Origin: Pusillimonas sp. DMV24BSW_D
GTDB taxonomy: Bacteria > Pseudomonadota > Gammaproteobacteria > Burkholderiales > Burkholderiaceae_B
NCBI RefSeq assembly: GCF_011388195.1
Contig: NZ_CP049990.1
Coordinates: 558,001-622,000 of the forward strand
Direction: 5' to 3'
DNA: 64,000 bases
The notes under the pieces were generated by a model. That model worked only from the letters and a program-made list of their open reading frames with translations, searched no databases and had not been told where the DNA came from. A program made the position numbers and the translations under genes. Shown here in pieces: positions 1 to 64,000 of this stretch. How positions within the stretch are numbered: the stretch's first letter is position 1; the number at the start of each line of letters is the position of its first letter.

Positions 1-607
1 CGGCCACTTTGCCAATGGCTTCATTAATTTTGCGTGGCCATACGTAGTCGCTGCCAATCAGGAACATATTCTTGCCCACGTTCTCGGCCAGGTACGGAAT
101 GAAAGTGCTTACCCATTGATCAGGCACTGAACTGTACAGCGTGACGTAGCGGCTACATGTGCCTCCTTCGTAATCGGTGGCATAAAGCAAGGGCGTTTTG
201 TAGCGTTCTACCAGTGGTTGAATAGCATCCCGTTCGGCGCTTGTCACGGGCCCGATAATGGCATTCACGCGATAACGGCGAATCAACTCATTGGTCCGTT
301 CAACAGCGGTTTTAGGGTCGGTTTTGGTGTCGGCGCGAATCATTTCAAACGTGCGTCCACCCAGAATGCCACCCGACTCGTTCACTTCCTCGAGCGCCAG
401 GCGCGTTGCCTGACCTCCCTGCGCTCCCAATGCTTCCAGGCCACCCGAAAACGGCTGCAAAATGCCAACTTTAATGGTCTCTTCGGCACGGGATAATGTC
501 GGCAAGCCAACCAAGCCTGCGCCCATTAAACCGGCCGAGGCCAACATCATGGAACGCCGGCGAGGGCTAACAAGGGAAGAACGGGTAAGGGTGTGTTTGT
601 TACTCAT
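1..607 (-). CDS. Amide/urea-type ABC transporter substrate-binding protein (partial, cut by window edge)
   Basis: The first 202 codons of a periplasmic binding protein; the C-terminus lies beyond base 1. The N-terminus has an arginine-rich SPRRRSMMLAS stretch and a hydrophobic segment ending near SRA, which suggests a Tat-type signal. The mature start (TIKVGILQPFSG, then LEALGAQGGQAT) and later GPVTSAERDAIQPL match the type 1 periplasmic fold of the AmiC/UrtA branch (short amides, urea, branched-chain amino acids). An AAGGAG ribosome site precedes the ATG. It follows the isochorismatase-family gene by about 40 nt on the same strand, so co-transcription is likely and the ligand may be the hydrolase substrate or a relative of it. 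The exact ligand cannot be read from the sequence. Confidence 0.85.
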   Translation of the reverse strand, partial: MSNKHTLTRSSLVSPRRRSMMLASAGLMGAGLVGLPTLSRAEETIKVGILQPFSGGLEALGAQGGQATRLALEEVNESGGILGGRTFEMIRADTKTDPKTAVERTNELIRRYRVNAIIGPVTSAERDAIQPLVERYKTPLLYATDYEGGTCSRYVTLYSSVPDQWVSTFIPYLAENVGKNMFLIGSDYVWPRKINEAIGKVA

Positions 608-647
608 GTGTTGCTCCTTCACTTTTGTAGATCGCGCCTGAGCGCAT

Positions 648-1289
648 TTATTTGCATTCCACCAAACGCAATTCACTGCCTTGCTTTAACGACTGGATAA
701 CGGAGTCGGATCGCGACACAACACCGAAATGGGTGGCGATGTCATATAAAGAGGAAGCTTGTTCTCGCGGCCCGGTTGCGGCAACGCCGTCTTCAACCAC
801 GACCACTCGATACCCCAGGAAAAAAGCATCGTGAACAGTTGAACGCACACAGATATTAGTCACTACGCCCATCACAACCAGTGTATCGACGCCCAGATCC
901 TTTAGCGTTAAATCCAGATCGGTATTGAAAAAGCCCGAAAAACGGCGCTTGGTTACGTAATGGTCTTGCGGCTTTTGCTCTAGCTCATCCACGATGGCCG
1001 AACCCCATTCGCCTTCCATGCAGTGCGGGGTACGTTTCAAAAATTCACGATCGCACTTCATGCCGTGACGGTGCTTATCCTGGATATGCACCACCGGCAC
1101 ACCGACTTCCCGCGCGGCTCTCATCACCGCATTCTGCGGTGGATAAAGCACGTCAGCCCCGGGCAACATCATGGCGCCGCCCGCCGTACAGAAGTCATTA
1201 ATCATGTCGATTACCAATACGGCCGTACGGGAAGCGTCCAGCGTAATAATTTGATCAGACTGACGATGTTCGGAGAAAGATGAAGTCAT
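648..1289 (-). CDS. Isochorismatase-family cysteine hydrolase
   Basis: A 213-residue cysteine hydrolase. The family triad is visible: Asp28 in VLVIDMINDF, Lys114 in YVTKRRFSGF and Cys147 in GVVTNICVRS, with the cis-peptide region just before the cysteine. Members hydrolyse amides, carbamates or vinyl ethers (RutB, N-carbamoylsarcosine amidase, nicotinamidase). The complete triad predicts an active amidohydrolase rather than a scaffold protein. It lies between a RutR-like TetR regulator (32 nt upstream) and an amide/urea-type binding protein, which favours a C-N hydrolase for an imported nitrogen compound such as a ureido or carbamoyl product. That substrate is inference. An AGGA site lies 7-10 nt before the ATG. 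Confidence 0.85.
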   Translation of the reverse strand: MTSSFSEHRQSDQIITLDASRTAVLVIDMINDFCTAGGAMMLPGADVLYPPQNAVMRAAREVGVPVVHIQDKHRHGMKCDREFLKRTPHCMEGEWGSAIVDELEQKPQDHYVTKRRFSGFFNTDLDLTLKDLGVDTLVVMGVVTNICVRSTVHDAFFLGYRVVVVEDGVAATGPREQASSLYDIATHFGVVSRSDSVIQSLKQGSELRLVECK

Positions 1290-1321
1290 ACGGAAATCCT
1301 GCGCAATAAAAAATGAATAAA

Positions 1322-2080
1322 TTAGAACGAAGGTGCGCCGACTGATGCCGACTGCCCCACATCGATAGGTGACGCTTTGCGCGCATCGGTCGGATTGGTC
1401 TGCTTAACCGAGCGCAAAGTCACGTCTGTAATGAACGCTTTCCAGTGCGCCAGGTTTTCGGCCGAACGCAAATCCACATTCAAAAACGCGCTGAGCGTAA
1501 AGCGATTGGACAAATAGAAATAGCCCAACGCCGCGATCTCGATATAAAGATCACGCGCGCTGATGTCATTACGAAACAAGCCTTTCTTGACCCCGGCCAC
1601 CAACACCTGATCCAGCACCTGGACCGCCGGCGACGATAGTTTGGACACCCGGGCGGATTTCTTAATATGTTTACCTTGCTGCAAGTTCTCGCTGTTGAGC
1701 AGCGTTATCATCTCCGGGTGATCAAGGTAGTACTGCCAAACAAAATGCACCACGGTGGTCAACGCCTTTTCCGGGTCGTCCAGGTCGAACTCCAGTTCCG
1801 CCTCTGCCTCGTTCATACGGGCGTAAGCCGTTTCAAGCACTTCAACAAACAAGCGCTCCTTGCTGCCGAAGTAGTAGTAAATCATGCGGTCGTGCGTACG
1901 CGACAACTTCGAAATTTGCTCGATTTTGCCGCCCGCAAAGCCGTTGCGGGAAAATACACGGGTGGCGGCGCGCAAAATGGCGTCGCGCGTTTTCTGAGCG
2001 CGCGCCTGGCCGACAACGGCAACCGGCGCCGTGGTTTTGCGCCGAGTGCGCGGGGAGGTTTTAGTGCTGCTTGTTGCCAT
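1322..2080 (-). CDS. TetR/AcrR-family transcriptional regulator (RutR-like)
   Basis: A 252-residue regulator. Residues 1-25 are a basic, disordered tail. An N-terminal helix-turn-helix follows (AILRAATRVFSRNGFAGG, then MIYYYFGSKERLF, the TetR recognition-helix signature). The C-terminal ligand domain resembles the RutR type (VVHFVWQYYLDHPEMITLL). It is the first gene of a minus-strand run with the hydrolase and binding protein, and it diverges from fdxA across a 145-bp region holding a perfect 8-bp inverted repeat, a plausible autoregulatory operator. The C-terminal tail after about residue 225 is low complexity. The ligand is unknown; a pyrimidine- or amide-derived effector is only suggested by the neighbours. 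Confidence 0.85.
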   Translation of the reverse strand: MATSSTKTSPRTRRKTTAPVAVVGQARAQKTRDAILRAATRVFSRNGFAGGKIEQISKLSRTHDRMIYYYFGSKERLFVEVLETAYARMNEAEAELEFDLDDPEKALTTVVHFVWQYYLDHPEMITLLNSENLQQGKHIKKSARVSKLSSPAVQVLDQVLVAGVKKGLFRNDISARDLYIEIAALGYFYLSNRFTLSAFLNVDLRSAENLAHWKAFITDVTLRSVKQTNPTDARKASPIDVGQSASVGAPSF

Positions 2081-2127
2081 GGCGCCATTCAGAAACTATG
2101 ATTGAGGCCATTCTGGGGGCATAAATA

Positions 2128-2166
2128 AATGTAGTCAATTCCGAATAATTTGGTATTTACTACATT
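2128..2166. promoter_or_regulatory. Inverted repeat in divergent promoter region, candidate TetR operator
   Basis: AATGTAGT (2128-2135) and ACTACATT (2159-2166) are perfect inverted copies separated by 23 bp, so the half-site centres are about 31 bp (three helical turns) apart. The intervening DNA is AT-rich. The repeat sits between the TetR gene (start 2080) and fdxA (start 2226), where an operator for the regulator would be expected. No binding is proven. Confidence 0.45.
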
Positions 2167-2225
2167 AAATTTATGCCGTAATATGTGGAAAATTTTTGTG
2201 TTTACTCACACCATAGGTTTAAAAG

Positions 2226-2549
2226 ATGACGCACGTCGTAACCGAGTCCTGCATTAAGTGCCGCTATACTGATTGTGTCGATGTCTGTCCGGTCGACTGT
2301 TTTCATATTGGCCCCAATTTTCTGGTAATTGATCCCGACGAGTGCATCGATTGCGCCGTCTGTGTACCAGAATGCCCGGTTGAAGCTATTTTTGCGGAAG
2401 AGGATCTGCCTCAGGATCAGCTCGATTTCATTCGCATCAATGCCGAACTGGCACCGGAATGGGAGGTCATTGATTCCAGTATCGGCTCGCTGCCAGACGC
2501 CGAGGAGTGGAAAGACAAACCCAACAAACGCGAGTTGCTCGAGCGCTAA
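2226..2549 (+). CDS. fdxA: 7Fe ferredoxin FdxA
   Basis: A 107-residue ferredoxin with one [3Fe-4S] and one [4Fe-4S] site. Cysteines in [20 protein letters not shown] and in [19 protein letters not shown] give the standard seven-iron arrangement, and the C-terminal extension ([10 protein letters not shown] to the KRELLER end) is typical of the proteobacterial FdxA family. It is a cytoplasmic low-potential electron carrier. It starts 145 bp from the divergent TetR gene and lies 65 bp upstream of the aldehyde dehydrogenase on the same strand; the two may share a transcript, although FdxA is usually a housekeeping gene. Confidence 0.95.
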
Positions 2550-2614
2550 ACGCCGGCCCTGAACACCGGCGTGTCACTCGTTTCAAGTGATCGCGACGTT
2601 AAACAGGACGCACA

Positions 2615-4045
2615 ATGCATAAAAACTGGATTGCCGGCGAATGGGTCGGTTCATCAAACGTTCAAAAGAACCTCAACCCGTCGAATCTGAACGATGTGGT
2701 GGGCGAATATGTTCGCGCTTCCGCCGAGCAGGTTGAAACCGCCATTAACGCGGCGCAACATGCCTGGCCGGCCTGGTCGCTCAGCACCCCGCAACAACGT
2801 TTCGACGCGCTCGACGCCATCGGCTCGGAAATTCTCGCACGCAAGAATGAACTGGGCGAGCTGCTGGCGCGCGAAGAAGGCAAAACCTTGCCTGAAGCCA
2901 TTGGCGAAGCCGCCCGCGCAGGACAAATTTTCAAATTTTTTGCCGGTGAAGCACTGCGCACGGGCGGCGAATCGCTGCCATCGGTGCGCCCCGGACTGCA
3001 GGTGGAGATTTCCCGTGAACCGCTGGGCGTGGTGGGCATTATTACGCCGTGGAACTTTCCTATTGCCATTCCGGCCTGGAAAATCGCCCCGGCGCTGGCT
3101 TACGGTAATTGCGTTGTCTTCAAGCCGGCCGATCTGGTGCCGGGTTCCGCCTGGGCGCTGGCCGAAATTATCAGCCGCAGCGGGCTGCCTGCAGGCGTAT
3201 TCAATTTGGTGATGGGCCGTGGTTCGGTTGTAGGCGCCGCCATGGTGGAAGACCCCCGCATTAACGCCATCACCTTCACCGGCTCGGTGGGTACCGGGCG
3301 TAACCTGTTAAATCAGGCTGCCGAACGCCAGAAGAAAGTGCAACTGGAATTAGGCGGCAAGAACCCGCTGGTCGTTCTGAATGATGCCGATATGGAAACT
3401 GCGCTCGACGTCGCCATTCAGGGCGCCTTTTACTCAACGGGCCAGCGCTGCACCGCCAGCAGCCGCATTATTGTGGAACAAGGCATTTACGACTCGTTCA
3501 CCCAAGAGCTGGCCAAACGAACAGCCGCGTTGCGTGTGGGCGATGCGCTGAAACCGGAAACCCAAATTGGTCCGGTAGCAGATGAGTCTCAATTAGAACA
3601 AGACCTCGATTACGTGCGCATAGGGCAGGAAGAAGGTGCCTCCTTGCTGTGTGGCGGGGAACGTGTAGAACGCGACACGCCCGGCTATTACTTCACCCCT
3701 GCCGTATTGGCCAACGCCACGAACGATATGCGCTCGTCGCGCGAAGAGATTTTCGGGCCGGTGGCCAGCGTGATCAAAGCCGACGATTACGACCATGCGT
3801 TGGCGTTGGCCAACGACACGGAGTTCGGCTTAAGTTCGGGTATTTGCACCACGTCGTTGAAACACGCCAGCCATTTCAAACGTCATATCCAAGCAGGCAT
3901 GGTCATGGTGAATGTACCCACTGCCGGGGTCGATTACCATGTACCGTTCGGCGGCCGTAAAGGTTCCAGCTATGGGCCGCGCGAGCAAGGCCGCTACGCC
4001 CAGGAGTTTTTCACGATTGTAAAAACGGCCTACACCAAGGCCTGA
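2615..4045 (+). CDS. NAD(P)-dependent aldehyde dehydrogenase (alpha-ketoglutarate semialdehyde dehydrogenase-like)
   Basis: A 476-residue aldehyde dehydrogenase that oxidises an aldehyde to the acid. It has the fold signatures ITPWNFPIAIPAWK, FTGSVGTGRNL, the catalytic Glu245 in LELGGKNP and the nucleophile Cys279 in TGQRCTASSR. The C-terminal VDYHVPFGGRKGSSYGPREQ stretch is characteristic of the 2,5-dioxopentanoate (alpha-ketoglutarate semialdehyde) subgroup, so a sugar-acid or hydroxyproline-type substrate is the best guess; the true substrate cannot be fixed. A CAGGA ribosome site lies 7 nt before the ATG. The gene ends at an intrinsic terminator at 4070-4108. Confidence 0.88.
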   Translation: MHKNWIAGEWVGSSNVQKNLNPSNLNDVVGEYVRASAEQVETAINAAQHAWPAWSLSTPQQRFDALDAIGSEILARKNELGELLAREEGKTLPEAIGEAARAGQIFKFFAGEALRTGGESLPSVRPGLQVEISREPLGVVGIITPWNFPIAIPAWKIAPALAYGNCVVFKPADLVPGSAWALAEIISRSGLPAGVFNLVMGRGSVVGAAMVEDPRINAITFTGSVGTGRNLLNQAAERQKKVQLELGGKNPLVVLNDADMETALDVAIQGAFYSTGQRCTASSRIIVEQGIYDSFTQELAKRTAALRVGDALKPETQIGPVADESQLEQDLDYVRIGQEEGASLLCGGERVERDTPGYYFTPAVLANATNDMRSSREEIFGPVASVIKADDYDHALALANDTEFGLSSGICTTSLKHASHFKRHIQAGMVMVNVPTAGVDYHVPFGGRKGSSYGPREQGRYAQEFFTIVKTAYTKA

Positions 4046-4069
4046 AATACCGCGATGCCTCCGGTATGT

Positions 4070-4108
4070 TCGCCCGTCTCAGCCATTGCTGGGCCGGGCG
4101 ATTTTTTT
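4070..4108 (+). terminator. Intrinsic terminator after the aldehyde dehydrogenase gene
   Basis: TCGCCCG (4070-4076) pairs with CGGGCGA (4095-4101), with an inner CAGC/GCTG helix, followed by seven T residues (4102-4108). It overlaps the stop codon of the convergent TPM-domain gene by two bases. Confidence 0.8.
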
Positions 4109-5039
4109 ACCATCCGCCCGAGGCTCCGCCCCCCCCGCTGCGGCCACCGCCGCCGCCAAAGCCACCACCCCCAAAACCGCCCGAGCTGCCGCCACGTGAG
4201 CCGCCGGCGGCCCAGCCCCCTAAACCACCTACGGCACCCGCACGACCCCAACGACCCCGGCGAGTTCCACCTGAGCCCGACCCACCCCCGGGGCCGCGTC
4301 CACCCCCACCGCGCGCAGCACGAATCGCCAGGCTGATCACAAAGAGGGCCATTCCACCCAATACAGCAAACACTAGGCTGCTACTTGCCATAAATATCAG
4401 CACTCCACCAGCAACACCAGCAATAACCGGCGGCATCGCCAACACAAAAATCAAACCGAACAAAGCCAAATCCCACCAGGACTCGTCATCCTGACCGTTT
4501 TGCTCCGCCACGCCTTCAGCAGGTGCCGGTAAATCCTCGCCCTGTACCAGCCCGATGAGACTGTTAACGCCTGCCGTCACGCCCCCGGCAAAATCCCCTT
4601 GTTGAAACCGGGGCGCCACTTGTTCACGAATAATGCGGCCTGCCAAAAGGTCGGGAACGGCGCCTTCCAAACCATAGCCCACTTCAATACGCATGCGTCG
4701 GTCATCTTTGGCCACAACGAACAAAATGCCGTCATCCACCCGCTCACGCCCCAACTTCCATTGCTCGAACGCCCGCACGGCATACTGATCAATACCCTCC
4801 GTTCCGGTTGTGGGAATGATCAACACGGCAATTTGCGCGCCTTTCTCAGCTTCCAGCGTGGTCAGCGACTGAGTCAGCGATTCGATGGTTTGGGCTTCGA
4901 GCGTATCGGTAGTGTCGGTCACCCGCGCTTCTAACGGCGGAACCGGCACTTCTCCATTGGTTTGTGCAAACACCGGGCCTACAAACATGAATACCAAGAA
5001 GCCCAGGATCCAACATCGCAACAAAGCCACTACCCCCAT
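4107..5039 (-). CDS. TPM-domain (YgcG-family) membrane protein with glycine-rich tail
   Basis: A 310-residue protein with a signal peptide (residues 1-26, ending VFAQ), a TPM domain at about 30-175 (QIAVLIIPTTG, DDGILFVVAKDDRRMRIE, VGYGLEGAVPD), two closely spaced transmembrane segments at about 190-240, and a C-terminal tail of roughly 65 residues that is almost entirely Gly, Arg and Ser and ends in GASGGW. TPM domains have been linked to membrane-protein quality control and photosystem repair; the bacterial role is poorly defined. It is translationally coupled to the lemA gene upstream (TAATG, 1-base overlap), a common pairing. The glycine tail produces long spurious reading frames on the opposite strand. 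Confidence 0.88.
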   Translation of the reverse strand: MGVVALLRCWILGFLVFMFVGPVFAQTNGEVPVPPLEARVTDTTDTLEAQTIESLTQSLTTLEAEKGAQIAVLIIPTTGTEGIDQYAVRAFEQWKLGRERVDDGILFVVAKDDRRMRIEVGYGLEGAVPDLLAGRIIREQVAPRFQQGDFAGGVTAGVNSLIGLVQGEDLPAPAEGVAEQNGQDDESWWDLALFGLIFVLAMPPVIAGVAGGVLIFMASSSLVFAVLGGMALFVISLAIRAARGGGGRGPGGGSGSGGTRRGRWGRAGAVGGLGGWAAGGSRGGSSGGFGGGGFGGGGGRSGGGGASGGW

Positions 5040-5653
5040 TATTGCGCCCCCGATTGTTGCGGCGTATCAAAGCGCACCTCAGGGCGACGCATGAGCTCTT
5101 CCTGCCGATCCATGCCATAATTCTCTTTAACTGAATAACCAAACAACTTTGCCGTAATCACGGTGGGAAACTGGCGAATCGCCACGTTGTATTCCTGCAC
5201 CGCCCGCACATAACGACCTCGCTCGGTTGCTATCCGGTTTTCCGTCCCTTCAAGCTGGGTCATCAAATCGCGAAACAAACCATCGCTTTTCAATTGCGGG
5301 TAGTTTTCCGAAACGGCAATCAAACGCGACAAGGCCGAAGACAACTGTGACTGCGCCTGCTCGAAGCGTTGCACCAAGGCCGGATCGTTCAGGTCATCGA
5401 CATTAATCTGCAAATTCGCCACCCTACTGCGGGCTTCAGTCACTTCCGTTAACACGGTTCGCTCGTTCACCATATAGGCGTTAACCGACGACACCAATTG
5501 CGGAACCAGGTCGGCACGCCGCTCGTACTGATTCAGCATTTGCGACCAGGACGCTTTCACCTGCTCATCAAGCCGCTGAATTTCGTTATAGCCGCAGCCC
5601 GACAACACAACAGCCAATAATGGCGCGAACAACCAGAACAGTATGCGTTTCAT
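5039..5653 (-). CDS. lemA: LemA family lipoprotein
   Basis: A 204-residue LemA-family protein. The N-terminus is a lipoprotein signal with lipobox LSGC, giving Cys20 as the likely acylated residue. The rest is a long helical bundle with the family motifs [29 protein letters not shown] and [20 protein letters not shown], and the late VREYN-like [13 protein letters not shown]. The molecular role of LemA proteins is unknown. It is the first gene of a two-gene unit with the TPM protein, starts 48 bp from the opposite-strand ORF upstream of the helicase, and has a GGGAAG ribosome site. Confidence 0.9.
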
Positions 5654-5866
5654 TTAAGGTCTTCCCGGAAAACAACAATTGAAAATAAAGATAATGTTGC
5701 CATGATACTGCGTGGGTTACACTATGCCCCGCAAGCCGAGCCAGTCAGCTTGCGCGTTGGCCTTATTAAAAGGCCACTTCATTCAATTATGGCCTTGTTG
5801 GCCTTGTCTCGTCCGCCCAGACTGGTGCTATTTAAATTATGGCAGGCTGGCGCCGGAGCACAACTT

Positions 5867-7192
5867 TTGTCTCATTCCGTTTCTTTTGCCGACCTTGGGT
5901 TGGCTGAACCCCTTTTGCGTGCTGTTTCCGATACCGGCTACACCACGCCCACCCCCATTCAGGCACAAGCCATTCCCCTGGTCATGCAAGGCGGCGATTT
6001 GCTGGCGGCTGCACAAACCGGCACGGGTAAAACCGCGGGCTTCACTTTACCGATTTTGCACCGCCTGCTGGCCTCACCAGCCAAACGCGCTGCCGGGCGC
6101 CCGCGCTGCCTGATTCTGACCCCCACCCGCGAGCTCACCGCCCAGGTTGAAGCTTCGGTGAAAGAGTATGGCTGCCACACTGCATTGCGTTCACTGGTTA
6201 TTTTTGGCGGCGTCAACATCAACCCGCAAATCAGCGCCTTGAAAAAACCGGTTGATATTTTGGTGGCCACACCCGGACGCCTGCTGGATCACGCCGGCCA
6301 GAAAACAATCGACCTTTCCGGCGTTGAAATTCTCGTGCTTGATGAAGCCGACCGTATGCTCGACATGGGCTTTATCCACGATATCCGCCGCATACTGGCT
6401 TTGTTGCCCAAGCAACGCCAGAACCTGCTGTTCTCGGCCACCTTCTCGGAAGAAATTCGCGGGCTGGCGCATAAAGTCCTGAACAACCCGAAGGAAGTAT
6501 CCGTCACTCCGCGCAATACGGCTTCGGAACTGGTGAACCAACGTGTTGTTCTGACCGACCAAACCCAGAAACGCGACCTGCTCAGCCACGTGATTCGCGA
6601 AAGCGGATGGCATCAGGTACTGGTTTTTACACGCACCAAGCACGGCGCCAATCGCCTGGCTGAAAAGCTTAGCAAAGACGGCCTGAGCGCGGCGGCCATT
6701 CACGGCAACAAAAGCCAGAACGCACGCACACGCGCCCTGGACGGCTTTAAAACCGGCAAAGTCACCGTGTTGGTCGCCACCGATATCGCCGCCCGTGGCA
6801 TTGATATCGACGAACTGCCCCACGTGGTGAACTTCGAGCTTCCAAACATCCCGGAAGATTATGTTCACCGTATTGGCCGCACCGGCCGCGCAGGTAGTGC
6901 AGGGTCGGCCTTGTCACTCGTAGACAAAAGCGAAATCAAGTATCTGAGCGCCATTGAAAAACTGATGCGTCGCCCCATTGAGCGCACAGAAATTGAAGGC
7001 TGGGTGCCCAAACCTGTGGCAGCGGGCTCGGTCACAGAAGAAGCGCGCTCCGCGCGTGGGCCCCGCCCCCAAGGCCGCCGGCCAGGGCATCAACCCCGGG
7101 GCGCACAAGGGCAACCAAGCCGATCCGGTAATCGGCCAAGCCGACCAAGTGGGCGTCCCGCCTCGCATCAGGCGGCACGGCGCCCATCGTGA
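5867..7192 (+). CDS. rhlE: DEAD-box ATP-dependent RNA helicase (RhlE-like), TTG start proposed
   Basis: An ATP-dependent RNA helicase of the RhlE branch. Motifs run in order: Q motif ([13 protein letters not shown]), Walker [29 protein letters not shown] in [15 protein letters not shown] in LFSATFSEE, then the helicase C motifs [10 protein letters not shown] and [11 protein letters not shown] basic Arg/Gly/Pro tail follows from about residue 385. The open frame extends to an ATG at 5702, but those 55 codons do not look like the family. A TTG at 5867 with GGAG (5855-5858) 8 nt upstream gives the expected N-terminus [16 protein letters not shown] and a 441-residue protein, so I take TTG as the start. 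Confidence 0.85.
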
Positions 7193-7206
7193 TCCGCTTT
7201 GCGTTC

Positions 7207-7236
7207 TCCCCATGTCGCTCACCGGCGTCATGGGGA
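7207..7236. repeat. Short inverted repeat between helicase and kinase genes
   Basis: TCCCCATG (7207-7214) and CATGGGGA (7229-7236) form an 8-bp stem with a 14-nt loop between the helicase stop and the kinase start. There is no U-run, so it is at best a weak terminator or mRNA-end structure. Confidence 0.35.
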
Positions 7237-7304
7237 ACATGCTGATGTAACAGTTGTAAGGCCGGTGATAGAATCATTTCACTGTTATCACTCTCGGTGC
7301 CGCT

Positions 7305-10300
7305 ATGCATGACGAACTGGGTTTTTTCTTCGAAAACCACCCTGATGCCATGTTTGTTTACGACCCCAAAACACTGAAATTTTTGGCGGTGAATCGCACA
7401 GCAATAGAAGTATACGGTTATAGCCGCGAAGAATTCCTCGAGATGACGCTCGCGGCCCTGCGGCCGGCCGAAGACGTACCCCGGTTGCTGGAAGCCATTA
7501 AACGCATCGATGGCCGACGCGTTGGGGGCTATATCTGGCGCCATTTAACCCGGGCCGGCAAAACCCTGCTGGTGGATATTGTGTCGCAAGCCATTCAATA
7601 CCACGGGCGGGACGCCCGTTTAGTGGTGGCGCGCAATATTACCGCAACAGCGCAACTGCAAACCTTCTTTGAAGCCCTGCCCGGCAAATTTCTGGTCGTC
7701 GACGCCGAGAACTTTTCCATTGTGGCTGCCAGCGACGACTACCTTAAAGTCACTCAACGCAAGCGCGACGAACTGAAAGGCCGCCCCCTGTTTGAAGCTT
7801 TTCCGGAAGACCCTGATGACCCGTCAAGCGAAGACGGCGTTTCCACGTTACGGCGATCTCTTGTCCGTGTTGTAGAAACCGGCCATACCGATACGATGGG
7901 CGTGCAGCGCTACCCAATACCGGTAAAAGGGTACAACGGCACCGAGTTTGAGGAACGATTTTGGAGTGTGGTGAACAGCCCCATAAAAGGCGGCGACGAA
8001 CACGTTACGTATATTATTCACCGTGTTGAAGACGTCACCGACTTCGTCAAAATGGCTGGATCGGCCAACGCCCTGTCTCCACTGGCGCAAGAAAGCCGGG
8101 AAGCCCAGTTAGCTACGGAAATTTTGTTACGTGCCCAAGAGCTGAAAGACACCAACCAACGGCTGCAAGCACAAGAGGCCCATTTGCGCCTGGCACAGCG
8201 ACTGCTTTCTTTGGCCGTGTGGAACATTAATTTACGCAGCGGGCAAATGTACTGGTCCGACAACCTTTACACCCTGTGTGGCGTATCGCCCGCCGAAATC
8301 GACCATTCTGTAGATTATTTAATCAATGAACTGATCCATCCGGACGACCGGGCGCGCACCCGGCAATTACTGGAAGACTATCAGCGCAATCCCGAAGGAC
8401 CCATGGCGTTCGCCCACCGCTTTGTTCGGCCACGTGACCAATCCGTTGTCCATTTCCGCGGGTTGGCGGAAATCCAAACCGGCGAAAGCGGCAACCCCAT
8501 TCTCACCGGCATTATTCTCGACGTCACACAAGAAGTGGAAACTCAACTGCGCCTGGACGCCGCCGCCGGCATGCAACGCATCGCCGACAAGGCGGCCAAG
8601 CTGGGCGGCTGGCGCGTGAACCTGCATGAAGACTTTGTGCGCTGGTCGGAGCAAACCGCCCGCATTCACGAGCGCCCTGAAACCCTGCGTCCGTCACTGG
8701 AAGAGGCCATGTCTTTTTATACACCGGAGTATCGGGCGCGTATTCAGAAAGTGTTTTCAGCCTGCATCACAGAAGGGCGGCCGTTCGATGAGGTATTGCA
8801 GATTATCAAGGCCGTTAGCGGCGAGCGGGCGTGGGTTCGTGCGATTGGTGAACCCCTGCGAAACGAACAAGGCGACATTGTGGGTGCCCAAGGCGCTTTT
8901 CAAGACATCACCGACCAGGTCAAAATCCAGGAAGAATCCTCGGCATTGGCCCAACGTTTGGCCCAAACCCTGGACAACATGAGCGACGCCTTTTACCTAC
9001 TCGACAAAGACCTGATTTTTGTTTATCTGAACCCACAAGCGGAAAAACTGCTGCGTTGCTCGCGCGATGCCGTTGTGGGCCAGTTTTTATTCGATGCCTT
9101 CCCGCGTACAAAACACACCGAAATCGCCCGCCAAATCGACAAAGCCCTGGTTGAACAAAAGTCGATGGAATTCACGCACTATTCCGAACAATTCGAATGC
9201 TGGTTTGAAACCAATATTTATCCCTCCTACGACAGTATCGCCGTTTATTTCCGCGACGTCACCGAGCGGCGCGAAATGGCGGAGCGCCTGAATCAATCGC
9301 AGAAAATGGAAGCGGTCGGGCAACTCACCGGCGGTGTGGCACACGATTTCAACAATCTGCTCACCGTCATTATGGGTAATGCAGAGCTTTTGAGAGAAAG
9401 TCTGGATGACCACCCCAATCTACGCATTTATGCTGAAATGACGGCCAACGCCGCTGAACGTGGCGCGGAACTGACCAACCGCCTGTTAGCATTTGCACGC
9501 CGACAGGCGCTGGAACCCAAACTCACCGACATTAATCGCCTGGTGAGCGACATGGAACACCTGCTGCGCCGCACGCTGAGCGAAGATATCGATATTGAGC
9601 TGGTGCGTGGCGGTGGCCTCTGGAATGCGGAAGTCGACCCCAGCCAATTGGAGTCAGCGTTACTGAACATGGCGATTAACGCGCGCGATGCGATGCCGGA
9701 AGGTGGCAAGCTCACGATTGAAACCGCCAACGCACGCCTGGACGACGCCTACGCCGACACCCATCCCGGTGTCGATGCAGGACAGTACGTCATGATTTCC
9801 GTGTCCGATACAGGCAGCGGCATGACTGAAGCGGTTAAACGCCGGGTTTTCGAGCCTTTTTTCACCACCAAGCCAGTGGGCAAAGGCAACGGGCTTGGTC
9901 TACCCATGGTGTATGGGTTTGTTAAACAATCGGGCGGTCACATAAAAGTTTATTCCGAGGTCAGTGAAGGCACCACCATACGTTTATATTTCCCCCGCGC
10001 GTTCAAGGAAGGGCAAGTCGATATGGAGCAACCCGCACCCAAAAAGCTGCAAACCGGTCACGAACACATTCTGGTTGTGGAAGACGACGACATGGTACGC
10101 GAACACGTTACCAACCTGCTAATGGGTATGGGCTATCGTGTTTCAAGCGCTTCATCGGGTATCGAGGCGCTGGCCTCATTGCAGGCCCGTAATGATTTCG
10201 ACCTGCTTTTTACCGACATTATTATGCCGGGCGGCATGAACGGGCGCCAGTTGGCCGATGAAGCCTTGAAATCCTTACCCAACCTGAAAGTATTGTTCAC

Positions 10301-10427
10301 CTCGGGCTACACCGAAAACGCCATTGTGCATCACGGCCGCCTGGATGCGGGGGTGCACCTGCTGGGTAAACCATACCGCCGCCACGAGCTGGCCACAAAA
10401 GTGCGGAAAGTGCTGGACGAAACGTAA
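7305..10427 (+). CDS. Multi-PAS hybrid sensor histidine kinase with C-terminal receiver domain
   Basis: A 1040-residue signalling protein without an obvious membrane segment, so probably cytoplasmic. At least four PAS units are visible: about 5-120 (GYSREEFLEM), 120-250, 300-410 (CGVSPAEIDHSV, then LIHPDDRAR) and 555-670 (MSDAFYLLDKDLIFVYLN), with a PAC-like segment between. The transmitter has phospho-acceptor His680 in LTGGVAHDFNNLLTVIMG; ATP-binding boxes NMAINARDAMP, DTGSGM and GNGLGLPMVYGFVKQ follow. The C-terminal receiver has HILVVEDDD and acceptor Asp971 in LLFTDIIMPG, with a late Lys in LLGKPYRR. No separate output regulator is adjacent; the signal is unknown. Confidence 0.93.
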   Translation: MHDELGFFFENHPDAMFVYDPKTLKFLAVNRTAIEVYGYSREEFLEMTLAALRPAEDVPRLLEAIKRIDGRRVGGYIWRHLTRAGKTLLVDIVSQAIQYHGRDARLVVARNITATAQLQTFFEALPGKFLVVDAENFSIVAASDDYLKVTQRKRDELKGRPLFEAFPEDPDDPSSEDGVSTLRRSLVRVVETGHTDTMGVQRYPIPVKGYNGTEFEERFWSVVNSPIKGGDEHVTYIIHRVEDVTDFVKMAGSANALSPLAQESREAQLATEILLRAQELKDTNQRLQAQEAHLRLAQRLLSLAVWNINLRSGQMYWSDNLYTLCGVSPAEIDHSVDYLINELIHPDDRARTRQLLEDYQRNPEGPMAFAHRFVRPRDQSVVHFRGLAEIQTGESGNPILTGIILDVTQEVETQLRLDAAAGMQRIADKAAKLGGWRVNLHEDFVRWSEQTARIHERPETLRPSLEEAMSFYTPEYRARIQKVFSACITEGRPFDEVLQIIKAVSGERAWVRAIGEPLRNEQGDIVGAQGAFQDITDQVKIQEESSALAQRLAQTLDNMSDAFYLLDKDLIFVYLNPQAEKLLRCSRDAVVGQFLFDAFPRTKHTEIARQIDKALVEQKSMEFTHYSEQFECWFETNIYPSYDSIAVYFRDVTERREMAERLNQSQKMEAVGQLTGGVAHDFNNLLTVIMGNAELLRESLDDHPNLRIYAEMTANAAERGAELTNRLLAFARRQALEPKLTDINRLVSDMEHLLRRTLSEDIDIELVRGGGLWNAEVDPSQLESALLNMAINARDAMPEGGKLTIETANARLDDAYADTHPGVDAGQYVMISVSDTGSGMTEAVKRRVFEPFFTTKPVGKGNGLGLPMVYGFVKQSGGHIKVYSEVSEGTTIRLYFPRAFKEGQVDMEQPAPKKLQTGHEHILVVEDDDMVREHVTNLLMGMGYRVSSASSGIEALASLQARNDFDLLFTDIIMPGGMNGRQLADEALKSLPNLKVLFTSGYTENAIVHHGRLDAGVHLLGKPYRRHELATKVRKVLDET

Positions 10428-10498
10428 GAAATACGATGCCATGACGACTAAAAGGGGCAGGTCATTTCGACTCCCCTCTATCCACCGTCCGGAATGTC

Positions 10499-10939
10499 AT
10501 GAAATCCGCCTTTTTACGTTCACTGCTCTATACCGTATATTGCTTGACCTTATTCGGCACTCCGTTTGCCGCATATACACAAACACAACCCCTTATGCCA
10601 CTGGACTCAAACAGTGCCGCCCCGCCTAGGCCTTGGGAGGTGGTTCAGTTCGACACAGATATTCCCGCAACAATTTACTTGGTACGTGAATGGGACGGCC
10701 TAACCGCAATTGAAGCCCAAGCCCATGAAAGTATGGCTTTATTGGAATGGGTATTCGAAAAGCGCAACATATTGGCTGACGCGCAAGCCCAATTCGATAC
10801 GGCAGACATTGCCGTTACCTCGGTTGCCGTGGCGTCGGACACCGACAACACGAAAGAAACCGTCCGTGCCGGTTTCGCCGATATTCATTTCGTTAGCGCA
10901 GGCACCCCTTGCCGCTTCCCCTCGGAAAACGACAGATAA
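10499..10939 (+). CDS. DUF3047-family protein with large in-frame internal deletion (probable remnant)
   Basis: A 146-residue ORF with a signal peptide (residues 1-24 or so). Residues 46-82 (WEVVQFDTDIPATIYLVREW, then ESMALLE) resemble the beginning of DUF3047 proteins as I know them. Residues 83-141 (WVFEKRNILADAQAQF, VAVASDTDNTKETVRAGF, ADIHFVSAGTPCRFP) resemble their C-terminal end. The middle, about 100 residues containing the family's tryptophan-rich CWRWR-type core, is missing, and the two ends are joined in frame near codon 82. Function is therefore doubtful, although the frame is open. The neighbouring methyltransferase gene shows the same kind of damage. The family's role is unknown. 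Confidence 0.6.
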   Translation: MKSAFLRSLLYTVYCLTLFGTPFAAYTQTQPLMPLDSNSAAPPRPWEVVQFDTDIPATIYLVREWDGLTAIEAQAHESMALLEWVFEKRNILADAQAQFDTADIAVTSVAVASDTDNTKETVRAGFADIHFVSAGTPCRFPSENDR

Positions 10940-10954
10940 TCCTCCGGAGATGTT

Positions 10955-11399
10955 ATGAATCACGAAGTTGTACAAGACTATTACGGCTGTGGCTTGGTCT
11001 GCCCACCCTCGCTGGAAGGATGCCGCGTGCTGGATTTGGGCTGCGGTTCGGGGCGAGACGTTTACGCCCTGGCACAATTAGTAGGCCCGCAAGGTGAGGT
11101 TGTGGGTGTCGACATGGCCCCGGAAAGTTTTGATGTCATTGTGTCGAACTGCGTGGTGAATCTGTCGCCCGAAGCACCCCAACGCGTTTATTCTCGACAA
11201 ACACCATTGCATTGAAACCGGGCGGGTCTTTCCTGTTTGCGGCAACACATAGCGCATGCTGCACGACACCCGCTTTGCCGCACATTTCGAATTTATCGGT
11301 GATTTTTCCAAGCACTTTGGTATTTTCGAAGGGTGCGGTACGACCTTGCCTTTTGATCAGGCCGAGGCCGACACCGCTAAGGCGATGCCGTGTTGTTAA
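10955..11399 (+). pseudogene. ArsM-like arsenite methyltransferase remnant with several deletions, frameshift and stop
   Basis: A decayed SAM-dependent methyltransferase. The ATG keeps a good ribosome site (CCGGAGATGTT). MNHEVVQDYYG is followed directly by CGLVCPPSLEGCRVLDLGCG (SAM motif I), then VGVDM joined to APESFDVIVSNCVVNLSP. After codon 75 the frame is lost and terminates at 11215. The C-terminal end is still recognisable in another frame from about 11201 (HHCIETGRVFPVCGNT, an in-frame TAG at about 11264, then MLHDTRFAAHFEFIGDF, FEGCGTTLPFD, and MPCC before TAA at 11397). Relatives I recall are about 350 residues, so more than half is gone. ArsM methylates arsenite and commonly neighbours ArsS, present here at 16194-17144. 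Confidence 0.75.
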
Positions 11400-11428
11400 T
11401 CCATAGGCTCAGTTGTTAAAGCCCGGGG

Positions 11429-11923
11429 TCAATTGGCGCCTCTTATGCCACTCCGACTTTTAATGAGATGGTCCAACGACACCACGCCCCCGCCGGTTGC
11501 CATCAGATAGAGCAACACCGCCGCCCATACCCCATGCGTGGCATACGCACCGGGATACACCAAAAACTGAATTACCGCCGTCATAACCAACAAGGCAAAG
11601 GCCGACAAACGTGTAGCCAAACCAAACAAAACCAAAATCGGAAAGATATGTTCTGCAAAGGCCGCCAGCGTTGCACCCAGCTCGGGAGCAATAAGCGGCA
11701 ATTGATACTCTTCCTTAAACAGAAACACGGCGTTGTCGGAAAGCGAGGGCCAACCTGGGTTGATGGTTCCTTGAATAATATCCAGGCCAAATCCTTCAAC
11801 TTTGGTCTGGCCCGACTGCCAAAACACAGCGGCAATTGAAAAACGGCCCAGCAAGGCAATAAAGCTTTGCGGAATTCGGCTGAAATAGTAATGCACACAT
11901 GCTATTGCTTGCGCCACTTTCAT
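11429..11923 (-). CDS. DoxX-family membrane protein of the bufferin operon
   Basis: A 164-residue membrane protein with four predicted transmembrane helices: about residues 21-38, 82-105 (FAEHIFPILVLFGLATRL), 108-125 and 130-150. The family landmarks LLGRFSIAAVFWQSGQTKVE and LVYPGAYATHGVWAAVLLY identify DoxX/DUF417-like proteins, which are often quinone-linked or of unknown redox function. It is the last gene of the bufferin operon, coupled to the DUF2063 gene by an ATGA overlap. DoxX genes are recurrent partners of DUF692/DUF2063 gene pairs. The exact function here is unknown. Confidence 0.88.
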   Translation of the reverse strand: MKVAQAIACVHYYFSRIPQSFIALLGRFSIAAVFWQSGQTKVEGFGLDIIQGTINPGWPSLSDNAVFLFKEEYQLPLIAPELGATLAAFAEHIFPILVLFGLATRLSAFALLVMTAVIQFLVYPGAYATHGVWAAVLLYLMATGGGVVSLDHLIKSRSGIRGAN

Positions 11924-12711
11924 ATTGGCACTCCTGTTGTATTGTTTTTCAAACTCACTATCGCTTCGCGTTCTATCAACAGCGCCAATAGCGCGGCAAT
12001 ATCGAACTCAACTGAATCAAGTAGTTCATTGCCAAGTCCACTCTGTGCGGCTTTCGATAAACAACGTGCCGTGTCGGCAGAAACAAGATCCAGGCAAACA
12101 GCGTAACCAGGCCGGGTGAGCAATATACTCTGCGCCTGCGACAGGTCGACTTCCGAAAACTGAACCCCACTTTCCGGCTGATGCGCCGACCAGATTGAAA
12201 ATATCGGGTAAGACGATTCCACGACACGCACCGAGGGCGCCAGTTCAATAAAGAAAGCGTCGCCACCGCCTTGTTCCGGATGCCCGCTTTCGTAATCCGC
12301 CAGGCCCTGGCGCAACGCCTGGGCCGAAATAGGCACATGGTCGGCACTGTGAAAACACGACAGCCAGGCGAACTCCAGGCGTGCCACATCGGCTAAGTAA
12401 GGTAACGATGCCACCGGTGCGAACCCACTGATGAAATCGGGAAACGTCTCGCCATACCAGGCCAGCACTGGAGTGCGGGGCGGCGACTGCACCACATAGT
12501 GCCGCGCCATGGCCCGAAAGAAATCCATGCCGGTTAATTGGACTGTTACGGGAAACGAGTCGCTTAATGCATTCAGCAACGACACCATGACATTGTTTTT
12601 ATAGACATCGAAACGACGATCCACGTTGCTGCCGCTCCACGCTATCAACGCAGTGGGCGTTACTTGATTGACATCCAGCAGGGCGCCGGCAAAATCCGGA
12701 TAAATGCTCAT
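11920..12711 (-). CDS. bufC: DUF2063 bufferin maturation partner (BufC-type)
   Basis: A 263-residue protein with an N-terminal DUF2063 domain (YPDFAGALLDVNQVTPTAL, RFDVYKNNVMVSLLNAL, FPVTVQLTGMDFFRAMARHY, FPDFISGF, YLADVARLEFAW), followed by a C-terminal domain of about 110 residues. In described bufferin pathways this partner binds the precursor peptide and presents it to the DUF692 enzyme. The open frame extends 49 codons further, but the ATG at 12711 overlaps the DUF692 stop (ATGA) and gives the family N-terminus MSIYPDFAGALL. It also overlaps the DoxX start by ATGA, so the three genes are translationally coupled. Confidence 0.88.
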   Translation of the reverse strand: MSIYPDFAGALLDVNQVTPTALIAWSGSNVDRRFDVYKNNVMVSLLNALSDSFPVTVQLTGMDFFRAMARHYVVQSPPRTPVLAWYGETFPDFISGFAPVASLPYLADVARLEFAWLSCFHSADHVPISAQALRQGLADYESGHPEQGGGDAFFIELAPSVRVVESSYPIFSIWSAHQPESGVQFSEVDLSQAQSILLTRPGYAVCLDLVSADTARCLSKAAQSGLGNELLDSVEFDIAALLALLIEREAIVSLKNNTTGVPI

Positions 12712-13550
12712 GACCGTATCCCGATTGATTCTTGCAACAACCGATTTGCATGGGCGGCTTCCGAACACAGCGCCGACAACGGCGGAATGTTGCCATCGCG
12801 CTCCAACAAGGTAGGCTGGGAGCCGGTTAAGGTAAGTGCGTACGCATACAGATTCCACACGGCCGGTGCCACTTCAGCATCGTGGCTATCAATTAAAAGG
12901 CGTGCGCCATTTCCATCAGCATCTTCCGAAAAACCGGCTAAATGTATTTCTTGCACTTCATGCAGCGGCAAAGTGGCAAGATACTCATCACAACAGTGAT
13001 TATGATTCTGACAAGTCACATACACATTATTAACGTCCAGCAGCAGGCCGCATCCTGTGCGCTGTACGATCTGGCGTATGAACTCGGGCTCACTGAAACC
13101 GGAATGAACAAACTGCACATAGGTTGAAGGATTTTCTATTAACATCTGCCTACCCAAAAAGTTCTGAACCTGATCAATATGACGACACACACGGGCAAGG
13201 GTTTCAGACGTATAGGGAAGGGGCAGTAAGTCATTCAAAAACACGCCGTTGTGTCCCGACCACGCCAAATGTTCAGAAAATAATGCGGGTTCGTAACGGT
13301 CCAGCAACTTCTTCAGACGGGTTAAATGGTTCATATCGGGCGCGGTTTCTCCCCCAATCGACAGCCCCACGCCGTGCACGGAAAGTGGATATTGCGCGCA
13401 CAACCGTTCCAGCCAGGCATGATACGGCCCGCCGGCAACCATGTAGTTTTCCGCGTGTATTTCCAAAAAGCCCACATCCGATGGCGAAGCAAGCAAGTCG
13501 CGAAAATGCTCGGGCTTAAGCCCGAGCCCCGCTTTCGCCGGCAACTTCAT
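12708..13550 (-). CDS. bufB: DUF692 multinuclear non-heme iron oxidase, bufferin maturase (BufB-type)
   Basis: A 280-residue TIM-barrel enzyme of the MNIO (DUF692) family, related to MbnB. These enzymes use a multi-iron centre to modify cysteines of precursor peptides, forming thiooxazole-type groups in bufferins. Candidate metal ligands are visible along the chain: HAENY near residue 32, LSVHGVGLSIGG, FSEHLAWSG, MLIENPSTY, GLLLDVNNVYVTC, IHLAGFSED and LLIDSHDAEV. The preceding gene ends 8 bp upstream and encodes a cysteine-containing DUF2282 precursor, and the next gene is the DUF2063 partner. Assignment by family and context is strong; the product structure is not provable from sequence. 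Confidence 0.92.
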   Translation of the reverse strand: MKLPAKAGLGLKPEHFRDLLASPSDVGFLEIHAENYMVAGGPYHAWLERLCAQYPLSVHGVGLSIGGETAPDMNHLTRLKKLLDRYEPALFSEHLAWSGHNGVFLNDLLPLPYTSETLARVCRHIDQVQNFLGRQMLIENPSTYVQFVHSGFSEPEFIRQIVQRTGCGLLLDVNNVYVTCQNHNHCCDEYLATLPLHEVQEIHLAGFSEDADGNGARLLIDSHDAEVAPAVWNLYAYALTLTGSQPTLLERDGNIPPLSALCSEAAHANRLLQESIGIRS

Positions 13551-13558
13551 TACAAGTA

Positions 13559-13909
13559 TTAGCTAGCGCTACGCTTTTCTTCGAAAGCGCTTAACTGCCC
13601 ATGACCTGTGGGCGATGTCGGCGATGCCATTTTCTCGCAAGTCCCTTTGGGCACCAAAGACCAGGCATTGCCTTGATAATCCATTTTTGAGGTCCCCGCG
13701 CACGTAGTGCCTGGCCCGGCTTTGCAGTCGTTTTTGCCTTTCATCGCCACGCCGTAGCACTTCTCTTTTTCAGTCGCCTTGGCACCACCGTTCTGGTCGG
13801 CATAAGCAGGGCTTGCCGCCATGGCGCCGGCCAGCGTTAGGGCGGCCCCTAAAGCCAGGGTAAGAGAAGGTTTAGCGGATTTTGCAGGTTTGGTAAGGTT
13901 GGCATCCAT
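13559..13909 (-). CDS. bufA1: DUF2282 bufferin precursor peptide (BufA1-type)
   Basis: A 116-residue exported precursor. A signal peptide ends near SPAYADQ (about residue 38); its hydrophobic core is [15 protein letters not shown]. The mature part has the four-cysteine DUF2282 pattern: [17 protein letters not shown], then [17 protein letters not shown] and KGTCEKM. In bufferins the inner cysteines are converted to copper-binding thiooxazole heterocycles and the peptide is exported to bind copper in the periplasm. It is the first gene of the minus-strand bufferin operon, with ribosome site AAGGAGACAG and an ECF-type promoter at 13955-13981 identical in its key elements to the one before the ECF sigma gene. 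The C-terminal tail after Cys4 is short and polar. Confidence 0.9.
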
Positions 13910-13954
13910 GTGCTGTCTCCTTTGGGGTTGAAAAAACGTTGTTATTGCCCTTTT

Positions 13955-13981
13955 GTCGGAAACCAGCCCTTGTTCTTACAG
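13955..13981 (-). promoter_or_regulatory. ECF-sigma-type promoter of the bufferin operon
   Basis: On the minus strand CTGTAAGAA (13981-13973) is followed after exactly 14 nt by CGAC (13958-13955), about 46 nt before the bufA1 ATG. The same two elements with the same spacing precede the ECF sigma gene at 18009-17983. The form (GTAA-type -35, CG-rich -10) is typical of ECF sigma promoters, and the shared pattern links the two operons. Confidence 0.7.
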
Positions 13982-14014
13982 GTCACCACCCAGAAAACAC
14001 AAAAAATTTGTAAG

Positions 14015-16171
14015 TTACGAACGCCCTCGCCGCCACGCGTGATACTTTTCGAGCCAGCGCAACACGCCTTGCGGCGCATGCGCCTTTTTCCATTCGCCGG
14101 CTGCGTATTTGTTCGCCTCGGTCCAGCCGGGGTAGGCATGAATCGTACCCAGAATTTTATTCAGCCCCAGCCCCTGTTTCATGGCCAACACAAACTCGGC
14201 CAGTAAATCACCTGCGTGGTCGCCCACAATGGTCACGCCCAGTATCCGATCCTTTCCCGGCACGGTTAACACTTTCACGAACCCGCCCGTTGCACCATCC
14301 ACAATGGCACGATCCAGTTCCGCCATGGGAAAATGCGTTATCTCATACGAAACCCCTTGTTCTTTAGCGTCTTGCTCGTTCAAACCCAAGCGCGCAACTT
14401 CGGGATCTGTATAGGTTGTCCAGGGCATAAAGCGGTAATCAACTTTGAAGCGTTTGAGGTGTCCGAACAGGGCATTGACTGCGGCATACCACGCCTGATG
14501 TGCTGCGGCATGTGTGAACTGAAATGGGCCGGCCACGTCGCCAACGGCATAAATATTGGGGTGCAAGGTTTCCAGATATTCATTTGTTGTAATGACCCGA
14601 TTGGTTTCAATACCCAAGGCTTCCAAACCATACCCTTCCAGCCGGGCCTGGCGCCCCACCGCACATAGCAGCGCATCGAACGGTACAACTTCTTCGCTGC
14701 CGTTACGCTGAACCACCAATACTTTTTGTTCGCCCTGCTTTTCACAACGCACGGCTTTAGTGTCTGTCATCAGCAGCACGCCTTCATTGTGCAATGTTGC
14801 GCTGATGTTTTGCGCCACATCAGTATCTTCGCGCGCCAAAAGCCGTTCACCCATCTCCACAACGGTCACTGCAGAGCCTAAACGGGCAAAGCTTTGTGCC
14901 AACTCACAACCAATCGGCCCGCCGCCTAAAATCACCAAACGCGACGGCGGCGTATCCATTTCGGCAAACGCCGACCACAACGTATCGCTGGTAACGTAAC
15001 CGGTGTCTTCAATACCCGGCAAGGGCGGCACAACAGGCCGGGCGCCCGTTGCCAGAATCACCGACCGGGTGGTGAGGGTTTGGGCACGGCCATCGCGGTA
15101 TTCAACTTCAACTGTCCAAGGGTCGCGCAGGCGCCCATAGCCCTGTATCACTTCCACACCCAGCCCGGTATAGCGCGCGATGCTGTCGTGCGGTGCCACG
15201 GCTTGAATGACCTGATGTACCCGCTGCATGACCTTGCGAAACGAGAACTCGGGTGACGCAGGTTCCAACCCGAACTGATCGGCGTGTCGCATTTGATGTG
15301 CGACTTTCGCACTTTTGATCAACGCTTTGCTGGGAACACAACCATAGTTCAGGCAATCGCCGCCCATTTCATGGGCCTCAATGAGTGTGACCTTTGCCTT
15401 TACGGCTGTCGCGATATAAGCCGAGACCAAGCCACCCGCACCGGCGCCAATAACAATTAGATTCCGGTCATAATGCTTGGGCGGTGTGTACTGGGCACGC
15501 TGCTTACGCCGCCTTATCCAGGCAAGCATTTTCTTCGTTACCAAAGGAAAGACACCCAACAACACAAATGACCCCAACAACGAAGGCGACATAATGTCGC
15601 CCAGCGCATTCACTTGCGCCAGTTGCGTGCCTGCATTCACGTACACCAACGTGCCGGCCAGCATCCCCACCTGACTCACCCAATAAAAGGTGCGGGCACG
15701 CATAGGCGTTAACCCCATGAGCAAGTTAATAACAAAGAAGGGAAAGACGGGAACCAACCGCAGGGTAAACAGATAAAACGCACCTTCCTTTTCAACCCCT
15801 TTGTTCAAGGCCTGTAAGCGCCGGCCAAAACGCTGCTGAACCGCGTCGCGAAGCAAATAACGCGCCACCAGGAAAGCTAACGTGGCCCCGATTGTGCTGG
15901 CAAACGAGACCAGCACCACACCCCAGAACAAACCAAATAATGCGCCACCGGCCAGCGTCATGATGACGGCACCAGGCAACGACAATGCGGTGACCACTAC
16001 GTAAACGGCGAAATAAATGGCCCCGACCAAAACGGGCTGATCGGCACGCCACGCCTCAAACTGCGCCATCCCCGCTTTCAGGTTATTTAATGTAAGAAGT
16101 TGCTGAAGATCAAAGGCGAAGAACGCAACAACCAGTGCCACAAGCAAAAGGACCAGCGAGATCTTTTTCAT
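14015..16171 (-). CDS. TVP38/TMEM64 membrane domain fused to a pyridine nucleotide-disulfide oxidoreductase
   Basis: A 718-residue two-part protein. Residues 1-225 are a TVP38/DedA (VTT) membrane domain with about six hydrophobic segments and the family stretch LSLPGAVIMTLAGGALFG. Residues 235-718 are a class I flavoprotein disulfide reductase: FAD motif IVIGAGAGGLVSAY, redox pair in GGDCLNYGCVPSKALIKSAK, NAD(P) motif LVILGGGPIGCELAQSFARLG, late FAD motif IYAVGDVAG, and a C-terminal dimer domain with HAYPGWTE replacing the usual HPT-type base segment. It resembles mercuric or dihydrolipoamide reductases but lacks a heavy-metal domain and the C-terminal Cys pair of MerA. It follows arsS by 22 nt. 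The substrate is unknown; a membrane-tethered thiol or metalloid redox role is inferred. Confidence 0.88.
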   Translation of the reverse strand: MKKISLVLLLVALVVAFFAFDLQQLLTLNNLKAGMAQFEAWRADQPVLVGAIYFAVYVVVTALSLPGAVIMTLAGGALFGLFWGVVLVSFASTIGATLAFLVARYLLRDAVQQRFGRRLQALNKGVEKEGAFYLFTLRLVPVFPFFVINLLMGLTPMRARTFYWVSQVGMLAGTLVYVNAGTQLAQVNALGDIMSPSLLGSFVLLGVFPLVTKKMLAWIRRRKQRAQYTPPKHYDRNLIVIGAGAGGLVSAYIATAVKAKVTLIEAHEMGGDCLNYGCVPSKALIKSAKVAHQMRHADQFGLEPASPEFSFRKVMQRVHQVIQAVAPHDSIARYTGLGVEVIQGYGRLRDPWTVEVEYRDGRAQTLTTRSVILATGARPVVPPLPGIEDTGYVTSDTLWSAFAEMDTPPSRLVILGGGPIGCELAQSFARLGSAVTVVEMGERLLAREDTDVAQNISATLHNEGVLLMTDTKAVRCEKQGEQKVLVVQRNGSEEVVPFDALLCAVGRQARLEGYGLEALGIETNRVITTNEYLETLHPNIYAVGDVAGPFQFTHAAAHQAWYAAVNALFGHLKRFKVDYRFMPWTTYTDPEVARLGLNEQDAKEQGVSYEITHFPMAELDRAIVDGATGGFVKVLTVPGKDRILGVTIVGDHAGDLLAEFVLAMKQGLGLNKILGTIHAYPGWTEANKYAAGEWKKAHAPQGVLRWLEKYHAWRRGRS

Positions 16172-16193
16172 TTTTAAGACTTTTTATGCACCG

Positions 16194-17144
16194 CTATAAC
16201 GCGCCGCCACAGCTACTTCCCTGGCCCGCCGTGCACCCGTAACAATGATCGGCCACACAAATAGTGTTACCGCTCAAATCGGCTTCCAGCAAGTCACGTA
16301 AATGGCGCCGCCCGCCCGGCACGGGCAGCGACAATTGCTGATTGAAATCGCAGTCGTACAAAAAGCCTTGCCAATCCACGCTTACCGTTGAGCGGCACAT
16401 GACACTGTCCAGGTTCTGCTCCTGGTAATTGTCTTTCAGCAACTGCATGTAATCGCGAAAAGTGCCTTTAGAGATCAACATCGACCCAAAGCGTTTAATG
16501 GGCATGTTGGCCAATGTAAACAAGCTGTTGAACACAATACCGAAATGCGCATTCAGCTCGCGCTTGTAGTCGGCTTCCAGCGCTTGCTGATTCGGCGGCA
16601 GATTAGGGCCTTGCGGGTTGTATACCAGGTTCAACACCTTACCGCTGCCTGGCTGCCCGTAACCCAAGGCATTTAGTTTCTGCAAAGCGGCAATGCTTTT
16701 TTCAAACACGCCGTCACCTCGTTGCTTGTCGACATTTTCAAGCGAGTAACAGGGCAGCGAAGCAACGATCTCCACGTTATGTTCGGCTAAAAATTCAGCC
16801 AAATCTTTCTGCCCGGGTTCAAACAGAATGGTGAGATTACAGCGATCAATCACTTTCACGCCTAAGCGCGAAGCCGTGCGCACGAGACGCCGAAACTGCG
16901 TGTGCAGCTCCGGTGCGCCGCCGGTTAAATCCAGCGTCTTAATACCCCGTGCAGACAGCACCAGTGGAATTAAATCCAGGGTCTGCTCATCCATCATCTC
17001 CCAACGGTTCGGCCCCGCGTTCACATGACAATGCACGCAACTTTGATTGCACTTGTAGCCTAGATTCACCTGCAGTGTCTCAACGGTTCTCCGTTCAATC
17101 GCGGGGAAATCGGTGGCCCTCAATAACGTGATGGTTTCATGCAT
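16194..17144 (-). CDS. arsS: Radical SAM protein ArsS (arsenosugar biosynthesis type)
   Basis: A 316-residue radical SAM enzyme. The [4Fe-4S] cluster motif CX3CX2C is Cys32, Cys36 and Cys39 in NLGYKCNQSCVHCHVNAGP. The C-terminal DUF3641-type domain ends in CYGCTAGQGSSCGGAL, typical of ArsS. ArsS has been associated with arsenosugar formation together with ArsM. The open frame continues upstream to 17198, but the ATG at 17144 has GGAG 7 nt before it, overlaps the anti-sigma stop by 8 bp and gives the family N-terminus, so I use it. It is the third gene of the ECF sigma operon. Its expected partner ArsM survives only as a pseudogene at 10955-11399, so its present substrate is uncertain. Confidence 0.88.
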   Translation of the reverse strand: MHETITLLRATDFPAIERRTVETLQVNLGYKCNQSCVHCHVNAGPNRWEMMDEQTLDLIPLVLSARGIKTLDLTGGAPELHTQFRRLVRTASRLGVKVIDRCNLTILFEPGQKDLAEFLAEHNVEIVASLPCYSLENVDKQRGDGVFEKSIAALQKLNALGYGQPGSGKVLNLVYNPQGPNLPPNQQALEADYKRELNAHFGIVFNSLFTLANMPIKRFGSMLISKGTFRDYMQLLKDNYQEQNLDSVMCRSTVSVDWQGFLYDCDFNQQLSLPVPGGRRHLRDLLEADLSGNTICVADHCYGCTAGQGSSCGGAL

Positions 17145-17358
17145 TGCGTTCTCCGGTGCGGCTTTGTTCTTCCTGGGTGGGCACTTCGCCGACGGCATAG
17201 CGACTCGAGGCCTCGCGTAATACTTTCATATGCCGGCCAAAATTTCGACACCCGGAACACATCATGACATGAATCTTCAAATTCATACGATCAGACAATG
17301 ACAGTTCCCGATCTAATGACTCCGATAGCAGTTGGGTCACCCCTCGACAATTCAACAT
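17137..17358 (-). CDS. Zinc-finger (ZAS-like) anti-sigma factor
   Basis: A 73-residue protein with the zinc-binding anti-sigma signature HX3CX2C at His30, Cys34 and Cys37 (KIHVMMCSGCRNF) and the preceding helix CRGVTQLLSESLDRELSLSD. It has no transmembrane segment, so it would be a soluble anti-sigma factor that can sense thiol-reactive stress or metals directly through its zinc site. It overlaps the upstream sigma gene by 7 bp and the downstream arsS by 8 bp, the usual arrangement for a sigma/anti-sigma pair. The target sigma factor is assigned by coupling, not by direct evidence. Confidence 0.85.
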   Translation of the reverse strand: MLNCRGVTQLLSESLDRELSLSDRMNLKIHVMMCSGCRNFGRHMKVLREASSRYAVGEVPTQEEQSRTGERNA

Positions 17359-17945
17359 GGCTTTTCACCTTCCAAAAACCAAGTGTTCTCCAAACACTCG
17401 CGCAACCGCAATCTTGCCCGGTACAACACCACATGCAAGTTGCTGGTTGTCATTTTTAAAACGTCACAAATTTCCACGCTGTCCATTTCCAGGAATTCAC
17501 GCATGGTAAATACACGCGCCTGCTGGTCGGGCAAACCGTGCAAACACGCCTCGAACACCAACCAGAACTGGGCGCTGTGCAAATCCTCCAGCGGTTGTGC
17601 CCAGGCAACCGGGCGCTCGTGTCGCTGCCAATGTCCACGCTTCGTAAACAGCGCCTCCAGGTCAGCGTCGCTGTCGGCATCCAGCGAACTGAAGGCCGCC
17701 TCACGCTGACGTTGACGCAGCGTGTCGGTAATTTTGTTTTTCAGAATGCCAAACACCCAGGTTTTAATCGCTGAACGTTGTTCGAACGAGCGCGCGTTTT
17801 TCAACGCGCCGGCCAAGGCCTCCTGAACCGCGTCCTCGGCAGCACTGTCATCTTGCAGATGCAATATGGCGAACTTGAGCATTTGACTGCGCAAGCTGCT
17901 TAAGAAAACCGGGTCGGCAAGATCGGCTTGGGAGTCTGGGTTCAT
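17352..17945 (-). CDS. ECF-family RNA polymerase sigma factor
   Basis: A 197-residue ECF sigma factor. Region 2 is visible at about residues 15-90 (MLKFAILHLQDDSAAEDAVQ, then IKTWVFGILKNKITDTLRQ) and region 4 at about 130-190 (LPDQQARVFTMREFLEMDS, then NLHVVLYRARLRLRECLE). It lies first in an operon with the zinc-finger anti-sigma, arsS and the TVP38-flavoprotein. A promoter matching that of the bufferin operon lies 38-64 nt before its ATG, which predicts autoregulation and control of bufA1BC-doxX. SigF-type ECF factors are known to control bufferin genes in Caulobacter; the orthology here is inferred. Confidence 0.92.
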   Translation of the reverse strand: MNPDSQADLADPVFLSSLRSQMLKFAILHLQDDSAAEDAVQEALAGALKNARSFEQRSAIKTWVFGILKNKITDTLRQRQREAAFSSLDADSDADLEALFTKRGHWQRHERPVAWAQPLEDLHSAQFWLVFEACLHGLPDQQARVFTMREFLEMDSVEICDVLKMTTSNLHVVLYRARLRLRECLENTWFLEGEKPC

Positions 17946-17982
17946 CGGCTTGTCGTGCGTATGTGATTCCTCATTTTGATTA

Positions 17983-18009
17983 GTCGACGCTACGCCCCAA
18001 TTCTTACAG
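17983..18009 (-). promoter_or_regulatory. ECF-sigma-type autoregulatory promoter
   Basis: Minus-strand CTGTAAGAA (18009-18001), 14 nt, CGAC (17986-17983), 38 nt before the sigma-factor ATG. Both elements and the spacing are identical to those upstream of bufA1 (13981-13955), while the 14-nt spacers differ, which argues for selection on the elements. Confidence 0.7.
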
Positions 18010-18014
18010 CCTGG

Positions 18015-20165
18015 CTACTGCGCAACGGTTTCCGGCTCATACACCGTGACACGGTCACGACCTGCAGACTTCGACTCATAAGCAGCCTGATCAGCCTGAC
18101 GCATAAGCAAGTCACCGTCCAGTGGCCGATCGGGCTCAAAATAGGCAACACCCAAACTCCCACTCACCCAGGCCTGACCCCGAGCTAAAACAATCGGCTC
18201 ACGCACAGCATCAAGGATGCGATCAAAAATCGACTTATCATCAGGATTACAAATAATTAGCGCATACTCATCGCCTCCCAAACGCGCGACGGTATCCCCG
18301 CTCTTAACCACCCTCTCAAGCCGGCGGGCGACCTCAATCAACACTTTATCGCCTGCTTCATGCCCATACTTGTCATTGACAGGCTTGAAATGATCCAGAT
18401 CCATCATGCACACCGCAACACGCTCACCTTGAGAGCGCGCGCTATCAAGGGCGTGTCTCAGGCACTCAGCAAAAAGGCGCCGGTTCGGAATCCCGGTAAG
18501 CGGATCGAAATGCGCCATTTCACTTAATTCTTTCTCGTATTTCTTGCGCTCGGAAATATCACTAAAGACAGTGACATGATGCGCAACGGTGTTCTTTTCG
18601 TCATACACCTCTACCACCGACAGCTCCACCGGGAAGTAACCACCGGCGTCCCGTTTTGCCCATAGCTCGCCCCGCCATCGCCCCGCCTGCTCAAGTCCTG
18701 CCATCATCGCGTCGGACGGCGTCGCAGCGTCGGGTGTCTCAACAAAAACTGACTCGCTGAATGCACCTCTCACATCGTCGAGCTCATAGCCAGTTAATTC
18801 GACAAACGCACGGTTCACGTCAATAAAACGATGGCGCCGGTCGGTGATGCAAATACCCTCGCGGCTTGCGTCATACACGCTGGCCGCCAGCCGCAACTGA
18901 TCGCGCGCCCTTTTTAACTCGGTAATGTCGGTTAAATAACCGTGCCACAAAATCGCACCATCAGACTGCAACTTTGGCGTTGCGGTACCCTCGACCCATC
19001 GTTCGCCGTAAGACGGATGTAACACCCGATACGCATGACGCCAGGTCGCCAAAGTGCGTGCCGACTGTTGAATCGAAGCACTTACCCCTTGCACGTCGTC
19101 CCGATGAATACGCTGAAAAACTGCCGATGCGTCTTCCAGCAATTCATCAGCAGAAAAACCATAAATGTCGCGAATACCATCACTGGCAAACGGGAATGAA
19201 CTATTGCCTTCCGTGTCCAGACGATATTGATATAAGCCTCCGGGAACATTCGCCGATAGCTCGCGGAAACGCGTCAGCCAGGCATCGCGCTCGGCCTGGG
19301 CGCGCCTTCTTGCCGTGATATCAAGATGCGTGCCAAACATCCATTCGGGCTTGCCGTCGGGTGTTCTGGTAGCCAAGCGCCCACGGTCGTGAACCCAAAC
19401 CCAGTAACCGTCTTTGTGCCACATACGTGCTTCAAAATCGTAATGTGAATGCGCATCGGCAACATGTTGCTTCAACAGTTTTTCCGAGACGTTCAAGTCG
19501 TCGGGATGAACGAACCTTAACCAGGTTTGAATCGAAATCGGCTCGAGTTCCGCCAATTGATACCCGACGATCTGTGCCCAACGCTCATTCAAACGCAACT
19601 CACCTGTTTGAATATTCCATTCCCAAGTGCCGGCCTGGGTGCCGTCGATAATACTTTCCAACCGCTGCCGGCTATCACGATTTTGCCTGCGGACTCGCCG
19701 TTCACGACGGTAAACCAACATCAATACGAAAACCAGGCCAATCGTTACCACCATTAACACCGCCAATATGACGAGCATGAGGGTGTATTTGTGCCAGATA
19801 TCAAGCCAGCCAAAAGACGGCGCATTTGGGGGTGAAACCACACTGGCTATGGCGTTCGCAATATCGAAATGGCCACCTTGAGAAGCAACAAGCGTAACCA
19901 CTAAGCCGGAGAGTTGGTCTTGCGTGCGCAAATTTATATAATGAGGGTCAGGCACCCACCTCAACGCTGGCACCGGCTTTGGCTGGTAAGCAAACATTCC
20001 CGGAAGCGGTTCTGTGTGCGTCGCGTTTTGTAATTGCGCTGATGCAAGATTAAAAATTGAACTGCCGAACACCCATACAAGTGCCAGCACCATTAGCGGC
20101 GTTACCGCCGCTTTTACTTTTGCCGCCGTACAACGTAGTGAAGATCTACCTGAGCGGAAACGCAT
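18015..20165 (-). CDS. Membrane PAS-GGDEF diguanylate cyclase
   Basis: A 716-residue protein. Transmembrane helix 1 is at about 20-42 and helix 2 at about 128-152, bracketing a periplasmic stretch of only some 85 residues. PAS/PAC units follow at about 165-290 (WEWNIQTGELRLNERWAQIV), 295-415 (GIRDIYGFSADELLED) and 420-540 (CITDRRHRFIDVNRAFVELT), then a GGDEF domain from 545 (HFDPLTGIPNRRLFAECL) with GGDEY at 630-634. The intact catalytic loop predicts cyclic di-GMP synthesis. There is no EAL domain. The periplasmic region begins ALRWVPDP like a solute-binding sensor but is much too short for one. It diverges from prfC across 87 bp; the sensed signal is unknown. Confidence 0.9.
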   Translation of the reverse strand: MRFRSGRSSLRCTAAKVKAAVTPLMVLALVWVFGSSIFNLASAQLQNATHTEPLPGMFAYQPKPVPALRWVPDPHYINLRTQDQLSGLVVTLVASQGGHFDIANAIASVVSPPNAPSFGWLDIWHKYTLMLVILAVLMVVTIGLVFVLMLVYRRERRVRRQNRDSRQRLESIIDGTQAGTWEWNIQTGELRLNERWAQIVGYQLAELEPISIQTWLRFVHPDDLNVSEKLLKQHVADAHSHYDFEARMWHKDGYWVWVHDRGRLATRTPDGKPEWMFGTHLDITARRRAQAERDAWLTRFRELSANVPGGLYQYRLDTEGNSSFPFASDGIRDIYGFSADELLEDASAVFQRIHRDDVQGVSASIQQSARTLATWRHAYRVLHPSYGERWVEGTATPKLQSDGAILWHGYLTDITELKRARDQLRLAASVYDASREGICITDRRHRFIDVNRAFVELTGYELDDVRGAFSESVFVETPDAATPSDAMMAGLEQAGRWRGELWAKRDAGGYFPVELSVVEVYDEKNTVAHHVTVFSDISERKKYEKELSEMAHFDPLTGIPNRRLFAECLRHALDSARSQGERVAVCMMDLDHFKPVNDKYGHEAGDKVLIEVARRLERVVKSGDTVARLGGDEYALIICNPDDKSIFDRILDAVREPIVLARGQAWVSGSLGVAYFEPDRPLDGDLLMRQADQAAYESKSAGRDRVTVYEPETVAQ

Positions 20166-20252
20166 GAGCTGGATTATTGTCTGTCAATTTTTTGCTTAAT
20201 ATACCGCAACTTCTTATTTTTCCATCTAAAAACCTACCAACTTAACGAGTTA

Positions 20253-21863
20253 ATGTCCTCTTTGCCTATCCCACAGGAAGTTGCGCGCCGCCGCACTTTC
20301 GCCATTATTTCGCACCCTGATGCCGGTAAAACCACCCTAACTGAAAAGCTTTTGCTGTTCGCGGGTGCCATTCAAATTGCCGGGGCGGTGAAAGGGCGCA
20401 AGTCTTCGCGTCATGCCTCTTCCGACTGGATGGACATCGAAAAACAACGCGGCATTTCCGTGGCGTCGTCGGTCATGCAAATGGAATACCGCGACTGCGT
20501 CATCAACTTGCTCGACACACCGGGCCACCAGGATTTCTCAGAAGACACCTACCGTGTGCTGACTGCGGTGGATGCTGCATTAATGGTCATTGACGGTGCC
20601 AATGGGGTTGAGCCACAAACCATTCGTCTGTTACAAGTGTGCCGCGCACGCAACACGCCCATTATTACCTTCGTCAACAAGTTCGACCGCGAAGTACAGG
20701 AGCCCTTGAACCTGCTTTCAGAGATTGAAGACCACCTGGGTATGGATGCCATTCCGTTCTCGTGGCCAGTCGGTATGGGGCGTCATTTCGGCGGTGTATT
20801 TGATATTCGACGCGACCGCATGCGCGTTTTCCGGGCAGGGGAAGAGCGCCGTACCGAGAACGATGAGTTAATTGACGGCATTAACAACCCCGACATTGCC
20901 ACGCGCTTTGGCACTGACTTCGACAAGGCACGCGATGAGATCGACCTGATTACAGGTGCAGCCCCACCGTTCGACCACGACGCCTTTTTAGGCGGGCGCC
21001 AGACCCCGGTTTTTTTCGGGTCTGCCATTAACAATTTTGGTGTTCAGGAAGTGCTGGATGCACTGGTTGATCTTGCGCCCCCGCCAGGACCACGTGAGGC
21101 CCTGGAACGCGAAGTGAAGCCCGACGAATCCAAATTCAGCGGCGTGGTGTTTAAAGTGCAGGCCAATATGGACCCTGCCCATCGCGACCGGGTCGCGTTT
21201 GTGCGCGTCAGCTCGGGCGTTTTCAATCGCGGCATGCGCTTGAAAGTAGCCCGGACCGGCAAGGAAATTCGGCTGAATAATGTGGTGTCTTTTTTATCGC
21301 AGCGGCGCGAACTGGTTGAAGAAGCTTTTGCCGGTGACGTCATCGGCATTCCCAACCACGGAGTGCTGCACCTGGGCGATGTGCTAACCGAAGGTGAAAA
21401 ACTGCAATTTACTGGCTTGCCGTTCTTCGCACCGGAACTGTTTCAGGCCGTTGAGGTCAAAGACCCTTTACGCACCAAGCAATTGCGTACCGGGCTCACG
21501 CAGCTGGGCGAAGAGGGCGCAATCCAGGTGTTCCGGCCTGTCGCGGCAGGGGGCGCATTGTTGTTGGGCGCCATCGGTCAATTGCAGTTCGAAGTGGTGG
21601 CACAACGATTGAAGTCGGAATACGGTGTCGACGCCCGAATGATGCCGTCGCGCTACAACCTGGCTCGTTGGGTCACCGCGCCCGATAGTAAAACTTTGCA
21701 AAAGTTTCTCGACAGCAATGCGGCCAATATTGCCTACGATGTCGTCGAAGCGCCTGCTTTTCTGGCCAGCTCATCCGCGCAACTCCGTGTCGTTCAAGAG
21801 TTGTATCCAGATGTCACTTTCCATGCAATGCGTGAACATGGTGGCCAGGTTTTCTCAACCTGA
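20253..21863 (+). CDS. prfC: Peptide chain release factor 3
   Basis: A 536-residue translational GTPase that recycles RF1/RF2 from the ribosome after termination. The P-loop is SHPDAGKTTLTEKL, followed by the switch region GISVASSVMQME, DTPGHQDFS and NKFDRE. Domains II and III follow (GVVFKVQANMDPAHRDRVAF, FPALFQAV-like PELFQAVEVKDPLRTKQL). The combination of length, the ARRRTFAIISHP start and VTFHAMREHGGQVF near the C-terminus separates RF3 from EF-G and from TypA. It is a single gene; the next ORF begins 61 bp downstream. Confidence 0.95.
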   Translation: MSSLPIPQEVARRRTFAIISHPDAGKTTLTEKLLLFAGAIQIAGAVKGRKSSRHASSDWMDIEKQRGISVASSVMQMEYRDCVINLLDTPGHQDFSEDTYRVLTAVDAALMVIDGANGVEPQTIRLLQVCRARNTPIITFVNKFDREVQEPLNLLSEIEDHLGMDAIPFSWPVGMGRHFGGVFDIRRDRMRVFRAGEERRTENDELIDGINNPDIATRFGTDFDKARDEIDLITGAAPPFDHDAFLGGRQTPVFFGSAINNFGVQEVLDALVDLAPPPGPREALEREVKPDESKFSGVVFKVQANMDPAHRDRVAFVRVSSGVFNRGMRLKVARTGKEIRLNNVVSFLSQRRELVEEAFAGDVIGIPNHGVLHLGDVLTEGEKLQFTGLPFFAPELFQAVEVKDPLRTKQLRTGLTQLGEEGAIQVFRPVAAGGALLLGAIGQLQFEVVAQRLKSEYGVDARMMPSRYNLARWVTAPDSKTLQKFLDSNAANIAYDVVEAPAFLASSSAQLRVVQELYPDVTFHAMREHGGQVFST

Positions 21864-21924
21864 CACACGGTATTTCGCTCAACGCTTTATACTTGGAATC
21901 GTGTTTCATAACCCGAGGGTTTAA

Positions 21925-22578
21925 ATGTCCTGGCGAATCATGTTCGCAATTTTGCTGGTACTGGCCGGCGCCTCAGCCTGGGGCGGCCTGCGCCTTGGCG
22001 AATGGCTGGTTGCCCATGGGCCAACCGCTACCGCAGCACCGGGGCGGCCGGAACTTGCACCGGTTGAGGTGCTCGATGCCGACGGGCGCCCATTCTCGCA
22101 ACAACCTCCTCAGCCGCTGGTGAACGGACAGCTAGCCATTCCGCAGGGCGTAGAACCTGTGCCATGGCAAATTGCGGAACAAGCAGCGGGCGAAACTTTA
22201 GCCAGTGAAGTGATCGCGGTGTCAACCAGCCCTATTACAATGGTTGAAGCAGAACAAATAGCCGCCATAGAACAAGGCCGACTCTCGGGCATAGGCGATG
22301 TGGGTGACTTAATGTCGAACCTGGGCACACAAAACGGCAACATGCCGTTGCAACCGGTGGAAATGCCCAATCCTCCGCCCCCACCACCGGAAACACCCAT
22401 GAATAACACCGGTACCGGTCAGGCCAACTGGCGAGCACAATTGCAAGACGAGCTGCAGCAGTGCAACCTGGAAAGCTTTTTCGACCGCCCCAGTTGCACA
22501 TGGGCGGCGCGCAACAAATACTGCACCCCAAACAACGCCTGGGGCCAAATTGACGACTGTCCTTCCAGAAACTTTTAA
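21925..22578 (+). CDS. Exported or membrane-anchored protein of unknown function, proline-rich with C-terminal cysteines
   Basis: A 217-residue protein I cannot assign to a known function. An N-terminal hydrophobic segment (about 5-25) acts as an anchor or signal. The middle (about 35-165) is low complexity with many Pro, Gln and Glu residues, including a PPPPPPE run. The last 45 residues are compact and conserved-looking: LQDELQQCNLESFFDRPSCT, AARNKYCTPNNAWGQIDDCP, with four cysteines that could form two disulfides. Similar C-terminal cysteine modules occur in uncharacterised Burkholderiales proteins. A GAGG site lies 8 nt before the ATG. Confidence 0.75.
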   Translation: MSWRIMFAILLVLAGASAWGGLRLGEWLVAHGPTATAAPGRPELAPVEVLDADGRPFSQQPPQPLVNGQLAIPQGVEPVPWQIAEQAAGETLASEVIAVSTSPITMVEAEQIAAIEQGRLSGIGDVGDLMSNLGTQNGNMPLQPVEMPNPPPPPPETPMNNTGTGQANWRAQLQDELQQCNLESFFDRPSCTWAARNKYCTPNNAWGQIDDCPSRNF

Positions 22579-22646
22579 TTCCTGACAGGCCAGTTTCAAA
22601 TAACGGCTCACCCCCACACAATTGGCGACGGCATAAAGAATAAATC

Positions 22647-23735
22647 ATGGGCCTGAAAGCAATATTCAAAAACTGGGTTGAACGCTACTTCTCTGATGAA
22701 GAGGCCGTCATTCTCCTGGTGGTATTGGTGGCGGGCTTTGCCACCGTTATTCTTTTCGGGCACATACTCGCCCCATTCCTAACAGCATTAGTTATTGCCT
22801 TTTTGCTGCAGGGTGTCGTCAACTGGCTTGAAAAACGCCGTGTGCCACATCTGCTTGCCGTGATTCTGGTTTTTACGGGCTTTGTCGGGCTGTTGCTAAG
22901 CCTGGCCTTTATCCTCTTGCCATTAATATGGGATCAATTGGTCGGCCTTGTGCAGGAGACGCCACGTATTTTTGCCAGCGGGCAACTCCTGTTAGACAAC
23001 CTGCAAGCCCGTTTCCCGCAACTGATTACGCCTAACCAAATTCAGGAATGGATCTACGTCGCGGGGCGTGAAATAACCCAGTTCGGCCAACGCGCCCTCA
23101 CGCTGTCGCTTTCCTCTCTAGGCAACGTGCTGGCATTGATTATTTATCTGGTTCTTGTGCCGATTCTGGTTTTCTTTCTACTGAAAGACCGCCGAAAATT
23201 GACAGACTTTGTGTTGTCCATGCTCCCACGCAAACGCACGCTGATGACACGCATCTGGACGGAAATGGACGATCAGATTGCCAATTACGTACGCGGGAAA
23301 TTCATCGAAATCATTATTGTCGGGGTTGTTTCTTTCATTACATTTACGTTTTTTGGCTTACCGTACTCTGCTTTGCTAGGGGTACTGGTAGGCCTTTCAG
23401 TGCTCGTACCCTACATTGGCGCCGCCGTCGCCACCTTGCCGGTCGCGGCGGTAGCAGGCTTTTACTTTGGCTTTAGCAACGACTTTATGTATGTCTTGAT
23501 TGCCTATGGCGTCATTCAGGCTCTCGACGGAAATGTCCTGGCGCCTGTCCTGTTTTCAGAAACCAACAATATCCACCCGGTATCGATTATTGTGGCTGTG
23601 CTGTTCTTCGGCGGCATTTGGGGTTTTTGGGGGGTATTTTTTGCCATCCCCCTGGCTACGCTGCTCAAAGCATTGGTATATGCGTGGCCGCGCAGTTTGG
23701 CGCAGCAAAAGCAACTCGAGAACACAGAAGGTTAA
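22647..23735 (+). CDS. AI-2E family transporter (PerM-like membrane protein)
   Basis: A 362-residue polytopic membrane protein with about eight hydrophobic helices: paired helices at about 20-60, one near 75-95, a long amphipathic region at 105-165, and helices at 170-190, 225-250, 255-285 and 290-345. Family motifs include FLLKDRRKLTDFVLSMLPR and YVRGKFIEIIIVGVVSFITF, and the late PVSIIVAVLFFGGIWGFWGV. Members export diverse small molecules or ions; only some handle autoinducer-2, so the substrate is open. It converges on the cupin gene and the two stops overlap in a shared TTAA. Confidence 0.9.
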   Translation: MGLKAIFKNWVERYFSDEEAVILLVVLVAGFATVILFGHILAPFLTALVIAFLLQGVVNWLEKRRVPHLLAVILVFTGFVGLLLSLAFILLPLIWDQLVGLVQETPRIFASGQLLLDNLQARFPQLITPNQIQEWIYVAGREITQFGQRALTLSLSSLGNVLALIIYLVLVPILVFFLLKDRRKLTDFVLSMLPRKRTLMTRIWTEMDDQIANYVRGKFIEIIIVGVVSFITFTFFGLPYSALLGVLVGLSVLVPYIGAAVATLPVAAVAGFYFGFSNDFMYVLIAYGVIQALDGNVLAPVLFSETNNIHPVSIIVAVLFFGGIWGFWGVFFAIPLATLLKALVYAWPRSLAQQKQLENTEG

Positions 23736-24388
23736 TGTTCGCCCAAGCGGCCTGTTTTAATATAAAACTTTGCCCCTTGGCCTCCCGCGGCGAAACCGGG
23801 ATACACTCCTTCGGGCAAGCGAATCCAGCTCCCGGAAGAATAAGTTCGCTGCCGATCCAGAACACTGCCTTGCAGCACGAATATTTCCGCACCCGGCATA
23901 GAGCCACTGAACAAAGACGCCCCCGCCGGCAAACGCACCAACCTGACATTTTCCGAACTATCTGAATAAAGGGGGCAGTATTCTCTTTCCGGCTCCACAA
24001 CCCAATTAGCCGGGTTGTTGGTATCGATACGCACTTCGCTCGTTTCTTCCCCGCCCATTTGCCATAGCTTAACGAAGATAACGACGCCTTCTTCACTAAA
24101 AGGTCGATGCGACGACCCAGGCGGGCTGCGCAAATACCAGCCCGCCGGATAATGACGGTTATCTTCAGAAAACGTGCCCGACAGCACGAGAATTTCTTCG
24201 CCGCCGGGATGTGAGTGGACCGGAAAAAAAGACTGGGGCGCGTACCTGACGACGCTGGTTGCACGCGCTTTCTCTTCGCCTACGCGATCGAGCATGACCC
24301 GCTCAACCCCTGCTTGGGGCGAAGACACCCACTCATATTGATCGGGCAAAACAAAAGCAGGTTTTGAAAAGTCGGCGTTAATACGCAT
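23732..24388 (-). CDS. Double-cupin protein, ChrR-like
   Basis: A 218-residue protein with two cupin units. The first (about 45-110) has the ChrR-type metal-binding motif HSHPGGEEILVLSGTFSED, with matching PGSSHRPFS. The second (about 150-210) is degenerate (MPGAEIFVLQGSVLDRQ, no histidine pair). ChrR cupins bind zinc and act as anti-sigma sensors of singlet oxygen, but this protein lacks the N-terminal zinc-finger anti-sigma domain, so a stand-alone cupin of unknown role is more likely. It lies 12 nt downstream of bfr on the same strand and probably shares its transcript. Confidence 0.82.
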   Translation of the reverse strand: MRINADFSKPAFVLPDQYEWVSSPQAGVERVMLDRVGEEKARATSVVRYAPQSFFPVHSHPGGEEILVLSGTFSEDNRHYPAGWYLRSPPGSSHRPFSEEGVVIFVKLWQMGGEETSEVRIDTNNPANWVVEPEREYCPLYSDSSENVRLVRLPAGASLFSGSMPGAEIFVLQGSVLDRQRTYSSGSWIRLPEGVYPGFAAGGQGAKFYIKTGRLGEH

Positions 24389-24400
24389 CGCAAAAACGCT

Positions 24401-24871
24401 TTACTCTTCCATTTGGCTTTGCAGGTAATTCTGAACACCCACTTTTTCAACCAATTCAATTTGAGTTTCAAGCCAATCGATATGTTCTTCCGTGTCGTCG
24501 AGAATTTCCTGCAACAAGTCGCGTGACACGTAATCGCGCACCGACTCGCAATAGGCAATGCCGTCTTTGATGGTTTCCTGGGCACCCGATTCCAGTTTTA
24601 AATCGCACGACAACACTTCCGGCACGTTTTCGCCGATAAGCAACTTATGCAGGTCTTGAAGATTCGGCAAACCGTCGAGCATGAAAATGCGTTCGATGAG
24701 TTTGTCGGCGTGCTTCATTTCACCGATGGACTCGTCGTACTCGTGTTTGCCCAGTTTGTTGAAGCCCCAGTGATTCAGCATGCGCGCATGCAGAAAGTAC
24801 TGGTTAATGGCGGTGAGTTCGTTTTTGAGTTGTTTATTCAGATGCTGAATAACGGTGGCGTCGCCCTTCAT
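24401..24871 (-). CDS. bfr: Bacterioferritin
   Basis: A 156-residue four-helix iron-storage protein. Ferroxidase ligands are recognisable: Glu18 in [16 protein letters not shown], Glu51 in [18 protein letters not shown] with its EXXH pair, and the later [17 protein letters not shown]. The haem-ligand region contains Met52 (GEMKHAD). It stores iron as a 24-mer in the cytoplasm. An AGGAGAACCGTC site precedes the ATG. The ferredoxin Bfd, which releases iron from Bfr, is encoded 93 bp upstream on the same strand, and a Fur-like site lies at the Bfd start. Confidence 0.95.
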
Positions 24872-24964
24872 GACGGTTCTCCTTGGCTTGCAAAACGTTA
24901 GATAACAAGCCTACCACGCCAGTGCGACTTTCGCACTAGCGGGAACCATAATTTGGCGCCTTTT

Positions 24965-25231
24965 TCAGGCGCGACGGGCCACGACTTCCGTGAAGCCGGG
25001 AGGTAGAGCGGTGTCGTTCGCTGCTGCCTCGATGGTTTCAACCATATCGTGCACTGCGGGGTACGCAGCCTGGCGACCACCGGGCAGATACTCGGAAGCG
25101 GTATCGGAACAGCACCCACAGCACGATGCCACGCCCAACTGGGCCTGGAGATCGGACATGGTATGAGCGCCTCCGGCAACCGCTTCACGCACTTGCCGCT
25201 CGGTAATGGCGTTACAGATACAAATAAACAT
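24965..25231 (-). CDS. bfd: Bacterioferritin-associated ferredoxin (Bfd-type [2Fe-2S] protein)
   Basis: An 88-residue [2Fe-2S] protein that donates electrons to bacterioferritin to mobilise stored iron. The four cluster cysteines are Cys4 and Cys6 (MFICICNAIT) and the pair in LGVASCCGCCSD, where extra cysteines leave the exact third and fourth ligands ambiguous. I use the ATG at 25231, which gives the family start M-[FY]-[IV]-C-I-C-N; an in-frame ATG five codons upstream is also possible. The C-terminus beyond residue 60 is longer than in the E. coli protein. A Fur-like box overlaps the start, and no clear ribosome site is seen, so a leaderless or very short leader transcript is possible. Confidence 0.85.
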   Translation of the reverse strand: MFICICNAITERQVREAVAGGAHTMSDLQAQLGVASCCGCCSDTASEYLPGGRQAAYPAVHDMVETIEAAANDTALPPGFTEVVARRA

Positions 25232-25248
25232 GAGAATAATTATCATCC
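25229..25248 (-). promoter_or_regulatory. Fur-like box overlapping the bfd start codon
   Basis: The plus-strand sequence TGAGAATAATTATCAT (25231-25246) is close to the classical Fur box (GATAATGATAATCATTATC) and includes the AATAATTATCAT core. It overlaps the chosen bfd ATG, so bound Fur would block the transcription start or early elongation. Iron repression of bfd is well known in related bacteria. Confidence 0.65.
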
Positions 25249-25308
25249 ATGTTTTTCTTCAACGCAAGCCCCCGTCAATTTTTTTTGTAACTGTCCTGCC
25301 ACAAAAAA

Positions 25309-26838
25309 TTACGCGCCTTTTAACCGCGCCTTCGCTTTACGCACAGACGCGGCATCGATGCCTTCTGCTTCACGGTACTTGGCCACGGTGCGACGCGCTA
25401 CGTCAACCCCTTTTTCAGCCAGCAACTGGGCAATTTTGTTGTCGGACAAGGGCTTCTGAGTGGATTCGGCGCTGATGAGTTGGCGAATCATGGCACGCAC
25501 CGCAGTGCCCGATGACGCCGGCGCCAAGCCGGAGCCGCCCAACGACGTTCCCAGGAAATATTTAAGCTCAAACACACCCCAAGGCGTTTGGGCGTATTTA
25601 TTACGGGTGGCGCGCGATACGGTTGACTCATGCAGCTCGAGCGCATCGGCAATATCCCTTAGAACCAATGGCTGCATGGCTTGCGGCCCTTGCTCGAAAA
25701 ATGCCTGTTGATGCCGCACGATAAACTCCGCCACCCGAAGTACGGTTTCAAAACGCTGCGCCACACTCTTCATCAAACCATGCGCCTGCTGAAGCTGCAC
25801 CTGAAGTGCCGACGTGCTCTCGTCTGCCTTGTTTGACTGCAGCCATTGTTCATATTCAGGGTTCACCCTTAAGCGCGGAAAAACAGCGGGGTTCAAACGG
25901 GCATGCCATCGCTCTTGCACTTTACGCACAATCACTTCGGGCCGCACATAATCAGCCACGCTTTGCGCCCAGGCGCGGCCCGGTTTGGGATTCAGGCTTA
26001 AAACCCATTTGTGCGCCGCCTGCAAAATAGTTTGTGACACGCCTAACTGGTTTCGCAAACGGGTGAAATTCCCCGCGGCAAGCATATCAAGATGCTCGCC
26101 CACCATTTGCATCGCACAATCGACAACATCGACCGGATAGCTGCTCTGCGTTTGTCGCAACTGAATCTGCAGACATTCCGCCACGCTTTGCCCCCCCACC
26201 CCCGGCGGATCAAACGATTGCAACAAACGCAGCGCGGCAAGCATTTCCTCGCGGGAAACCACCTGTGGGTCCGCACCCTCATCATCGTTATCGACGGCGG
26301 CCTGCGGCGCCTGATCTGCACCGGGCGTGTCCTGAGGTTCGGGCACACCCAAATGACCATTTATGTAACCCACCACATCATCGATCGACACCGGCAACAA
26401 GCCATTTTCATCCAGTTCGTCGACCAGCAGCGTGACCAGCACCTTGTCACGCTCAGTAGCACGCGTCACATTCAATTGCCCCAGCAAATGATCCCGCAGG
26501 GTTTCTACAGATCCCGCTTCGTGCGGCGCGTAATCATCATCTTGGGAACGCTCCCCCATCGACGGCTGGGTACCGTAATGCTCGGCCTCATCGAGATACG
26601 TATTATTGTCTTGCGGCGCACCGTCGTCGTCTTGCGACAACGGGCCCTCTTCCGCACTGGACGTGTCGGTGTCATACTGCCCCTCAAGCTCCAGCAGCGG
26701 GTTGTCAGTCAGCGCTTGCGCCACTTCAAGCTCGAGTTCTTGCGCCGATAGCTGCAAAAACCGAATTGATTGCTGCAATTGCGGCGTTAAAGCCAATTGT
26801 TGCTGCTGGCGTAACTGTATCGATTGTCGCGATTGCAT
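25309..26838 (-). CDS. rpoN: RNA polymerase sigma-54 factor
   Basis: A 509-residue sigma-54. Region I is glutamine-rich and activator-interacting (SIQLRQQQQLALTPQLQQSI). An acidic region II at about 55-150 follows, then the core-binding domain, a helix-turn-helix (LELHESTVSRATRNKYAQT) and the RpoN box ARRTVAKYREAEGI close to the C-terminus. It directs transcription of nitrogen and other enhancer-dependent genes. The open frame extends to 26946, but the ATG at 26838 gives the canonical MQSRQSIQLR start. Unlike the usual betaproteobacterial arrangement, no lptB or hpf gene is adjacent; it lies between bfd and a divergent membrane protein gene only 16 bp away. Confidence 0.93.
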   Translation of the reverse strand: MQSRQSIQLRQQQQLALTPQLQQSIRFLQLSAQELELEVAQALTDNPLLELEGQYDTDTSSAEEGPLSQDDDGAPQDNNTYLDEAEHYGTQPSMGERSQDDDYAPHEAGSVETLRDHLLGQLNVTRATERDKVLVTLLVDELDENGLLPVSIDDVVGYINGHLGVPEPQDTPGADQAPQAAVDNDDEGADPQVVSREEMLAALRLLQSFDPPGVGGQSVAECLQIQLRQTQSSYPVDVVDCAMQMVGEHLDMLAAGNFTRLRNQLGVSQTILQAAHKWVLSLNPKPGRAWAQSVADYVRPEVIVRKVQERWHARLNPAVFPRLRVNPEYEQWLQSNKADESTSALQVQLQQAHGLMKSVAQRFETVLRVAEFIVRHQQAFFEQGPQAMQPLVLRDIADALELHESTVSRATRNKYAQTPWGVFELKYFLGTSLGGSGLAPASSGTAVRAMIRQLISAESTQKPLSDNKIAQLLAEKGVDVARRTVAKYREAEGIDAASVRKAKARLKGA

Positions 26839-26854
26839 AGGTAAAATAGCCCGC

Positions 26855-27400
26855 ATGAAAACAGAATCCACCCACCAGCCCACGCCCCGCGATTTCTCTG
26901 CGTTGCGTAACACTCTGTTAAAGCTCACCGCAACGCACAAAATCATTTGTACGGTTGTCGTCGTGGTCGTCGCCCTTGTGTGGTACTACCTGTTGCAACG
27001 CGTGGTTGCATTCGGCCACACTGTCGACTATACCGGTCTCGAGGTGTTAGGTGGCCCCACCATTGAATTTTTAAATCGCTACAACCCCTATTTCTGGTGG
27101 GCTTTGGTGGCGCTGTGCACGCTTATTATTGCCTATTTTCTAATCAACTTTGTACGCGCCGGACGCAAACGGGTCAATGCACAAGTGGTTGCAACCAATA
27201 CGATGCAATCCCTGGTTGCGCAATTGTCGGAACCTGCCAAAGATGTCCTGCGTTGGGTATGGGACAACCCGCGAGAGCCCATTACTGTTGGTGATTTGCA
27301 ACAAACGTCACAAGAGCTGCGCAACGGGCGCGCCCAGAAAATCGCTATTTCGCGCGAACACCTGCAGTTACTGGGGTCCTCCCCTGTCGACCCACCCTGA
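26855..27400 (+). CDS. Conserved inner-membrane protein of unknown function
   Basis: A 181-residue protein with two strong transmembrane helices, at about 30-52 (IICTVVVVVVALVWYYLL) and 82-103 (FWWALVALCTLIIAYFLI), separated by an aromatic stretch (EFLNRYNPYFWW). The C-terminal 75 residues are soluble and look like a small winged-helix-type segment (LSEPAKDVLRWVWDNPREP, ITVGDLQQTSQELRNGRAQK). I do not recognise a family with known function. I chose the ATG at 26855 because the longer frame upstream is antisense to rpoN. It starts 16 bp from the divergent rpoN start, with a TAAAAT hexamer 7 nt before the ATG that could be a -10 element for a near-leaderless mRNA. Confidence 0.72.
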   Translation: MKTESTHQPTPRDFSALRNTLLKLTATHKIICTVVVVVVALVWYYLLQRVVAFGHTVDYTGLEVLGGPTIEFLNRYNPYFWWALVALCTLIIAYFLINFVRAGRKRVNAQVVATNTMQSLVAQLSEPAKDVLRWVWDNPREPITVGDLQQTSQELRNGRAQKIAISREHLQLLGSSPVDPP

Positions 27401-27435
27401 AAAGACTTGCAAATTCAGCATAAATATGGTCGACT

Positions 27436-27573
27436 ATGGGTATGGATACCGTAACTTTTTCCTCTGTCGGCATTTCGAGTCGCGCTCACTGCGCCGGCCC
27501 CGTTGCGGCTACGGTTTCTCCTCTCTTCTCTCTGGCTCTACCCCTGCTACTACCGATCGGTTGTCGGGCCTAG
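27436..27573 (+). CDS. Candidate leucine-rich leader peptide of leuA (leuL)
   Basis: A 45-codon ORF in the 349-bp gap before leuA, starting ATG GGT ATG and stopping at TAG 27571-27573. The second half reads SPLFSLALPLLLPIGCRA, with six leucine codons within twelve codons, three of them CTA, which is probably rare here. This is the hallmark of a leu-operon attenuation leader: ribosomes stall on leucine codons when charged tRNA-Leu is scarce. An inverted repeat follows immediately at 27580-27607. No clear ribosome site is visible before the ATG (GGTCGACT only), so the start might be either ATG. The remaining 176 bp to leuA holds no other gene that I can support. Confidence 0.55.
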   Translation: MGMDTVTFSSVGISSRAHCAGPVAATVSPLFSLALPLLLPIGCRA

Positions 27574-27579
27574 CGCTAT

Positions 27580-27607
27580 GTGGCAGTCCGGCAGCCGTTT
27601 GTGCCAC
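27580..27607 (+). promoter_or_regulatory. Hairpin downstream of the leucine leader ORF (attenuator candidate)
   Basis: GTGGCA (27580-27585) pairs with TGCCAC (27602-27607), followed by GCCAAATTTTCTTCC, a weak U-rich stretch. It begins 6 nt after the leader stop codon, the expected place for a terminator hairpin in transcription attenuation. The U-run is imperfect. Confidence 0.4.
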
Positions 27608-27749
27608 GCCAAATTTTCTTCCCGAATCAAAATACAACCCGCTTGGTCAATCAAGCTTCCCTTCAAAATATTGCGTCGGCGTTTTATCGACCCTTTGAAG
27701 GCAACGGGTTGTTGATTAAAGAAATAACCAGTTAATCAGTAGGTGTACC

Positions 27750-29447
27750 ATGCTCTCGAATCCATCTGACAAATACCGCCCGTTTGTACCGTTCACACGT
27801 GACTTTTCAGAACGCACCTGGCCCAGCAAAAAAATTACGGCGCCCCCTATCTGGATGAGCACCGACCTGCGCGATGGCAACCAGTCGCTCATCGAGCCCA
27901 TGAGTGTCGAGCGCAAGCTGCGCTTTTTCGAGCAATTGATCAAAATCGGTTTCAAGGAAATTGAGGTTGGCTTTCCATCGGCCTCGCAGACTGATTTTGA
28001 TTTTGTCCGCAAGCTGGTTGAGGAAGATCGCATTCCCGACGACGTTAGCATCATTGTTCTGACCCAATCGCGCGAAGACTTGATTGCACGTACGGTGGAA
28101 GCGGCTGCGGGCGCAAAGAAAGCCATTGTGCACTTGTATAACGCTTGTGCTCCGGCGTTCCGAAAGATCGTCTTCAGCATGACGAAAGATCAGGTTCGCG
28201 ACTTGGCCGTTGCGGGCACCCGCATGGTGAAGGAATTCACCGCCAAGCACCCGGAAACTTACTGGCGTTACGAATATTCGCCGGAGGTTTTCAGCACCAC
28301 AGAACCCGAATTCGCGCTTGAAGTGTGTAATGCCGTGGTTGCGGCGTGGCAGCCTACGCCCGAGTCCACTGTTATCCTGAACTTGCCGGCCACCATTGAG
28401 GCGACCACGCCGAATATGTATGCCGACCAAATCGAGTGGATCAGCAAAAACCTGAAGAACCGCGAAAGTATTGTCGTTAGCGTGCATCCGCACAACGACC
28501 GCGGCACAGCCGTTGCCGCAGCTGAATTAGCTGTCATGGCCGGCGCCGATCGCGTAGAAGGCTGCTTGTTCGGCAACGGCGAGCGTACCGGTAATGTGTG
28601 CCTCGTTACGTTGGCCTTGAACTTGTACACCCAGGGCATCCACCCCGGGCTCGACTTTTCCGATATCGACGAAGTGCGTCGCTGTGTGGAGTACTGCAAT
28701 CAATTGCCGGTTCACCCACGCCACCCCTATGCGGGCGACCTGGTTTTCACCGCCTTCTCGGGCTCACACCAAGACGCCATCAAGAAAGGGTTTGCCGTTC
28801 AGGACCCGGATGCATTGTGGGAAGTACCCTACCTGCCCATCGACCCGGCCGATGTGGGCCGCAATTACGACGCCGTGATTCGCGTGAACAGCCAGTCGGG
28901 CAAAGGCGGGGTGTCGTACTTGCTTGAACAAGAACACGGCTTGGTGTTGCCGCGCCGCTTGCAAATTGAATTCAGCCGCGCCATTCAGCGTGTTACCGAT
29001 GAAACCGGTCGTGAAGTCACGGCGGGCGATGTTTACGATTTGTTCCGTTCGGAATACCTTGACTTGGAACGCCCGTGGAAGCTGGTGCGCCACCGCATTA
29101 CCGGCGACCCCAGCGCCAAAACCGGCGAACACTTCGCTATTGAGGTCGAGCTTGAACACAAAGGCAAGCTGGTGCAATTGAAAGGGCAGGGCGACGGCGC
29201 CATTTCCGCCTTTGTGAACGCATTGGGAGCCGACATTTCCATACTGGGCTACCACGAACACGCCATTGGCACCGGCACCGACACCCGGGCGGCATCTTAT
29301 GTGGAGGTTCGCGTGGGTGAATCGATGCCCGGCTTCGGCGTGGGTATTCACGCTGATATAGTTACGGCCTCGTTCCTGGCTATTTTAAGTGCCGTTAACC
29401 GGCACGCAGCGCAAGAACAAGCCGCGCGAACCAAGGCGGCGGCGTAA
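27750..29447 (+). CDS. leuA: 2-isopropylmalate synthase (long form)
   Basis: A 565-residue enzyme that condenses acetyl-CoA with 2-oxoisovalerate, the first committed step of leucine synthesis. The catalytic TIM barrel begins with [16 protein letters not shown]; the metal-binding HXH is in [20 protein letters not shown] and the glycine-rich cluster is [17 protein letters not shown]-terminal allosteric LeuA dimer domain runs from about 430 ([20 protein letters not shown]), which normally gives leucine feedback inhibition. The N-terminal form ([20 protein letters not shown]) is that of the LeuA subtype common in Burkholderiales. AGGTG lies 5 nt before the ATG. A leader ORF upstream suggests attenuation, and an intrinsic terminator follows. 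Confidence 0.96.
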
Positions 29448-29487
29448 AACGTTAAGCCGGGCCTGGCGTTACAACGCAACCCGGTTC

Positions 29488-29511
29488 GGCCGCCTCAGGG
29501 CGGCCATTTTT
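29488..29511 (+). terminator. Intrinsic terminator of leuA
   Basis: GGCCGCC (29488-29494), loop TCAG, GGCGGCC (29499-29505), then ATTTTTAT. It is a perfect 7-bp GC stem with a tetraloop and a U-run 40 nt after the leuA stop. Confidence 0.85.
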
Positions 29512-29516
29512 ATGCA

Positions 29517-29858
29517 TTACCACGTAGGCGCGGGTTCCCATGTAATGTCGGCCTTATGCTCGCGGCATAAACGCATCATGGCCAACAACGGAAATGCGCG
29601 CTGGCGAAAGCTTACCGATTGTGAAATGGGATGTTCTTTCGTATCGTTTTCCTCGCCGTCGTCGTCCTGGTAAGACGTTGGTTCAAGCGACATGGTTTTT
29701 TCGATATTGGCAATGGCGTCGTCAAGCTGCGCCGCCGTAATCACCCCGCGCTCGGGCAGCGTATCGTAACTGCGCCCGGCGGCGCGCAATACATCGAGCG
29801 CATGGTTGCCGAACATAAGCACTTCGGCCGCCGGCTTGGCATGAAAGACAACTAGCAT
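29517..29858 (-). CDS. DUF1840 domain protein
   Basis: A 113-residue small cytoplasmic protein of the DUF1840 family, known mainly from betaproteobacteria. The start MLVVFHAKPAAEVLMFGNHA and the following LDVLRAAGRSYDTLPERGVI, then AAQLDDAIANIEKTM, match the family. The middle has an acidic stretch (YQDDDGEENDTKE). The open frame reaches 29873, but that ATG lies within the GGGAG ribosome site (8 nt before the ATG at 29858), so I use 29858. It converges on leuA across the terminator. The function is unknown. Confidence 0.85.
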   Translation of the reverse strand: MLVVFHAKPAAEVLMFGNHALDVLRAAGRSYDTLPERGVITAAQLDDAIANIEKTMSLEPTSYQDDDGEENDTKEHPISQSVSFRQRAFPLLAMMRLCREHKADITWEPAPTW

Positions 29859-29957
29859 TTCGGTTTCTCCCAATAGATAGATTCATACACTACCCCAACT
29901 TTCATCACCTGCCAAGCGGCAAGATAACGGCTTGCACAGAACCCGTCAGACAAGACT

Positions 29958-32900
29958 ATGAAAGGCAGGCAGACACCGTCACATGGCATCACCCAGTCGA
30001 AAGGCACGCGTTTTGCAACAGCTATCACGACCTTGCTGTTGGCGCTCACTGTTTTTACACCCCAGGTTGTGGCGCAAAGCCAATGCATGCGACCGGGCAC
30101 CGACGCCCCCTGCCTACCGGGCGGCCTTACTTCGGCCGTTCATACCGAGCCGTCATTAAACTCAGGCGCGGGCAACCCGGTTCATTTGGCAACGGGGCAC
30201 AAAATACACTTCGAGCACGATGGGCCGTTCCGGCGCCACTACCATGCGAACAACCAAGGACCCGGCAGTATCCTTGGGCCGGCATGGTCGATGGATTGGG
30301 AAACCCGCTTAAGCCTATCGGCCCACCACGCCACGATATTGCATGCTGACGCAAGCCGAACACATTTCACCCGCCGGGACACCCATTCAGCGTATACAAG
30401 CCCACACGGCAAGCTGGAGCAAACCGACGAAGGGTGGACATGGCAAGGCTTAAGCGGCCAAACCCTTGCGTTCAACCTTAACGGCCAACTGATTCGGTTG
30501 CGCAATGCACACGTCGAGCTGCACGTGCAGCGCCACCGGGAAAAGGGGCAGGCATTGCACGGGCTGGCACACACCCTTGTTCTTAACGGCCGAAAAATCA
30601 CACTGCAATATCGCTTTCTGGAAGGCCAACCACGCTTAAGCGCCATGCAAATGCCAACCGGCACCCTGCGCTACCTGTACACGCCTGCCGGCAACCAACG
30701 CATACCGCGGTTGCGCCAGGCTATTTTGCCCGATAGAACCGCCCACCGGTATCACTATGCTTTACATTCACCTCCTCACTCCGGCGGCTTGGTCGGCATC
30801 GACAAAAAACGGGCGCCCAAAACGCCTTTCCAACCGTGGCGACACTGGACACTTGACCCAAACGAGCGGGTTAAATTGCTTGCCCTGCACCACTTAGGCC
30901 CAGCCAAAACCCGTACGCAATACCTAACATTTCAGTATGAAAGCGTGACTGTGCCGGGACGCGCAGGCGTTACCCACGTGAAACAAGCCAACGGCCATCA
31001 CACTCGCTTTCTTTTCCGCTGGGTGAATGGTCGGCCCCGGCTTCATGCAGTTAGCGCAGATCCCTGCCCTGGCTGCGCAGCACCCGGCACCCGCGCGCAC
31101 TACACACGGTACGGCGAACTTAAACAAATCAACGGTCTACGTATTTTCCGAAAGCCCCAAGGGCAAATACGGCAATTGAATTCGCGCCAATCCGGGTGGC
31201 CGAATCTGCAACTGCACTTCAATCGAAAAGGGCAACTGCAACGGTGGTATTCATTGCTAACCGGCAATACCGTACTGAGCCGAACACCAAACGGCTTGCC
31301 AAGCCGCCGCGCTTTCGCCAACGGCGATGTTTGGCACTACCAATACGACGGTGCCGGGCGGCCGGTAAACATCACCTCTTCGGGCCCAGGCAATAAACGC
31401 ATCAGCACCGCGTTGCAATGGCGTGGAGATCTTTTAACCCACGTGCGCCACCCGAACGAAACATTGCAATTTGAGTACGATTTGCAGGGGCGTCTTATTT
31501 CACAAGAATCCACCCGCCCGAACCAAGGAGCGGCGCTTACACTGCAATCCCGATTCGCCTACAACGAACGCAACCAACTTATTCAGCACGCGCTACCTGA
31601 AGGCGGTAGTTTGCATTACACCTGGCGCGGAACGCAGTTGCAACGGCTTGTTTGGGAGAGTGCTCAAGGGCGCCGTTACGTTGTAGTGCAAGCCCCACCC
31701 CTGCCCAATCAAACCGCCGGTTATCGCTACGGCAACGGGCTTCAAGCCACCACCACAATCGGCCCCGGGTTTGCGCGCCAAAGCCTGCGGGCTACCTCGG
31801 CAAACGGGAATCGGCCGGTGGTTTGGCAACAAACTTACCGGTTGAATGCCCAAGGACAGGTTGTTGAAGAGGATATCGCCGGCGCCGAAATACATCGCCG
31901 GCGCTATCAGCACGACCAAAAGCAACGCCTGATCGGCGCCCTGCACATGACAGGCAACACGGCAAGCGATTTACATCACAGACAAACCCGCTGGTATGCC
32001 TGGCAAGACAGCGGTGCGCTTTTGGCCCACAAGCACTCCGGCGGCACACAGCACCCGCGTATCCAACGCGACGCCTCGGGGCTGCCGACGCAAATCAACC
32101 AAACCTCACTTCGTTATGGCGCTGATCGACGCCTGAAAACCGTGTTAACCACCCATCATATTCACTATCAACACGACGCGTTCGGCCGGCTTATAAAGCG
32201 ATACCGCTCGGACCGCGACACAACCCCGACCCAGGCTTTCTGGTATCTCGACGGCCAACGCGTTGCCGAACGAGTTTCAAACAATGCGCATTCGTTACAG
32301 CCTCTATTGTCACGCCGGTATCTTTATATACACCACACCCCGGTTGGCTTCATTCAATACAGCCACCGATATCCCCAAGGCCGGCTTTACTTTATTCAAA
32401 GTGATCTCCTGGGCGCCCCCCGACTGGTGACGGATGCCAATCAGGAAATCATGTGGCTGGCTTCCTACTCACCTACCGGCCTGGCGAACGTAAAAGTTGA
32501 GCGCCTGTCGCTTAACCTGCGCCTGCCGGGCCAACATGCAGACCCCGACACCGGTTGGCACGACAACCTGCATCGCACCTACGACCCGCAGTCCGGCCAC
32601 TATCTGGAGCCCGACCCACTGGGTCCGTTTCCCGGCGGCGATGCATTGGGCTATGCCAGGCAACAACCCCGCCGGTATATCGACCCGTTGGGACTCATGC
32701 TATTTGCGTTCGACGGTACCCGGAATAATGCGCAAACAAAAAGCAATGTATGGAAACTGGCGCAACGTTATGAAGGCGGACCGGTTTTCTACCAGTCTGG
32801 GCCCGGCAACCCTTACGAAACCGACTGGGACGCACTAACCGCCTATAGCGCCCGACATTATCAACCGGCAATGGCAGAATCTGCTGTCCGGCCTGGGCAA

Positions 32901-33717
32901 CGCAACGCTAAGCCCCAACGATATGCGACCCATCGATATTCTGGGTTATTCGCGTGGCAGTGCCATGGCCCGCCACTTCGCCAATCAGGTCAGCCGGCAC
33001 ACCCTCAACAATCAGTTCTCATTTCACGACCCTTTACGCGGGCTGGTTTCCGCCTGTGTCGATTTGCGCTTTCTGGGCTTGTTCGACACGGTTGCCCAAT
33101 TCGGCATTGGCGGTAGCCGCAACGACGAATTCAATATGACGATTGACGACAGTTGGCAATGGGTTGCCCATGCCATTGCCTTGCATGAGCACCGTTGGCT
33201 TTTCCCGCTAATGGTCGTGGGGCAAAACCATGCTTTGAATTCGGTTGAAGCGCCGTTTATCGGTGCCCACGCCGATATCGGCGGCGGCATTGTGATTGAT
33301 GAAAACGGGCAAAGCATCTCGCGCGGAGACTTATCGGACGTAAGTTTGAACTGGATGCTTTGGCAAGCCCGTGCAGCCAACCTGCAATTCAGTGATTCGC
33401 TCGACGATGCAGTCATTTCCAACCCCATTTTGCATGATGCACGCACCCCCACCCTGCGCTCCATTCAAAACGGTGATCGCCGCATTGAAAACGCCGACGG
33501 GACAAAACGCAACAACTACCAGGACCACGACCCACGCCTGGGGCGTGTTACACGTGAACAGGTTGAGTCATTTATTCAACGCCTGCCCGGCTGGCGGCGC
33601 CAGGCAGGCAACGAAGTGGGGCAGGTCGACATGCAAGGCTATGCTGCCTGGCTCTACGATGCCCTGGGCTGGCAGACACCCGACACGACAACAGGGAACA
33701 ATTCACGCTATCATTGA
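29958..33717 (+). pseudogene. RHS/YD-repeat protein fused to a DUF2235 lipase-like domain, interrupted by a frameshift
   Basis: A large polymorphic-toxin-like gene in two reading frames. Frame one (29958-33116) has a signal-like hydrophobic stretch at about 20-40, RHS/YD repeats (for example FEYDLQGRLISQ, HYQHDAFGRLIKRYRSD), the RHS core end (RTYDPQSGHYLEPDPLG, RYIDPLGL), and then the start of DUF2235 (LFAFDGTRNNAQTKSNVWKL, GNPYETDWDALT). Beyond about 32840 this frame becomes nonsense. Frame two carries the rest from about 32851 (PDIINRQWQNLLSGLG, nucleophile elbow DILGYSRGSAMARHF, FLGLFDTVAQFG, GAHADIGGG) to the stop at 33717. The loss around 32839-32850 appears to remove a glycine-rich loop of roughly ten residues. 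DUF2235 proteins include type VI phospholipase effectors. No immunity gene follows. Confidence 0.75.
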
Positions 33718-33777
33718 CCATTCGCGGTTTTTTGCCGCTTTTTGTTCAAATTTTTCTTAAGTTTCTTCATCTTATCT

Positions 33778-35463
33778 ATGCTGCCCGGGCAACAACAAGC
33801 ACTTATTTCTCACATCAATCAGGTCGTTTCAAACCTGGTACCAAACCATAACGCAACCGTCACGCTTGAGCGCCCGAAGGTGGCGGCACACGGCGATATG
33901 GCAAGCAATATTGCCATGCAACTGGCCAAACCAGCACGACGAAATCCGCGCGAGCTGGCTCAGAGCATTATCGACGCCCTATTGAAGCAGGCCGAAGTGC
34001 TGGAAATCGTCGAATCGGCGGAAGTGGCCGGACCCGGTTTCATTAACTTTCGTCTTACCGCTGCCGCTCGCCAGGCGGTCCTGATTGCCATTCAGGAAGA
34101 AGGTAACCACTACGGCGTGCAACCCGCCCGCAACGAAAAGGTGCTGGTTGAATTCGTTTCAGCCAACCCCACAGGGCCGCTTCATGTCGGCCATGCGCGC
34201 CAGGCCGCACTGGGCGATTCTTTGTGCCGGCTTTTAACCGCTCAAGGTTATGAGGTCATTCGCGAGTTCTACTACAACGACGCGGGCAACCAAATCGACA
34301 ACCTGGCTATTAGCGTGCAAGCACGCGCCAGGGGTATCGAACCCGACTCCCCCGACTTCCCCGCCGATGGCTACCGGGGCGACTACATTGTGGATATTGC
34401 CAACGATTTTCTTGCCAAACGCACTGTGCAGGCTGCCGACGGCGACGCTGTCACTGCCACCGGCAATATCGATAGCTTGGAAGATATCCGGCACTTTGCC
34501 GTAACTTACCTGCGCCGCGAACAAGACCTCGACTTGCAGGCGTTCGGTCTGAAGTTCGACAACTTCTACCTGGAAAGCAGTTTGTATACGTCCGGGCGGG
34601 TTGAGGCAGCCGTAAAAACGCTTATAGAAAACGGCCATACTTACGAAAAAGACGGCGCGCTATGGTTGCGTACCACCGAACTGGGCACCGGCGACGACAA
34701 AGATCGCGTCATGCGCAAATCGGAAGGCGGCTACACCTATTTCGTGCCCGATGTGGCCTACCACGTTGCCAAATGGGAACGTGGCTACCACCGCGCCATC
34801 AACATTCAAGGCAGCGACCACCACGGTACCATTGCACGGGTTCGCGCCGGCCTGCAAGGCCTTGACATGAACATTCCCAAAGCGTTTCCCGAATACATTC
34901 TGCACAAGATGGTGAAGGTCGTTCGCCAGGGCGCGGAAGTGAAAATCTCAAAGCGCGCAGGCAGTTACGTTACGCTACGCGACTTGGTCGACTGGGTCGG
35001 CCAAGACGCCGTGCGCTTTTTCCTGGCCCAGCGTCGCGCCGACTCGGAATTCGTATTCGATATTGACTTGGCCTTATCAAAAAGCGAAGAAAACCCGGTG
35101 TATTACATTCAATACGCCCATGCTCGTATTTGCTCGGTACTGGCACAATCAGGGGCGAATCCCGACGCATTGGCCACAGCAGACATCAGCCGCCTGGTTG
35201 CACCCACCGAGTTTGCTCTGCTACAAAGGTTAGCGGAATTTCCCGCCACCATTGCGTTGGCGGCCCAGGAACTGGCTCCGCACCATATTGCTTTCTGGTT
35301 ACGCGATTGTGCAGCCGACTTCCACGCATGGTACAACGCTGAACGTGTGCGGGTGGATGACGAATCCCTGAAAACCGCCCGCTTGCGTCTTGCCCAGGCC
35401 ACCCGGCATGTGCTGGCGGAAGGCCTTGCGCTACTGGGGGTTTCGGCTCCGGAAAAAATGTAA
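33778..35463 (+). CDS. argS: Arginyl-tRNA synthetase
   Basis: A 561-residue class I synthetase that charges tRNA-Arg. The N-terminal additional domain ends near residue 110 ([20 protein letters not shown]). The HIGH-equivalent is HVGH in [20 protein letters not shown], and the KMSKS-equivalent is KISKR in [16 protein letters not shown]. The C-terminal DALR anticodon-binding domain holds [10 protein letters not shown]. The frame opens at 33742, but the ATG at 33778 gives the family N-terminus LPGQQQALI and the upstream residues are hydrophobic filler. No strong ribosome site is visible. It heads the argS-SPOR-dsbA run seen in related Burkholderiales. Confidence 0.96.
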
Positions 35464-35481
35464 AGGCGTGCATTAGGAATT

Positions 35482-36207
35482 ATGGCTACCAAGCAACGAA
35501 AAACATCGTCCTCTTCCCGATCCGGCGGAACGCTCTTCACGCTGTTATTCGGCCTGATACTGGGGCTGGCTATCGCCGCAGCGGTGGCGTATTTCGTCAC
35601 CCAGGTGCCCATGCCGTTTGCCGACAAAGCCAGTCGCAGCGCACCCAACGTGCTGCTGCCCGATGTGCGTGATGCGCCCGACCCGAATCGGGCTCTCATG
35701 GGTGACGGCGGTGCCGGCGGCATTGCCAACCGCGACGCCATCACACCCCCTCAAGCCCTGCCCGGTTCGGAAGAGAATCCCAGCCTTACCGACGATATCG
35801 GCGCATTACTTGCCACCTTGGGCGCACCCACGCAATCAGGCAATGACGGCGGCGAAACCCAAACCCGGCGCGAGGCAACAAGCCCGGCACGCGCGCCTTC
35901 GTCGGCCGGTGGCGCCAATCAAGCGTCATCCACGCAAAGTGCACCATCAGCCCCCCGCTCAACTCCGCCCGGTACCCAAACCACCTATTATCTGCAGGCA
36001 GGCGCGTTCCGTTCGGAAACCGACGCCGAAGCCATGCGTGCACGCATTATTCTTATGGGGCAACCCACCCAAATACAAAGCGCCCAAGTGAATGGCGCAA
36101 CGCTTTATCGGGTTAGGCTCGGGCCGTTCAAAGGAATCGACGAAATGAACCAGGCGCGCGCCGAGCTGTCAAAAGCCCAGATTGAATCTTCTGTTGTTCG
36201 CCCCTGA
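35482..36207 (+). CDS. SPOR-domain (FtsN-like) membrane protein
   Basis: A 241-residue bitopic inner-membrane protein: a basic cytoplasmic N-terminus, one transmembrane helix at about 18-40 (LFTLLFGLILGLAIAAAVAY), a long Pro/Ala/Ser-rich periplasmic linker, and a C-terminal SPOR domain at about 168-241 (TYYLQAGAFRSETDAEAMRA, LYRVRLGPFKGIDEM). SPOR domains bind denuded peptidoglycan at the division septum. The architecture fits FtsN, but the short essential helix of E. coli FtsN is not recognisable. It starts 18 bp after argS with an AGGA site. Confidence 0.9.
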   Translation: MATKQRKTSSSSRSGGTLFTLLFGLILGLAIAAAVAYFVTQVPMPFADKASRSAPNVLLPDVRDAPDPNRALMGDGGAGGIANRDAITPPQALPGSEENPSLTDDIGALLATLGAPTQSGNDGGETQTRREATSPARAPSSAGGANQASSTQSAPSAPRSTPPGTQTTYYLQAGAFRSETDAEAMRARIILMGQPTQIQSAQVNGATLYRVRLGPFKGIDEMNQARAELSKAQIESSVVRP

Positions 36208-36241
36208 TTTTCTGATAATAAAGTTATAAAGGACTGTACTC

Positions 36242-36874
36242 ATGATGTCTGTTCACGCTTTTCTTTCCAAAACCTTATCCATGGCCGCACTGGGGCTTGC
36301 CGCCCTCTTGCCTTTATCGACGCAGGCCCAAAGCACATACGAAACACTGGCCCAGCCTCAACCCACCGACACACCGGGAAAAGTTGAAGTACTGGAATTC
36401 TTCGCGTATTCATGCCCGCATTGCGCCACCATCGAACCCATGGTGGCCGAATGGAAAAAAGATTTACCCGACACCGTTGTCGTGCGCCAGGTTCCGGTTG
36501 CATTCAACGCCAGCATGGAAGACTTGCAGCGCCTGTATTACGCGCTTGAAGCCCTGGGCCGTATGGATTTGCACCCCAAGGTTTTTGATGCCATTCACGA
36601 TGAGCGCAAGCGGATTTTTACTGAAACCGCGATTGCCGACTGGATTGAAACGCAAGGCGTGAAACCCGACGACTACCGTGCCGCCGCCCGCTCTTTCGGT
36701 GTAACGTCAAAAGTGGCACGCGCCAAAGAGCTGGAACAAGCATACGATGTTCAAGGCACTCCCACACTGGCTATCGGTGGCAAATACGTCACCTCACCCA
36801 GCATGACAGGCAGCTACCAGGGCACCATTACCCAAGCCCAGAAACTGGTTGATCAGGTTTTAAGCGCACAATAA
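36242..36874 (+). CDS. dsbA: Thiol:disulfide interchange protein DsbA
   Basis: A 210-residue periplasmic oxidase that introduces disulfide bonds. The signal peptide ends near TQAQS (about residue 30). The active site CPHC is in EFFAYSCPHCATIEPMV, and the cis-proline loop is in VQGTPTLAIGGKYVTS. The spacing between the two and the alpha-helical insert (YYALEALGRMDLHPKVFDAI) are as in DsbA. Two adjacent ATGs (36242, 36245) are possible starts. The 3' end overlaps the convergent metC gene by 22 bp. Confidence 0.93.
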   Translation: MMSVHAFLSKTLSMAALGLAALLPLSTQAQSTYETLAQPQPTDTPGKVEVLEFFAYSCPHCATIEPMVAEWKKDLPDTVVVRQVPVAFNASMEDLQRLYYALEALGRMDLHPKVFDAIHDERKRIFTETAIADWIETQGVKPDDYRAAARSFGVTSKVARAKELEQAYDVQGTPTLAIGGKYVTSPSMTGSYQGTITQAQKLVDQVLSAQ

Positions 36875-38052
36875 AGCGCCTGATCCAGGTCGGCGATTAA
36901 GTCGGCGGGGTCTTCCAGCCCGATATGCAAACGCACAATCGGGTTGGCGCGCCCCGACCAATAGCTATGCACTTTCAGCGCCGGCAACTCCACCCATTGC
37001 ACCAGGCTTTCAAAGCCCCCCCACGAAAAGCCGATACCGAACAGCGTTAACGCGTCGACAAAACGCCGGGACTGCGCTTCGGTGATGGCCAACTCCACCG
37101 CCAGCATCCCATTCGAACCCGTGCAATCGCGCTGCCACAATGCGTGGCCCGTGTCTTGGGGCCAGGCGGGATGATAGATTTGCACGGTTTGCGACCAACC
37201 CGCCAAATGCGCGCAAATACGCAAGGCATTTTGCGCATGTTCACGCAGCCGAATCGGCAAAGTGCGTGCACCGCGCAAAGCCAGCCAAGCGTCGTCGGCG
37301 CTCACCGAATAACCCATGGCATAGTGATTCACATTCAAGGCCTGAATGATTTCGTCGTCATTGGCCACCACCGCGCCCAGCATTAAATCCGAATGGCCGC
37401 CAATGTACTTGGTCCCGGCAATCACCGATACATCCGCACCCAGATCAAGCGGGCGATAAGCATACCCCGACCCCCAGGTATTATCGGTGACCAACAGCAG
37501 GTTGTGATCGCGCGCAAACTGCGCCAGCGCGGGAATATCCAACATTTCAAACAACAACGAACCCGGTGATTCGATATAAAGCATGCGGGTGTTTTCACGC
37601 ACCAACGGCTTCAAGTCGTCGGGTGTGGCGCGCGCGTAAGTAGTTGAAATACCCATTCGCTGCAGCACGGTTTTATCAAGATACCGAACCGGGCCATACG
37701 CGCAGTCGGCAATCAGTACGTGATCTCCTGTGTTCAGCAGCGCCAACATGGCCAGGGTGATGGCCGACAAACCGGACGGAGCCAGAAAGCCTCTCTGTGC
37801 GTTCTCAAGGCAGCACACAACGTCTTCCAGGGCCGCATGGGTGTCCATACCCACTCGACCATACGTTACGCCACGTTCGCCTTGCAATTGGCGCTGCCGC
37901 GCCTGATCAAGCGCTGCCAGATCGGCAAAGCGCACCGTACTGGTTCGCATGGAGGGCAATGCAACCGGCGCGGAACGGGTTTCGGGGTTGAATGGTGCCA
38001 TACCCGCATGCATAAGCCGGGTTTCCAAACGCGACGATTTCCGATCAGCCAT
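36853..38052 (-). CDS. metC: Cystathionine beta-lyase (Cys/Met metabolism PLP enzyme)
   Basis: A 399-residue fold-type I PLP enzyme of the cystathionine family. The PLP lysine is in SVIAGTKYIGGHSDLMLGAV, and the cofactor Asp is in LLLVTDNTWGSGYAYRPLDL. Tyr and Arg of the family's YGRVGMDTHAALE motif contact the neighbouring subunit's phosphate. The residues GGFESLVQ in the C-terminal domain are typical of MetC rather than gamma-synthases. It would cleave cystathionine to homocysteine, pyruvate and ammonia. Family members overlap in specificity, so a related C-S lyase role is possible. The 3' end overlaps dsbA on the other strand. Confidence 0.9.
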   Translation of the reverse strand: MADRKSSRLETRLMHAGMAPFNPETRSAPVALPSMRTSTVRFADLAALDQARQRQLQGERGVTYGRVGMDTHAALEDVVCCLENAQRGFLAPSGLSAITLAMLALLNTGDHVLIADCAYGPVRYLDKTVLQRMGISTTYARATPDDLKPLVRENTRMLYIESPGSLLFEMLDIPALAQFARDHNLLLVTDNTWGSGYAYRPLDLGADVSVIAGTKYIGGHSDLMLGAVVANDDEIIQALNVNHYAMGYSVSADDAWLALRGARTLPIRLREHAQNALRICAHLAGWSQTVQIYHPAWPQDTGHALWQRDCTGSNGMLAVELAITEAQSRRFVDALTLFGIGFSWGGFESLVQWVELPALKVHSYWSGRANPIVRLHIGLEDPADLIADLDQALYCALKT

Positions 38053-38111
38053 AGTGTCTAAAATGATTTAAGATCAACGGGTTTAAACGCTACCACAGAT
38101 TTCACCCCGTC

Positions 38112-38738
38112 ATGCTTACTGTTGATGTTGCCCTGTCGTTTTTCGGCATTGCCGTTTTGCTGGCGCTCAGCCCCGGCCCCGACAACCTGTTTGTTTTAAT
38201 GCAGTCGGCCATGTGGGGTAAAAATGCCGGCTTGGCGGTTGTACTTGGCCTATGCACCGGTCTGATCGGCCATACCGTGGCCGTGGCCGTGGGGCTGGCA
38301 GCCGTGTTTGCTGCGTCGGAAACCGCCTTTCTGGTGCTGAAGCTGGCCGGTGCAGCCTACCTGCTATACCTGGCCTGGGGCGCATTTCGCGCGCCGGTCA
38401 ATAGCGCCACGGAAACCCGCCCCCCGGCTTTGTCACACTGGGCGCTATACCGGCGCGGCATCATTATGAACCTAACGAACCCAAAGGTGTCGTTCTTTTT
38501 CCTGGCATTCCTGCCGCAGTTCACCTCACCGATGCGCGGTTCGGTTGCCCTGCAAACCATTAGCCTGGGCGCGCTCTTTATGCTGGCCGCCTTTTTGGTG
38601 TTCAGCTCAATCGCCCTGTTTTCGGGCTTTTTCAGCGCCCATATGCAAAAGTCGGCCTTTACCCAGCGCTTGATCAACCGGTTGTCGGCATTGGTTTTTG
38701 CCGGTCTGGCACTACGGCTGCTGCTGTCGGAGCGCTAA
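38112..38738 (+). CDS. LysE/RhtB-family amino acid exporter
   Basis: A 208-residue inner-membrane exporter with six hydrophobic helices (about 5-28, 40-65, 68-90, 118-140, 150-175 and 185-205). The family signature LLALSPGPDNLFVLMQSAMW lies near the N-terminus and LTNPKVSFFFLAFLPQF in the middle. RhtB relatives export homoserine, threonine, leucine or related solutes; the substrate is not predictable. It is divergent from metC (59 bp), and its stop codon overlaps that of the convergent MBL gene (CTAA). Confidence 0.9.
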   Translation: MLTVDVALSFFGIAVLLALSPGPDNLFVLMQSAMWGKNAGLAVVLGLCTGLIGHTVAVAVGLAAVFAASETAFLVLKLAGAAYLLYLAWGAFRAPVNSATETRPPALSHWALYRRGIIMNLTNPKVSFFFLAFLPQFTSPMRGSVALQTISLGALFMLAAFLVFSSIALFSGFFSAHMQKSAFTQRLINRLSALVFAGLALRLLLSER

Positions 38739-39817
38739 ACACGCACGAAGCGAATCAGATCGTCGGCACCCACTTCACGCTTTAGCTTGCCTTCGTACCA
38801 TAGCGCATGCAAATGCGCCAAGGCCTCACCCATGGCAAACGTTAGCTGATGCGCGTCCAGTTCCCGCTGAAACATCAGCGGGACAATTTCACCAGCCGTT
38901 GTCGGCTTGGAACAGGCCTGCAAAACCTCTTCAAGACGCTCAGCATGGTGCGACAGCTGTTGAGCGATACGTTCGTGCAGCCCGGTAAACGGGCGACCAT
39001 GAGAAGGCAGCACCAAGGTATCGGCCGGCAAATGGTCGAAATCACGCAGTGAATTCAAATACAACGGTAAAGGATTGGAGTCGGGCTCGAAGTCGAACAC
39101 ACTCACGTTTGTGGAAATGCGCGGCAACACCATGTCGCCCGAAATCAGGATTTGCTGGGTTTCGCTGTAAAGCGACACATGCTCGGGCGCATGGCCGTAA
39201 CCCACAATCACTTCCCACTCGCGACCGCCCACATTAATGCGGTCGCCATTCATGATGCGATGGAAGGACTCCGGCATGTCGGGCACCAAACTGGGGTAAT
39301 AGCGGCCCCGTTCGCGAATCTTATCCTGGGTTTCCGGATCTGACAGGCCATGGCGCATAAAATGACGCAGCGCCACATGACCACCCGTTCCACCGCCACT
39401 GCCGCCATCGCCCTGTGCCGAAGGCGGTTGCCGTGACCACAGACGAGCAATGGCGAAGTCGGTCATGCTCATCCAAAGCGGAACGTCCCAGCGCTCGCAC
39501 AACCAGTGCGCCAATCCCACATGATCGGGGTGCATATGGGTGACCAACACGCGTAAAACGGGCAGATCGTCTAGTGCATTTTTAAATAACTCTTCCCACA
39601 GGGCCTTAACCGGCTCACGTGACACCCCGCAATCGACGATGGTCCAGCCTTCACGCCCGTCGATACGATCGCGTAACAACCACAAGTTAATGTGATCCAG
39701 GGCAAAAGGCAAGGGCATGCGTATCCAGCGTACGCCATCGGCAATGTTCATGGCATGGCCGGGTTCAGGCATGGTTTTACCCAGCGGGTAGTGCAGTTTT
39801 AATTCATTCGGGTTCAT
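38735..39817 (-). CDS. Metallo-beta-lactamase-fold hydrolase
   Basis: A 360-residue MBL-fold enzyme. The metal motif HXHXDH is in VLVTHMHPDHVGLAHWL, followed by later ligands in VGYGHAPEHVSLYS and in LVLPSHGRPFTGLHERI. The C-terminal 90 residues form a small helical domain (LEEVLQACSKPTTAGEIVPL) seen in LACTB2/RNase-like and thioesterase-like members. The substrate is unclear; two metals at the active site would hydrolyse a thioester, lactone or phosphodiester. The frame opens at 39838, but the ATG at 39817 has GGAG about 10 nt upstream and fits better. Confidence 0.85.
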   Translation of the reverse strand: MNPNELKLHYPLGKTMPEPGHAMNIADGVRWIRMPLPFALDHINLWLLRDRIDGREGWTIVDCGVSREPVKALWEELFKNALDDLPVLRVLVTHMHPDHVGLAHWLCERWDVPLWMSMTDFAIARLWSRQPPSAQGDGGSGGGTGGHVALRHFMRHGLSDPETQDKIRERGRYYPSLVPDMPESFHRIMNGDRINVGGREWEVIVGYGHAPEHVSLYSETQQILISGDMVLPRISTNVSVFDFEPDSNPLPLYLNSLRDFDHLPADTLVLPSHGRPFTGLHERIAQQLSHHAERLEEVLQACSKPTTAGEIVPLMFQRELDAHQLTFAMGEALAHLHALWYEGKLKREVGADDLIRFVRV

Positions 39818-39962
39818 ATCGCGGCTTCTCCGGTACAACGCCTGGTTCCTTCCTAGGCAACCCCCAGTTTAGGCCATAACGCTGTCACATTAAAATTTTG
39901 CGAATTTCGCTAGAATAGCCTATAAATGATGTTTTGTTTGCATTGCAACATAGGAGTTTCTC

Positions 39963-41144
39963 ATGTCCGATCCCATCGTCCTTGTTTCCGTTGCCCGCAC
40001 CCCCATGGGCGGCATGATGGGCAGCCTTTCCGGCCTGGCCGCACACGAGCTGGGGTCCGTAGCCATTAAAGCGGCGCTGGAACGCGCCGGTATTGATAAT
40101 GGGGCTGTTAATGAAGTCATTATGGGTAACGTGCTTCAGGCCGGCCAGGGCCAGGCACCGGCCCGTCAGGCGGCGCTGGGCGCCGGGCTACCCCAAAGTG
40201 TCGGCTGTACCACCATTCATAAAGTATGTGGCTCCGGCCTCAAGGCCGCCATGTTCGGACACGACCTTTTGCTTGCGGGCAGCGCCGACGTTGTGGTGGC
40301 GGGCGGCCAGGAAAGCATGAGCAACGCCCCCTACCTGCTTTTACGCGGGCGCCAAGGTTACCGCTATGGCCACTCCACCGTGTACGACCACATGGCGCTC
40401 GACGGCCTGGAAGACGCCTACCAGCGTGGCACCGCCATGGGTGTTTTTGCCGAAAGTTGCGCCGACAAATACACCTTCACACGCGAAGAGCAAGACGCTT
40501 TCTCACTGGAATCGTTGCGTCGTGCCCGTCAAGCCACCGAAGACGGCAGCTTCAAATGGGAAATCGCACCCGTTACCATTGCGGGCCGTAAAGGCGACAC
40601 CGTTGTAGACACCGACGAAGCGCCCATGAAAGCCATGCCCGAGAAAATCCCCACGTTGAAGCCGGCCTTCCGTAAAGACGGTACCGTTACCGCTGCCAAC
40701 TCATCCTCGATTTCCGATGGTGCAGCCGCTATGGTCCTTATGCGCGAATCGACAGCGAAAAAAATGGGCGCTACGCCCATTGCACGCGTTATTGCGCACA
40801 CCCAGCACTCACACGAACCTGAGTGGTTCACCACCGCGCCCGTCAGCGCCATGCAGAAGCTATTGGCCAAAGCGGGCTGGAGCGCCAACGACGTTGATCT
40901 GTTTGAAATTAACGAAGCGTTTGCCGTTGTCACCATGGCCGCCATGAAAGAATTGAGCCTTGATCACAATAAAGTAAACATTCACGGTGGCGCCACCGCG
41001 TTAGGCCACCCCATTGGGGCCTCAGGCGCCCGCCTGGTGGCCACGCTTATTGGGGCGCTGCGCAAAACCGGCGGCAAGCGTGGTGTTGCATCGCTATGTA
41101 TTGGTGGCGGCGAAGCGGTGGCCATGGCATTCGAGATGGTTTAA
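39963..41144 (+). CDS. Acetyl-CoA C-acetyltransferase / thiolase
   Basis: A 393-residue thiolase. The acylated nucleophile is Cys89 in HKVCGSGLKAAM; the other catalytic residues are in NEAFAV, HGGATALGHPIGASGARLVA and the late CIGGGEAVAMAFE. It condenses two acetyl-CoA (or cleaves 3-ketoacyl-CoA) in the cytoplasm. Length and motifs fit the biosynthetic/degradative acetoacetyl-CoA thiolase group (AtoB/PhaA/BktB); no phaB or phaC is adjacent, so the pathway is open. A strong AGGAG site lies 6 nt before the ATG. It is monocistronic, facing the HD-protein gene across a hairpin at 41188-41214. Confidence 0.92.
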   Translation: MSDPIVLVSVARTPMGGMMGSLSGLAAHELGSVAIKAALERAGIDNGAVNEVIMGNVLQAGQGQAPARQAALGAGLPQSVGCTTIHKVCGSGLKAAMFGHDLLLAGSADVVVAGGQESMSNAPYLLLRGRQGYRYGHSTVYDHMALDGLEDAYQRGTAMGVFAESCADKYTFTREEQDAFSLESLRRARQATEDGSFKWEIAPVTIAGRKGDTVVDTDEAPMKAMPEKIPTLKPAFRKDGTVTAANSSSISDGAAAMVLMRESTAKKMGATPIARVIAHTQHSHEPEWFTTAPVSAMQKLLAKAGWSANDVDLFEINEAFAVVTMAAMKELSLDHNKVNIHGGATALGHPIGASGARLVATLIGALRKTGGKRGVASLCIGGGEAVAMAFEMV

Positions 41145-41179
41145 CAACAGCGCCACCCTGACTCTATTAATGTAGGGGC

Positions 41180-41214
41180 AAAGTAAAACAGACGCGAGCA
41201 CCGCTCGCGTCTGT
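41180..41214 (-). terminator. Intrinsic terminator of the ten-gene catabolic operon (possibly bidirectional)
   Basis: ACAGACGCGAGC (41188-41199) and GCTCGCGTCTGT (41203-41214) form a perfect 12-bp stem with a 3-nt loop. On the minus strand it is followed by TTTTACTTT, so it ends transcription of the HD-protein operon. It also lies 44 nt after the plus-strand thiolase stop and may help end that transcript, although no U-run follows in that direction. Confidence 0.85.
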
Positions 41215-41238
41215 AGGGCTCCCTTAAAATATCTACTA

Positions 41239-41928
41239 TTAAAGACCCAATAACACCTTCTTGCTGCCGGCAATTCGACGTCGATCTTTTAAGTCCATTT
41301 CAGCAACTGCGTTACGCCCTTCAAGGGAGGCCATAGCGTCGCGATAAATTCCGAGCGCATTTTCCATCGCTATGGTCGGGCGAATGCGCGTTAACATCCA
41401 ATCCAGCTTCGCATATACTTTCTCGTACGGAAGTTTTCCGCTAGAGGCCCACTCGTAGGCAAGCCAATCCAGGGTGTCGAACCAAGACAAAGAATCGGCC
41501 GCCTGCAAAATATCCTCTTCTGTGTTGCCCCCAATTTCATGCCGCATTACCAACGCTCGTACACGCCGAATAAACGACTCGGGTACGTCGGGCTGCTCAC
41601 GCAACCAAGCCTCGACAATATCGGCCGAACGAATTGAGTGCGCAAATAAATAATCAGGATCATCGAACGCTGTATCAGGTGTACCCGACGGCCCGCCCGG
41701 AAAAAATCGCTCGGCATCATGCACTAACGCCGCGAATTTCAATTCGGGCGAAGCACCGCCTGGTACCAACCGAATAGTCCATGCCCGGGTCGACAGCAAA
41801 TGCTCAAGTTGATAAAAACCATCAAGCCAGTCGATTGCAGCCAGTTCCAGCTTGGAAAGCGTAGAGTCGTAAAAACGCCCCCTGAATTGATCTTCAAGGG
41901 ATGCTGACATCACTGTCGGGGATTCCAT
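41239..41928 (-). CDS. HD-superfamily protein at the end of the Mo-hydroxylase operon
   Basis: A 229-residue protein with an HD-type set of metal-binding residues: His in FYQLEHLL, HD in FAALVHDAERFF, His in YLFAHSIRSADIVEAWL, His in LVMRHEIGGN and Asp in AADSLSWFD. This suggests a metal-dependent phosphohydrolase, but the family is not one I can name. A TTG at 41946 overlapping the upstream stop is also possible; the ATG at 41928 with AAGGA about 10 nt before it is preferred. It is the last gene of the operon. Removal of a phosphate added by the dikinase-like enzyme is a tempting but unproven role. Confidence 0.65.
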   Translation of the reverse strand: MESPTVMSASLEDQFRGRFYDSTLSKLELAAIDWLDGFYQLEHLLSTRAWTIRLVPGGASPELKFAALVHDAERFFPGGPSGTPDTAFDDPDYLFAHSIRSADIVEAWLREQPDVPESFIRRVRALVMRHEIGGNTEEDILQAADSLSWFDTLDWLAYEWASSGKLPYEKVYAKLDWMLTRIRPTIAMENALGIYRDAMASLEGRNAVAEMDLKDRRRIAGSKKVLLGL

Positions 41929-41942
41929 ACTCGAGGTGTCCT

Positions 41943-44369
41943 TCAAGATGTTGTTTGTTCAAATTGGGGCGAATGCATCGCACGCCACACGGCTTCCGGC
42001 GTAAGCGGCAACGCTGAAATTTCAACATTAAACTCGGCCAACGCATCACAAATAGCATTTGTTACCGCTGCAGCCGGTGCAATCGTTCCCACCTCACCCA
42101 CGCCTCGCACACCAAACGGCGTTACAGGGGAAGGAATTTCCGTGTGCAGAAGTTCAACTGGTGGCGCATCTGCAGAGGTTGGAGCGAAATAATCCATCAT
42201 AGTTCCATTCAACAGCTGCCCCGTTTCATCGTCATAGCGAAGTTCCTCGCTTAATGCCGCACCGAACCCTTGCATTAACGCCCCACGAACCTGGCCTTCT
42301 ACCAGCATTGGGTTTACAACCGTGCCACAATCATGAACCAGAATAAACCTCTCAATTTCATACTCGCCCGTAACCGGATCAACCGCTACCTGCGCTGCCG
42401 CTGTACCAAAAGCAAACGCGGCTTCCGGTGGTTCGTAATGCGCCGTCGCATCCAGACCCGGGCTTTCATCAGCCGGAATACCTTGCCCAACAATGGCGCG
42501 GTTGAACACATTAGACAGTGGTACGCATCGCTGCGCATCTTGCCGATGTCTAACTAGCGACCCTTCAATCATGAGCTCCGAGGCCGGGCACTCTAGCGCT
42601 GCGGCGGCAATTCTAAGTGTCTTGTCTCGAAACACCTCGCCCGCCTCTTTAATTGCACCGGCCGCCGCAATCATCGTTCGTGACGCAAAAGCACCTGTGT
42701 TCAATGGGGTCGAGGCCGTATCGCCTGCGTGTACACGGATACGATCAATATCCACATTAAGCACATCCGCACATACCTGGATCATGGCAGTTTCAGCACT
42801 TTGCCCAATAGAAGAGACCCCAGTGTATAAATCGATATATCCCGAGCGATTCGCGCGTAAAGTAACGCTTTCATGCGCGCCAAATTTAGAGCCCCGTTTC
42901 ATTAGAAAACGGGCACTGGCGTAACCGGTTCGCTCGATAAACACAGAAAAGCCAACGCCAACCCGGCGACCATCATCGCGGATGTTGGGTACCTGCTTGC
43001 AATGGGCTTCGTAGTTGATTGCTTTTACCGCCATATCAAGACTGAGCGGATAATCTCCACTGTCATAAACCGCGCCACTTGGCGTTTTCCAGGGCAAGTC
43101 TGATGGTTGCAGCAAATTTTTGCGACGCAGTTCAACCGGATTTATTTTTAGCTTGCGCGCCAAACGGTCTACCAGTACCTCTCGCGCAAAATTAACCTCC
43201 GGCTGACCATATCCACGATAGGCGCCCACGGGTGTTTTGTTTGTTATTGCAACACGCCGCCGAACATAAGCATCCGTTACCTTGTAGGGGCCTGTGAACG
43301 TCACACTGGAAAGTTGTGATGAGCCAAACGACGAATTCCACCCGCCTAAGTCAGTAACGTAGTCGTCTACCAACGACACAAACTTTCCGTCTTTGGTCGC
43401 ACCAATTCTATAATTGTGAAGAGACTCGCGGCCATGTGTTGCGGAACGAAAATGCTCCAACCGGTCCTCAATCCACTTGACGGGTTGACGAACGGCCATT
43501 GCATGCAATGACGCTAATACATCTTCGGGGTATGCACCCAATTTCATACCAAAGCCACCGCCCACGTCGGACGCTGTAACGTCAATACAACTTTCTTCCA
43601 TACGAAGAATTTCAGCGAGCTGTTTGCGAACGAGATGGGGCGTTTGGGTTGACATTCGCAGCGTAAGCCGACGCGCACCTGGACGCCAGTTAACAAGTAT
43701 GCCCCGTGTCTCCATTGGCAACGGTGTTACCCGGTTAACGCGAAAGGTGTCTTCTATCGTAATTTCAGCACTATCAAACTTTTGGAATGCCTCACCCGCC
43801 TGGTCAACATTCTCAGCCAGAATGTTGCTTTTCAAACATTCTGGATGCAGTACAGGCGCGTCGGGCTCAATAGTTCGGGCGGTATCTGTAATGCATGGCA
43901 ACGGTTCGTATTCAATATTAATGAGTTCAATTGCATCCTCTGCAAACGCCCGGCTGGTGGCCGCAACACTCACAATTGGCTGTCCTTCATGCAAGGCGCG
44001 CTCCTGCGCCAGTGCGTAATAAGGAAGGGCGGGGGCACCCGGAACAGGCCTTAAAACAGTTAAGGGTTCCGACTGCTCAACAATATCTTGCGGGCACAAA
44101 ATATGCTTTACCCCGGGCAACAATAATGCCTCTGAAATATCAATGGACAAGATCCGTGCGTGCGGAAATGGACAACGGGCCACTGCCATTTCCAACTGTC
44201 GCGCAGGCTTTTCGTCATCAACAAAGCACCCGTCACCGCGCACAAGCCTTAAATCCTCAACACGCAGAACCTGCTTGCCAATTTGTTTTTCCCGGCTCGA
44301 CAATTGCTGCAGGGCTTCGTCTGGCTCTGCATTGGTTTGCTGCAGTTCGTAATTAACGCGATCCAGCAT
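41943..44369 (-). CDS. Molybdenum hydroxylase large subunit (xanthine dehydrogenase / CoxL family)
   Basis: An 808-residue molybdopterin-binding subunit. The N-terminal Ald_Xan_dh_C domain (about 30-150) starts VLRVEDLRLVRGDGCFVDDE. The Mo-cofactor domain has DVGGGFGMKLGAYPEDV, the active-site loop GAYRGYGQPEVNFARE and the catalytic glutamate in GVRGVGEVGTIAPAAA. The loop lacks the AYRCSFR cysteine of form I CO dehydrogenase, so aerobic CO oxidation is unlikely; hydroxylation of an aromatic or N-heterocyclic carbon fits better. The frame extends to a GTG at 44387, but the ATG at 44369 follows GAGGAGTAAAGGG. Neighbours supply the [2Fe-2S] and FAD subunits and CoxG. Confidence 0.92.
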   Translation of the reverse strand: MLDRVNYELQQTNAEPDEALQQLSSREKQIGKQVLRVEDLRLVRGDGCFVDDEKPARQLEMAVARCPFPHARILSIDISEALLLPGVKHILCPQDIVEQSEPLTVLRPVPGAPALPYYALAQERALHEGQPIVSVAATSRAFAEDAIELINIEYEPLPCITDTARTIEPDAPVLHPECLKSNILAENVDQAGEAFQKFDSAEITIEDTFRVNRVTPLPMETRGILVNWRPGARRLTLRMSTQTPHLVRKQLAEILRMEESCIDVTASDVGGGFGMKLGAYPEDVLASLHAMAVRQPVKWIEDRLEHFRSATHGRESLHNYRIGATKDGKFVSLVDDYVTDLGGWNSSFGSSQLSSVTFTGPYKVTDAYVRRRVAITNKTPVGAYRGYGQPEVNFAREVLVDRLARKLKINPVELRRKNLLQPSDLPWKTPSGAVYDSGDYPLSLDMAVKAINYEAHCKQVPNIRDDGRRVGVGFSVFIERTGYASARFLMKRGSKFGAHESVTLRANRSGYIDLYTGVSSIGQSAETAMIQVCADVLNVDIDRIRVHAGDTASTPLNTGAFASRTMIAAAGAIKEAGEVFRDKTLRIAAAALECPASELMIEGSLVRHRQDAQRCVPLSNVFNRAIVGQGIPADESPGLDATAHYEPPEAAFAFGTAAAQVAVDPVTGEYEIERFILVHDCGTVVNPMLVEGQVRGALMQGFGAALSEELRYDDETGQLLNGTMMDYFAPTSADAPPVELLHTEIPSPVTPFGVRGVGEVGTIAPAAAVTNAICDALAEFNVEISALPLTPEAVWRAMHSPQFEQTTS

Positions 44370-44376
44370 AGTCCCT

Positions 44377-44871
44377 TTACTCCTCACCTACCATCTGCTC
44401 GCCAAGATACTGGGCAATCGCACGCACCGGCCCCTCGTAACCGGTACAGCGGCACATCACACCACTTACTTCATCACGCAGCTGCGCCATTGAAAAACGT
44501 CGACCACTTTGTTTTAGGTGTGTTGCCAACATCAAAAAACCAGGCGTACAAAAACCGCACTGCAATCCATGGTTCTCACGGAACGCGCGCTGTACCTCAT
44601 TTAGTTCATCGCCCTGAGCAAGCGACTCAACTGTTTGCACCTCGCACTCATCAAGTTGCACGGCCAGCATCAAACAAGACTTCACTGCCTCACCGTTAAC
44701 CATTATGGTGCACATCCCGCACACGCCTTGCTCGCAACCAATATGCACGCCTGTTGCACCACAGCGTTGGCGCAAGAAGTCCGCCGCATGCATGCGAACC
44801 GGGGCTGGCTCGACTATCTCTGTATCGTTAAGCCGAACTTGTATTTCAACAACGTTTGATTCTTGAACCAT
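44377..44871 (-). CDS. Molybdenum hydroxylase small [2Fe-2S] subunit (CoxS-like)
   Basis: A 164-residue iron-sulfur subunit with two [2Fe-2S] clusters: a plant-type ferredoxin domain with CEQGVCGMCTIMVNG and a later Cys in KSCLMLA, and a helical domain with GLQCGFCTPGFLML and the pair in VMCRCTGYEGPV. It transfers electrons from the molybdenum centre to FAD. It lies upstream of the large subunit with an 8-nt gap to that ATG, and downstream of coxG by 3 nt. The order M-G-S-L differs from the classic CO dehydrogenase MSL order, which is common in other hydroxylase clusters. Confidence 0.93.
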   Translation of the reverse strand: MVQESNVVEIQVRLNDTEIVEPAPVRMHAADFLRQRCGATGVHIGCEQGVCGMCTIMVNGEAVKSCLMLAVQLDECEVQTVESLAQGDELNEVQRAFRENHGLQCGFCTPGFLMLATHLKQSGRRFSMAQLRDEVSGVMCRCTGYEGPVRAIAQYLGEQMVGEE

Positions 44872-44874
44872 GAC

Positions 44875-45573
44875 CTATCCTTGGCTTACCACATGGTAAA
44901 GAACAAATAGCGACACAATAAAAGTAGCCACGCTGAATGATGCAGCTATTTTGTTCCAGGGATCATCAAAGCGAACCGGGGCAGGCTCGCCACTTTGAGC
45001 GTGTGCCCTGTTAATGTTGGCTGCCTCTTTTGCGGCAACTGCAACTTGTCCGGTAGCGTTACCTGCCACCGCACCTGGCTGGCTCGATATATGGCCAGCG
45101 GAAACATTCGGCTTTGCATCTGCCTCATTACCTGACAATACCCGAGCGAGATTTTCAGCGAACTGAGCCGTTAACTTTTCGGCTTGTTTCGCGATAATAC
45201 GTTGACCAACGCTACCAAGAGCGCCGGCCAAAGCTGCTTCGCCCTCTACTACAACGTGCGTTTGATCCGCCTTCTCATGCAAAGTAACGGTATTCGTAGC
45301 CCGAAAATTACCCACAGCACCCCGCACCGCTTTACCTATTAGCGTAAATTGAATAAGCGCAGGCGCCTGACGTTCGGTAATACGAACGTTGGTGTCAAAA
45401 CTGGCTGAAATTGGACCTACTTTTTGAGTCATACGAACAGAAAGTTGATCGGGATCCAGCACTTGAATGTTGTCAATGCCCGGCATGCATTGGGCTACCT
45501 CATCGGCTTTCTGAAAGAACGCCCACACTATCGGCAAGCGCTCGGCTACCGTAAATTCCTGTTTGAATTTCAT
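44875..45573 (-). CDS. coxG: CoxG-family SRPBCC protein with C-terminal membrane anchor
   Basis: A 232-residue protein. Residues 1-150 form a CoxG/SRPBCC domain (VAERLPIVWAFFQKADEVAQ, CMPGIDNIQ, AALAGALGSVGQRIIAKQAE). After a linker of about 55 residues rich in Ala and Gly there is a C-terminal hydrophobic segment at about 208-228 (FSVATFIVSLFVLYHVV). CoxG anchors CO dehydrogenase to the membrane in Oligotropha-type systems. By analogy it may recruit this hydroxylase to the membrane and so to a quinone pool. It lies between the FAD and [2Fe-2S] subunit genes. Confidence 0.85.
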   Translation of the reverse strand: MKFKQEFTVAERLPIVWAFFQKADEVAQCMPGIDNIQVLDPDQLSVRMTQKVGPISASFDTNVRITERQAPALIQFTLIGKAVRGAVGNFRATNTVTLHEKADQTHVVVEGEAALAGALGSVGQRIIAKQAEKLTAQFAENLARVLSGNEADAKPNVSAGHISSQPGAVAGNATGQVAVAAKEAANINRAHAQSGEPAPVRFDDPWNKIAASFSVATFIVSLFVLYHVVSQG

Positions 45574-45594
45574 CTAAAACTCTCAATCTTTCAT

Positions 45595-46482
45595 TCAATT
45601 AACCGGACTTTTGGAAAACGCACTTGACGCTTCGCGACGCAAATTGCCTAACGCTTTTCGTACATAAGCCTTCAAAAGGTGTAGCCGGTATTCGCCAGAC
45701 GCACGAATATCATCGGGCGGATCGGCTTGCGTACACGCTAGCTGCGCCGCCTGAGCAATATCCTCATCGGTCATCCGCGAGCCATTCAGAAGACTGGCTG
45801 CGTCGGTTGCCAGCATAGGCGATTCATTAACACCGCCCATACCAATACGTACGTCCTGCCAGTGTCCTTGCTCATCAATTTCACCCGCTACCGCCACAGA
45901 CACAACGGCAAAATCGTTATGTCGGCGGTTCATCTCACAAAACGCATAGAAAGGCGGATGCTTTGGATAGATGACTGAAACCACCATTTCATTCGGTTCC
46001 AGCACAGTAGCGTAGGAACCCTCATAAAATGACGTCAACGGAATTTCCCGTTCGCCTTTAACACTGACAACCTTCACTTTTGCGCCAAGCGTTAACGCGG
46101 CCAGAGGCATTTCACCGGTTGGGTCGCCTTGAACCAGACTACCCCCAACGGTGCCGCGATGGCGAACCTGGCGGTCACCTACATAACGAATCATGTTGGT
46201 CAAAAGCGGCAAACGTTGTGCAATTAACGCCGAATGCTCGATAACGTTGTAACGAACACGCGCACCTAACACCGTTTCATGCCCTTGCGCGTTAACCGCA
46301 TCCAGGCCTTCAATACGATTAATATCAATCAAAGCAGAGGGGCGCCAAAGGCGCATGTTCAGCATTGGAATTAAGCTTTGACCGCCTGCGAGGATTCGAG
46401 CGTTTCCGTCGTACTCATCCAATAGCTGAACTGCTTCTTGCACAGAAGAAGCCCTGTGATAAATAAAATCAGGGGCTTTCAT
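45595..46482 (-). CDS. Molybdenum hydroxylase medium FAD-binding subunit (CoxM-like)
   Basis: A 295-residue FAD subunit. The FAD motif ARILAGGQSLIPMLNMRLWR lies near residues 29-48, followed by TVGGSLVQGDPTGEMPLAAL and the C-terminal CO_deh_flav_C domain (FAVVSVAVAGEIDEQGHW, RIGMGGVNESPM). It accepts electrons from the [2Fe-2S] subunit and passes them to an external acceptor. It starts 5 bp after the kinase-like subunit gene and ends 21 bp before coxG. Confidence 0.93.
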   Translation of the reverse strand: MKAPDFIYHRASSVQEAVQLLDEYDGNARILAGGQSLIPMLNMRLWRPSALIDINRIEGLDAVNAQGHETVLGARVRYNVIEHSALIAQRLPLLTNMIRYVGDRQVRHRGTVGGSLVQGDPTGEMPLAALTLGAKVKVVSVKGEREIPLTSFYEGSYATVLEPNEMVVSVIYPKHPPFYAFCEMNRRHNDFAVVSVAVAGEIDEQGHWQDVRIGMGGVNESPMLATDAASLLNGSRMTDEDIAQAAQLACTQADPPDDIRASGEYRLHLLKAYVRKALGNLRREASSAFSKSPVN

Positions 46483-46487
46483 ACCGC

Positions 46488-47576
46488 TTACTCTCTCCCT
46501 GACTCAATCAGGCTTTGGCCACCGGTCATGCGTTTAAGCACATAATCAACCGGTGACTTCACACGCGTAATCGGCTGGGCAGGCTTGCTGCTCCAAACGG
46601 TTTCAGGGCGTACCTGCAGAACCCGGATTTGCAACCTATCGTCTACTGCCCACTCAATGTCCTGGGGCGCACCCCGGTCTTTCTCGACTTGTTTGGCGAA
46701 CTTTGCCAACTCGATAACGGTTTCGTCGGGCAAACAAATCGCATCCTGACGCTCGGCCTCGATTTCGCAAAAGCCCACTTCCCCGGTTTGCGGGTCAAAC
46801 CGATATTCGTGCGTTTGCGTGTGTGGCTCCCTTTTCAGCAATTGCAACGTCACTTTGTCGACTTTAAACTGCGTTGGCGTAACGTCACCTTTCACAACCC
46901 CCTCTCCTAATCCCCAGCAGGATTCGATAACGATTTTTGAGCGATCGCCGGTAATAGGGTCTAAAGTAAACATGACCCCGGCGGCTCGGGCCTGAACCAT
47001 TTGCTGAATGCCAACACAAATCGCGAAATCAGAAAGCGCAGCAACCTGCTTACCTTCATGGCGGTAAGTCAGTACGGTATCGCTGAACATGCCGGCCCAA
47101 CATTGTCGCGTGTATCGAATAACGTTCTCAACATCGGACACCCACAAGAATGTTTCGTACTGCCCGGCAAAGCTTGCGCCGGCCAGGTCTTCCGACTCGC
47201 CGCTAGACCGCACGGCAACAGGCACGTCAATCACGCCTGTGCGCTCTTCAAGTTTTTCATACGCCTGCGCAATTTGATCATGGAGATCCTGGGGCATCGG
47301 CGCCGTCATGATCTGATCAATTAATTTCGCTGTTTCAACTTTCAGTTGCGCAGGTTCGATTTCGGTTGCAATCTTTCTGACACGACTGATTTCATCCTCC
47401 AGCCCAGCGCCTTTAACAAATTCACGAAACGCCTGAGTCGTAATGCCGAACCCAGGTGGAACGGAATAGCCGGCAGCCATTGAAGTTGCAAGACTGGAAA
47501 ACTTACCGCCCAGCAATGGGTTATCTTTTGCCGCCGGATCGTCCAGCCAAAGAATGTTGGGTTTTACATCAGACAT
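46488..47576 (-). CDS. PEP-synthase-like ATP-grasp subunit, phenylphosphate synthase beta-like
   Basis: A 362-residue protein corresponding to the N-terminal ATP-binding half of PEP synthase or PPDK. Landmarks: LGGKFSSLATSMAAGYSVPP, the catalytic VPVAVRSSGESEDLAGASFA, MFTLDPITGDRSKIVI, and DIEWAVDDRLQIRVLQVRPE. It would bind ATP and transfer a phosphoryl group to the histidine of a partner. The partner histidine domain is in the preceding gene, whose stop overlaps this ATG (TGATG). Length (about 40 kDa) and split architecture match subunit 2 of phenylphosphate synthase of Thauera aromatica as I recall it. The frame begins at a TTG (47579); I use the ATG at 47576. The substrate is inferred, not shown. 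Confidence 0.8.
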   Translation of the reverse strand: MSDVKPNILWLDDPAAKDNPLLGGKFSSLATSMAAGYSVPPGFGITTQAFREFVKGAGLEDEISRVRKIATEIEPAQLKVETAKLIDQIMTAPMPQDLHDQIAQAYEKLEERTGVIDVPVAVRSSGESEDLAGASFAGQYETFLWVSDVENVIRYTRQCWAGMFSDTVLTYRHEGKQVAALSDFAICVGIQQMVQARAAGVMFTLDPITGDRSKIVIESCWGLGEGVVKGDVTPTQFKVDKVTLQLLKREPHTQTHEYRFDPQTGEVGFCEIEAERQDAICLPDETVIELAKFAKQVEKDRGAPQDIEWAVDDRLQIRVLQVRPETVWSSKPAQPITRVKSPVDYVLKRMTGGQSLIESGRE

Positions 47577-49414
47577 CAAACGGCCTCCTCAAGACGCTTT
47601 ACAGTACCGAAGTTGCCATCAACTTCAACAAGATCGCCGGTTTTAAAGGTAGACGAGGCAAAGCCTGTACCCACAACAGCCGGTAAACCATATTCGCGAG
47701 AAATGATAGCGGTATGGGCCATCATGCCCCCCACATCAGAAACCGCCGCGCTAATCATTGGGAATACGGGCGCCCAGCTTGGTGCGGTAATACGACAAAT
47801 TAAAATTTCACCCTTCTGAATTTCGTAAAGCTGCTCGGGATCTGTAATTACGCGCGCACGGCCCGTAACTTTGCCGGGCGATGCAGCTACCCCTTTCAGA
47901 ATATTCGATGAGTCTTGGCCAACGCTGAGCCACTCTTCCACGGTCTCCTGAGTAATACCAAACAACATAATTGTTAGCGGCTCGGTAATAGACTTCGGCG
48001 GAGTACCTAATGCAGGTGGGGGAGCCCATTTGGCCAATGCATCACGCTTAGCCTTACGGCGCTCAACAACCGGCTTCCAATAAACCTCACCCCGCGGTTG
48101 CGTGCCAGTGGCCCAACCAATCAACAGGTCGTATAGCGCATCACTTACTTCATGGCGATGCAGATAGAAAATATCTTCACGATCTGCAAAGAAACCACTG
48201 CTCACAAACAAGTCGCCAAGTTCACGAACCTTTTGCCAAAATATGGAGTGATGCCAATGCTCGACATAGAAATTATGATCTTCAACAAAGGGGAACACCT
48301 TGCGAGCCAAGTTCACCAGACCATCGAACGACTCACGATCCTCTTCTGTGGGTAGAAGTTCACGATACTCGGCAGTTACCCGTGCGCGTTTCTCTAGAAT
48401 TTCATCCAACGGACGGTCTACTTTCTCGCCCCGGCGCACGGCCTCGATGTAACCTCGCAATGCGGTAAATGGCAAACGCATATCCGTCATCCAAACCGGA
48501 TCTGCATGGCAGTAGCCCACACCCGTTGAATACCAGAACCAAGGGTCCTTGGAGTCTTCAAGCGACTGGACCCACTGCTGACCCTCTTTCGTTTTCTTCA
48601 ATAACTCAACGGTTTTATCAGGGCTGGTGTTATCTGTAATAACCTTGTCAACACCCAACTCTACAGCCAGTTTGGCTAAACGACGTAACTCATCATCAGG
48701 ACGGAACAAAACAATGTCGATCCCGCTTACCATGTCTGTTACTGTCTGGTCGGCAATGCCGGGGAAGGCGCTTTGGCAATATTCCCGGAAAGTCAGATAA
48801 GCACCGTAGCCCAGGTTCAACATTTCGAAATGGTAAGAGCCCATTTCAAGCATGTTTTCAATTAAGCGGTTGTATTTACACAGCAAGTCATGGCTTGAGT
48901 AAAGCCCACGGTGTCCGGTAACGTACTCTTCTTTTTCATACTCGGGCAATGGTGTAAATTCAATTGCTTTTAATCGGTCAATGCAGTCTTTTGCCTTTAC
49001 TTTCCAGTTATCGAAAATCTCATCCCAATTTTCATAGTAATGACCGGCGCGACGCGTGAAATACTCTTGACGCTCAGCCACTTTAACTGGGTCATCACAA
49101 ATATTTGGCGCGACATACAGATACCCATTAATGACACGTTGGTCTACACCAATAGCTGGCGGAAAAGCCCATACCCGATTCGTCATTTGGCTTAATGCGA
49201 CCCACCAGTTTTCCGTCATGATGGTGTCGAACGGGTACAGTGGTTCCGGGTTGTGCATACCATCAAAAAACCAGAACTTGCCTTCCTCCAGCTCCTGACG
49301 TTCGGGGCTTACCAAGCAATAATAGGGGTACAGCTCTTCCCAACCTTCCGCCCCTTCAGGCGTTGGAAGTTCAAAGGGGCTTGGAAAAGATTTCTTTTTT
49401 TCTGCAGTACTCAT
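47576..49414 (-). CDS. PEP-utilising enzyme with phospho-histidine domain, phenylphosphate synthase alpha-like
   Basis: A 612-residue protein. Residues 1-490 are an uncharacterised, largely helical domain with many aromatic residues (YPYYCLVSPERQELEEGKFW, ENWWVALSQMTNRVWAFPP). The C-terminal 90 residues are the mobile phospho-histidine domain of PEP-utilising enzymes (LICRITAPSWAPVFPMISA, DVGGMMAHTAIISREYGLP), with His567 as the expected phospho-acceptor. The PEP/pyruvate-binding TIM barrel of PEP synthase is absent, so another compound is phosphorylated. About 70 kDa, with the histidine near residue 569, is how I recall phenylphosphate synthase subunit 1. No third (CBS-domain) subunit is present. 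An AAGGAG site precedes the ATG. Confidence 0.8.
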   Translation of the reverse strand: MSTAEKKKSFPSPFELPTPEGAEGWEELYPYYCLVSPERQELEEGKFWFFDGMHNPEPLYPFDTIMTENWWVALSQMTNRVWAFPPAIGVDQRVINGYLYVAPNICDDPVKVAERQEYFTRRAGHYYENWDEIFDNWKVKAKDCIDRLKAIEFTPLPEYEKEEYVTGHRGLYSSHDLLCKYNRLIENMLEMGSYHFEMLNLGYGAYLTFREYCQSAFPGIADQTVTDMVSGIDIVLFRPDDELRRLAKLAVELGVDKVITDNTSPDKTVELLKKTKEGQQWVQSLEDSKDPWFWYSTGVGYCHADPVWMTDMRLPFTALRGYIEAVRRGEKVDRPLDEILEKRARVTAEYRELLPTEEDRESFDGLVNLARKVFPFVEDHNFYVEHWHHSIFWQKVRELGDLFVSSGFFADREDIFYLHRHEVSDALYDLLIGWATGTQPRGEVYWKPVVERRKAKRDALAKWAPPPALGTPPKSITEPLTIMLFGITQETVEEWLSVGQDSSNILKGVAASPGKVTGRARVITDPEQLYEIQKGEILICRITAPSWAPVFPMISAAVSDVGGMMAHTAIISREYGLPAVVGTGFASSTFKTGDLVEVDGNFGTVKRLEEAV

Positions 49415-49480
49415 TTTTTAGTCACTCCTTTTCAATGCTTTAGCCATGCAGGACGTAAATAACCCCCTGGCTTTCAAAAC

Positions 49481-50503
49481 TTAACGATTTCGGTTGCTGT
49501 CGCGCATTTGGTCAACTGCAATTGCAATAACTAGAACGGCGCCAATAATGATGGTTTGTAGATAACTGTTTACACGAAGCAGGTTCATTCCGTTGGATAG
49601 GGCGGTAATAAAAATTGCACCCATCACCACGTTACGCAGTAACCCGCGCCCGCCCGTTAACGAAACGCCTGCGATCAAGCATGCTGCAATCGAGTTCAGA
49701 ATCAAATCGGTTCCACCCAGGGTCGCCTCGCCACTTTCAGTGCGCGCAGTTAGCAACACCCCTCCAATGCCCACAATTGTGCCGGCAACAACATACGCAA
49801 ATACCTGATTAAGCGAGGTTCTAACACCAGACAACCGCGCCGCCCTGAAATTGCTGCCTATGGCGTAAAAATAACGGCCAAATCGCGTCCAACTTAGAAG
49901 GATGTACGTTAGAACAACAATAATTGCCGCATAAAGAATCGGTACGGGTATGCCATAAACCGAGTCGTAAGCCAGCACATTGCCGAACTGTTCCGGCAAG
50001 CCAGAAATGCTGTACCCACCAGAGATATACAGCGCCAGCCCAGATGCAATAGACAAACTGCCCAATGTCATCACAAACGGTGTTACCCGAAACAGGGCAA
50101 CCCCCAGGCCGTTGAACAACCCAACGCCGGCGCCGGTTAGCACACCCGACACAATGGCAACTGTTACGGCCCAGCTGACGGCCTCCGGGTCGATGCCCAG
50201 CATATATTTCATTACGGTTGCGGTTACCACACTGACTAATGCGACGTTACTGCCAACCGACAAGTCGATTCCGCCTGTAATCAGTATCAAAAACTGGGCA
50301 ACGCAAACAATAATTAAGTATGTAGATTGCCGCGTTAGGTTAAACAAATTGGCCTCGGATACGAACCGCGGCTCCAGCAAGCCGAACAAAACGATTAGCG
50401 CCAGCAGCAGTAGTGGCATCATGCCTATTGATGCAGCAATACTGCGCCAGCTCACACCCTGCGAAGCCGGAGCGACCTGTGTTTGTGTTGAAACCCCACT
50501 CAT
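49481..50503 (-). CDS. Ribose-type ABC transporter permease
   Basis: A 340-residue polytopic permease of the RbsC/XylH branch with about eight to ten transmembrane helices. Family stretches are ITGGIDLSVGSNVALVSVVT and YAIGSNFRAARLSGV (the EAA-like loop contacting the ATPase), with AARLSG and GGRGLLRNVVMGAIFIT later. It imports the ligand bound by the downstream-type binding protein at 52100-53185. Genes run binding protein, ATPase, permease in the direction of transcription; the permease ATG follows the ATPase stop by 4 nt. Confidence 0.92.
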   Translation of the reverse strand: MSGVSTQTQVAPASQGVSWRSIAASIGMMPLLLLALIVLFGLLEPRFVSEANLFNLTRQSTYLIIVCVAQFLILITGGIDLSVGSNVALVSVVTATVMKYMLGIDPEAVSWAVTVAIVSGVLTGAGVGLFNGLGVALFRVTPFVMTLGSLSIASGLALYISGGYSISGLPEQFGNVLAYDSVYGIPVPILYAAIIVVLTYILLSWTRFGRYFYAIGSNFRAARLSGVRTSLNQVFAYVVAGTIVGIGGVLLTARTESGEATLGGTDLILNSIAACLIAGVSLTGGRGLLRNVVMGAIFITALSNGMNLLRVNSYLQTIIIGAVLVIAIAVDQMRDSNRNR

Positions 50504-50507
50504 TCCC

Positions 50508-52091
50508 TCATTCCTTCACAAAAAATCCGGATAACGCGTTCTCTTCAGTCCGCTTGTCTCCGGTTAACTCATCCACAATTAACCCTTCCCGCACTACATA
50601 AACGCGGTTCGAGAGGCTTAATACTTCAGGCAGATCCGAGCTAATCAATAGAACAGCCATACCCGCGCTTACCAACTGCTCCAGCACTGCGTAAATTTCG
50701 GCTTTCGCGTTAACGTCGATTCCAACTGTAGGCTCATCCAAAATGAGTAACTGCGGTTCGCGCGCCAAAAACCGCCCCAAGAGGGCTTTTTGCATGTTCC
50801 CGCCAGAAAAACCTTGGGCGGTACGTTCGATATCCAAGGGCGCAAGAGACATGCGCTTGGCCATGTCGAACGACTCACGCTTTTCTGCTTTGCGCGATAA
50901 CATCCCGCTTCTTAGAAGCGTTGGCGACTTTAACGATGCCAATGAAATATTCTCGCGAACACTACGGCATAGCAGCATGCCTTCATGTATTCGATCGTTG
51001 GTAACGTAGGCGACGCCCGACTGAATGAAATCTCGGGGTGTAGCATGACTTAAGTCGATATCTCCTAGCTGAATGGCGCCACCTGCACGAGGCTCTACCC
51101 CAAAACAAGCCCGGCCTATCTCAGACTTGCCGCAACCAACCAAACCAGCTAGGCCAACAATTTCGCCTCGCCGCACGGTAAGCGAGGCATCACGCACTTT
51201 TCCATTCACCGTTGAAAGTGAGGACACCGTTAACAGCGTTTCTGTCGGGCTGAACTGGATCTCGGGGTAAAACCCGCCGAAGCTACGGCCTGTCATGAGT
51301 TCGACAAGCTGCTTGCGGTCTGTTTCAGAAGCGCCCACGGTCGCAATATGTCGGCCGTCGCGCATTACCGTTACGCGGTCGCCAATTTGCTGAATTTCGC
51401 TAATTCGGTGCGAAATGTAGATCACCCCCACACCCGAGCGCTTCAAACCTCGAATGAGTTCAAACAGTTGCGTGGTCTCCGCCTCCGTCAAAGAGGCAGT
51501 GGGTTCATCAAGAATAAGAATGCGGGGTTCGGTTAGTGCCGCCTTGGCAATTTCTACCATTTGGCACTCGGCACGCGACAAACTGCCCACTAACGCATCA
51601 GGGCTGATATGAAAACCAAGTCGTTGAAAATGCTGCAATGCTGTTGTGCGCATTGCTTTCTTATGCAATAACCCTGACCAACCCCTTTTTTCGTTCGCAA
51701 GGAATAGATTTTCTTCAACGGTCATGTCGGGAGCAAGACTAAACTCCTGATACACAACAGAGACCCCCGCATGACGCGCATCCTGAACAGAACGGAAAGT
51801 AACGGGTTTGCCATCGATAAATATCTGACCTGACGATGGCGGCAAGGCGCCACAAATAATATTAATAAGTGTCGACTTGCCGGCGCCGTTTTCACCGAAC
51901 AGTACATGGACCTCACCGGCACGAACATCCAAGTCCATGTCGGTGAGAGCCTGTACACCAGGGAACTGCCGGCTAACTTTACGAACGCTAAGCAACGCGT
52001 CCGCATTAACCCCGGCAGCCTCAGGTTCAGACCAGGTGGTTTCATTTGGCATTAGATTTCTTCTTGCACCCAAGGCCTGCACACTCATCAT
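50508..52091 (-). CDS. Ribose-type ABC transporter ATPase (two ATP-binding domains)
   Basis: A 527-residue tandem ATPase of the RbsA/MglA type. Domain 1: Walker A in FGENGAGKSTLINII, a signature-like SLSRAECQMVEIAKA, Walker B ILILDEPTASLTEAE. Domain 2: degenerate P-loop LAGLVGCGKSEIGRACF, signature GFSGGNMQKALLGRFLA, Walker B LLILDEPTVGIDV. Degeneration of the second P-loop is normal in this family. It lies directly between the binding protein and the permease genes. Two adjacent ATGs (52091, 52088) and one at 52052 are possible starts; AAGGTGG precedes the first. Confidence 0.93.
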   Translation of the reverse strand: MMSVQALGARRNLMPNETTWSEPEAAGVNADALLSVRKVSRQFPGVQALTDMDLDVRAGEVHVLFGENGAGKSTLINIICGALPPSSGQIFIDGKPVTFRSVQDARHAGVSVVYQEFSLAPDMTVEENLFLANEKRGWSGLLHKKAMRTTALQHFQRLGFHISPDALVGSLSRAECQMVEIAKAALTEPRILILDEPTASLTEAETTQLFELIRGLKRSGVGVIYISHRISEIQQIGDRVTVMRDGRHIATVGASETDRKQLVELMTGRSFGGFYPEIQFSPTETLLTVSSLSTVNGKVRDASLTVRRGEIVGLAGLVGCGKSEIGRACFGVEPRAGGAIQLGDIDLSHATPRDFIQSGVAYVTNDRIHEGMLLCRSVRENISLASLKSPTLLRSGMLSRKAEKRESFDMAKRMSLAPLDIERTAQGFSGGNMQKALLGRFLAREPQLLILDEPTVGIDVNAKAEIYAVLEQLVSAGMAVLLISSDLPEVLSLSNRVYVVREGLIVDELTGDKRTEENALSGFFVKE

Positions 52092-52099
52092 TAACCACC

Positions 52100-53185
52100 T
52101 TACTTAACTTCGAAGTAGGGTTCCCAGCCTTCTGGGGCCAACGACAATGCCCGATTATGGGTTTTCACCGACTCTTGGTCGATAATGCCAAAACCGGTAT
52201 CTACATCTTGCGCCACTGGCTTTTCTTCCAGAAGCCTGACGAGCTGGTCGATTGCCACACGCGCCTGGGCGGCGGTGTAGTCAGTGGCAGTTGCCTCAAC
52301 TGAACCGTCACGCAAACCCGCCTCCACAACCGGTGTTGTATAAGATGACAACAAACCAATCTCTGTCTTGCCCTTTTCTTTCAACACCTGAATGCCCGCC
52401 TCGATCGCAGGCGCAATACCGCCGATGTAATCTACATCCGGATATGCAAGCAATGCATCTTCAATCAAAGGAATTTGTGCCGCTTTACTTGGCTCGCCCC
52501 AAATCACTTTCACCACTTCAATGTTGTCGACATCTTTTAAGGTCGCGACAAACCCATCGGCAGAATCCTTCGACCAGCGAGGCGCCTCGGGGCCACCCAA
52601 CCAAACAACCTTCACTGAGTCACTACCTTTAGGGTGTTTTTTCATTAGGTACTCACCCACCATGCGCCCAGCATCAAACCAATTTCCCTGGGCACGCGCC
52701 GCCACGCGATCAGAGGTGACATCCCCACCCGTAATAGCCGTTGGTACGCCCTGATCGGCCGCACGCGCAATAGCGCGGTTCAAGCCAGTTGCAGAAATCG
52801 CCACCATTGCAATGCCGTCAGCACCTCGGCTAACACAGTCCTCAAGCTGCGAGATCTGGGTTGGCAACTCGGTATAACCGCCAGCGGCAAACACATTCAG
52901 CGCAATCCCTTTAGCTTTTGCCTCGGTTACTGCGCCATATGTCATCGCCATGTAATAAGGATCTTTCGTATGGGGAAACAACACACAGATATTCCATTTT
53001 TCCGACACATCGGATTTCGGTAGCGGTTTATAAACCGCGTCTTTCCATTCCCCTTTTTCAGAAAACGGGGGCGTACGTTCTTTTACGTTCAACTCCCAGT
53101 TATCGGTTGCGTCTGCCGCAGAAACAGCGCCTACCGCCGTCATCAGCAGGCCCCCAAGCAGTAGTGATAAAGCGTTCTTTTTCAT
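52100..53185 (-). CDS. Periplasmic binding protein, TorT-like / ribose-type
   Basis: A 361-residue periplasmic binding protein of the Peripla_BP_4 type. Signal peptide 1-23 (LLLGGLLMTAVGAVSAADA). The mature start WNICVLFPHTKDPYYMAMTY resembles TorT, the TMAO sensor, more than sugar-binding proteins. The sequence then runs as a type 1 fold (ISQLEDCVSRGADGIAMVAI, VWLGGPEAPRWSKDSADGFV). It is the first gene of the catabolic operon; the ligand is therefore probably the compound that the kinase-like and molybdenum enzymes process. Candidate -35/-10 and a TetR-type operator lie upstream at 53239-53250. Confidence 0.9.
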   Translation of the reverse strand: MKKNALSLLLGGLLMTAVGAVSAADATDNWELNVKERTPPFSEKGEWKDAVYKPLPKSDVSEKWNICVLFPHTKDPYYMAMTYGAVTEAKAKGIALNVFAAGGYTELPTQISQLEDCVSRGADGIAMVAISATGLNRAIARAADQGVPTAITGGDVTSDRVAARAQGNWFDAGRMVGEYLMKKHPKGSDSVKVVWLGGPEAPRWSKDSADGFVATLKDVDNIEVVKVIWGEPSKAAQIPLIEDALLAYPDVDYIGGIAPAIEAGIQVLKEKGKTEIGLLSSYTTPVVEAGLRDGSVEATATDYTAAQARVAIDQLVRLLEEKPVAQDVDTGFGIIDQESVKTHNRALSLAPEGWEPYFEVK

Positions 53186-53238
53186 CGAGCGTCACCCTTC
53201 CTTAAATAGAGCAAATTAGTAGGCCAAAACAATAAACC

Positions 53239-53250
53239 GGTCGAACGACC
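53239..53250. promoter_or_regulatory. Candidate TetR-family operator before the catabolic operon
   Basis: GGTCG (53239-53243), AA, CGACC (53246-53250) form a compact inverted repeat, extended by partial AT symmetry outside the arms. It lies 54-65 bp before the binding-protein ATG and between that gene and the TetR gene stop at 53426. On the minus strand the TTCGAC within it could be a -35 with TACTAA 18 nt further. Only the sequence pattern supports this. Confidence 0.45.
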
Positions 53251-53425
53251 AATTTAAGGCCAAAAAAAAACAGAACTGCCTACAACTTTTTGTTACTCAA
53301 CTACTCTGTCTTCTTTCAATCGTGCCTTTCCACCATTGTCAGACGACTTCAGGAAACCTACTTTGACACGCCGCTCAGTAATTTGCGATTCGTGTTTTCC
53401 CTAGGAATCGGGATAACCCCATGCT

Positions 53426-54187
53426 TTACCAACCAGGTGTTGATGGGGCTTGCATTCCATGCACCAGAAAAGTACTTAACCGGGCAACCATTTCATCTAT
53501 ATTGTCGTCTGTGTAACGTCCATCTGATAAGTCTTCTAATCGGCCCAGGCCTGAGAGCGCGTAAAGGCAAATACCAATTAAGAACATCATCCGCCAATGA
53601 ATATCAGCTGAGCTAACATTGGGCTGCAATATTTCCAATACGTCCAGATAGTGCTTAACAGAATCATCGTAAACTTCGCGCCGCAATCGAAATGACAACT
53701 CTTCTGGTTCGTTGTGCAATCGTGCTAGCAAACGCACAAACGCAATGCCACGCGGGCCGCTGTGTAACAAGCTGAACAAGGGCAATAAGTACGCACGAAT
53801 GACATTCGCGACGGGGGGTTGCCCATCATACTTTTTGAGCAACGTTTCCAGGTTACGCATGCGTTGAACCGAGATCGCCTGCCCCCTGTTCTTGATGACT
53901 GCCTCGAATAAACTACGCTTTGATTTGAAGTAATACGAAATCATCGATTGACGAACGCCCGCCTGCGCCGCAATTTCCCGGGTCGACGTCAATGCATAGC
54001 CACGTTCAGCAAAATACATTTCGGCAATATCGATAATCTGGTTACGAATATCCCGGTTAACGGTTGGACGGCCCGGTCTTTTCTCACTCGAGGCGTCGGC
54101 GCCACCCTCGTTATCGTATACGGCCAATCCATCACTGCGTAACGACGCCTTTCTGCCTTCCTTGTCTACCCACGATGATTTAAGCAT
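53426..54187 (-). CDS. TetR/AcrR-family regulator of the catabolic operon (inferred)
   Basis: A 253-residue regulator with a variable N-terminal extension of about 40 residues and then a TetR helix-turn-helix (IIDIAEMYFAERGYALTSTR, EIAAQAGVRQSMISYYFKSK). The C-terminal ligand domain is helical (IRAYLLPLFSLLHSGPRG, LARLHNEPEELSFRLRREVY) and ends near ARLSTFLVHGMQ. It lies upstream on the same strand as the operon, separated by 240 bp that hold a compact palindrome. Control of the ABC/Mo-hydroxylase operon is inferred from position only. The ligand is unknown. Confidence 0.85.
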   Translation of the reverse strand: MLKSSWVDKEGRKASLRSDGLAVYDNEGGADASSEKRPGRPTVNRDIRNQIIDIAEMYFAERGYALTSTREIAAQAGVRQSMISYYFKSKRSLFEAVIKNRGQAISVQRMRNLETLLKKYDGQPPVANVIRAYLLPLFSLLHSGPRGIAFVRLLARLHNEPEELSFRLRREVYDDSVKHYLDVLEILQPNVSSADIHWRMMFLIGICLYALSGLGRLEDLSDGRYTDDNIDEMVARLSTFLVHGMQAPSTPGW

Positions 54188-54393
54188 GTGTCTCTCTTAT
54201 GGCGTTATTCAACAACTGGCATCGTCCGCACGCAAAGGCGATACCTATTTATAGTGTATTGTGCTTTTTAAATTTAACGCAGCAAGTTGCCATCCAACAC
54301 CGGCGTCACCGTACAATACCCGAGTTGCGATCGCCATTAAAACCGCGTACAGTGGTTTGCACCTGACGGTTCTTTTTTTGCCACTTTTTCATC

Positions 54394-54855
54394 ATGTTCG
54401 ACATCCTGGTCTATCTCTTCGAGAACTACTACACGCCGGAAGCATGTCCGGAAGCAGATGTGCTTGCGCACAAGCTTGCGGCGGCCGGCTTCGAGCACGA
54501 AGACATCGATGAAGCGCTGGGCTGGCTATATGGGCTGGCCCAAACAACAGAACAATGCGTTCAAATGGCGGAAATGTCGCAGGGCGACAGTCTGCGCGTC
54601 TTCACCGATCTGGAATATCAATCCTTGGGCACACAGGCTATCGGGTTTATCACCTTCCTGGAAAACTCCGGCGTTTTACCGCCGGCGCTACGCGAAATTC
54701 TTATAGAACGGGCCGAAGCCACGGCCGAAGCGCCTATTCCACTCGAGAAACTGAAAATCATCACGCTTATGGTGCTCTGGAGCCAGGAAGTGGAGGTTGA
54801 TCACCTGGTACTTGAAGAGCTGTTAACCCACGACAGCGCCCGGCTGTCGCACTAA
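54394..54855 (+). CDS. smg: Smg / DUF494 family protein
   Basis: A 153-residue helical protein of the Smg (DUF494) family. It starts [20 protein letters not shown] with LTHKL-like [20 protein letters not shown], and has a conserved end ([20 protein letters not shown]). The biochemical role is unknown; the gene recurrently sits near dprA or topA/topB in proteobacteria, as here before gluQ and topB. No clear ribosome site precedes the ATG. The 206 bp between the TetR start and this gene shows no further feature. Confidence 0.92.
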
Positions 54856-54895
54856 GCATTTTTACTTCATCAACTTAGCAACACAGAGCATTCCC

Positions 54896-55762
54896 TTGAC
54901 GAGGACGTCTGAACAAGGCGGCTACGTTGGCCGCTTTGCACCCAGCCCCAGCGGCCCTTTACACGATGGCTCATTAGTAGCGGCGATGGCCGGCTACCTG
55001 GATGCACGCGCCAGAAACGGGCAATGGTTATTGCGCATAGAAGATATCGATACACCTCGGGTTGTACCCAACGCCGATCGCGTCATTATGGGTCAGCTTG
55101 ACGCACTGGGCATGCAATGGGATGGCGAACCTATTTGGCAATCGCAGCGCCTGATTGCATACGAAAGCGCTTTCCAATACCTGCTGCAAAGCAAGTTGAT
55201 TTACCCTTGCGGTTGCACGCGCCAGGAAATTGGGCGTGGCCCATATCCCGGCACGTGTCGAAACGGCCTTCCAGCAGGACGGGCAGCGCGTGCCTGGCGT
55301 TTTCGCGTCCACGCCGGCCCCGTGTCCTTCCATGACCGTTGGCTCGGTACACAAAAACAAGATGTCAGCCGTGACATAGGTGACTTCATTATCAAGCGCG
55401 CTGATGGGTTATGGGCCTACCAGTTAGTTGTCGTTATTGACGACGCCTGGCAGGGAGTAACCGATATCGTGCGGGGAGTCGACCTGCTCAGTTCAACCGG
55501 GCGACAGATCCAGTTGGCCGAGGCGCTGGGCTATACCTACCCCCGCGTCATGCATGTACCCTTGGTGCTGGACGAGTTCGGGCAGAAACTGTCAAAGCAG
55601 AATCACGCCCAACCTTTTAACTGTGACCAACCCATTGCGACGCTGAACCGGGCCTGGCAGCGGCTGGGGTTCGAACAGCTTTCGGGCATCACCACGGTGC
55701 AGGCGTTTTGGGCACACGCCATACCGCTTTGGGCAGCCCGTTTTCAACATTTGATATATTGA
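54896..55762 (+). CDS. gluQ: Glutamyl-Q tRNA(Asp) synthetase
   Basis: A 288-residue paralogue of the GluRS catalytic domain that attaches glutamate to queuosine at position 34 of tRNA-Asp. The HIGH-equivalent region is [20 protein letters not shown], zinc-binding cysteines are in [11 protein letters not shown] and in YPGTCRNGL, and the KMSKS-equivalent is [10 protein letters not shown]. There is no anticodon-binding domain, as expected. The start codon is TTG at 54896; no upstream in-frame ATG gives a better N-terminus, and the ribosome site is weak. Confidence 0.93.
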
Positions 55763-55795
55763 GCGCATTCGTATTACTGTCTTTCACCTGAATAG

Positions 55796-58474
55796 ATGAC
55801 AAAAACTTTGATTATTGCCGAGAAGCCCTCGGTGGCCCTGGACATTTCCCGCGCGCTGGGCGGTTTCAAGCGTGAGGGCGATTACTTTGAAAGCGACGAC
55901 TACGTGCTGGCGTCCAGTATCGGGCATTTGTTGAGCCTGGTTGCGCCAAACGATCCCAAACGGGGAAAATGGACTTTCACCCATTTGCCGGTGATCCCCC
56001 CCGAGTTCGAGCTGGGCCCCACCGACAAGCGTTCGGCGGAGCGGTTGAAACTGCTGGTCAAGTTACTCAAGCGCAAAGACGTCAGCGCCATTATTAATGC
56101 ATGCGACGCCGGGCGCGAAGGCGAACTGATCTTTCGCTACATCGTTCAATATGCAGGAGTGAAGAAGCCTATTCAGCGTTTGTGGCTGCAATCCATGACG
56201 CAAACGGCCATTCGCGATGCGTTCAATGCGCTTCGCGATGACGACGACCTGAAGCCGCTGGAAGAAGCCGCCCGGTCGCGCGCTGAAGCCGACTGGCTGG
56301 TGGGCATTAACGGCACCCGGGCCATGACGGCGTTCAACAGTAAAGACGGCGGCTTTTTCAAAACACCTGTAGGGCGGGTGCAAACCCCTACACTGGCCAT
56401 CGTGATGGAGCGCGAAGAGCGTATCCGCAAGTTCAAATCACGCGACTACTGGGAAGTGCATGCCACCTTTGTGGCTGCCGCCGGGCTGTACACCGGGCGC
56501 TGGTTCGACCCGAAATTCATTAAAGACGAACAAGATCCGGAAAAGCGCGACTCGCGTTTATGGTCTGAAACCGCCGCCAAAACCATTGTATCGGCCTGCC
56601 GCGAGCAGCCGGGCACGGTAACCGAAGAATCCAAACCCACCACGCAAATGTCGCCTGCGTTGTTCGACTTAACGTCGCTGCAACGCGAGGCAAACTCACG
56701 TTTTGGCTTCTCGGCAAAGGCCACGCTGTCACTGGCGCAAACGCTGTACGAGCGCCATAAAGCACTAACGTATCCACGTACCGACTCACGCTACCTGCCG
56801 GAAGACTACCTGCCCACCGTGAAACAAACGGTCGCGGCCTTGGCCGACGCCCCCGATGGGGCAGCCGCGGCAATACAACCCTTTGCCAAGCAACTGGGCG
56901 AATCGGGCTGGATCAAGCCGAACAAACGAGTTTTCGATAACAAGAAGGTGTCCGACCACTTTGCCATTATTCCCACACTGCAGGTTCCCAAAGAACTCAG
57001 CGATGCGGAAAGCAAAATATATGAATTGGTAACGCGACGCTTCTTGGCGGTATTCTTCCCGGCTGCGGAATTCCGGGTCACTACACGTATTACACAAGTT
57101 CAGGGGCACCACTTCAAAACCGAAGGCAAGGTACTGGTTTCACCGGGCTGGATGGCCATATACGGACGTCAGGTTCAGGGTGACGACACGAACCTGATTC
57201 CAGTGGCACATAACGAATCTGTTAAAACCGAAGATATCGAGGCCAAGAGTTTGGTTACCAAACCACCTGCCCGATTCACCGAAGCCACGCTGCTTTCAGC
57301 CATGGAAGGGGCCGGCAAGCTGGTTGATGACGAAGAGTTGCGCGACGCCATGTCTGAGCGCGGCCTGGGGACGCCGGCAACCCGCGCCGCCATTATTGAA
57401 GGTTTGTTGAACGAAGGCTATTTACGGCGCGAAGGCAGGGAAATGGTGCCCAGTGCGAAAGCACGCCAGCTGATGACACTCCTTTCCGGCCTTGGGGTCA
57501 GTGAACTGACCTCGCCGGAGCTTACCGGCGACTGGGAGCGACGCCTGAAGCAGATCGAACAACGTCAACTGGACCGCGAAGCCTTCATGCGTGAAATTGC
57601 GCAAATGACGCAAATCATTGTGAAGCGGGCCAAAGAATACGAACGCGATACCGTTCCGGGCGACTATGCCACCCTGCAAACGCCCTGCCCCAAATGCGGC
57701 GGTGTCGTGAAAGAAAACTATCGACGCTATGCCTGCACGGCATGCGACTTCTCAATCGGCAAACACCCGGGCGGGCGCACCTTCGAAATTGACGAAGTTG
57801 AAACGCTGCTGCAAGAAAAAACACTGGGCCCGCTGCCGGGGTTTATCAGCAAAATGGGGCGTCCATTCGCCGCTTTGCTGCGTATTACCGATGAGTACAA
57901 ACTGGAGTTCGATTTCGGCCAAAACGATGAAGACGACAAAGAACCGGTCGACTTCTCCGACCAAACCTCTTTGGGCGACTGCCCCAAATGTGGGGCACGG
58001 GTGTTCGAACATGGCATGAATTACGTGTGCGAAAAATCGGTCGGCCCGGAAAAATCCTGCGACTTCCGTACCGGCAAAATGATCCTGCAACAGGAGGTGT
58101 CGCCCGAACAGGTGCGCAAGTTGCTAAGTGAAGGCAAAACCGATTTGCTCGATGGGTTTGTTTCCAGCCGCACCAATCGTAAATTCAAGGCGTTCCTGGT
58201 GAAACAGGCTAACGGTAAGGTGGGCTTCGAATTTGAAGCACGTGCACCCGGCAAGGGTGGTGCGGCCAAGAAAGCCGCCGGCAAGAAAACGGCAAGTAAA
58301 ACGACTGCTAAAACCGCGACAAAAGCCGCCACTAAAACAGCTACCAAAAAGACGGCCGCGAAGAAGGCAACAAGCAAAACAGCGGCGAAAAAAACCGCAG
58401 CCAAGAAAGCGGCCGCCAAAAAAACAGCCACCAAAAAGGCCGTTAGTTCATCAGACGACGACGCGCCGTTCTAA
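55796..58474 (+). CDS. topB: DNA topoisomerase III with histone H1-like tail
   Basis: An 892-residue type IA topoisomerase. The Toprim domain begins TLIIAEKPSVALDISRALGG with acidic NACDAGREGELIFRYI, and the catalytic tyrosine is Tyr326 in LTYPRTDSRYLP. Two zinc-ribbon modules follow (CPKCGGVVKENYRRYACTAC; CPKCGARVFEHGMNYVCEK). The last 70 residues are a Lys/Ala/Thr-rich, histone H1-like tail (repeats of AKKTA, ATKKA) that would bind DNA non-specifically. The enzyme relaxes or decatenates DNA, working with RecQ-type helicases. A plain ATG at 55796 starts the frame 33 bp after gluQ. Confidence 0.95.
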   Translation: MTKTLIIAEKPSVALDISRALGGFKREGDYFESDDYVLASSIGHLLSLVAPNDPKRGKWTFTHLPVIPPEFELGPTDKRSAERLKLLVKLLKRKDVSAIINACDAGREGELIFRYIVQYAGVKKPIQRLWLQSMTQTAIRDAFNALRDDDDLKPLEEAARSRAEADWLVGINGTRAMTAFNSKDGGFFKTPVGRVQTPTLAIVMEREERIRKFKSRDYWEVHATFVAAAGLYTGRWFDPKFIKDEQDPEKRDSRLWSETAAKTIVSACREQPGTVTEESKPTTQMSPALFDLTSLQREANSRFGFSAKATLSLAQTLYERHKALTYPRTDSRYLPEDYLPTVKQTVAALADAPDGAAAAIQPFAKQLGESGWIKPNKRVFDNKKVSDHFAIIPTLQVPKELSDAESKIYELVTRRFLAVFFPAAEFRVTTRITQVQGHHFKTEGKVLVSPGWMAIYGRQVQGDDTNLIPVAHNESVKTEDIEAKSLVTKPPARFTEATLLSAMEGAGKLVDDEELRDAMSERGLGTPATRAAIIEGLLNEGYLRREGREMVPSAKARQLMTLLSGLGVSELTSPELTGDWERRLKQIEQRQLDREAFMREIAQMTQIIVKRAKEYERDTVPGDYATLQTPCPKCGGVVKENYRRYACTACDFSIGKHPGGRTFEIDEVETLLQEKTLGPLPGFISKMGRPFAALLRITDEYKLEFDFGQNDEDDKEPVDFSDQTSLGDCPKCGARVFEHGMNYVCEKSVGPEKSCDFRTGKMILQQEVSPEQVRKLLSEGKTDLLDGFVSSRTNRKFKAFLVKQANGKVGFEFEARAPGKGGAAKKAAGKKTASKTTAKTATKAATKTATKKTAAKKATSKTAAKKTAAKKAAAKKTATKKAVSSSDDDAPF

Positions 58475-58508
58475 AACAACAGTCGGCGCGCAAGCCTGCG
58501 CCGACTGT
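58473..58508 (-). terminator. Hairpin between convergent topB and hemB, terminator of hemB
   Basis: ACAGTCGGCGC (58479-58489) and GCGCCGACTGT (58498-58508) form a perfect 11-bp stem with an 8-nt loop. On the minus strand it is followed by TGTTTTAG, giving a short U-run for hemB. In the plus direction it lies 5 nt after the topB stop without a U-run. Confidence 0.75.
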
Positions 58509-58555
58509 ACTGCAGGTTTAGCCGAGCCGGATGTTCAAGCCCGGCACTCAAAACG

Positions 58556-60189
<1,634 letters not shown>

Positions 60190-60286
60190 AGGATAGGCCT
60201 GTTACGGTTAAAGTTACACGCTATTGTATAATTGTGGGTTTGAAACTGTAGCGGATTTTTCCAAAACGCGATCCATCGAGGTCCTC

Positions 60287-60985
60287 ATGAAGCGTGTGCT
60301 TTCCAAAATGCTAGTTACCAGCGGCCTGCTGCTGGGCTCTTCCCTTCTTGGCGTCAGCTATGCCGCTGACGTTATCGTCTCCAAACCCGACGCAGCCAAG
60401 GGCGAACAGCTCTATACCAATGGTGATTCCTCCCGCGGCATTCTGGCCTGTGTCACCTGTCACGGCCCCGGCGGCAACAGCACGCTTCCCGCCAATCCAA
60501 ATCTGGCCGGCATGTCGCATGAATACATCGCCAAGCAATTGCGCGATTTCAAATCCGAAGGCAACGACCCACCCACCCGGGCCGGTGCCGATGGTAATCC
60601 CTCCGCCATGACAGCCATCGCCAACCCACTCACGGAAGAAGACATCAAAAATGTGTCTTACTATCTGGCGCTGCAGGAACTGAATTACGAAACGGCCGCC
60701 ACCGCAAGCAATGTTGAAACCATGGAGCGCGGGCAAAAAATCTGGCGTGCGGGCATCGCCGAGCGTGGCGTACCGGCTTGCGCCGCCTGCCACTCACCCA
60801 ACGGGGCGGGTATCCCAGCCCTGTTCCCGCGTTTGGCCGGGCAGTACCCAAGCTATCTTGAGGCGCAACTAAAACTGTTCCGCAGCAACGACCGGGCCAA
60901 CAGCCCCATGATGCACGACATTGCCGACCGCATGTCCGACAACGACATCTCCGCAGTAGCCGATTACGCTGCCGGCCTGCGATAA
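60287..60985 (+). CDS. Cytochrome c4 (dihaem c-type cytochrome)
   Basis: A 232-residue exported cytochrome with a signal peptide (LLLGSSLLGVSYAAD) and two haem-binding motifs, CVTCH in ILACVTCHGPGGN and CAACH in VPACAACHSPNGAG. The axial methionines are in NLAGMSHEYI and in NSPMMHDIADRM. It passes electrons from the bc1 complex to a terminal oxidase. The frame opens at 60224, but the ATG at 60287 with GAGG 6 nt upstream is the family start. It lies just before the System II haem-maturation genes and ends in a terminator. Confidence 0.94.
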   Translation: MKRVLSKMLVTSGLLLGSSLLGVSYAADVIVSKPDAAKGEQLYTNGDSSRGILACVTCHGPGGNSTLPANPNLAGMSHEYIAKQLRDFKSEGNDPPTRAGADGNPSAMTAIANPLTEEDIKNVSYYLALQELNYETAATASNVETMERGQKIWRAGIAERGVPACAACHSPNGAGIPALFPRLAGQYPSYLEAQLKLFRSNDRANSPMMHDIADRMSDNDISAVADYAAGLR

Positions 60986-61035
60986 CAACAAACGAACCGC
61001 TTTAACGCAGAACCAATACTGCCTGAGCTGGTCAT

Positions 61036-61066
61036 AAGGGGGGGCGCCATTACCGGCCCCCCTTTT
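61036..61066 (+). terminator. Intrinsic terminator after cytochrome c4
   Basis: AAGGGGGG (61036-61043) pairs with CCCCCCTT (61057-61064), with a GC-rich loop and a TTTT continuation to 61066. It lies 51 nt after the cytochrome stop and 19 nt before resB, so resB probably needs its own promoter or read-through. Confidence 0.75.
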
Positions 61067-61084
61067 CTTTGCAAAGACCCTTTC

Positions 61085-63133
61085 GTGAACAACGTTAATA
61101 TCGCATCTCGTCAACGTGCCGACTTATTCGAACTGCTGGGCTCCATGCGGTTCGCCGTCAGCCTGTTGATGTTCATCTGTGTGGCCAGTGTGATTGGTAC
61201 GGTGCTGCCGCAAAACCAGGCTTCAAGCACCTATATCGACCAATTCGGGCCATTCTGGTATGCCTTGTTCGACGTCTTTGCGCTTTGGCATGTGTACAAC
61301 AGTTGGTGGTTTTTAACCATTATGGCGTTTCTGGTGGTGTCCACCAGTCTGTGTCTGCTGCGCAATACGCCCAAAATGGTGAAAGACATGCGCTCGTTCC
61401 GCGAATATGTTCGTGGCAGCAGCCTGCGCGCCTTCCATCACAAGCTCGAAACCGACACGCCCTACAGCCCAGAGGAAAGTAGCCGGAAACTAACGCAATG
61501 GCTCAATAAACAAGGCTACAAGGTAAAGGTTCGCCAAGACGGCGACAGCCAACTGCTGGCGGCCAAGAAAGGCAGCACAAACCGTTTGGGTTATATTTTC
61601 GCGCACGCAGCCATTGTGGTTATTTGCGTAGGGGGTATTCTCGACAGTGAATTGCCGGTTCGTATGCAAGTGTGGCTGGGGGGTAAAACCCCCATTACCG
61701 AGAACATGCTTATTAAAGACGTGCCTGAGTCGGGCTGGTTGTCGGTTGCCAACCCGAGTTATCGCGCCAACTTACTGATTCCCGAAGGCAGCCAAAGCAG
61801 CAGTGCCATTGTTGCCGTAGGCGACGGTGTATTGGTGCAACCCATGCCGTTCAGTTTGAAATTGAAACAGTTCGATATTGAATACTATTCCACCGGCATG
61901 CCCAGCCGTTTTGCCAGCCACGTCGAGGTTTCCGACCCCGATACAGGCGAAACGTTCGATCAAGTGATTGAAGTGAATGAACCGCTTCGCTACAAAGGCG
62001 TCACGGTGTATCAATCCAGTTTCGATGACGGCGGTAGCGGTGTTCAGCTTAAAGCGTGGCCGATTTCAGGCAAAAACACTGAAACATTCAATGTGGATAC
62101 CACGGTGGGCGACCCAACCGACATTACGCTCAATGCCAGTACGGAACAACCGGAACGCTATCAACTGAACGTAACCGACCTGCGTGTTATTAACGTTGAG
62201 AATCTGGAAATTAACGCCGACCCGCAACCGCGCGCCGTGCTTGACCACGTCGCTGCAGTCACAGGCAGTGCAACAACACTGAAAAACGAGAACCTGCGCA
62301 ATGTCGGTCCCAGTGTGGAATACCGGCTCACCGGCGCAGATGGGCAATCGTTTGAATATCACAACTACATGATGCCCATTGCACTCGACGGCGGGCCGGT
62401 TTTTCTGGTGGGTGTACGAAGCAATTCAGCCGAAGCATTCCGCTACATCCGAATTCCCGCCGATGCGAACAACTCGCTTGAGTCTTTCATTCACCTGCGC
62501 ACGGCGCTCAACAATCCCGAATTGCGCCGGCAAGCCGCCCAACAGTTCGCCGCACAAAGCGCCAACAGTGAGTCACAAAAAGCGTTGCTGGAAAAAGCAG
62601 CAGCCGGTGCCCTTGAGGCATTCTCCAAAGGGGGGTTCAACCAACTTCTTGAACCCGTCCCCGAAGCCGAGCGCGGCCGTTTCCTAAGTTTCGCCGTGCC
62701 CATGATCCAACTTTCACTCGCGGCTTTATACGATTTGGATCGCGCCCAACGCGGATTGCCCGAACTCACCTACAATGAAGCACAAAGCAACGCTCACAAC
62801 CAATGGATGCAACAAGCGCTGTTGGCTCTGTCGAACCTGCCCGACTATCCAGCGCCCATCGTCATGTCATTAACCCAGTTCGATCACGTTCAAGCCAGTG
62901 TTTTCCAGGTAGCGCGCAGCCCCGGGCAAACCACGGTGTACTTGGGCTGTCTGTTTCTGGTTATCGGCATCTTTTCCATGTTTTATATTCGTGATCGCCG
63001 CATCTGGATTTGGGTTCAACCCAAACATTCCGGCAGCCAATGGTTAGCCGCCATGACGTCACAACGGCGCACGCTGGATTTCACCCAAGAGTTTGAGCGC
63101 TTCAAGAATGCGTTTAAACAACTGTCCACTTAA
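61085..63133 (+). CDS. resB: Cytochrome c biogenesis protein ResB (Ccs1)
   Basis: A 682-residue membrane protein of System II cytochrome c maturation, which attaches haem to apocytochromes with CcsA. Transmembrane helices lie at about 22-45, 70-92, 160-185 and 605-630. The family start RFAVSLLMFICVASVIGTVL and LWHVYNSWWFLTIMAFLVVS are typical. A large periplasmic domain spans about 190-600, longer than in Gram-positive ResB, which is usual in betaproteobacteria. The start codon is GTG at 61085. ccsA follows by 11 bp. Confidence 0.94.
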   Translation: MNNVNIASRQRADLFELLGSMRFAVSLLMFICVASVIGTVLPQNQASSTYIDQFGPFWYALFDVFALWHVYNSWWFLTIMAFLVVSTSLCLLRNTPKMVKDMRSFREYVRGSSLRAFHHKLETDTPYSPEESSRKLTQWLNKQGYKVKVRQDGDSQLLAAKKGSTNRLGYIFAHAAIVVICVGGILDSELPVRMQVWLGGKTPITENMLIKDVPESGWLSVANPSYRANLLIPEGSQSSSAIVAVGDGVLVQPMPFSLKLKQFDIEYYSTGMPSRFASHVEVSDPDTGETFDQVIEVNEPLRYKGVTVYQSSFDDGGSGVQLKAWPISGKNTETFNVDTTVGDPTDITLNASTEQPERYQLNVTDLRVINVENLEINADPQPRAVLDHVAAVTGSATTLKNENLRNVGPSVEYRLTGADGQSFEYHNYMMPIALDGGPVFLVGVRSNSAEAFRYIRIPADANNSLESFIHLRTALNNPELRRQAAQQFAAQSANSESQKALLEKAAAGALEAFSKGGFNQLLEPVPEAERGRFLSFAVPMIQLSLAALYDLDRAQRGLPELTYNEAQSNAHNQWMQQALLALSNLPDYPAPIVMSLTQFDHVQASVFQVARSPGQTTVYLGCLFLVIGIFSMFYIRDRRIWIWVQPKHSGSQWLAAMTSQRRTLDFTQEFERFKNAFKQLST

Positions 63134-63144
63134 CGAGGTTCATC

Positions 63145-64000
63145 ATGTCTGATGCCCATACCCATTCACCTGCCTGGGAAGCGGCCATGGCCGCCAGCGG
63201 CGACGGCCGAGGCGAACGAGGCCGGCCCGACTGGACGGACCTGCTGTTTCTCATCGTATTGTCGGCCGGCGCCGCCTATGCACTGCTGGCGTTCAGCTCA
63301 AATATGGACGTCTACGAGAAAGCGATTCTGGTCTGTGCCGTGCCTGCCACGGTATGGCTGGGCTGGCTCTGGCGCCCGCTTCGCTGGTTGCTCATCGCCA
63401 GTGGCTTAAGCGCCTTACTGGCCATCTGGCTGTATAGCGCCGGGCAAGGCCTGGACCAGGGCGACATTACGCGTGGCGACACAGTTTTTCTACTGAAATA
63501 TCTGTTTTCCTCGCAATCGGCCATTTTATGGATGTGCGCCCTGTTCGTTCTGGCAACGATCTCATACTGGGTCGGCATTATCAGCCAAACCGCAGCATGG
63601 CTTGGCACGGCGCTAACCTGGGGTGCAGTGTACGCCGGCACCACCGGCTTGCTGGTACGCTGGCGCGAAGGCCATCTTTTAGGCCCTGATATCGGCCACA
63701 TTCCGGTCAGCAACCTGTACGAAGTTTTCGTTCTTTTCGCACTGATTACCGCCCTGTTCTACCTGTATTACGAGCGCCGCTACGCCACCCGCGCGCTGGG
63801 CGGCTTTGTGCTGCTGGTTGTCACCTCGGCGGTTATTTTCCTGCTGTGGTACACCTTCACCCGCAATGCCTTCGAAATCCAGCCTTTGGTGCCCGCGCTT
63901 AAAAGCTGGTGGATGAAGATCCACGTACCGGCCAATTTCATTGGTTACGGCACCTTCTCGCTGGCGGCCATGGTGGGGTTTGCCTATTTAATCAAAGAGC
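63145..64000 (+). CDS. ccsA: Cytochrome c biogenesis protein CcsA (ResC-like), cut by window edge
   Basis: An open frame that runs off the right edge after 285 codons. It starts with ATG at 63145 behind GAGG (TAACGAGGTTCATC) and encodes a soluble N-terminus (SDAHTHSPAWEAAMAASGDG) followed by several transmembrane helices: LLFLIVLSAGAAYALLAF, WLGWLWRPLRWLLIASGL, FLLKYLFSSQSAILWMCALF, and later LLVVTSAVIFLLWYTF. Motifs such as GHIPVSNLYEVFVLFALIT and SWWMKIHVPANFIGYGTFSL belong to the CcsA/CcsB haem-handling family. The tryptophan-rich WWD motif would lie beyond the edge. It partners ResB. Confidence 0.92.
   Translation, partial: MSDAHTHSPAWEAAMAASGDGRGERGRPDWTDLLFLIVLSAGAAYALLAFSSNMDVYEKAILVCAVPATVWLGWLWRPLRWLLIASGLSALLAIWLYSAGQGLDQGDITRGDTVFLLKYLFSSQSAILWMCALFVLATISYWVGIISQTAAWLGTALTWGAVYAGTTGLLVRWREGHLLGPDIGHIPVSNLYEVFVLFALITALFYLYYERRYATRALGGFVLLVVTSAVIFLLWYTFTRNAFEIQPLVPALKSWWMKIHVPANFIGYGTFSLAAMVGFAYLIKE

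Follow-up and report, generated by a model that had tools for sequence, protein, structure and literature searches.

The degradation of 3-hydroxypyridine by Ensifer adhaerens HP1 was reportedly assigned in 2020 to a gene cluster, 3hpd, whose hydroxylase HpdA is said to be a four-component molybdenum (Mo) enzyme with a separate SRPBCC/CoxG protein. By the same account, the cluster also encodes PEP-utilizing and PPDK-like proteins and the pathway leads to 2,5-dihydroxypyridine; the two kinase-like proteins are said to be involved in activity, with no reaction assigned to them. In the CreHI/CreJEF/CreD system of Corynebacterium glutamicum, oxidation by a P450 is followed by the action of an HD-domain phosphohydrolase, CreD. 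PMC9618137 presents CreHI as the split kinase for 4-cresol in this organism; it also describes HpeHI, which phosphorylates acetovanillone, the growth substrate, directly at its hydroxyl, and the carboxylase HpeCBA, which acts on phosphorylated compounds only. The taxonomic spread of 3hpd-type clusters is summarised in PMC10117386.

Here we describe an operon from a window of 64,000 nucleotides (the whole stretch of DNA that was analysed) of Pusillimonas sp. DMV24BSW_D. Most probably, the operon encodes an upper pathway for 3-hydroxypyridine of the HpdA (3hpd) kind, with a proposed phosphate tag. The results given below on phylogenetic grouping, gene association, the presence or absence of the block carrying the operon, and lower-pathway genes were all computed.

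Gene content of the operon

Ten co-directional open reading frames run on the minus strand from position 53185 down to 41239, with intergenic spacing of -11 to +66 bp, and a TetR gene lies 240 bp upstream. In this Neopusillimonas genome they are carried by a 13-kb block, which two sister genomes lack. The first-pass annotation had described ten packed genes on one strand for an importer, a split kinase, a Mo hydroxylase, CoxG and an HD protein; all ten frames were found in place, and their features are:

53426..54187, minus strand: TetR-family regulator (TetR_N and TetR_C_30), upstream of the operon and within the 13-kb block
52100..53185, minus strand: TorT-like CUT2 substrate-binding protein of an ABC importer (Peripla_BP_4, NF008185, PDB 4yhs)
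50508..52091, minus strand: ABC importer ATPase of CUT2 type with two ABC domains (ABC_tran in 2 stretches; two Walker A motifs)
49481..50503, minus strand: ABC importer permease (BPD_transp_2)
47576..49414, minus strand: H subunit of a split aryl phosphotransferase, with phospho-histidine and presumed substrate domain (NF006153, H567, tree)
46488..47579, minus strand: I subunit of the split phosphotransferase, ATP-grasp (PPDK_N, 8e-89)
45595..46482, minus strand: FAD subunit of the Mo hydroxylase (FAD_binding_5, CO_deh_flav_C)
44875..45573, minus strand: CoxG-like SRPBCC protein (COXG, 8e-17; hydrophobic C-terminal tail noted on visual inspection of the translated sequence)
44377..44871, minus strand: [2Fe-2S] subunit of the Mo hydroxylase (Fer2 and Fer2_2, both cysteine motifs there)
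41943..44387, minus strand: Mo subunit, closest to azaarene hydroxylases (MoCoBD_1 and MoCoBD_2; 1t3q, 7.8e-151; AYRGYGQPE and GVGE motifs)
41239..41946, minus strand: HD-fold protein of 235 aa, proposed phosphohydrolase (invariant residues, model, structural match, locus conservation)

The H subunit (612 aa) matches the Pfam PEP-utilizers family at residues 532-602 only, and exceeds the cut-off of NCBIfam NF006153 (811.8 versus 578 bits), a family described merely as "hypothetical protein". Its catalytic histidine, H567, is invariant across 39 aligned H sequences, and its gene is overlapped by 4 bp by that of the I subunit, an ATP-grasp protein as first annotated, if one of 363 rather than 362 residues when read from the listed TTG start. 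The other PPDK_N match in the genome is a separate open frame of 808 aa. PEP synthase entries in the PDB align to H over some 100-120 C-terminal residues only, and none of the NCBIfam cut-offs for PEP synthase or rifampin phosphotransferase is reached. These results, together with the split into two chains and the lack of full-length similarity, argue against both enzymes, of which PEP synthase was rejected. Clustering with PEP synthase had been named in advance as the outcome that would speak against a phenylphosphate-synthase-like kinase; with partial C-terminal matches and scores below the cut-offs, it was not seen, and both the H tree and the PDB matches place the kinase among the relatives of phenylphosphate synthase.

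The FAD, CoxG/SRPBCC, [2Fe-2S] and Mo genes are consecutive and together specify a Mo hydroxylase of four components. The fourth of these, the separate CoxG-like SRPBCC protein, is likely to serve as a membrane anchor. Among solved sequences, the Mo subunit finds quinoline 2-oxidoreductase (1t3q) first, a CO dehydrogenase chain (8uem) second and 6-hydroxypseudooxynicotine dehydrogenase (7dqx) third. The active-site loop of aerobic CO dehydrogenase, AYRCSFR, contains a cysteine; in its place the operon protein has AYRGYGQPE, as do all 25 Mo subunits of the group with >50% identity. This replacement, and the fact that CO dehydrogenase cut-offs are not reached, rule out that enzyme.

The TorT-like protein scores above the NF008185 cut-off (258.7 versus 200 bits) and below that of the TorT equivalog TIGR02955 (207.9 versus 310 bits); its best PDB sequence is 4yhs, a CUT2 binding protein (1.6e-66). 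Since ATPase and permease genes accompany it, we regard it as an importer component and not a trimethylamine N-oxide (TMAO) sensor, TMAO sensing being ruled out by the TIGR02955 cut-off and the gene context. Nothing relevant linking TorT to pyridines was found in the open-licence literature, where absence says little. The TetR gene accompanies the operon in the relatives L030 (99%) and L031 (73%).

Relatives and lower-pathway genes

The genome scan took in the best 80 of 172 relatives, and the counts given here concern those 79 loci. Of 250 genomes of the family, 5 hold full-length relatives. A viral origin was addressed by one scan of viral contigs with one protein as query, a search that detects close relatives only; it returned none. 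A tree of H was built from 88 of 92 possible rows and drawn with a midpoint root. The rows left out are L030 (a near copy), L096 (partial), a second copy from L095 at 26% identity, and L064, which is full-length and was omitted without good reason. The operon and 39 other rows, 38 of them labelled 3hpd-type plus L069, share one side of a branch with SH-aLRT support of 100; outside it lie the rows of phenol, P450, acetovanillone-type and haloarchaeal loci. The 3hpd-type label reflects list position (H of at least 54% identity among L031-L066) and not nic genes row by row, and some labelled rows (e.g. L035, L037, L038, L039 and L041) have no nic gene in reach.

Gene association was counted in the 25 of 38 loci (L030-L066 and L096) that are complete for H, FAD and Mo genes, the remaining 13, from short or truncated contigs, being left uncounted. 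Genes for I and the [2Fe-2S] subunit are present in all 25, and those for CoxG and the HD protein in 24 each. NicX is encoded in 19 of these loci, NicD in 20, NicE in 18 and NicF in 20, with at least one of the four in 21. In the 47 loci outside the group, taken with no contig-length filter, there is no NicX, NicE or NicF, and NicD-like genes number three, at 26-31%; L069 belongs to neither set, and two of the outside loci, L003 and L105, do have a Mo hydroxylase, labelled in the counts by its own closer reference. The lower-pathway genes were identified through solved relatives: NicX through 7cn3 (5e-94), the maleate isomerase through 4fq7 (2e-108), the isochorismatase-family hydrolase through 4l07 (9e-97) and the deformylase through 4l0c (3e-87). 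The presence of genes for the lower pathway of 2,5-dihydroxypyridine in most homologous clusters thus indicates a 3-hydroxypyridine, HpdA-type cluster. In the host genome, a NicX-like gene (44%) is located at 863 kb, where its neighbours are NicD-like (60%) and NicF-like (42%) genes; a NicE gene (67%) lies at 661 kb. These homologues lie about 250 and 50 kb from the operon, and none adjoins it. The first-pass annotation had envisaged a compound, probably aromatic or heterocyclic, to which it gave no name and which would be imported, phosphorylated and then hydroxylated; we arrive at this outline too, and the lower-pathway genes now point to 3-hydroxypyridine as the compound.

The HD-fold protein and the proposed pathway

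At E<=0.001, Pfam returns nothing for the 235-aa HD-type protein; when three relatives were scanned, Pfam HD (PF01966) scored 14.7 and 18.1 bits in two (cut-off 22) and gave no match in the third. Residues H49, H76-D77, H103, H136 and D151 are invariant in 28 sequences (the operon protein and 27 of 30 matches; L030, L061 and L063 were left out), and we take them to be the metal ligands of the HD superfamily, H...HD...H...H...D. The predicted model has an HD fold (pLDDT 92.6), with 2pq7, titled HD superfamily hydrolase, as its best structural match; a profile of the family found chance-level matches only among PDB sequences (gelsolin, E 0.24 or worse). It may be this protein that completes the cycle as a phosphatase, a role absent from the first-pass annotation.

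The chemical steps that we infer are the following. The TorT-like/CUT2 ABC importer would take up the compound. By analogy with the related HpeHI and CreHI, H and I would then use ATP, via a phosphohistidine, to form pyridin-3-yl phosphate. With water as the oxygen source, the four-component Mo hydroxylase would introduce a hydroxyl group at C6 of a substrate that its charged 3-substituent would make nicotinate-like. Hydrolysis of the phosphate by the HD-fold protein would release 2,5-dihydroxypyridine, which enzymes of the NicX, NicD, NicF and NicE types, encoded elsewhere in the genome, could convert to fumarate. In the strictest form of this scheme, to which we give an even chance, the tag is obligatory: the hydroxylase would accept only the pyridin-3-yl phosphate made by the kinase, acting at C6, and the HD protein would represent a new family of aryl phosphate phosphatases that sets 2,5-dihydroxypyridine free. 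We know of no Mo hydroxylase that acts on a phosphorylated aromatic.

Other readings of the locus have to be weighed against this scheme. A phenol or cresol pathway, with a phenylphosphate synthase deprived of its usual partners, might be suggested by the shared split architecture and by the 45% identity between the operon H and the Azoarcus H protein, whose gene has those for CBS and phenylphosphate carboxylase as neighbours. However, no CBS subunit, carboxylase or P450 is found among the ten genes by Pfam or in the translations, bearing out the first-pass remark that the first two are missing, and the Azoarcus CBS, PpcA and PpcB queries labelled no gene in L030-L066. The Azoarcus protein, a single row on a long branch, is not grouped with the operon H, and the Mo hydroxylase is closest to an azaarene enzyme. 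Tree and gene content thus disfavour anaerobic phenol or cresol degradation, which we consider highly improbable; of the tie to that pathway drawn initially, a distant kinship of the kinases survives and nothing closer. It is unlikely, though less remotely so, that the substrate is a substituted 3-hydroxypyridine carrying, for example, a carboxylate or an alkyl chain, the importer and the lack of adjacent nic genes marking a shifted specificity. An importer of this kind is limited to Neopusillimonas and Pusillimonas among the 25 complete loci, the operon does not lie beside nicX, and the genome holds three NicX-like genes (44, 36 and 36% identity) and a cluster resembling the picolinate one. 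Against this, H is 69-73% identical to its counterparts in L032, L036, L040 and L043, whose loci hold nicX, nicD, nicE and nicF, and Pusillimonas caeni, with the same eleven genes and an H 91% identical, has a NicE-like gene immediately after the HD gene, on the opposite strand.

The roles of the kinase and of the HD protein can also be construed differently. That the kinase pair aids the hydroxylase indirectly, for instance through phosphorylation of a protein or a cofactor on which its activity depends, would accord with the reported HpdA work, in which no reaction is said to have been assigned, and no phosphorylated pyridine intermediate was found in the open-licence literature, where absence says little. 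The catalytic histidine is conserved, however, and the related HpeHI phosphorylates the growth substrate's hydroxyl (PMC9618137), making an indirect role distinctly unlikely in our estimation. Somewhat more weight is due to the doubtful but conceivable alternative that the HD protein hydrolyses nucleotides or pyrophosphate, or has a regulatory role, and that the phosphate leaves by another route. Its structural matches include YpgQ, small alarmone hydrolases and phosphodiesterases, and it shows weak similarity to DUF4202. Comparison with the HD protein of the Rhodococcus P450 cluster gives no family-level match (BLASTP E 0.17; hhalign probability 7%, E 0.005), the HD pairs of the two proteins being aligned. 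Among ten full-length plasmid matches, seven loci were opened, and two of these have no annotated phosphatase; the other five, however, carry a possible phosphatase gene of the HD (L004, L005), HAD (L007) or metallophosphoesterase (L008, L009) kind. The HD gene, moreover, overlaps the Mo gene by 4 bp, and its family, present in 24 of the complete loci, occurs in none of the 47 outside the group. Of the 18 loci of an actinobacterial group, 13 have a recurring HAD gene and 10 a gene that matches histidine phosphatase in part.

The 3-hydroxypyridine reading provides an operon that looked orphan with a likely substrate, and places some members of the large "PRK08296/PEP-utilizing enzyme" family within a shared logic. 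It also offers a testable answer to the question of why kinase-like genes accompany 3-hydroxypyridine oxidation. If the tag hypothesis is true, it would explain why these clusters hold kinase and HD genes, and it predicts the intermediates. If the tag is obligatory, it is tempting to view the operon as one case of a wider scheme of phosphorylation, modification and dephosphorylation, in which a single kinase family would have as partners P450, Rieske, Mo or carboxylating enzymes on the one hand and phosphatases of the HD, HAD, histidine or metallo type on the other.

Comparison with known systems

The phenylphosphate synthase/carboxylase system of anaerobic phenol degradation has two kinase subunits homologous to H and I; it differs from the operon in having a CBS third subunit and a carboxylase, and its H branches elsewhere in the tree. 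Quinoline 2-oxidoreductase and 6-hydroxypseudooxynicotine dehydrogenase are, like the operon enzyme, Mo hydroxylases of N-heterocycles; to our knowledge, no kinase or HD protein goes with either of them. The 3hpd/HpdA cluster, as its gene content is reported, shares with the operon the four-component hydroxylase and the PEP-utilizing and PPDK-like genes. This match of gene sets suggests that the operon is one of a known kind and not a phenol pathway, although it adds a TorT-like CUT2 importer and a TetR gene and lacks adjacent lower-pathway genes. The spread of such clusters given in PMC10117386 overlaps that of the present relatives, save for Rubrobacteria, none of which was seen here. In the HpeHI/HpeCBA/HpeD system, as presented in PMC9618137, a homologous kinase phosphorylates the substrate hydroxyl and the phosphate is removed later, much as we propose; biotin-dependent carboxylation takes the place of the hydroxylation. 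The CreHI/CreJEF/CreD system follows the same logic of split kinase, oxidation and HD phosphohydrolase, with a P450 and a carbocyclic phenol where the operon has a Mo hydroxylase. The Rhodococcus loci L004 and L005, which we take to be of this type, differ from the operon in that their H lies elsewhere in the tree and their HD protein has no detectable family kinship with that of the operon.

Operon layout and genomic setting

The ten-gene, co-directional operon described in the first-pass annotation was recovered in the same place, with the same order and domains. It runs from 53185 to 41239 on the minus strand of the window (G000:C1:558001-622000, in a genome of 3.19 Mb), with intergenic spacings of -11 bp (an overlap) to +66 bp. 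By domain matches, its genes are:

53185 to 41239, minus strand, in this order:
TorT-like binding protein
ABC ATPase
permease
H, phospho-histidine subunit of the split kinase (612 aa)
I, ATP-grasp kinase subunit (363 aa)
FAD subunit
CoxG, SRPBCC-type hydroxylase component
[2Fe-2S] subunit (FeS)
Mo subunit
HD-type protein (HD)

Upstream, at a distance of 240 bp, is a TetR gene, and the G+C content of operon plus TetR is 50.8%, against 55.1% in the remaining window. Neopusillimonas maritima 17-4A has counterparts of the operon proteins at 99-100% identity. Among 250 genomes drawn from the family, five carry full-length H relatives, the window's own included (identities 100, 100, 91, 69 and 44%). 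In sister genomes G001 and G003, where no full-length H homologue is found, about 150 bp separate the two flanking genes, for a thiolase and a DUF494 protein; the interval is 13.25 kb in G002, which has the operon. These intervals indicate that operon and TetR were gained or lost as one block. We read the difference as gain by insertion, but the same intervals may reflect loss from the sisters instead. The third sister, G004, offers no comparable interval since the DUF494 gene was not found there.

Relatives of the kinase and their neighbours

The kinase phylogeny proposed earlier was carried out for H and sets the window's subunit apart from the Azoarcus phenol row. In the 88-row tree (quick search, SH-aLRT support only, midpoint root), it falls in a 39-row group with SH-aLRT of 100, made up of 38 rows labelled 3hpd-type, that is, likened to the HpdA 3-hydroxypyridine cluster of Ensifer adhaerens HP1, and L069 from an Acidimicrobiia genome. 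Outside lie the H rows of phenol (Azoarcus), P450 (Rhodococcus), acetovanillone-type and haloarchaeal loci. For H, kinship with solved PEP synthases is C-terminal, being confined to the last 100-120 residues. L069 combines a TorT-like importer and the kinase with a CN_hydrolase gene and two sets of Mo hydroxylase genes, with no nic gene found in reach of the locus. Two actinobacterial MAG loci (L065, L066) have two H genes per one I, the two kinds of copy forming separate branches.

Named bacterial and archaeal genomes were scanned once with the H alignment and the best 80 of 172 relatives, representing 79 loci, were kept; window proteins were mapped on these and on seven plasmid loci, and neighbour genes of the closer loci were grouped. 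Among these best 80, the set H, I, FAD, CoxG, FeS, Mo and HD recurs in Alcaligenaceae, Paraburkholderia, Halomonadaceae, Acetobacter, Rhodospirillales and many Actinomycetota; the loci of the last have HD before FeS and Mo. Recurring neighbours in Phytohalomonas tamaricis (L036) match structures of 2,5-dihydroxypyridine 5,6-dioxygenase (NicX; 7cn3, 5e-94), a deformylase (NicD; 4l0c, 3e-87), an isochorismatase-family hydrolase (4l07, 9e-97; named NicF for its position among the others) and maleate cis-trans isomerase (NicE; 4fq7, 2e-108), none of the four scoring above any NCBIfam cut-off. PMC10142695 describes how 2,5-dihydroxypyridine is taken to fumarate in four known steps, by a dioxygenase, a deformylase, an amidohydrolase and an isomerase.

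Counts were made on the 25 loci with H, FAD and Mo among 38 of the window's type (from the same best 80 of 172). I and FeS are present in all 25, CoxG and HD in 24 each; NicX occurs in 19, NicD in 20, NicE in 18 and NicF in 20, and 21/25 have one or more of these four. The 47 loci outside the group have no NicX, NicE, NicF or HD family member (0/47 for each), and three have a NicD-like hydrolase at 26-31% identity. An Amt-like permease is found in 14/25, and the TorT-like binding protein in two, N. maritima (L030) and Pusillimonas caeni (L031). The latter shares all eleven genes with the window, H being 91% identical, and has a NicE-like gene (Amdase domain) directly after HD on the opposite strand. 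The permease gene, of the ammonium-transporter family, stands divergent beside the pyridine cluster (L036:8112-9545 and 13 other complete loci); its product may transport ammonium, or may have been co-opted for the substrate. Three alphaproteobacterial MAG loci (L038, L039, L041) are without nic genes in reach and share genes for a solute-binding protein and ABC components (by eye), a Rid-family protein and an allantoinase/deacetylase-like protein.

Split kinases also occur in other company. Eighteen actinobacterial loci between L082 and L107 form another group, with a Rieske (LigXa-like) oxygenase in 17, HAD in 13, a gene that partly matches histidine phosphatases in 10, extradiol-type dioxygenases in 13, and meta-cleavage genes; from its gene content, this set looks like another phosphate-tag aromatic pathway. 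Kinase genes from another part of the tree (L003 and L116, on Thermomicrobium roseum plasmid NC_011961, and L105) share their loci with a further Mo hydroxylase, an ABC importer of the TorT-like kind and a biotin carboxylase gene, T. roseum additionally having 5-oxoprolinase subunit PxpA and carboxyltransferase genes. On haloarchaeal plasmids (L008, L009), genes for a ring-hydroxylating dioxygenase, a metallophosphoesterase and an aldehyde dehydrogenase are found close to the split kinase.

A candidate substrate

The substrate, left unidentified by the first-pass annotation, now has a candidate in 3-hydroxypyridine, because the kinase relatives act on a hydroxyl, the nearest solved relative of the Mo subunit is quinoline 2-oxidoreductase, and the Nic neighbours would use 2,5-dihydroxypyridine. 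This predicted assignment is strong by association. Agrobacterium sp. DW-1 is described as converting 3-hydroxypyridine to 2,5-dihydroxypyridine by alpha-hydroxylation (PMC6525221).

The window's genome encodes NicX-like genes at 863, 681 and 968 kb (identities 44, 36 and 36%). Around the first are MarR and Amidohydro_2 genes (the latter PicC-like by position alone), NicD-like (60%) and NicF-like (42%) genes, Rieske oxygenases and a further Mo hydroxylase; the cluster resembles the picolinate (pic) clusters of PMC10142695, in which the isomerase gene is sometimes apart. NicE (67%) lies at 661 kb, about 50 kb from the operon. With these genes encoded, the organism could plausibly use 2,5-dihydroxypyridine.

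Phosphorylation, the HD protein and published systems

The acetovanillone pathway offers a precedent: its substrate is phosphorylated by HpeHI, a homologous kinase, and the enzyme that follows takes the phosphorylated form only (PMC9618137). Of seven plasmid kinase loci inspected, five have a phosphatase-type gene (two HD, one HAD, two metallophosphoesterase); the Thermomicrobium and Azoarcus loci have no gene annotated as any of these (2/7). The window's HD protein gave a confident model, which in structure comes closest to an HD superfamily hydrolase, and H49, H76, D77, H103, H136 and D151 are invariant in an alignment of 28 family members; no family-level kinship was established with the HD protein that the P450 clusters encode. 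The window's protein fits the role of a putative pathway phosphatase. Given the HpeHI precedent, the phosphatase genes and this fit, we propose import followed by phosphorylation, C6 hydroxylation, dephosphorylation and ring cleavage. Phosphorylation at O3 would place a negative charge on the ring where nicotinate has its carboxylate. Nicotinate is also hydroxylated at C6 by Mo enzymes, and we infer that phosphorylated 3-hydroxypyridine might resemble it. We give the phosphate-tag mechanism in its full form roughly even chances.

The taxonomic spread of the HpdA-type cluster is summarised in PMC10117386, and a CoxG homologue has been proposed as membrane anchor of the HpdA system (PMC11962113). 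The cluster type is already in print. To our knowledge, neither the kinase nor the HD genes have an assigned role in it; HpdA activity in E. adhaerens HP1 reportedly involved a PEP-utilizing protein and PPDK. We read the operon as a new member of an already published type of catabolic cluster, one with its own importer.
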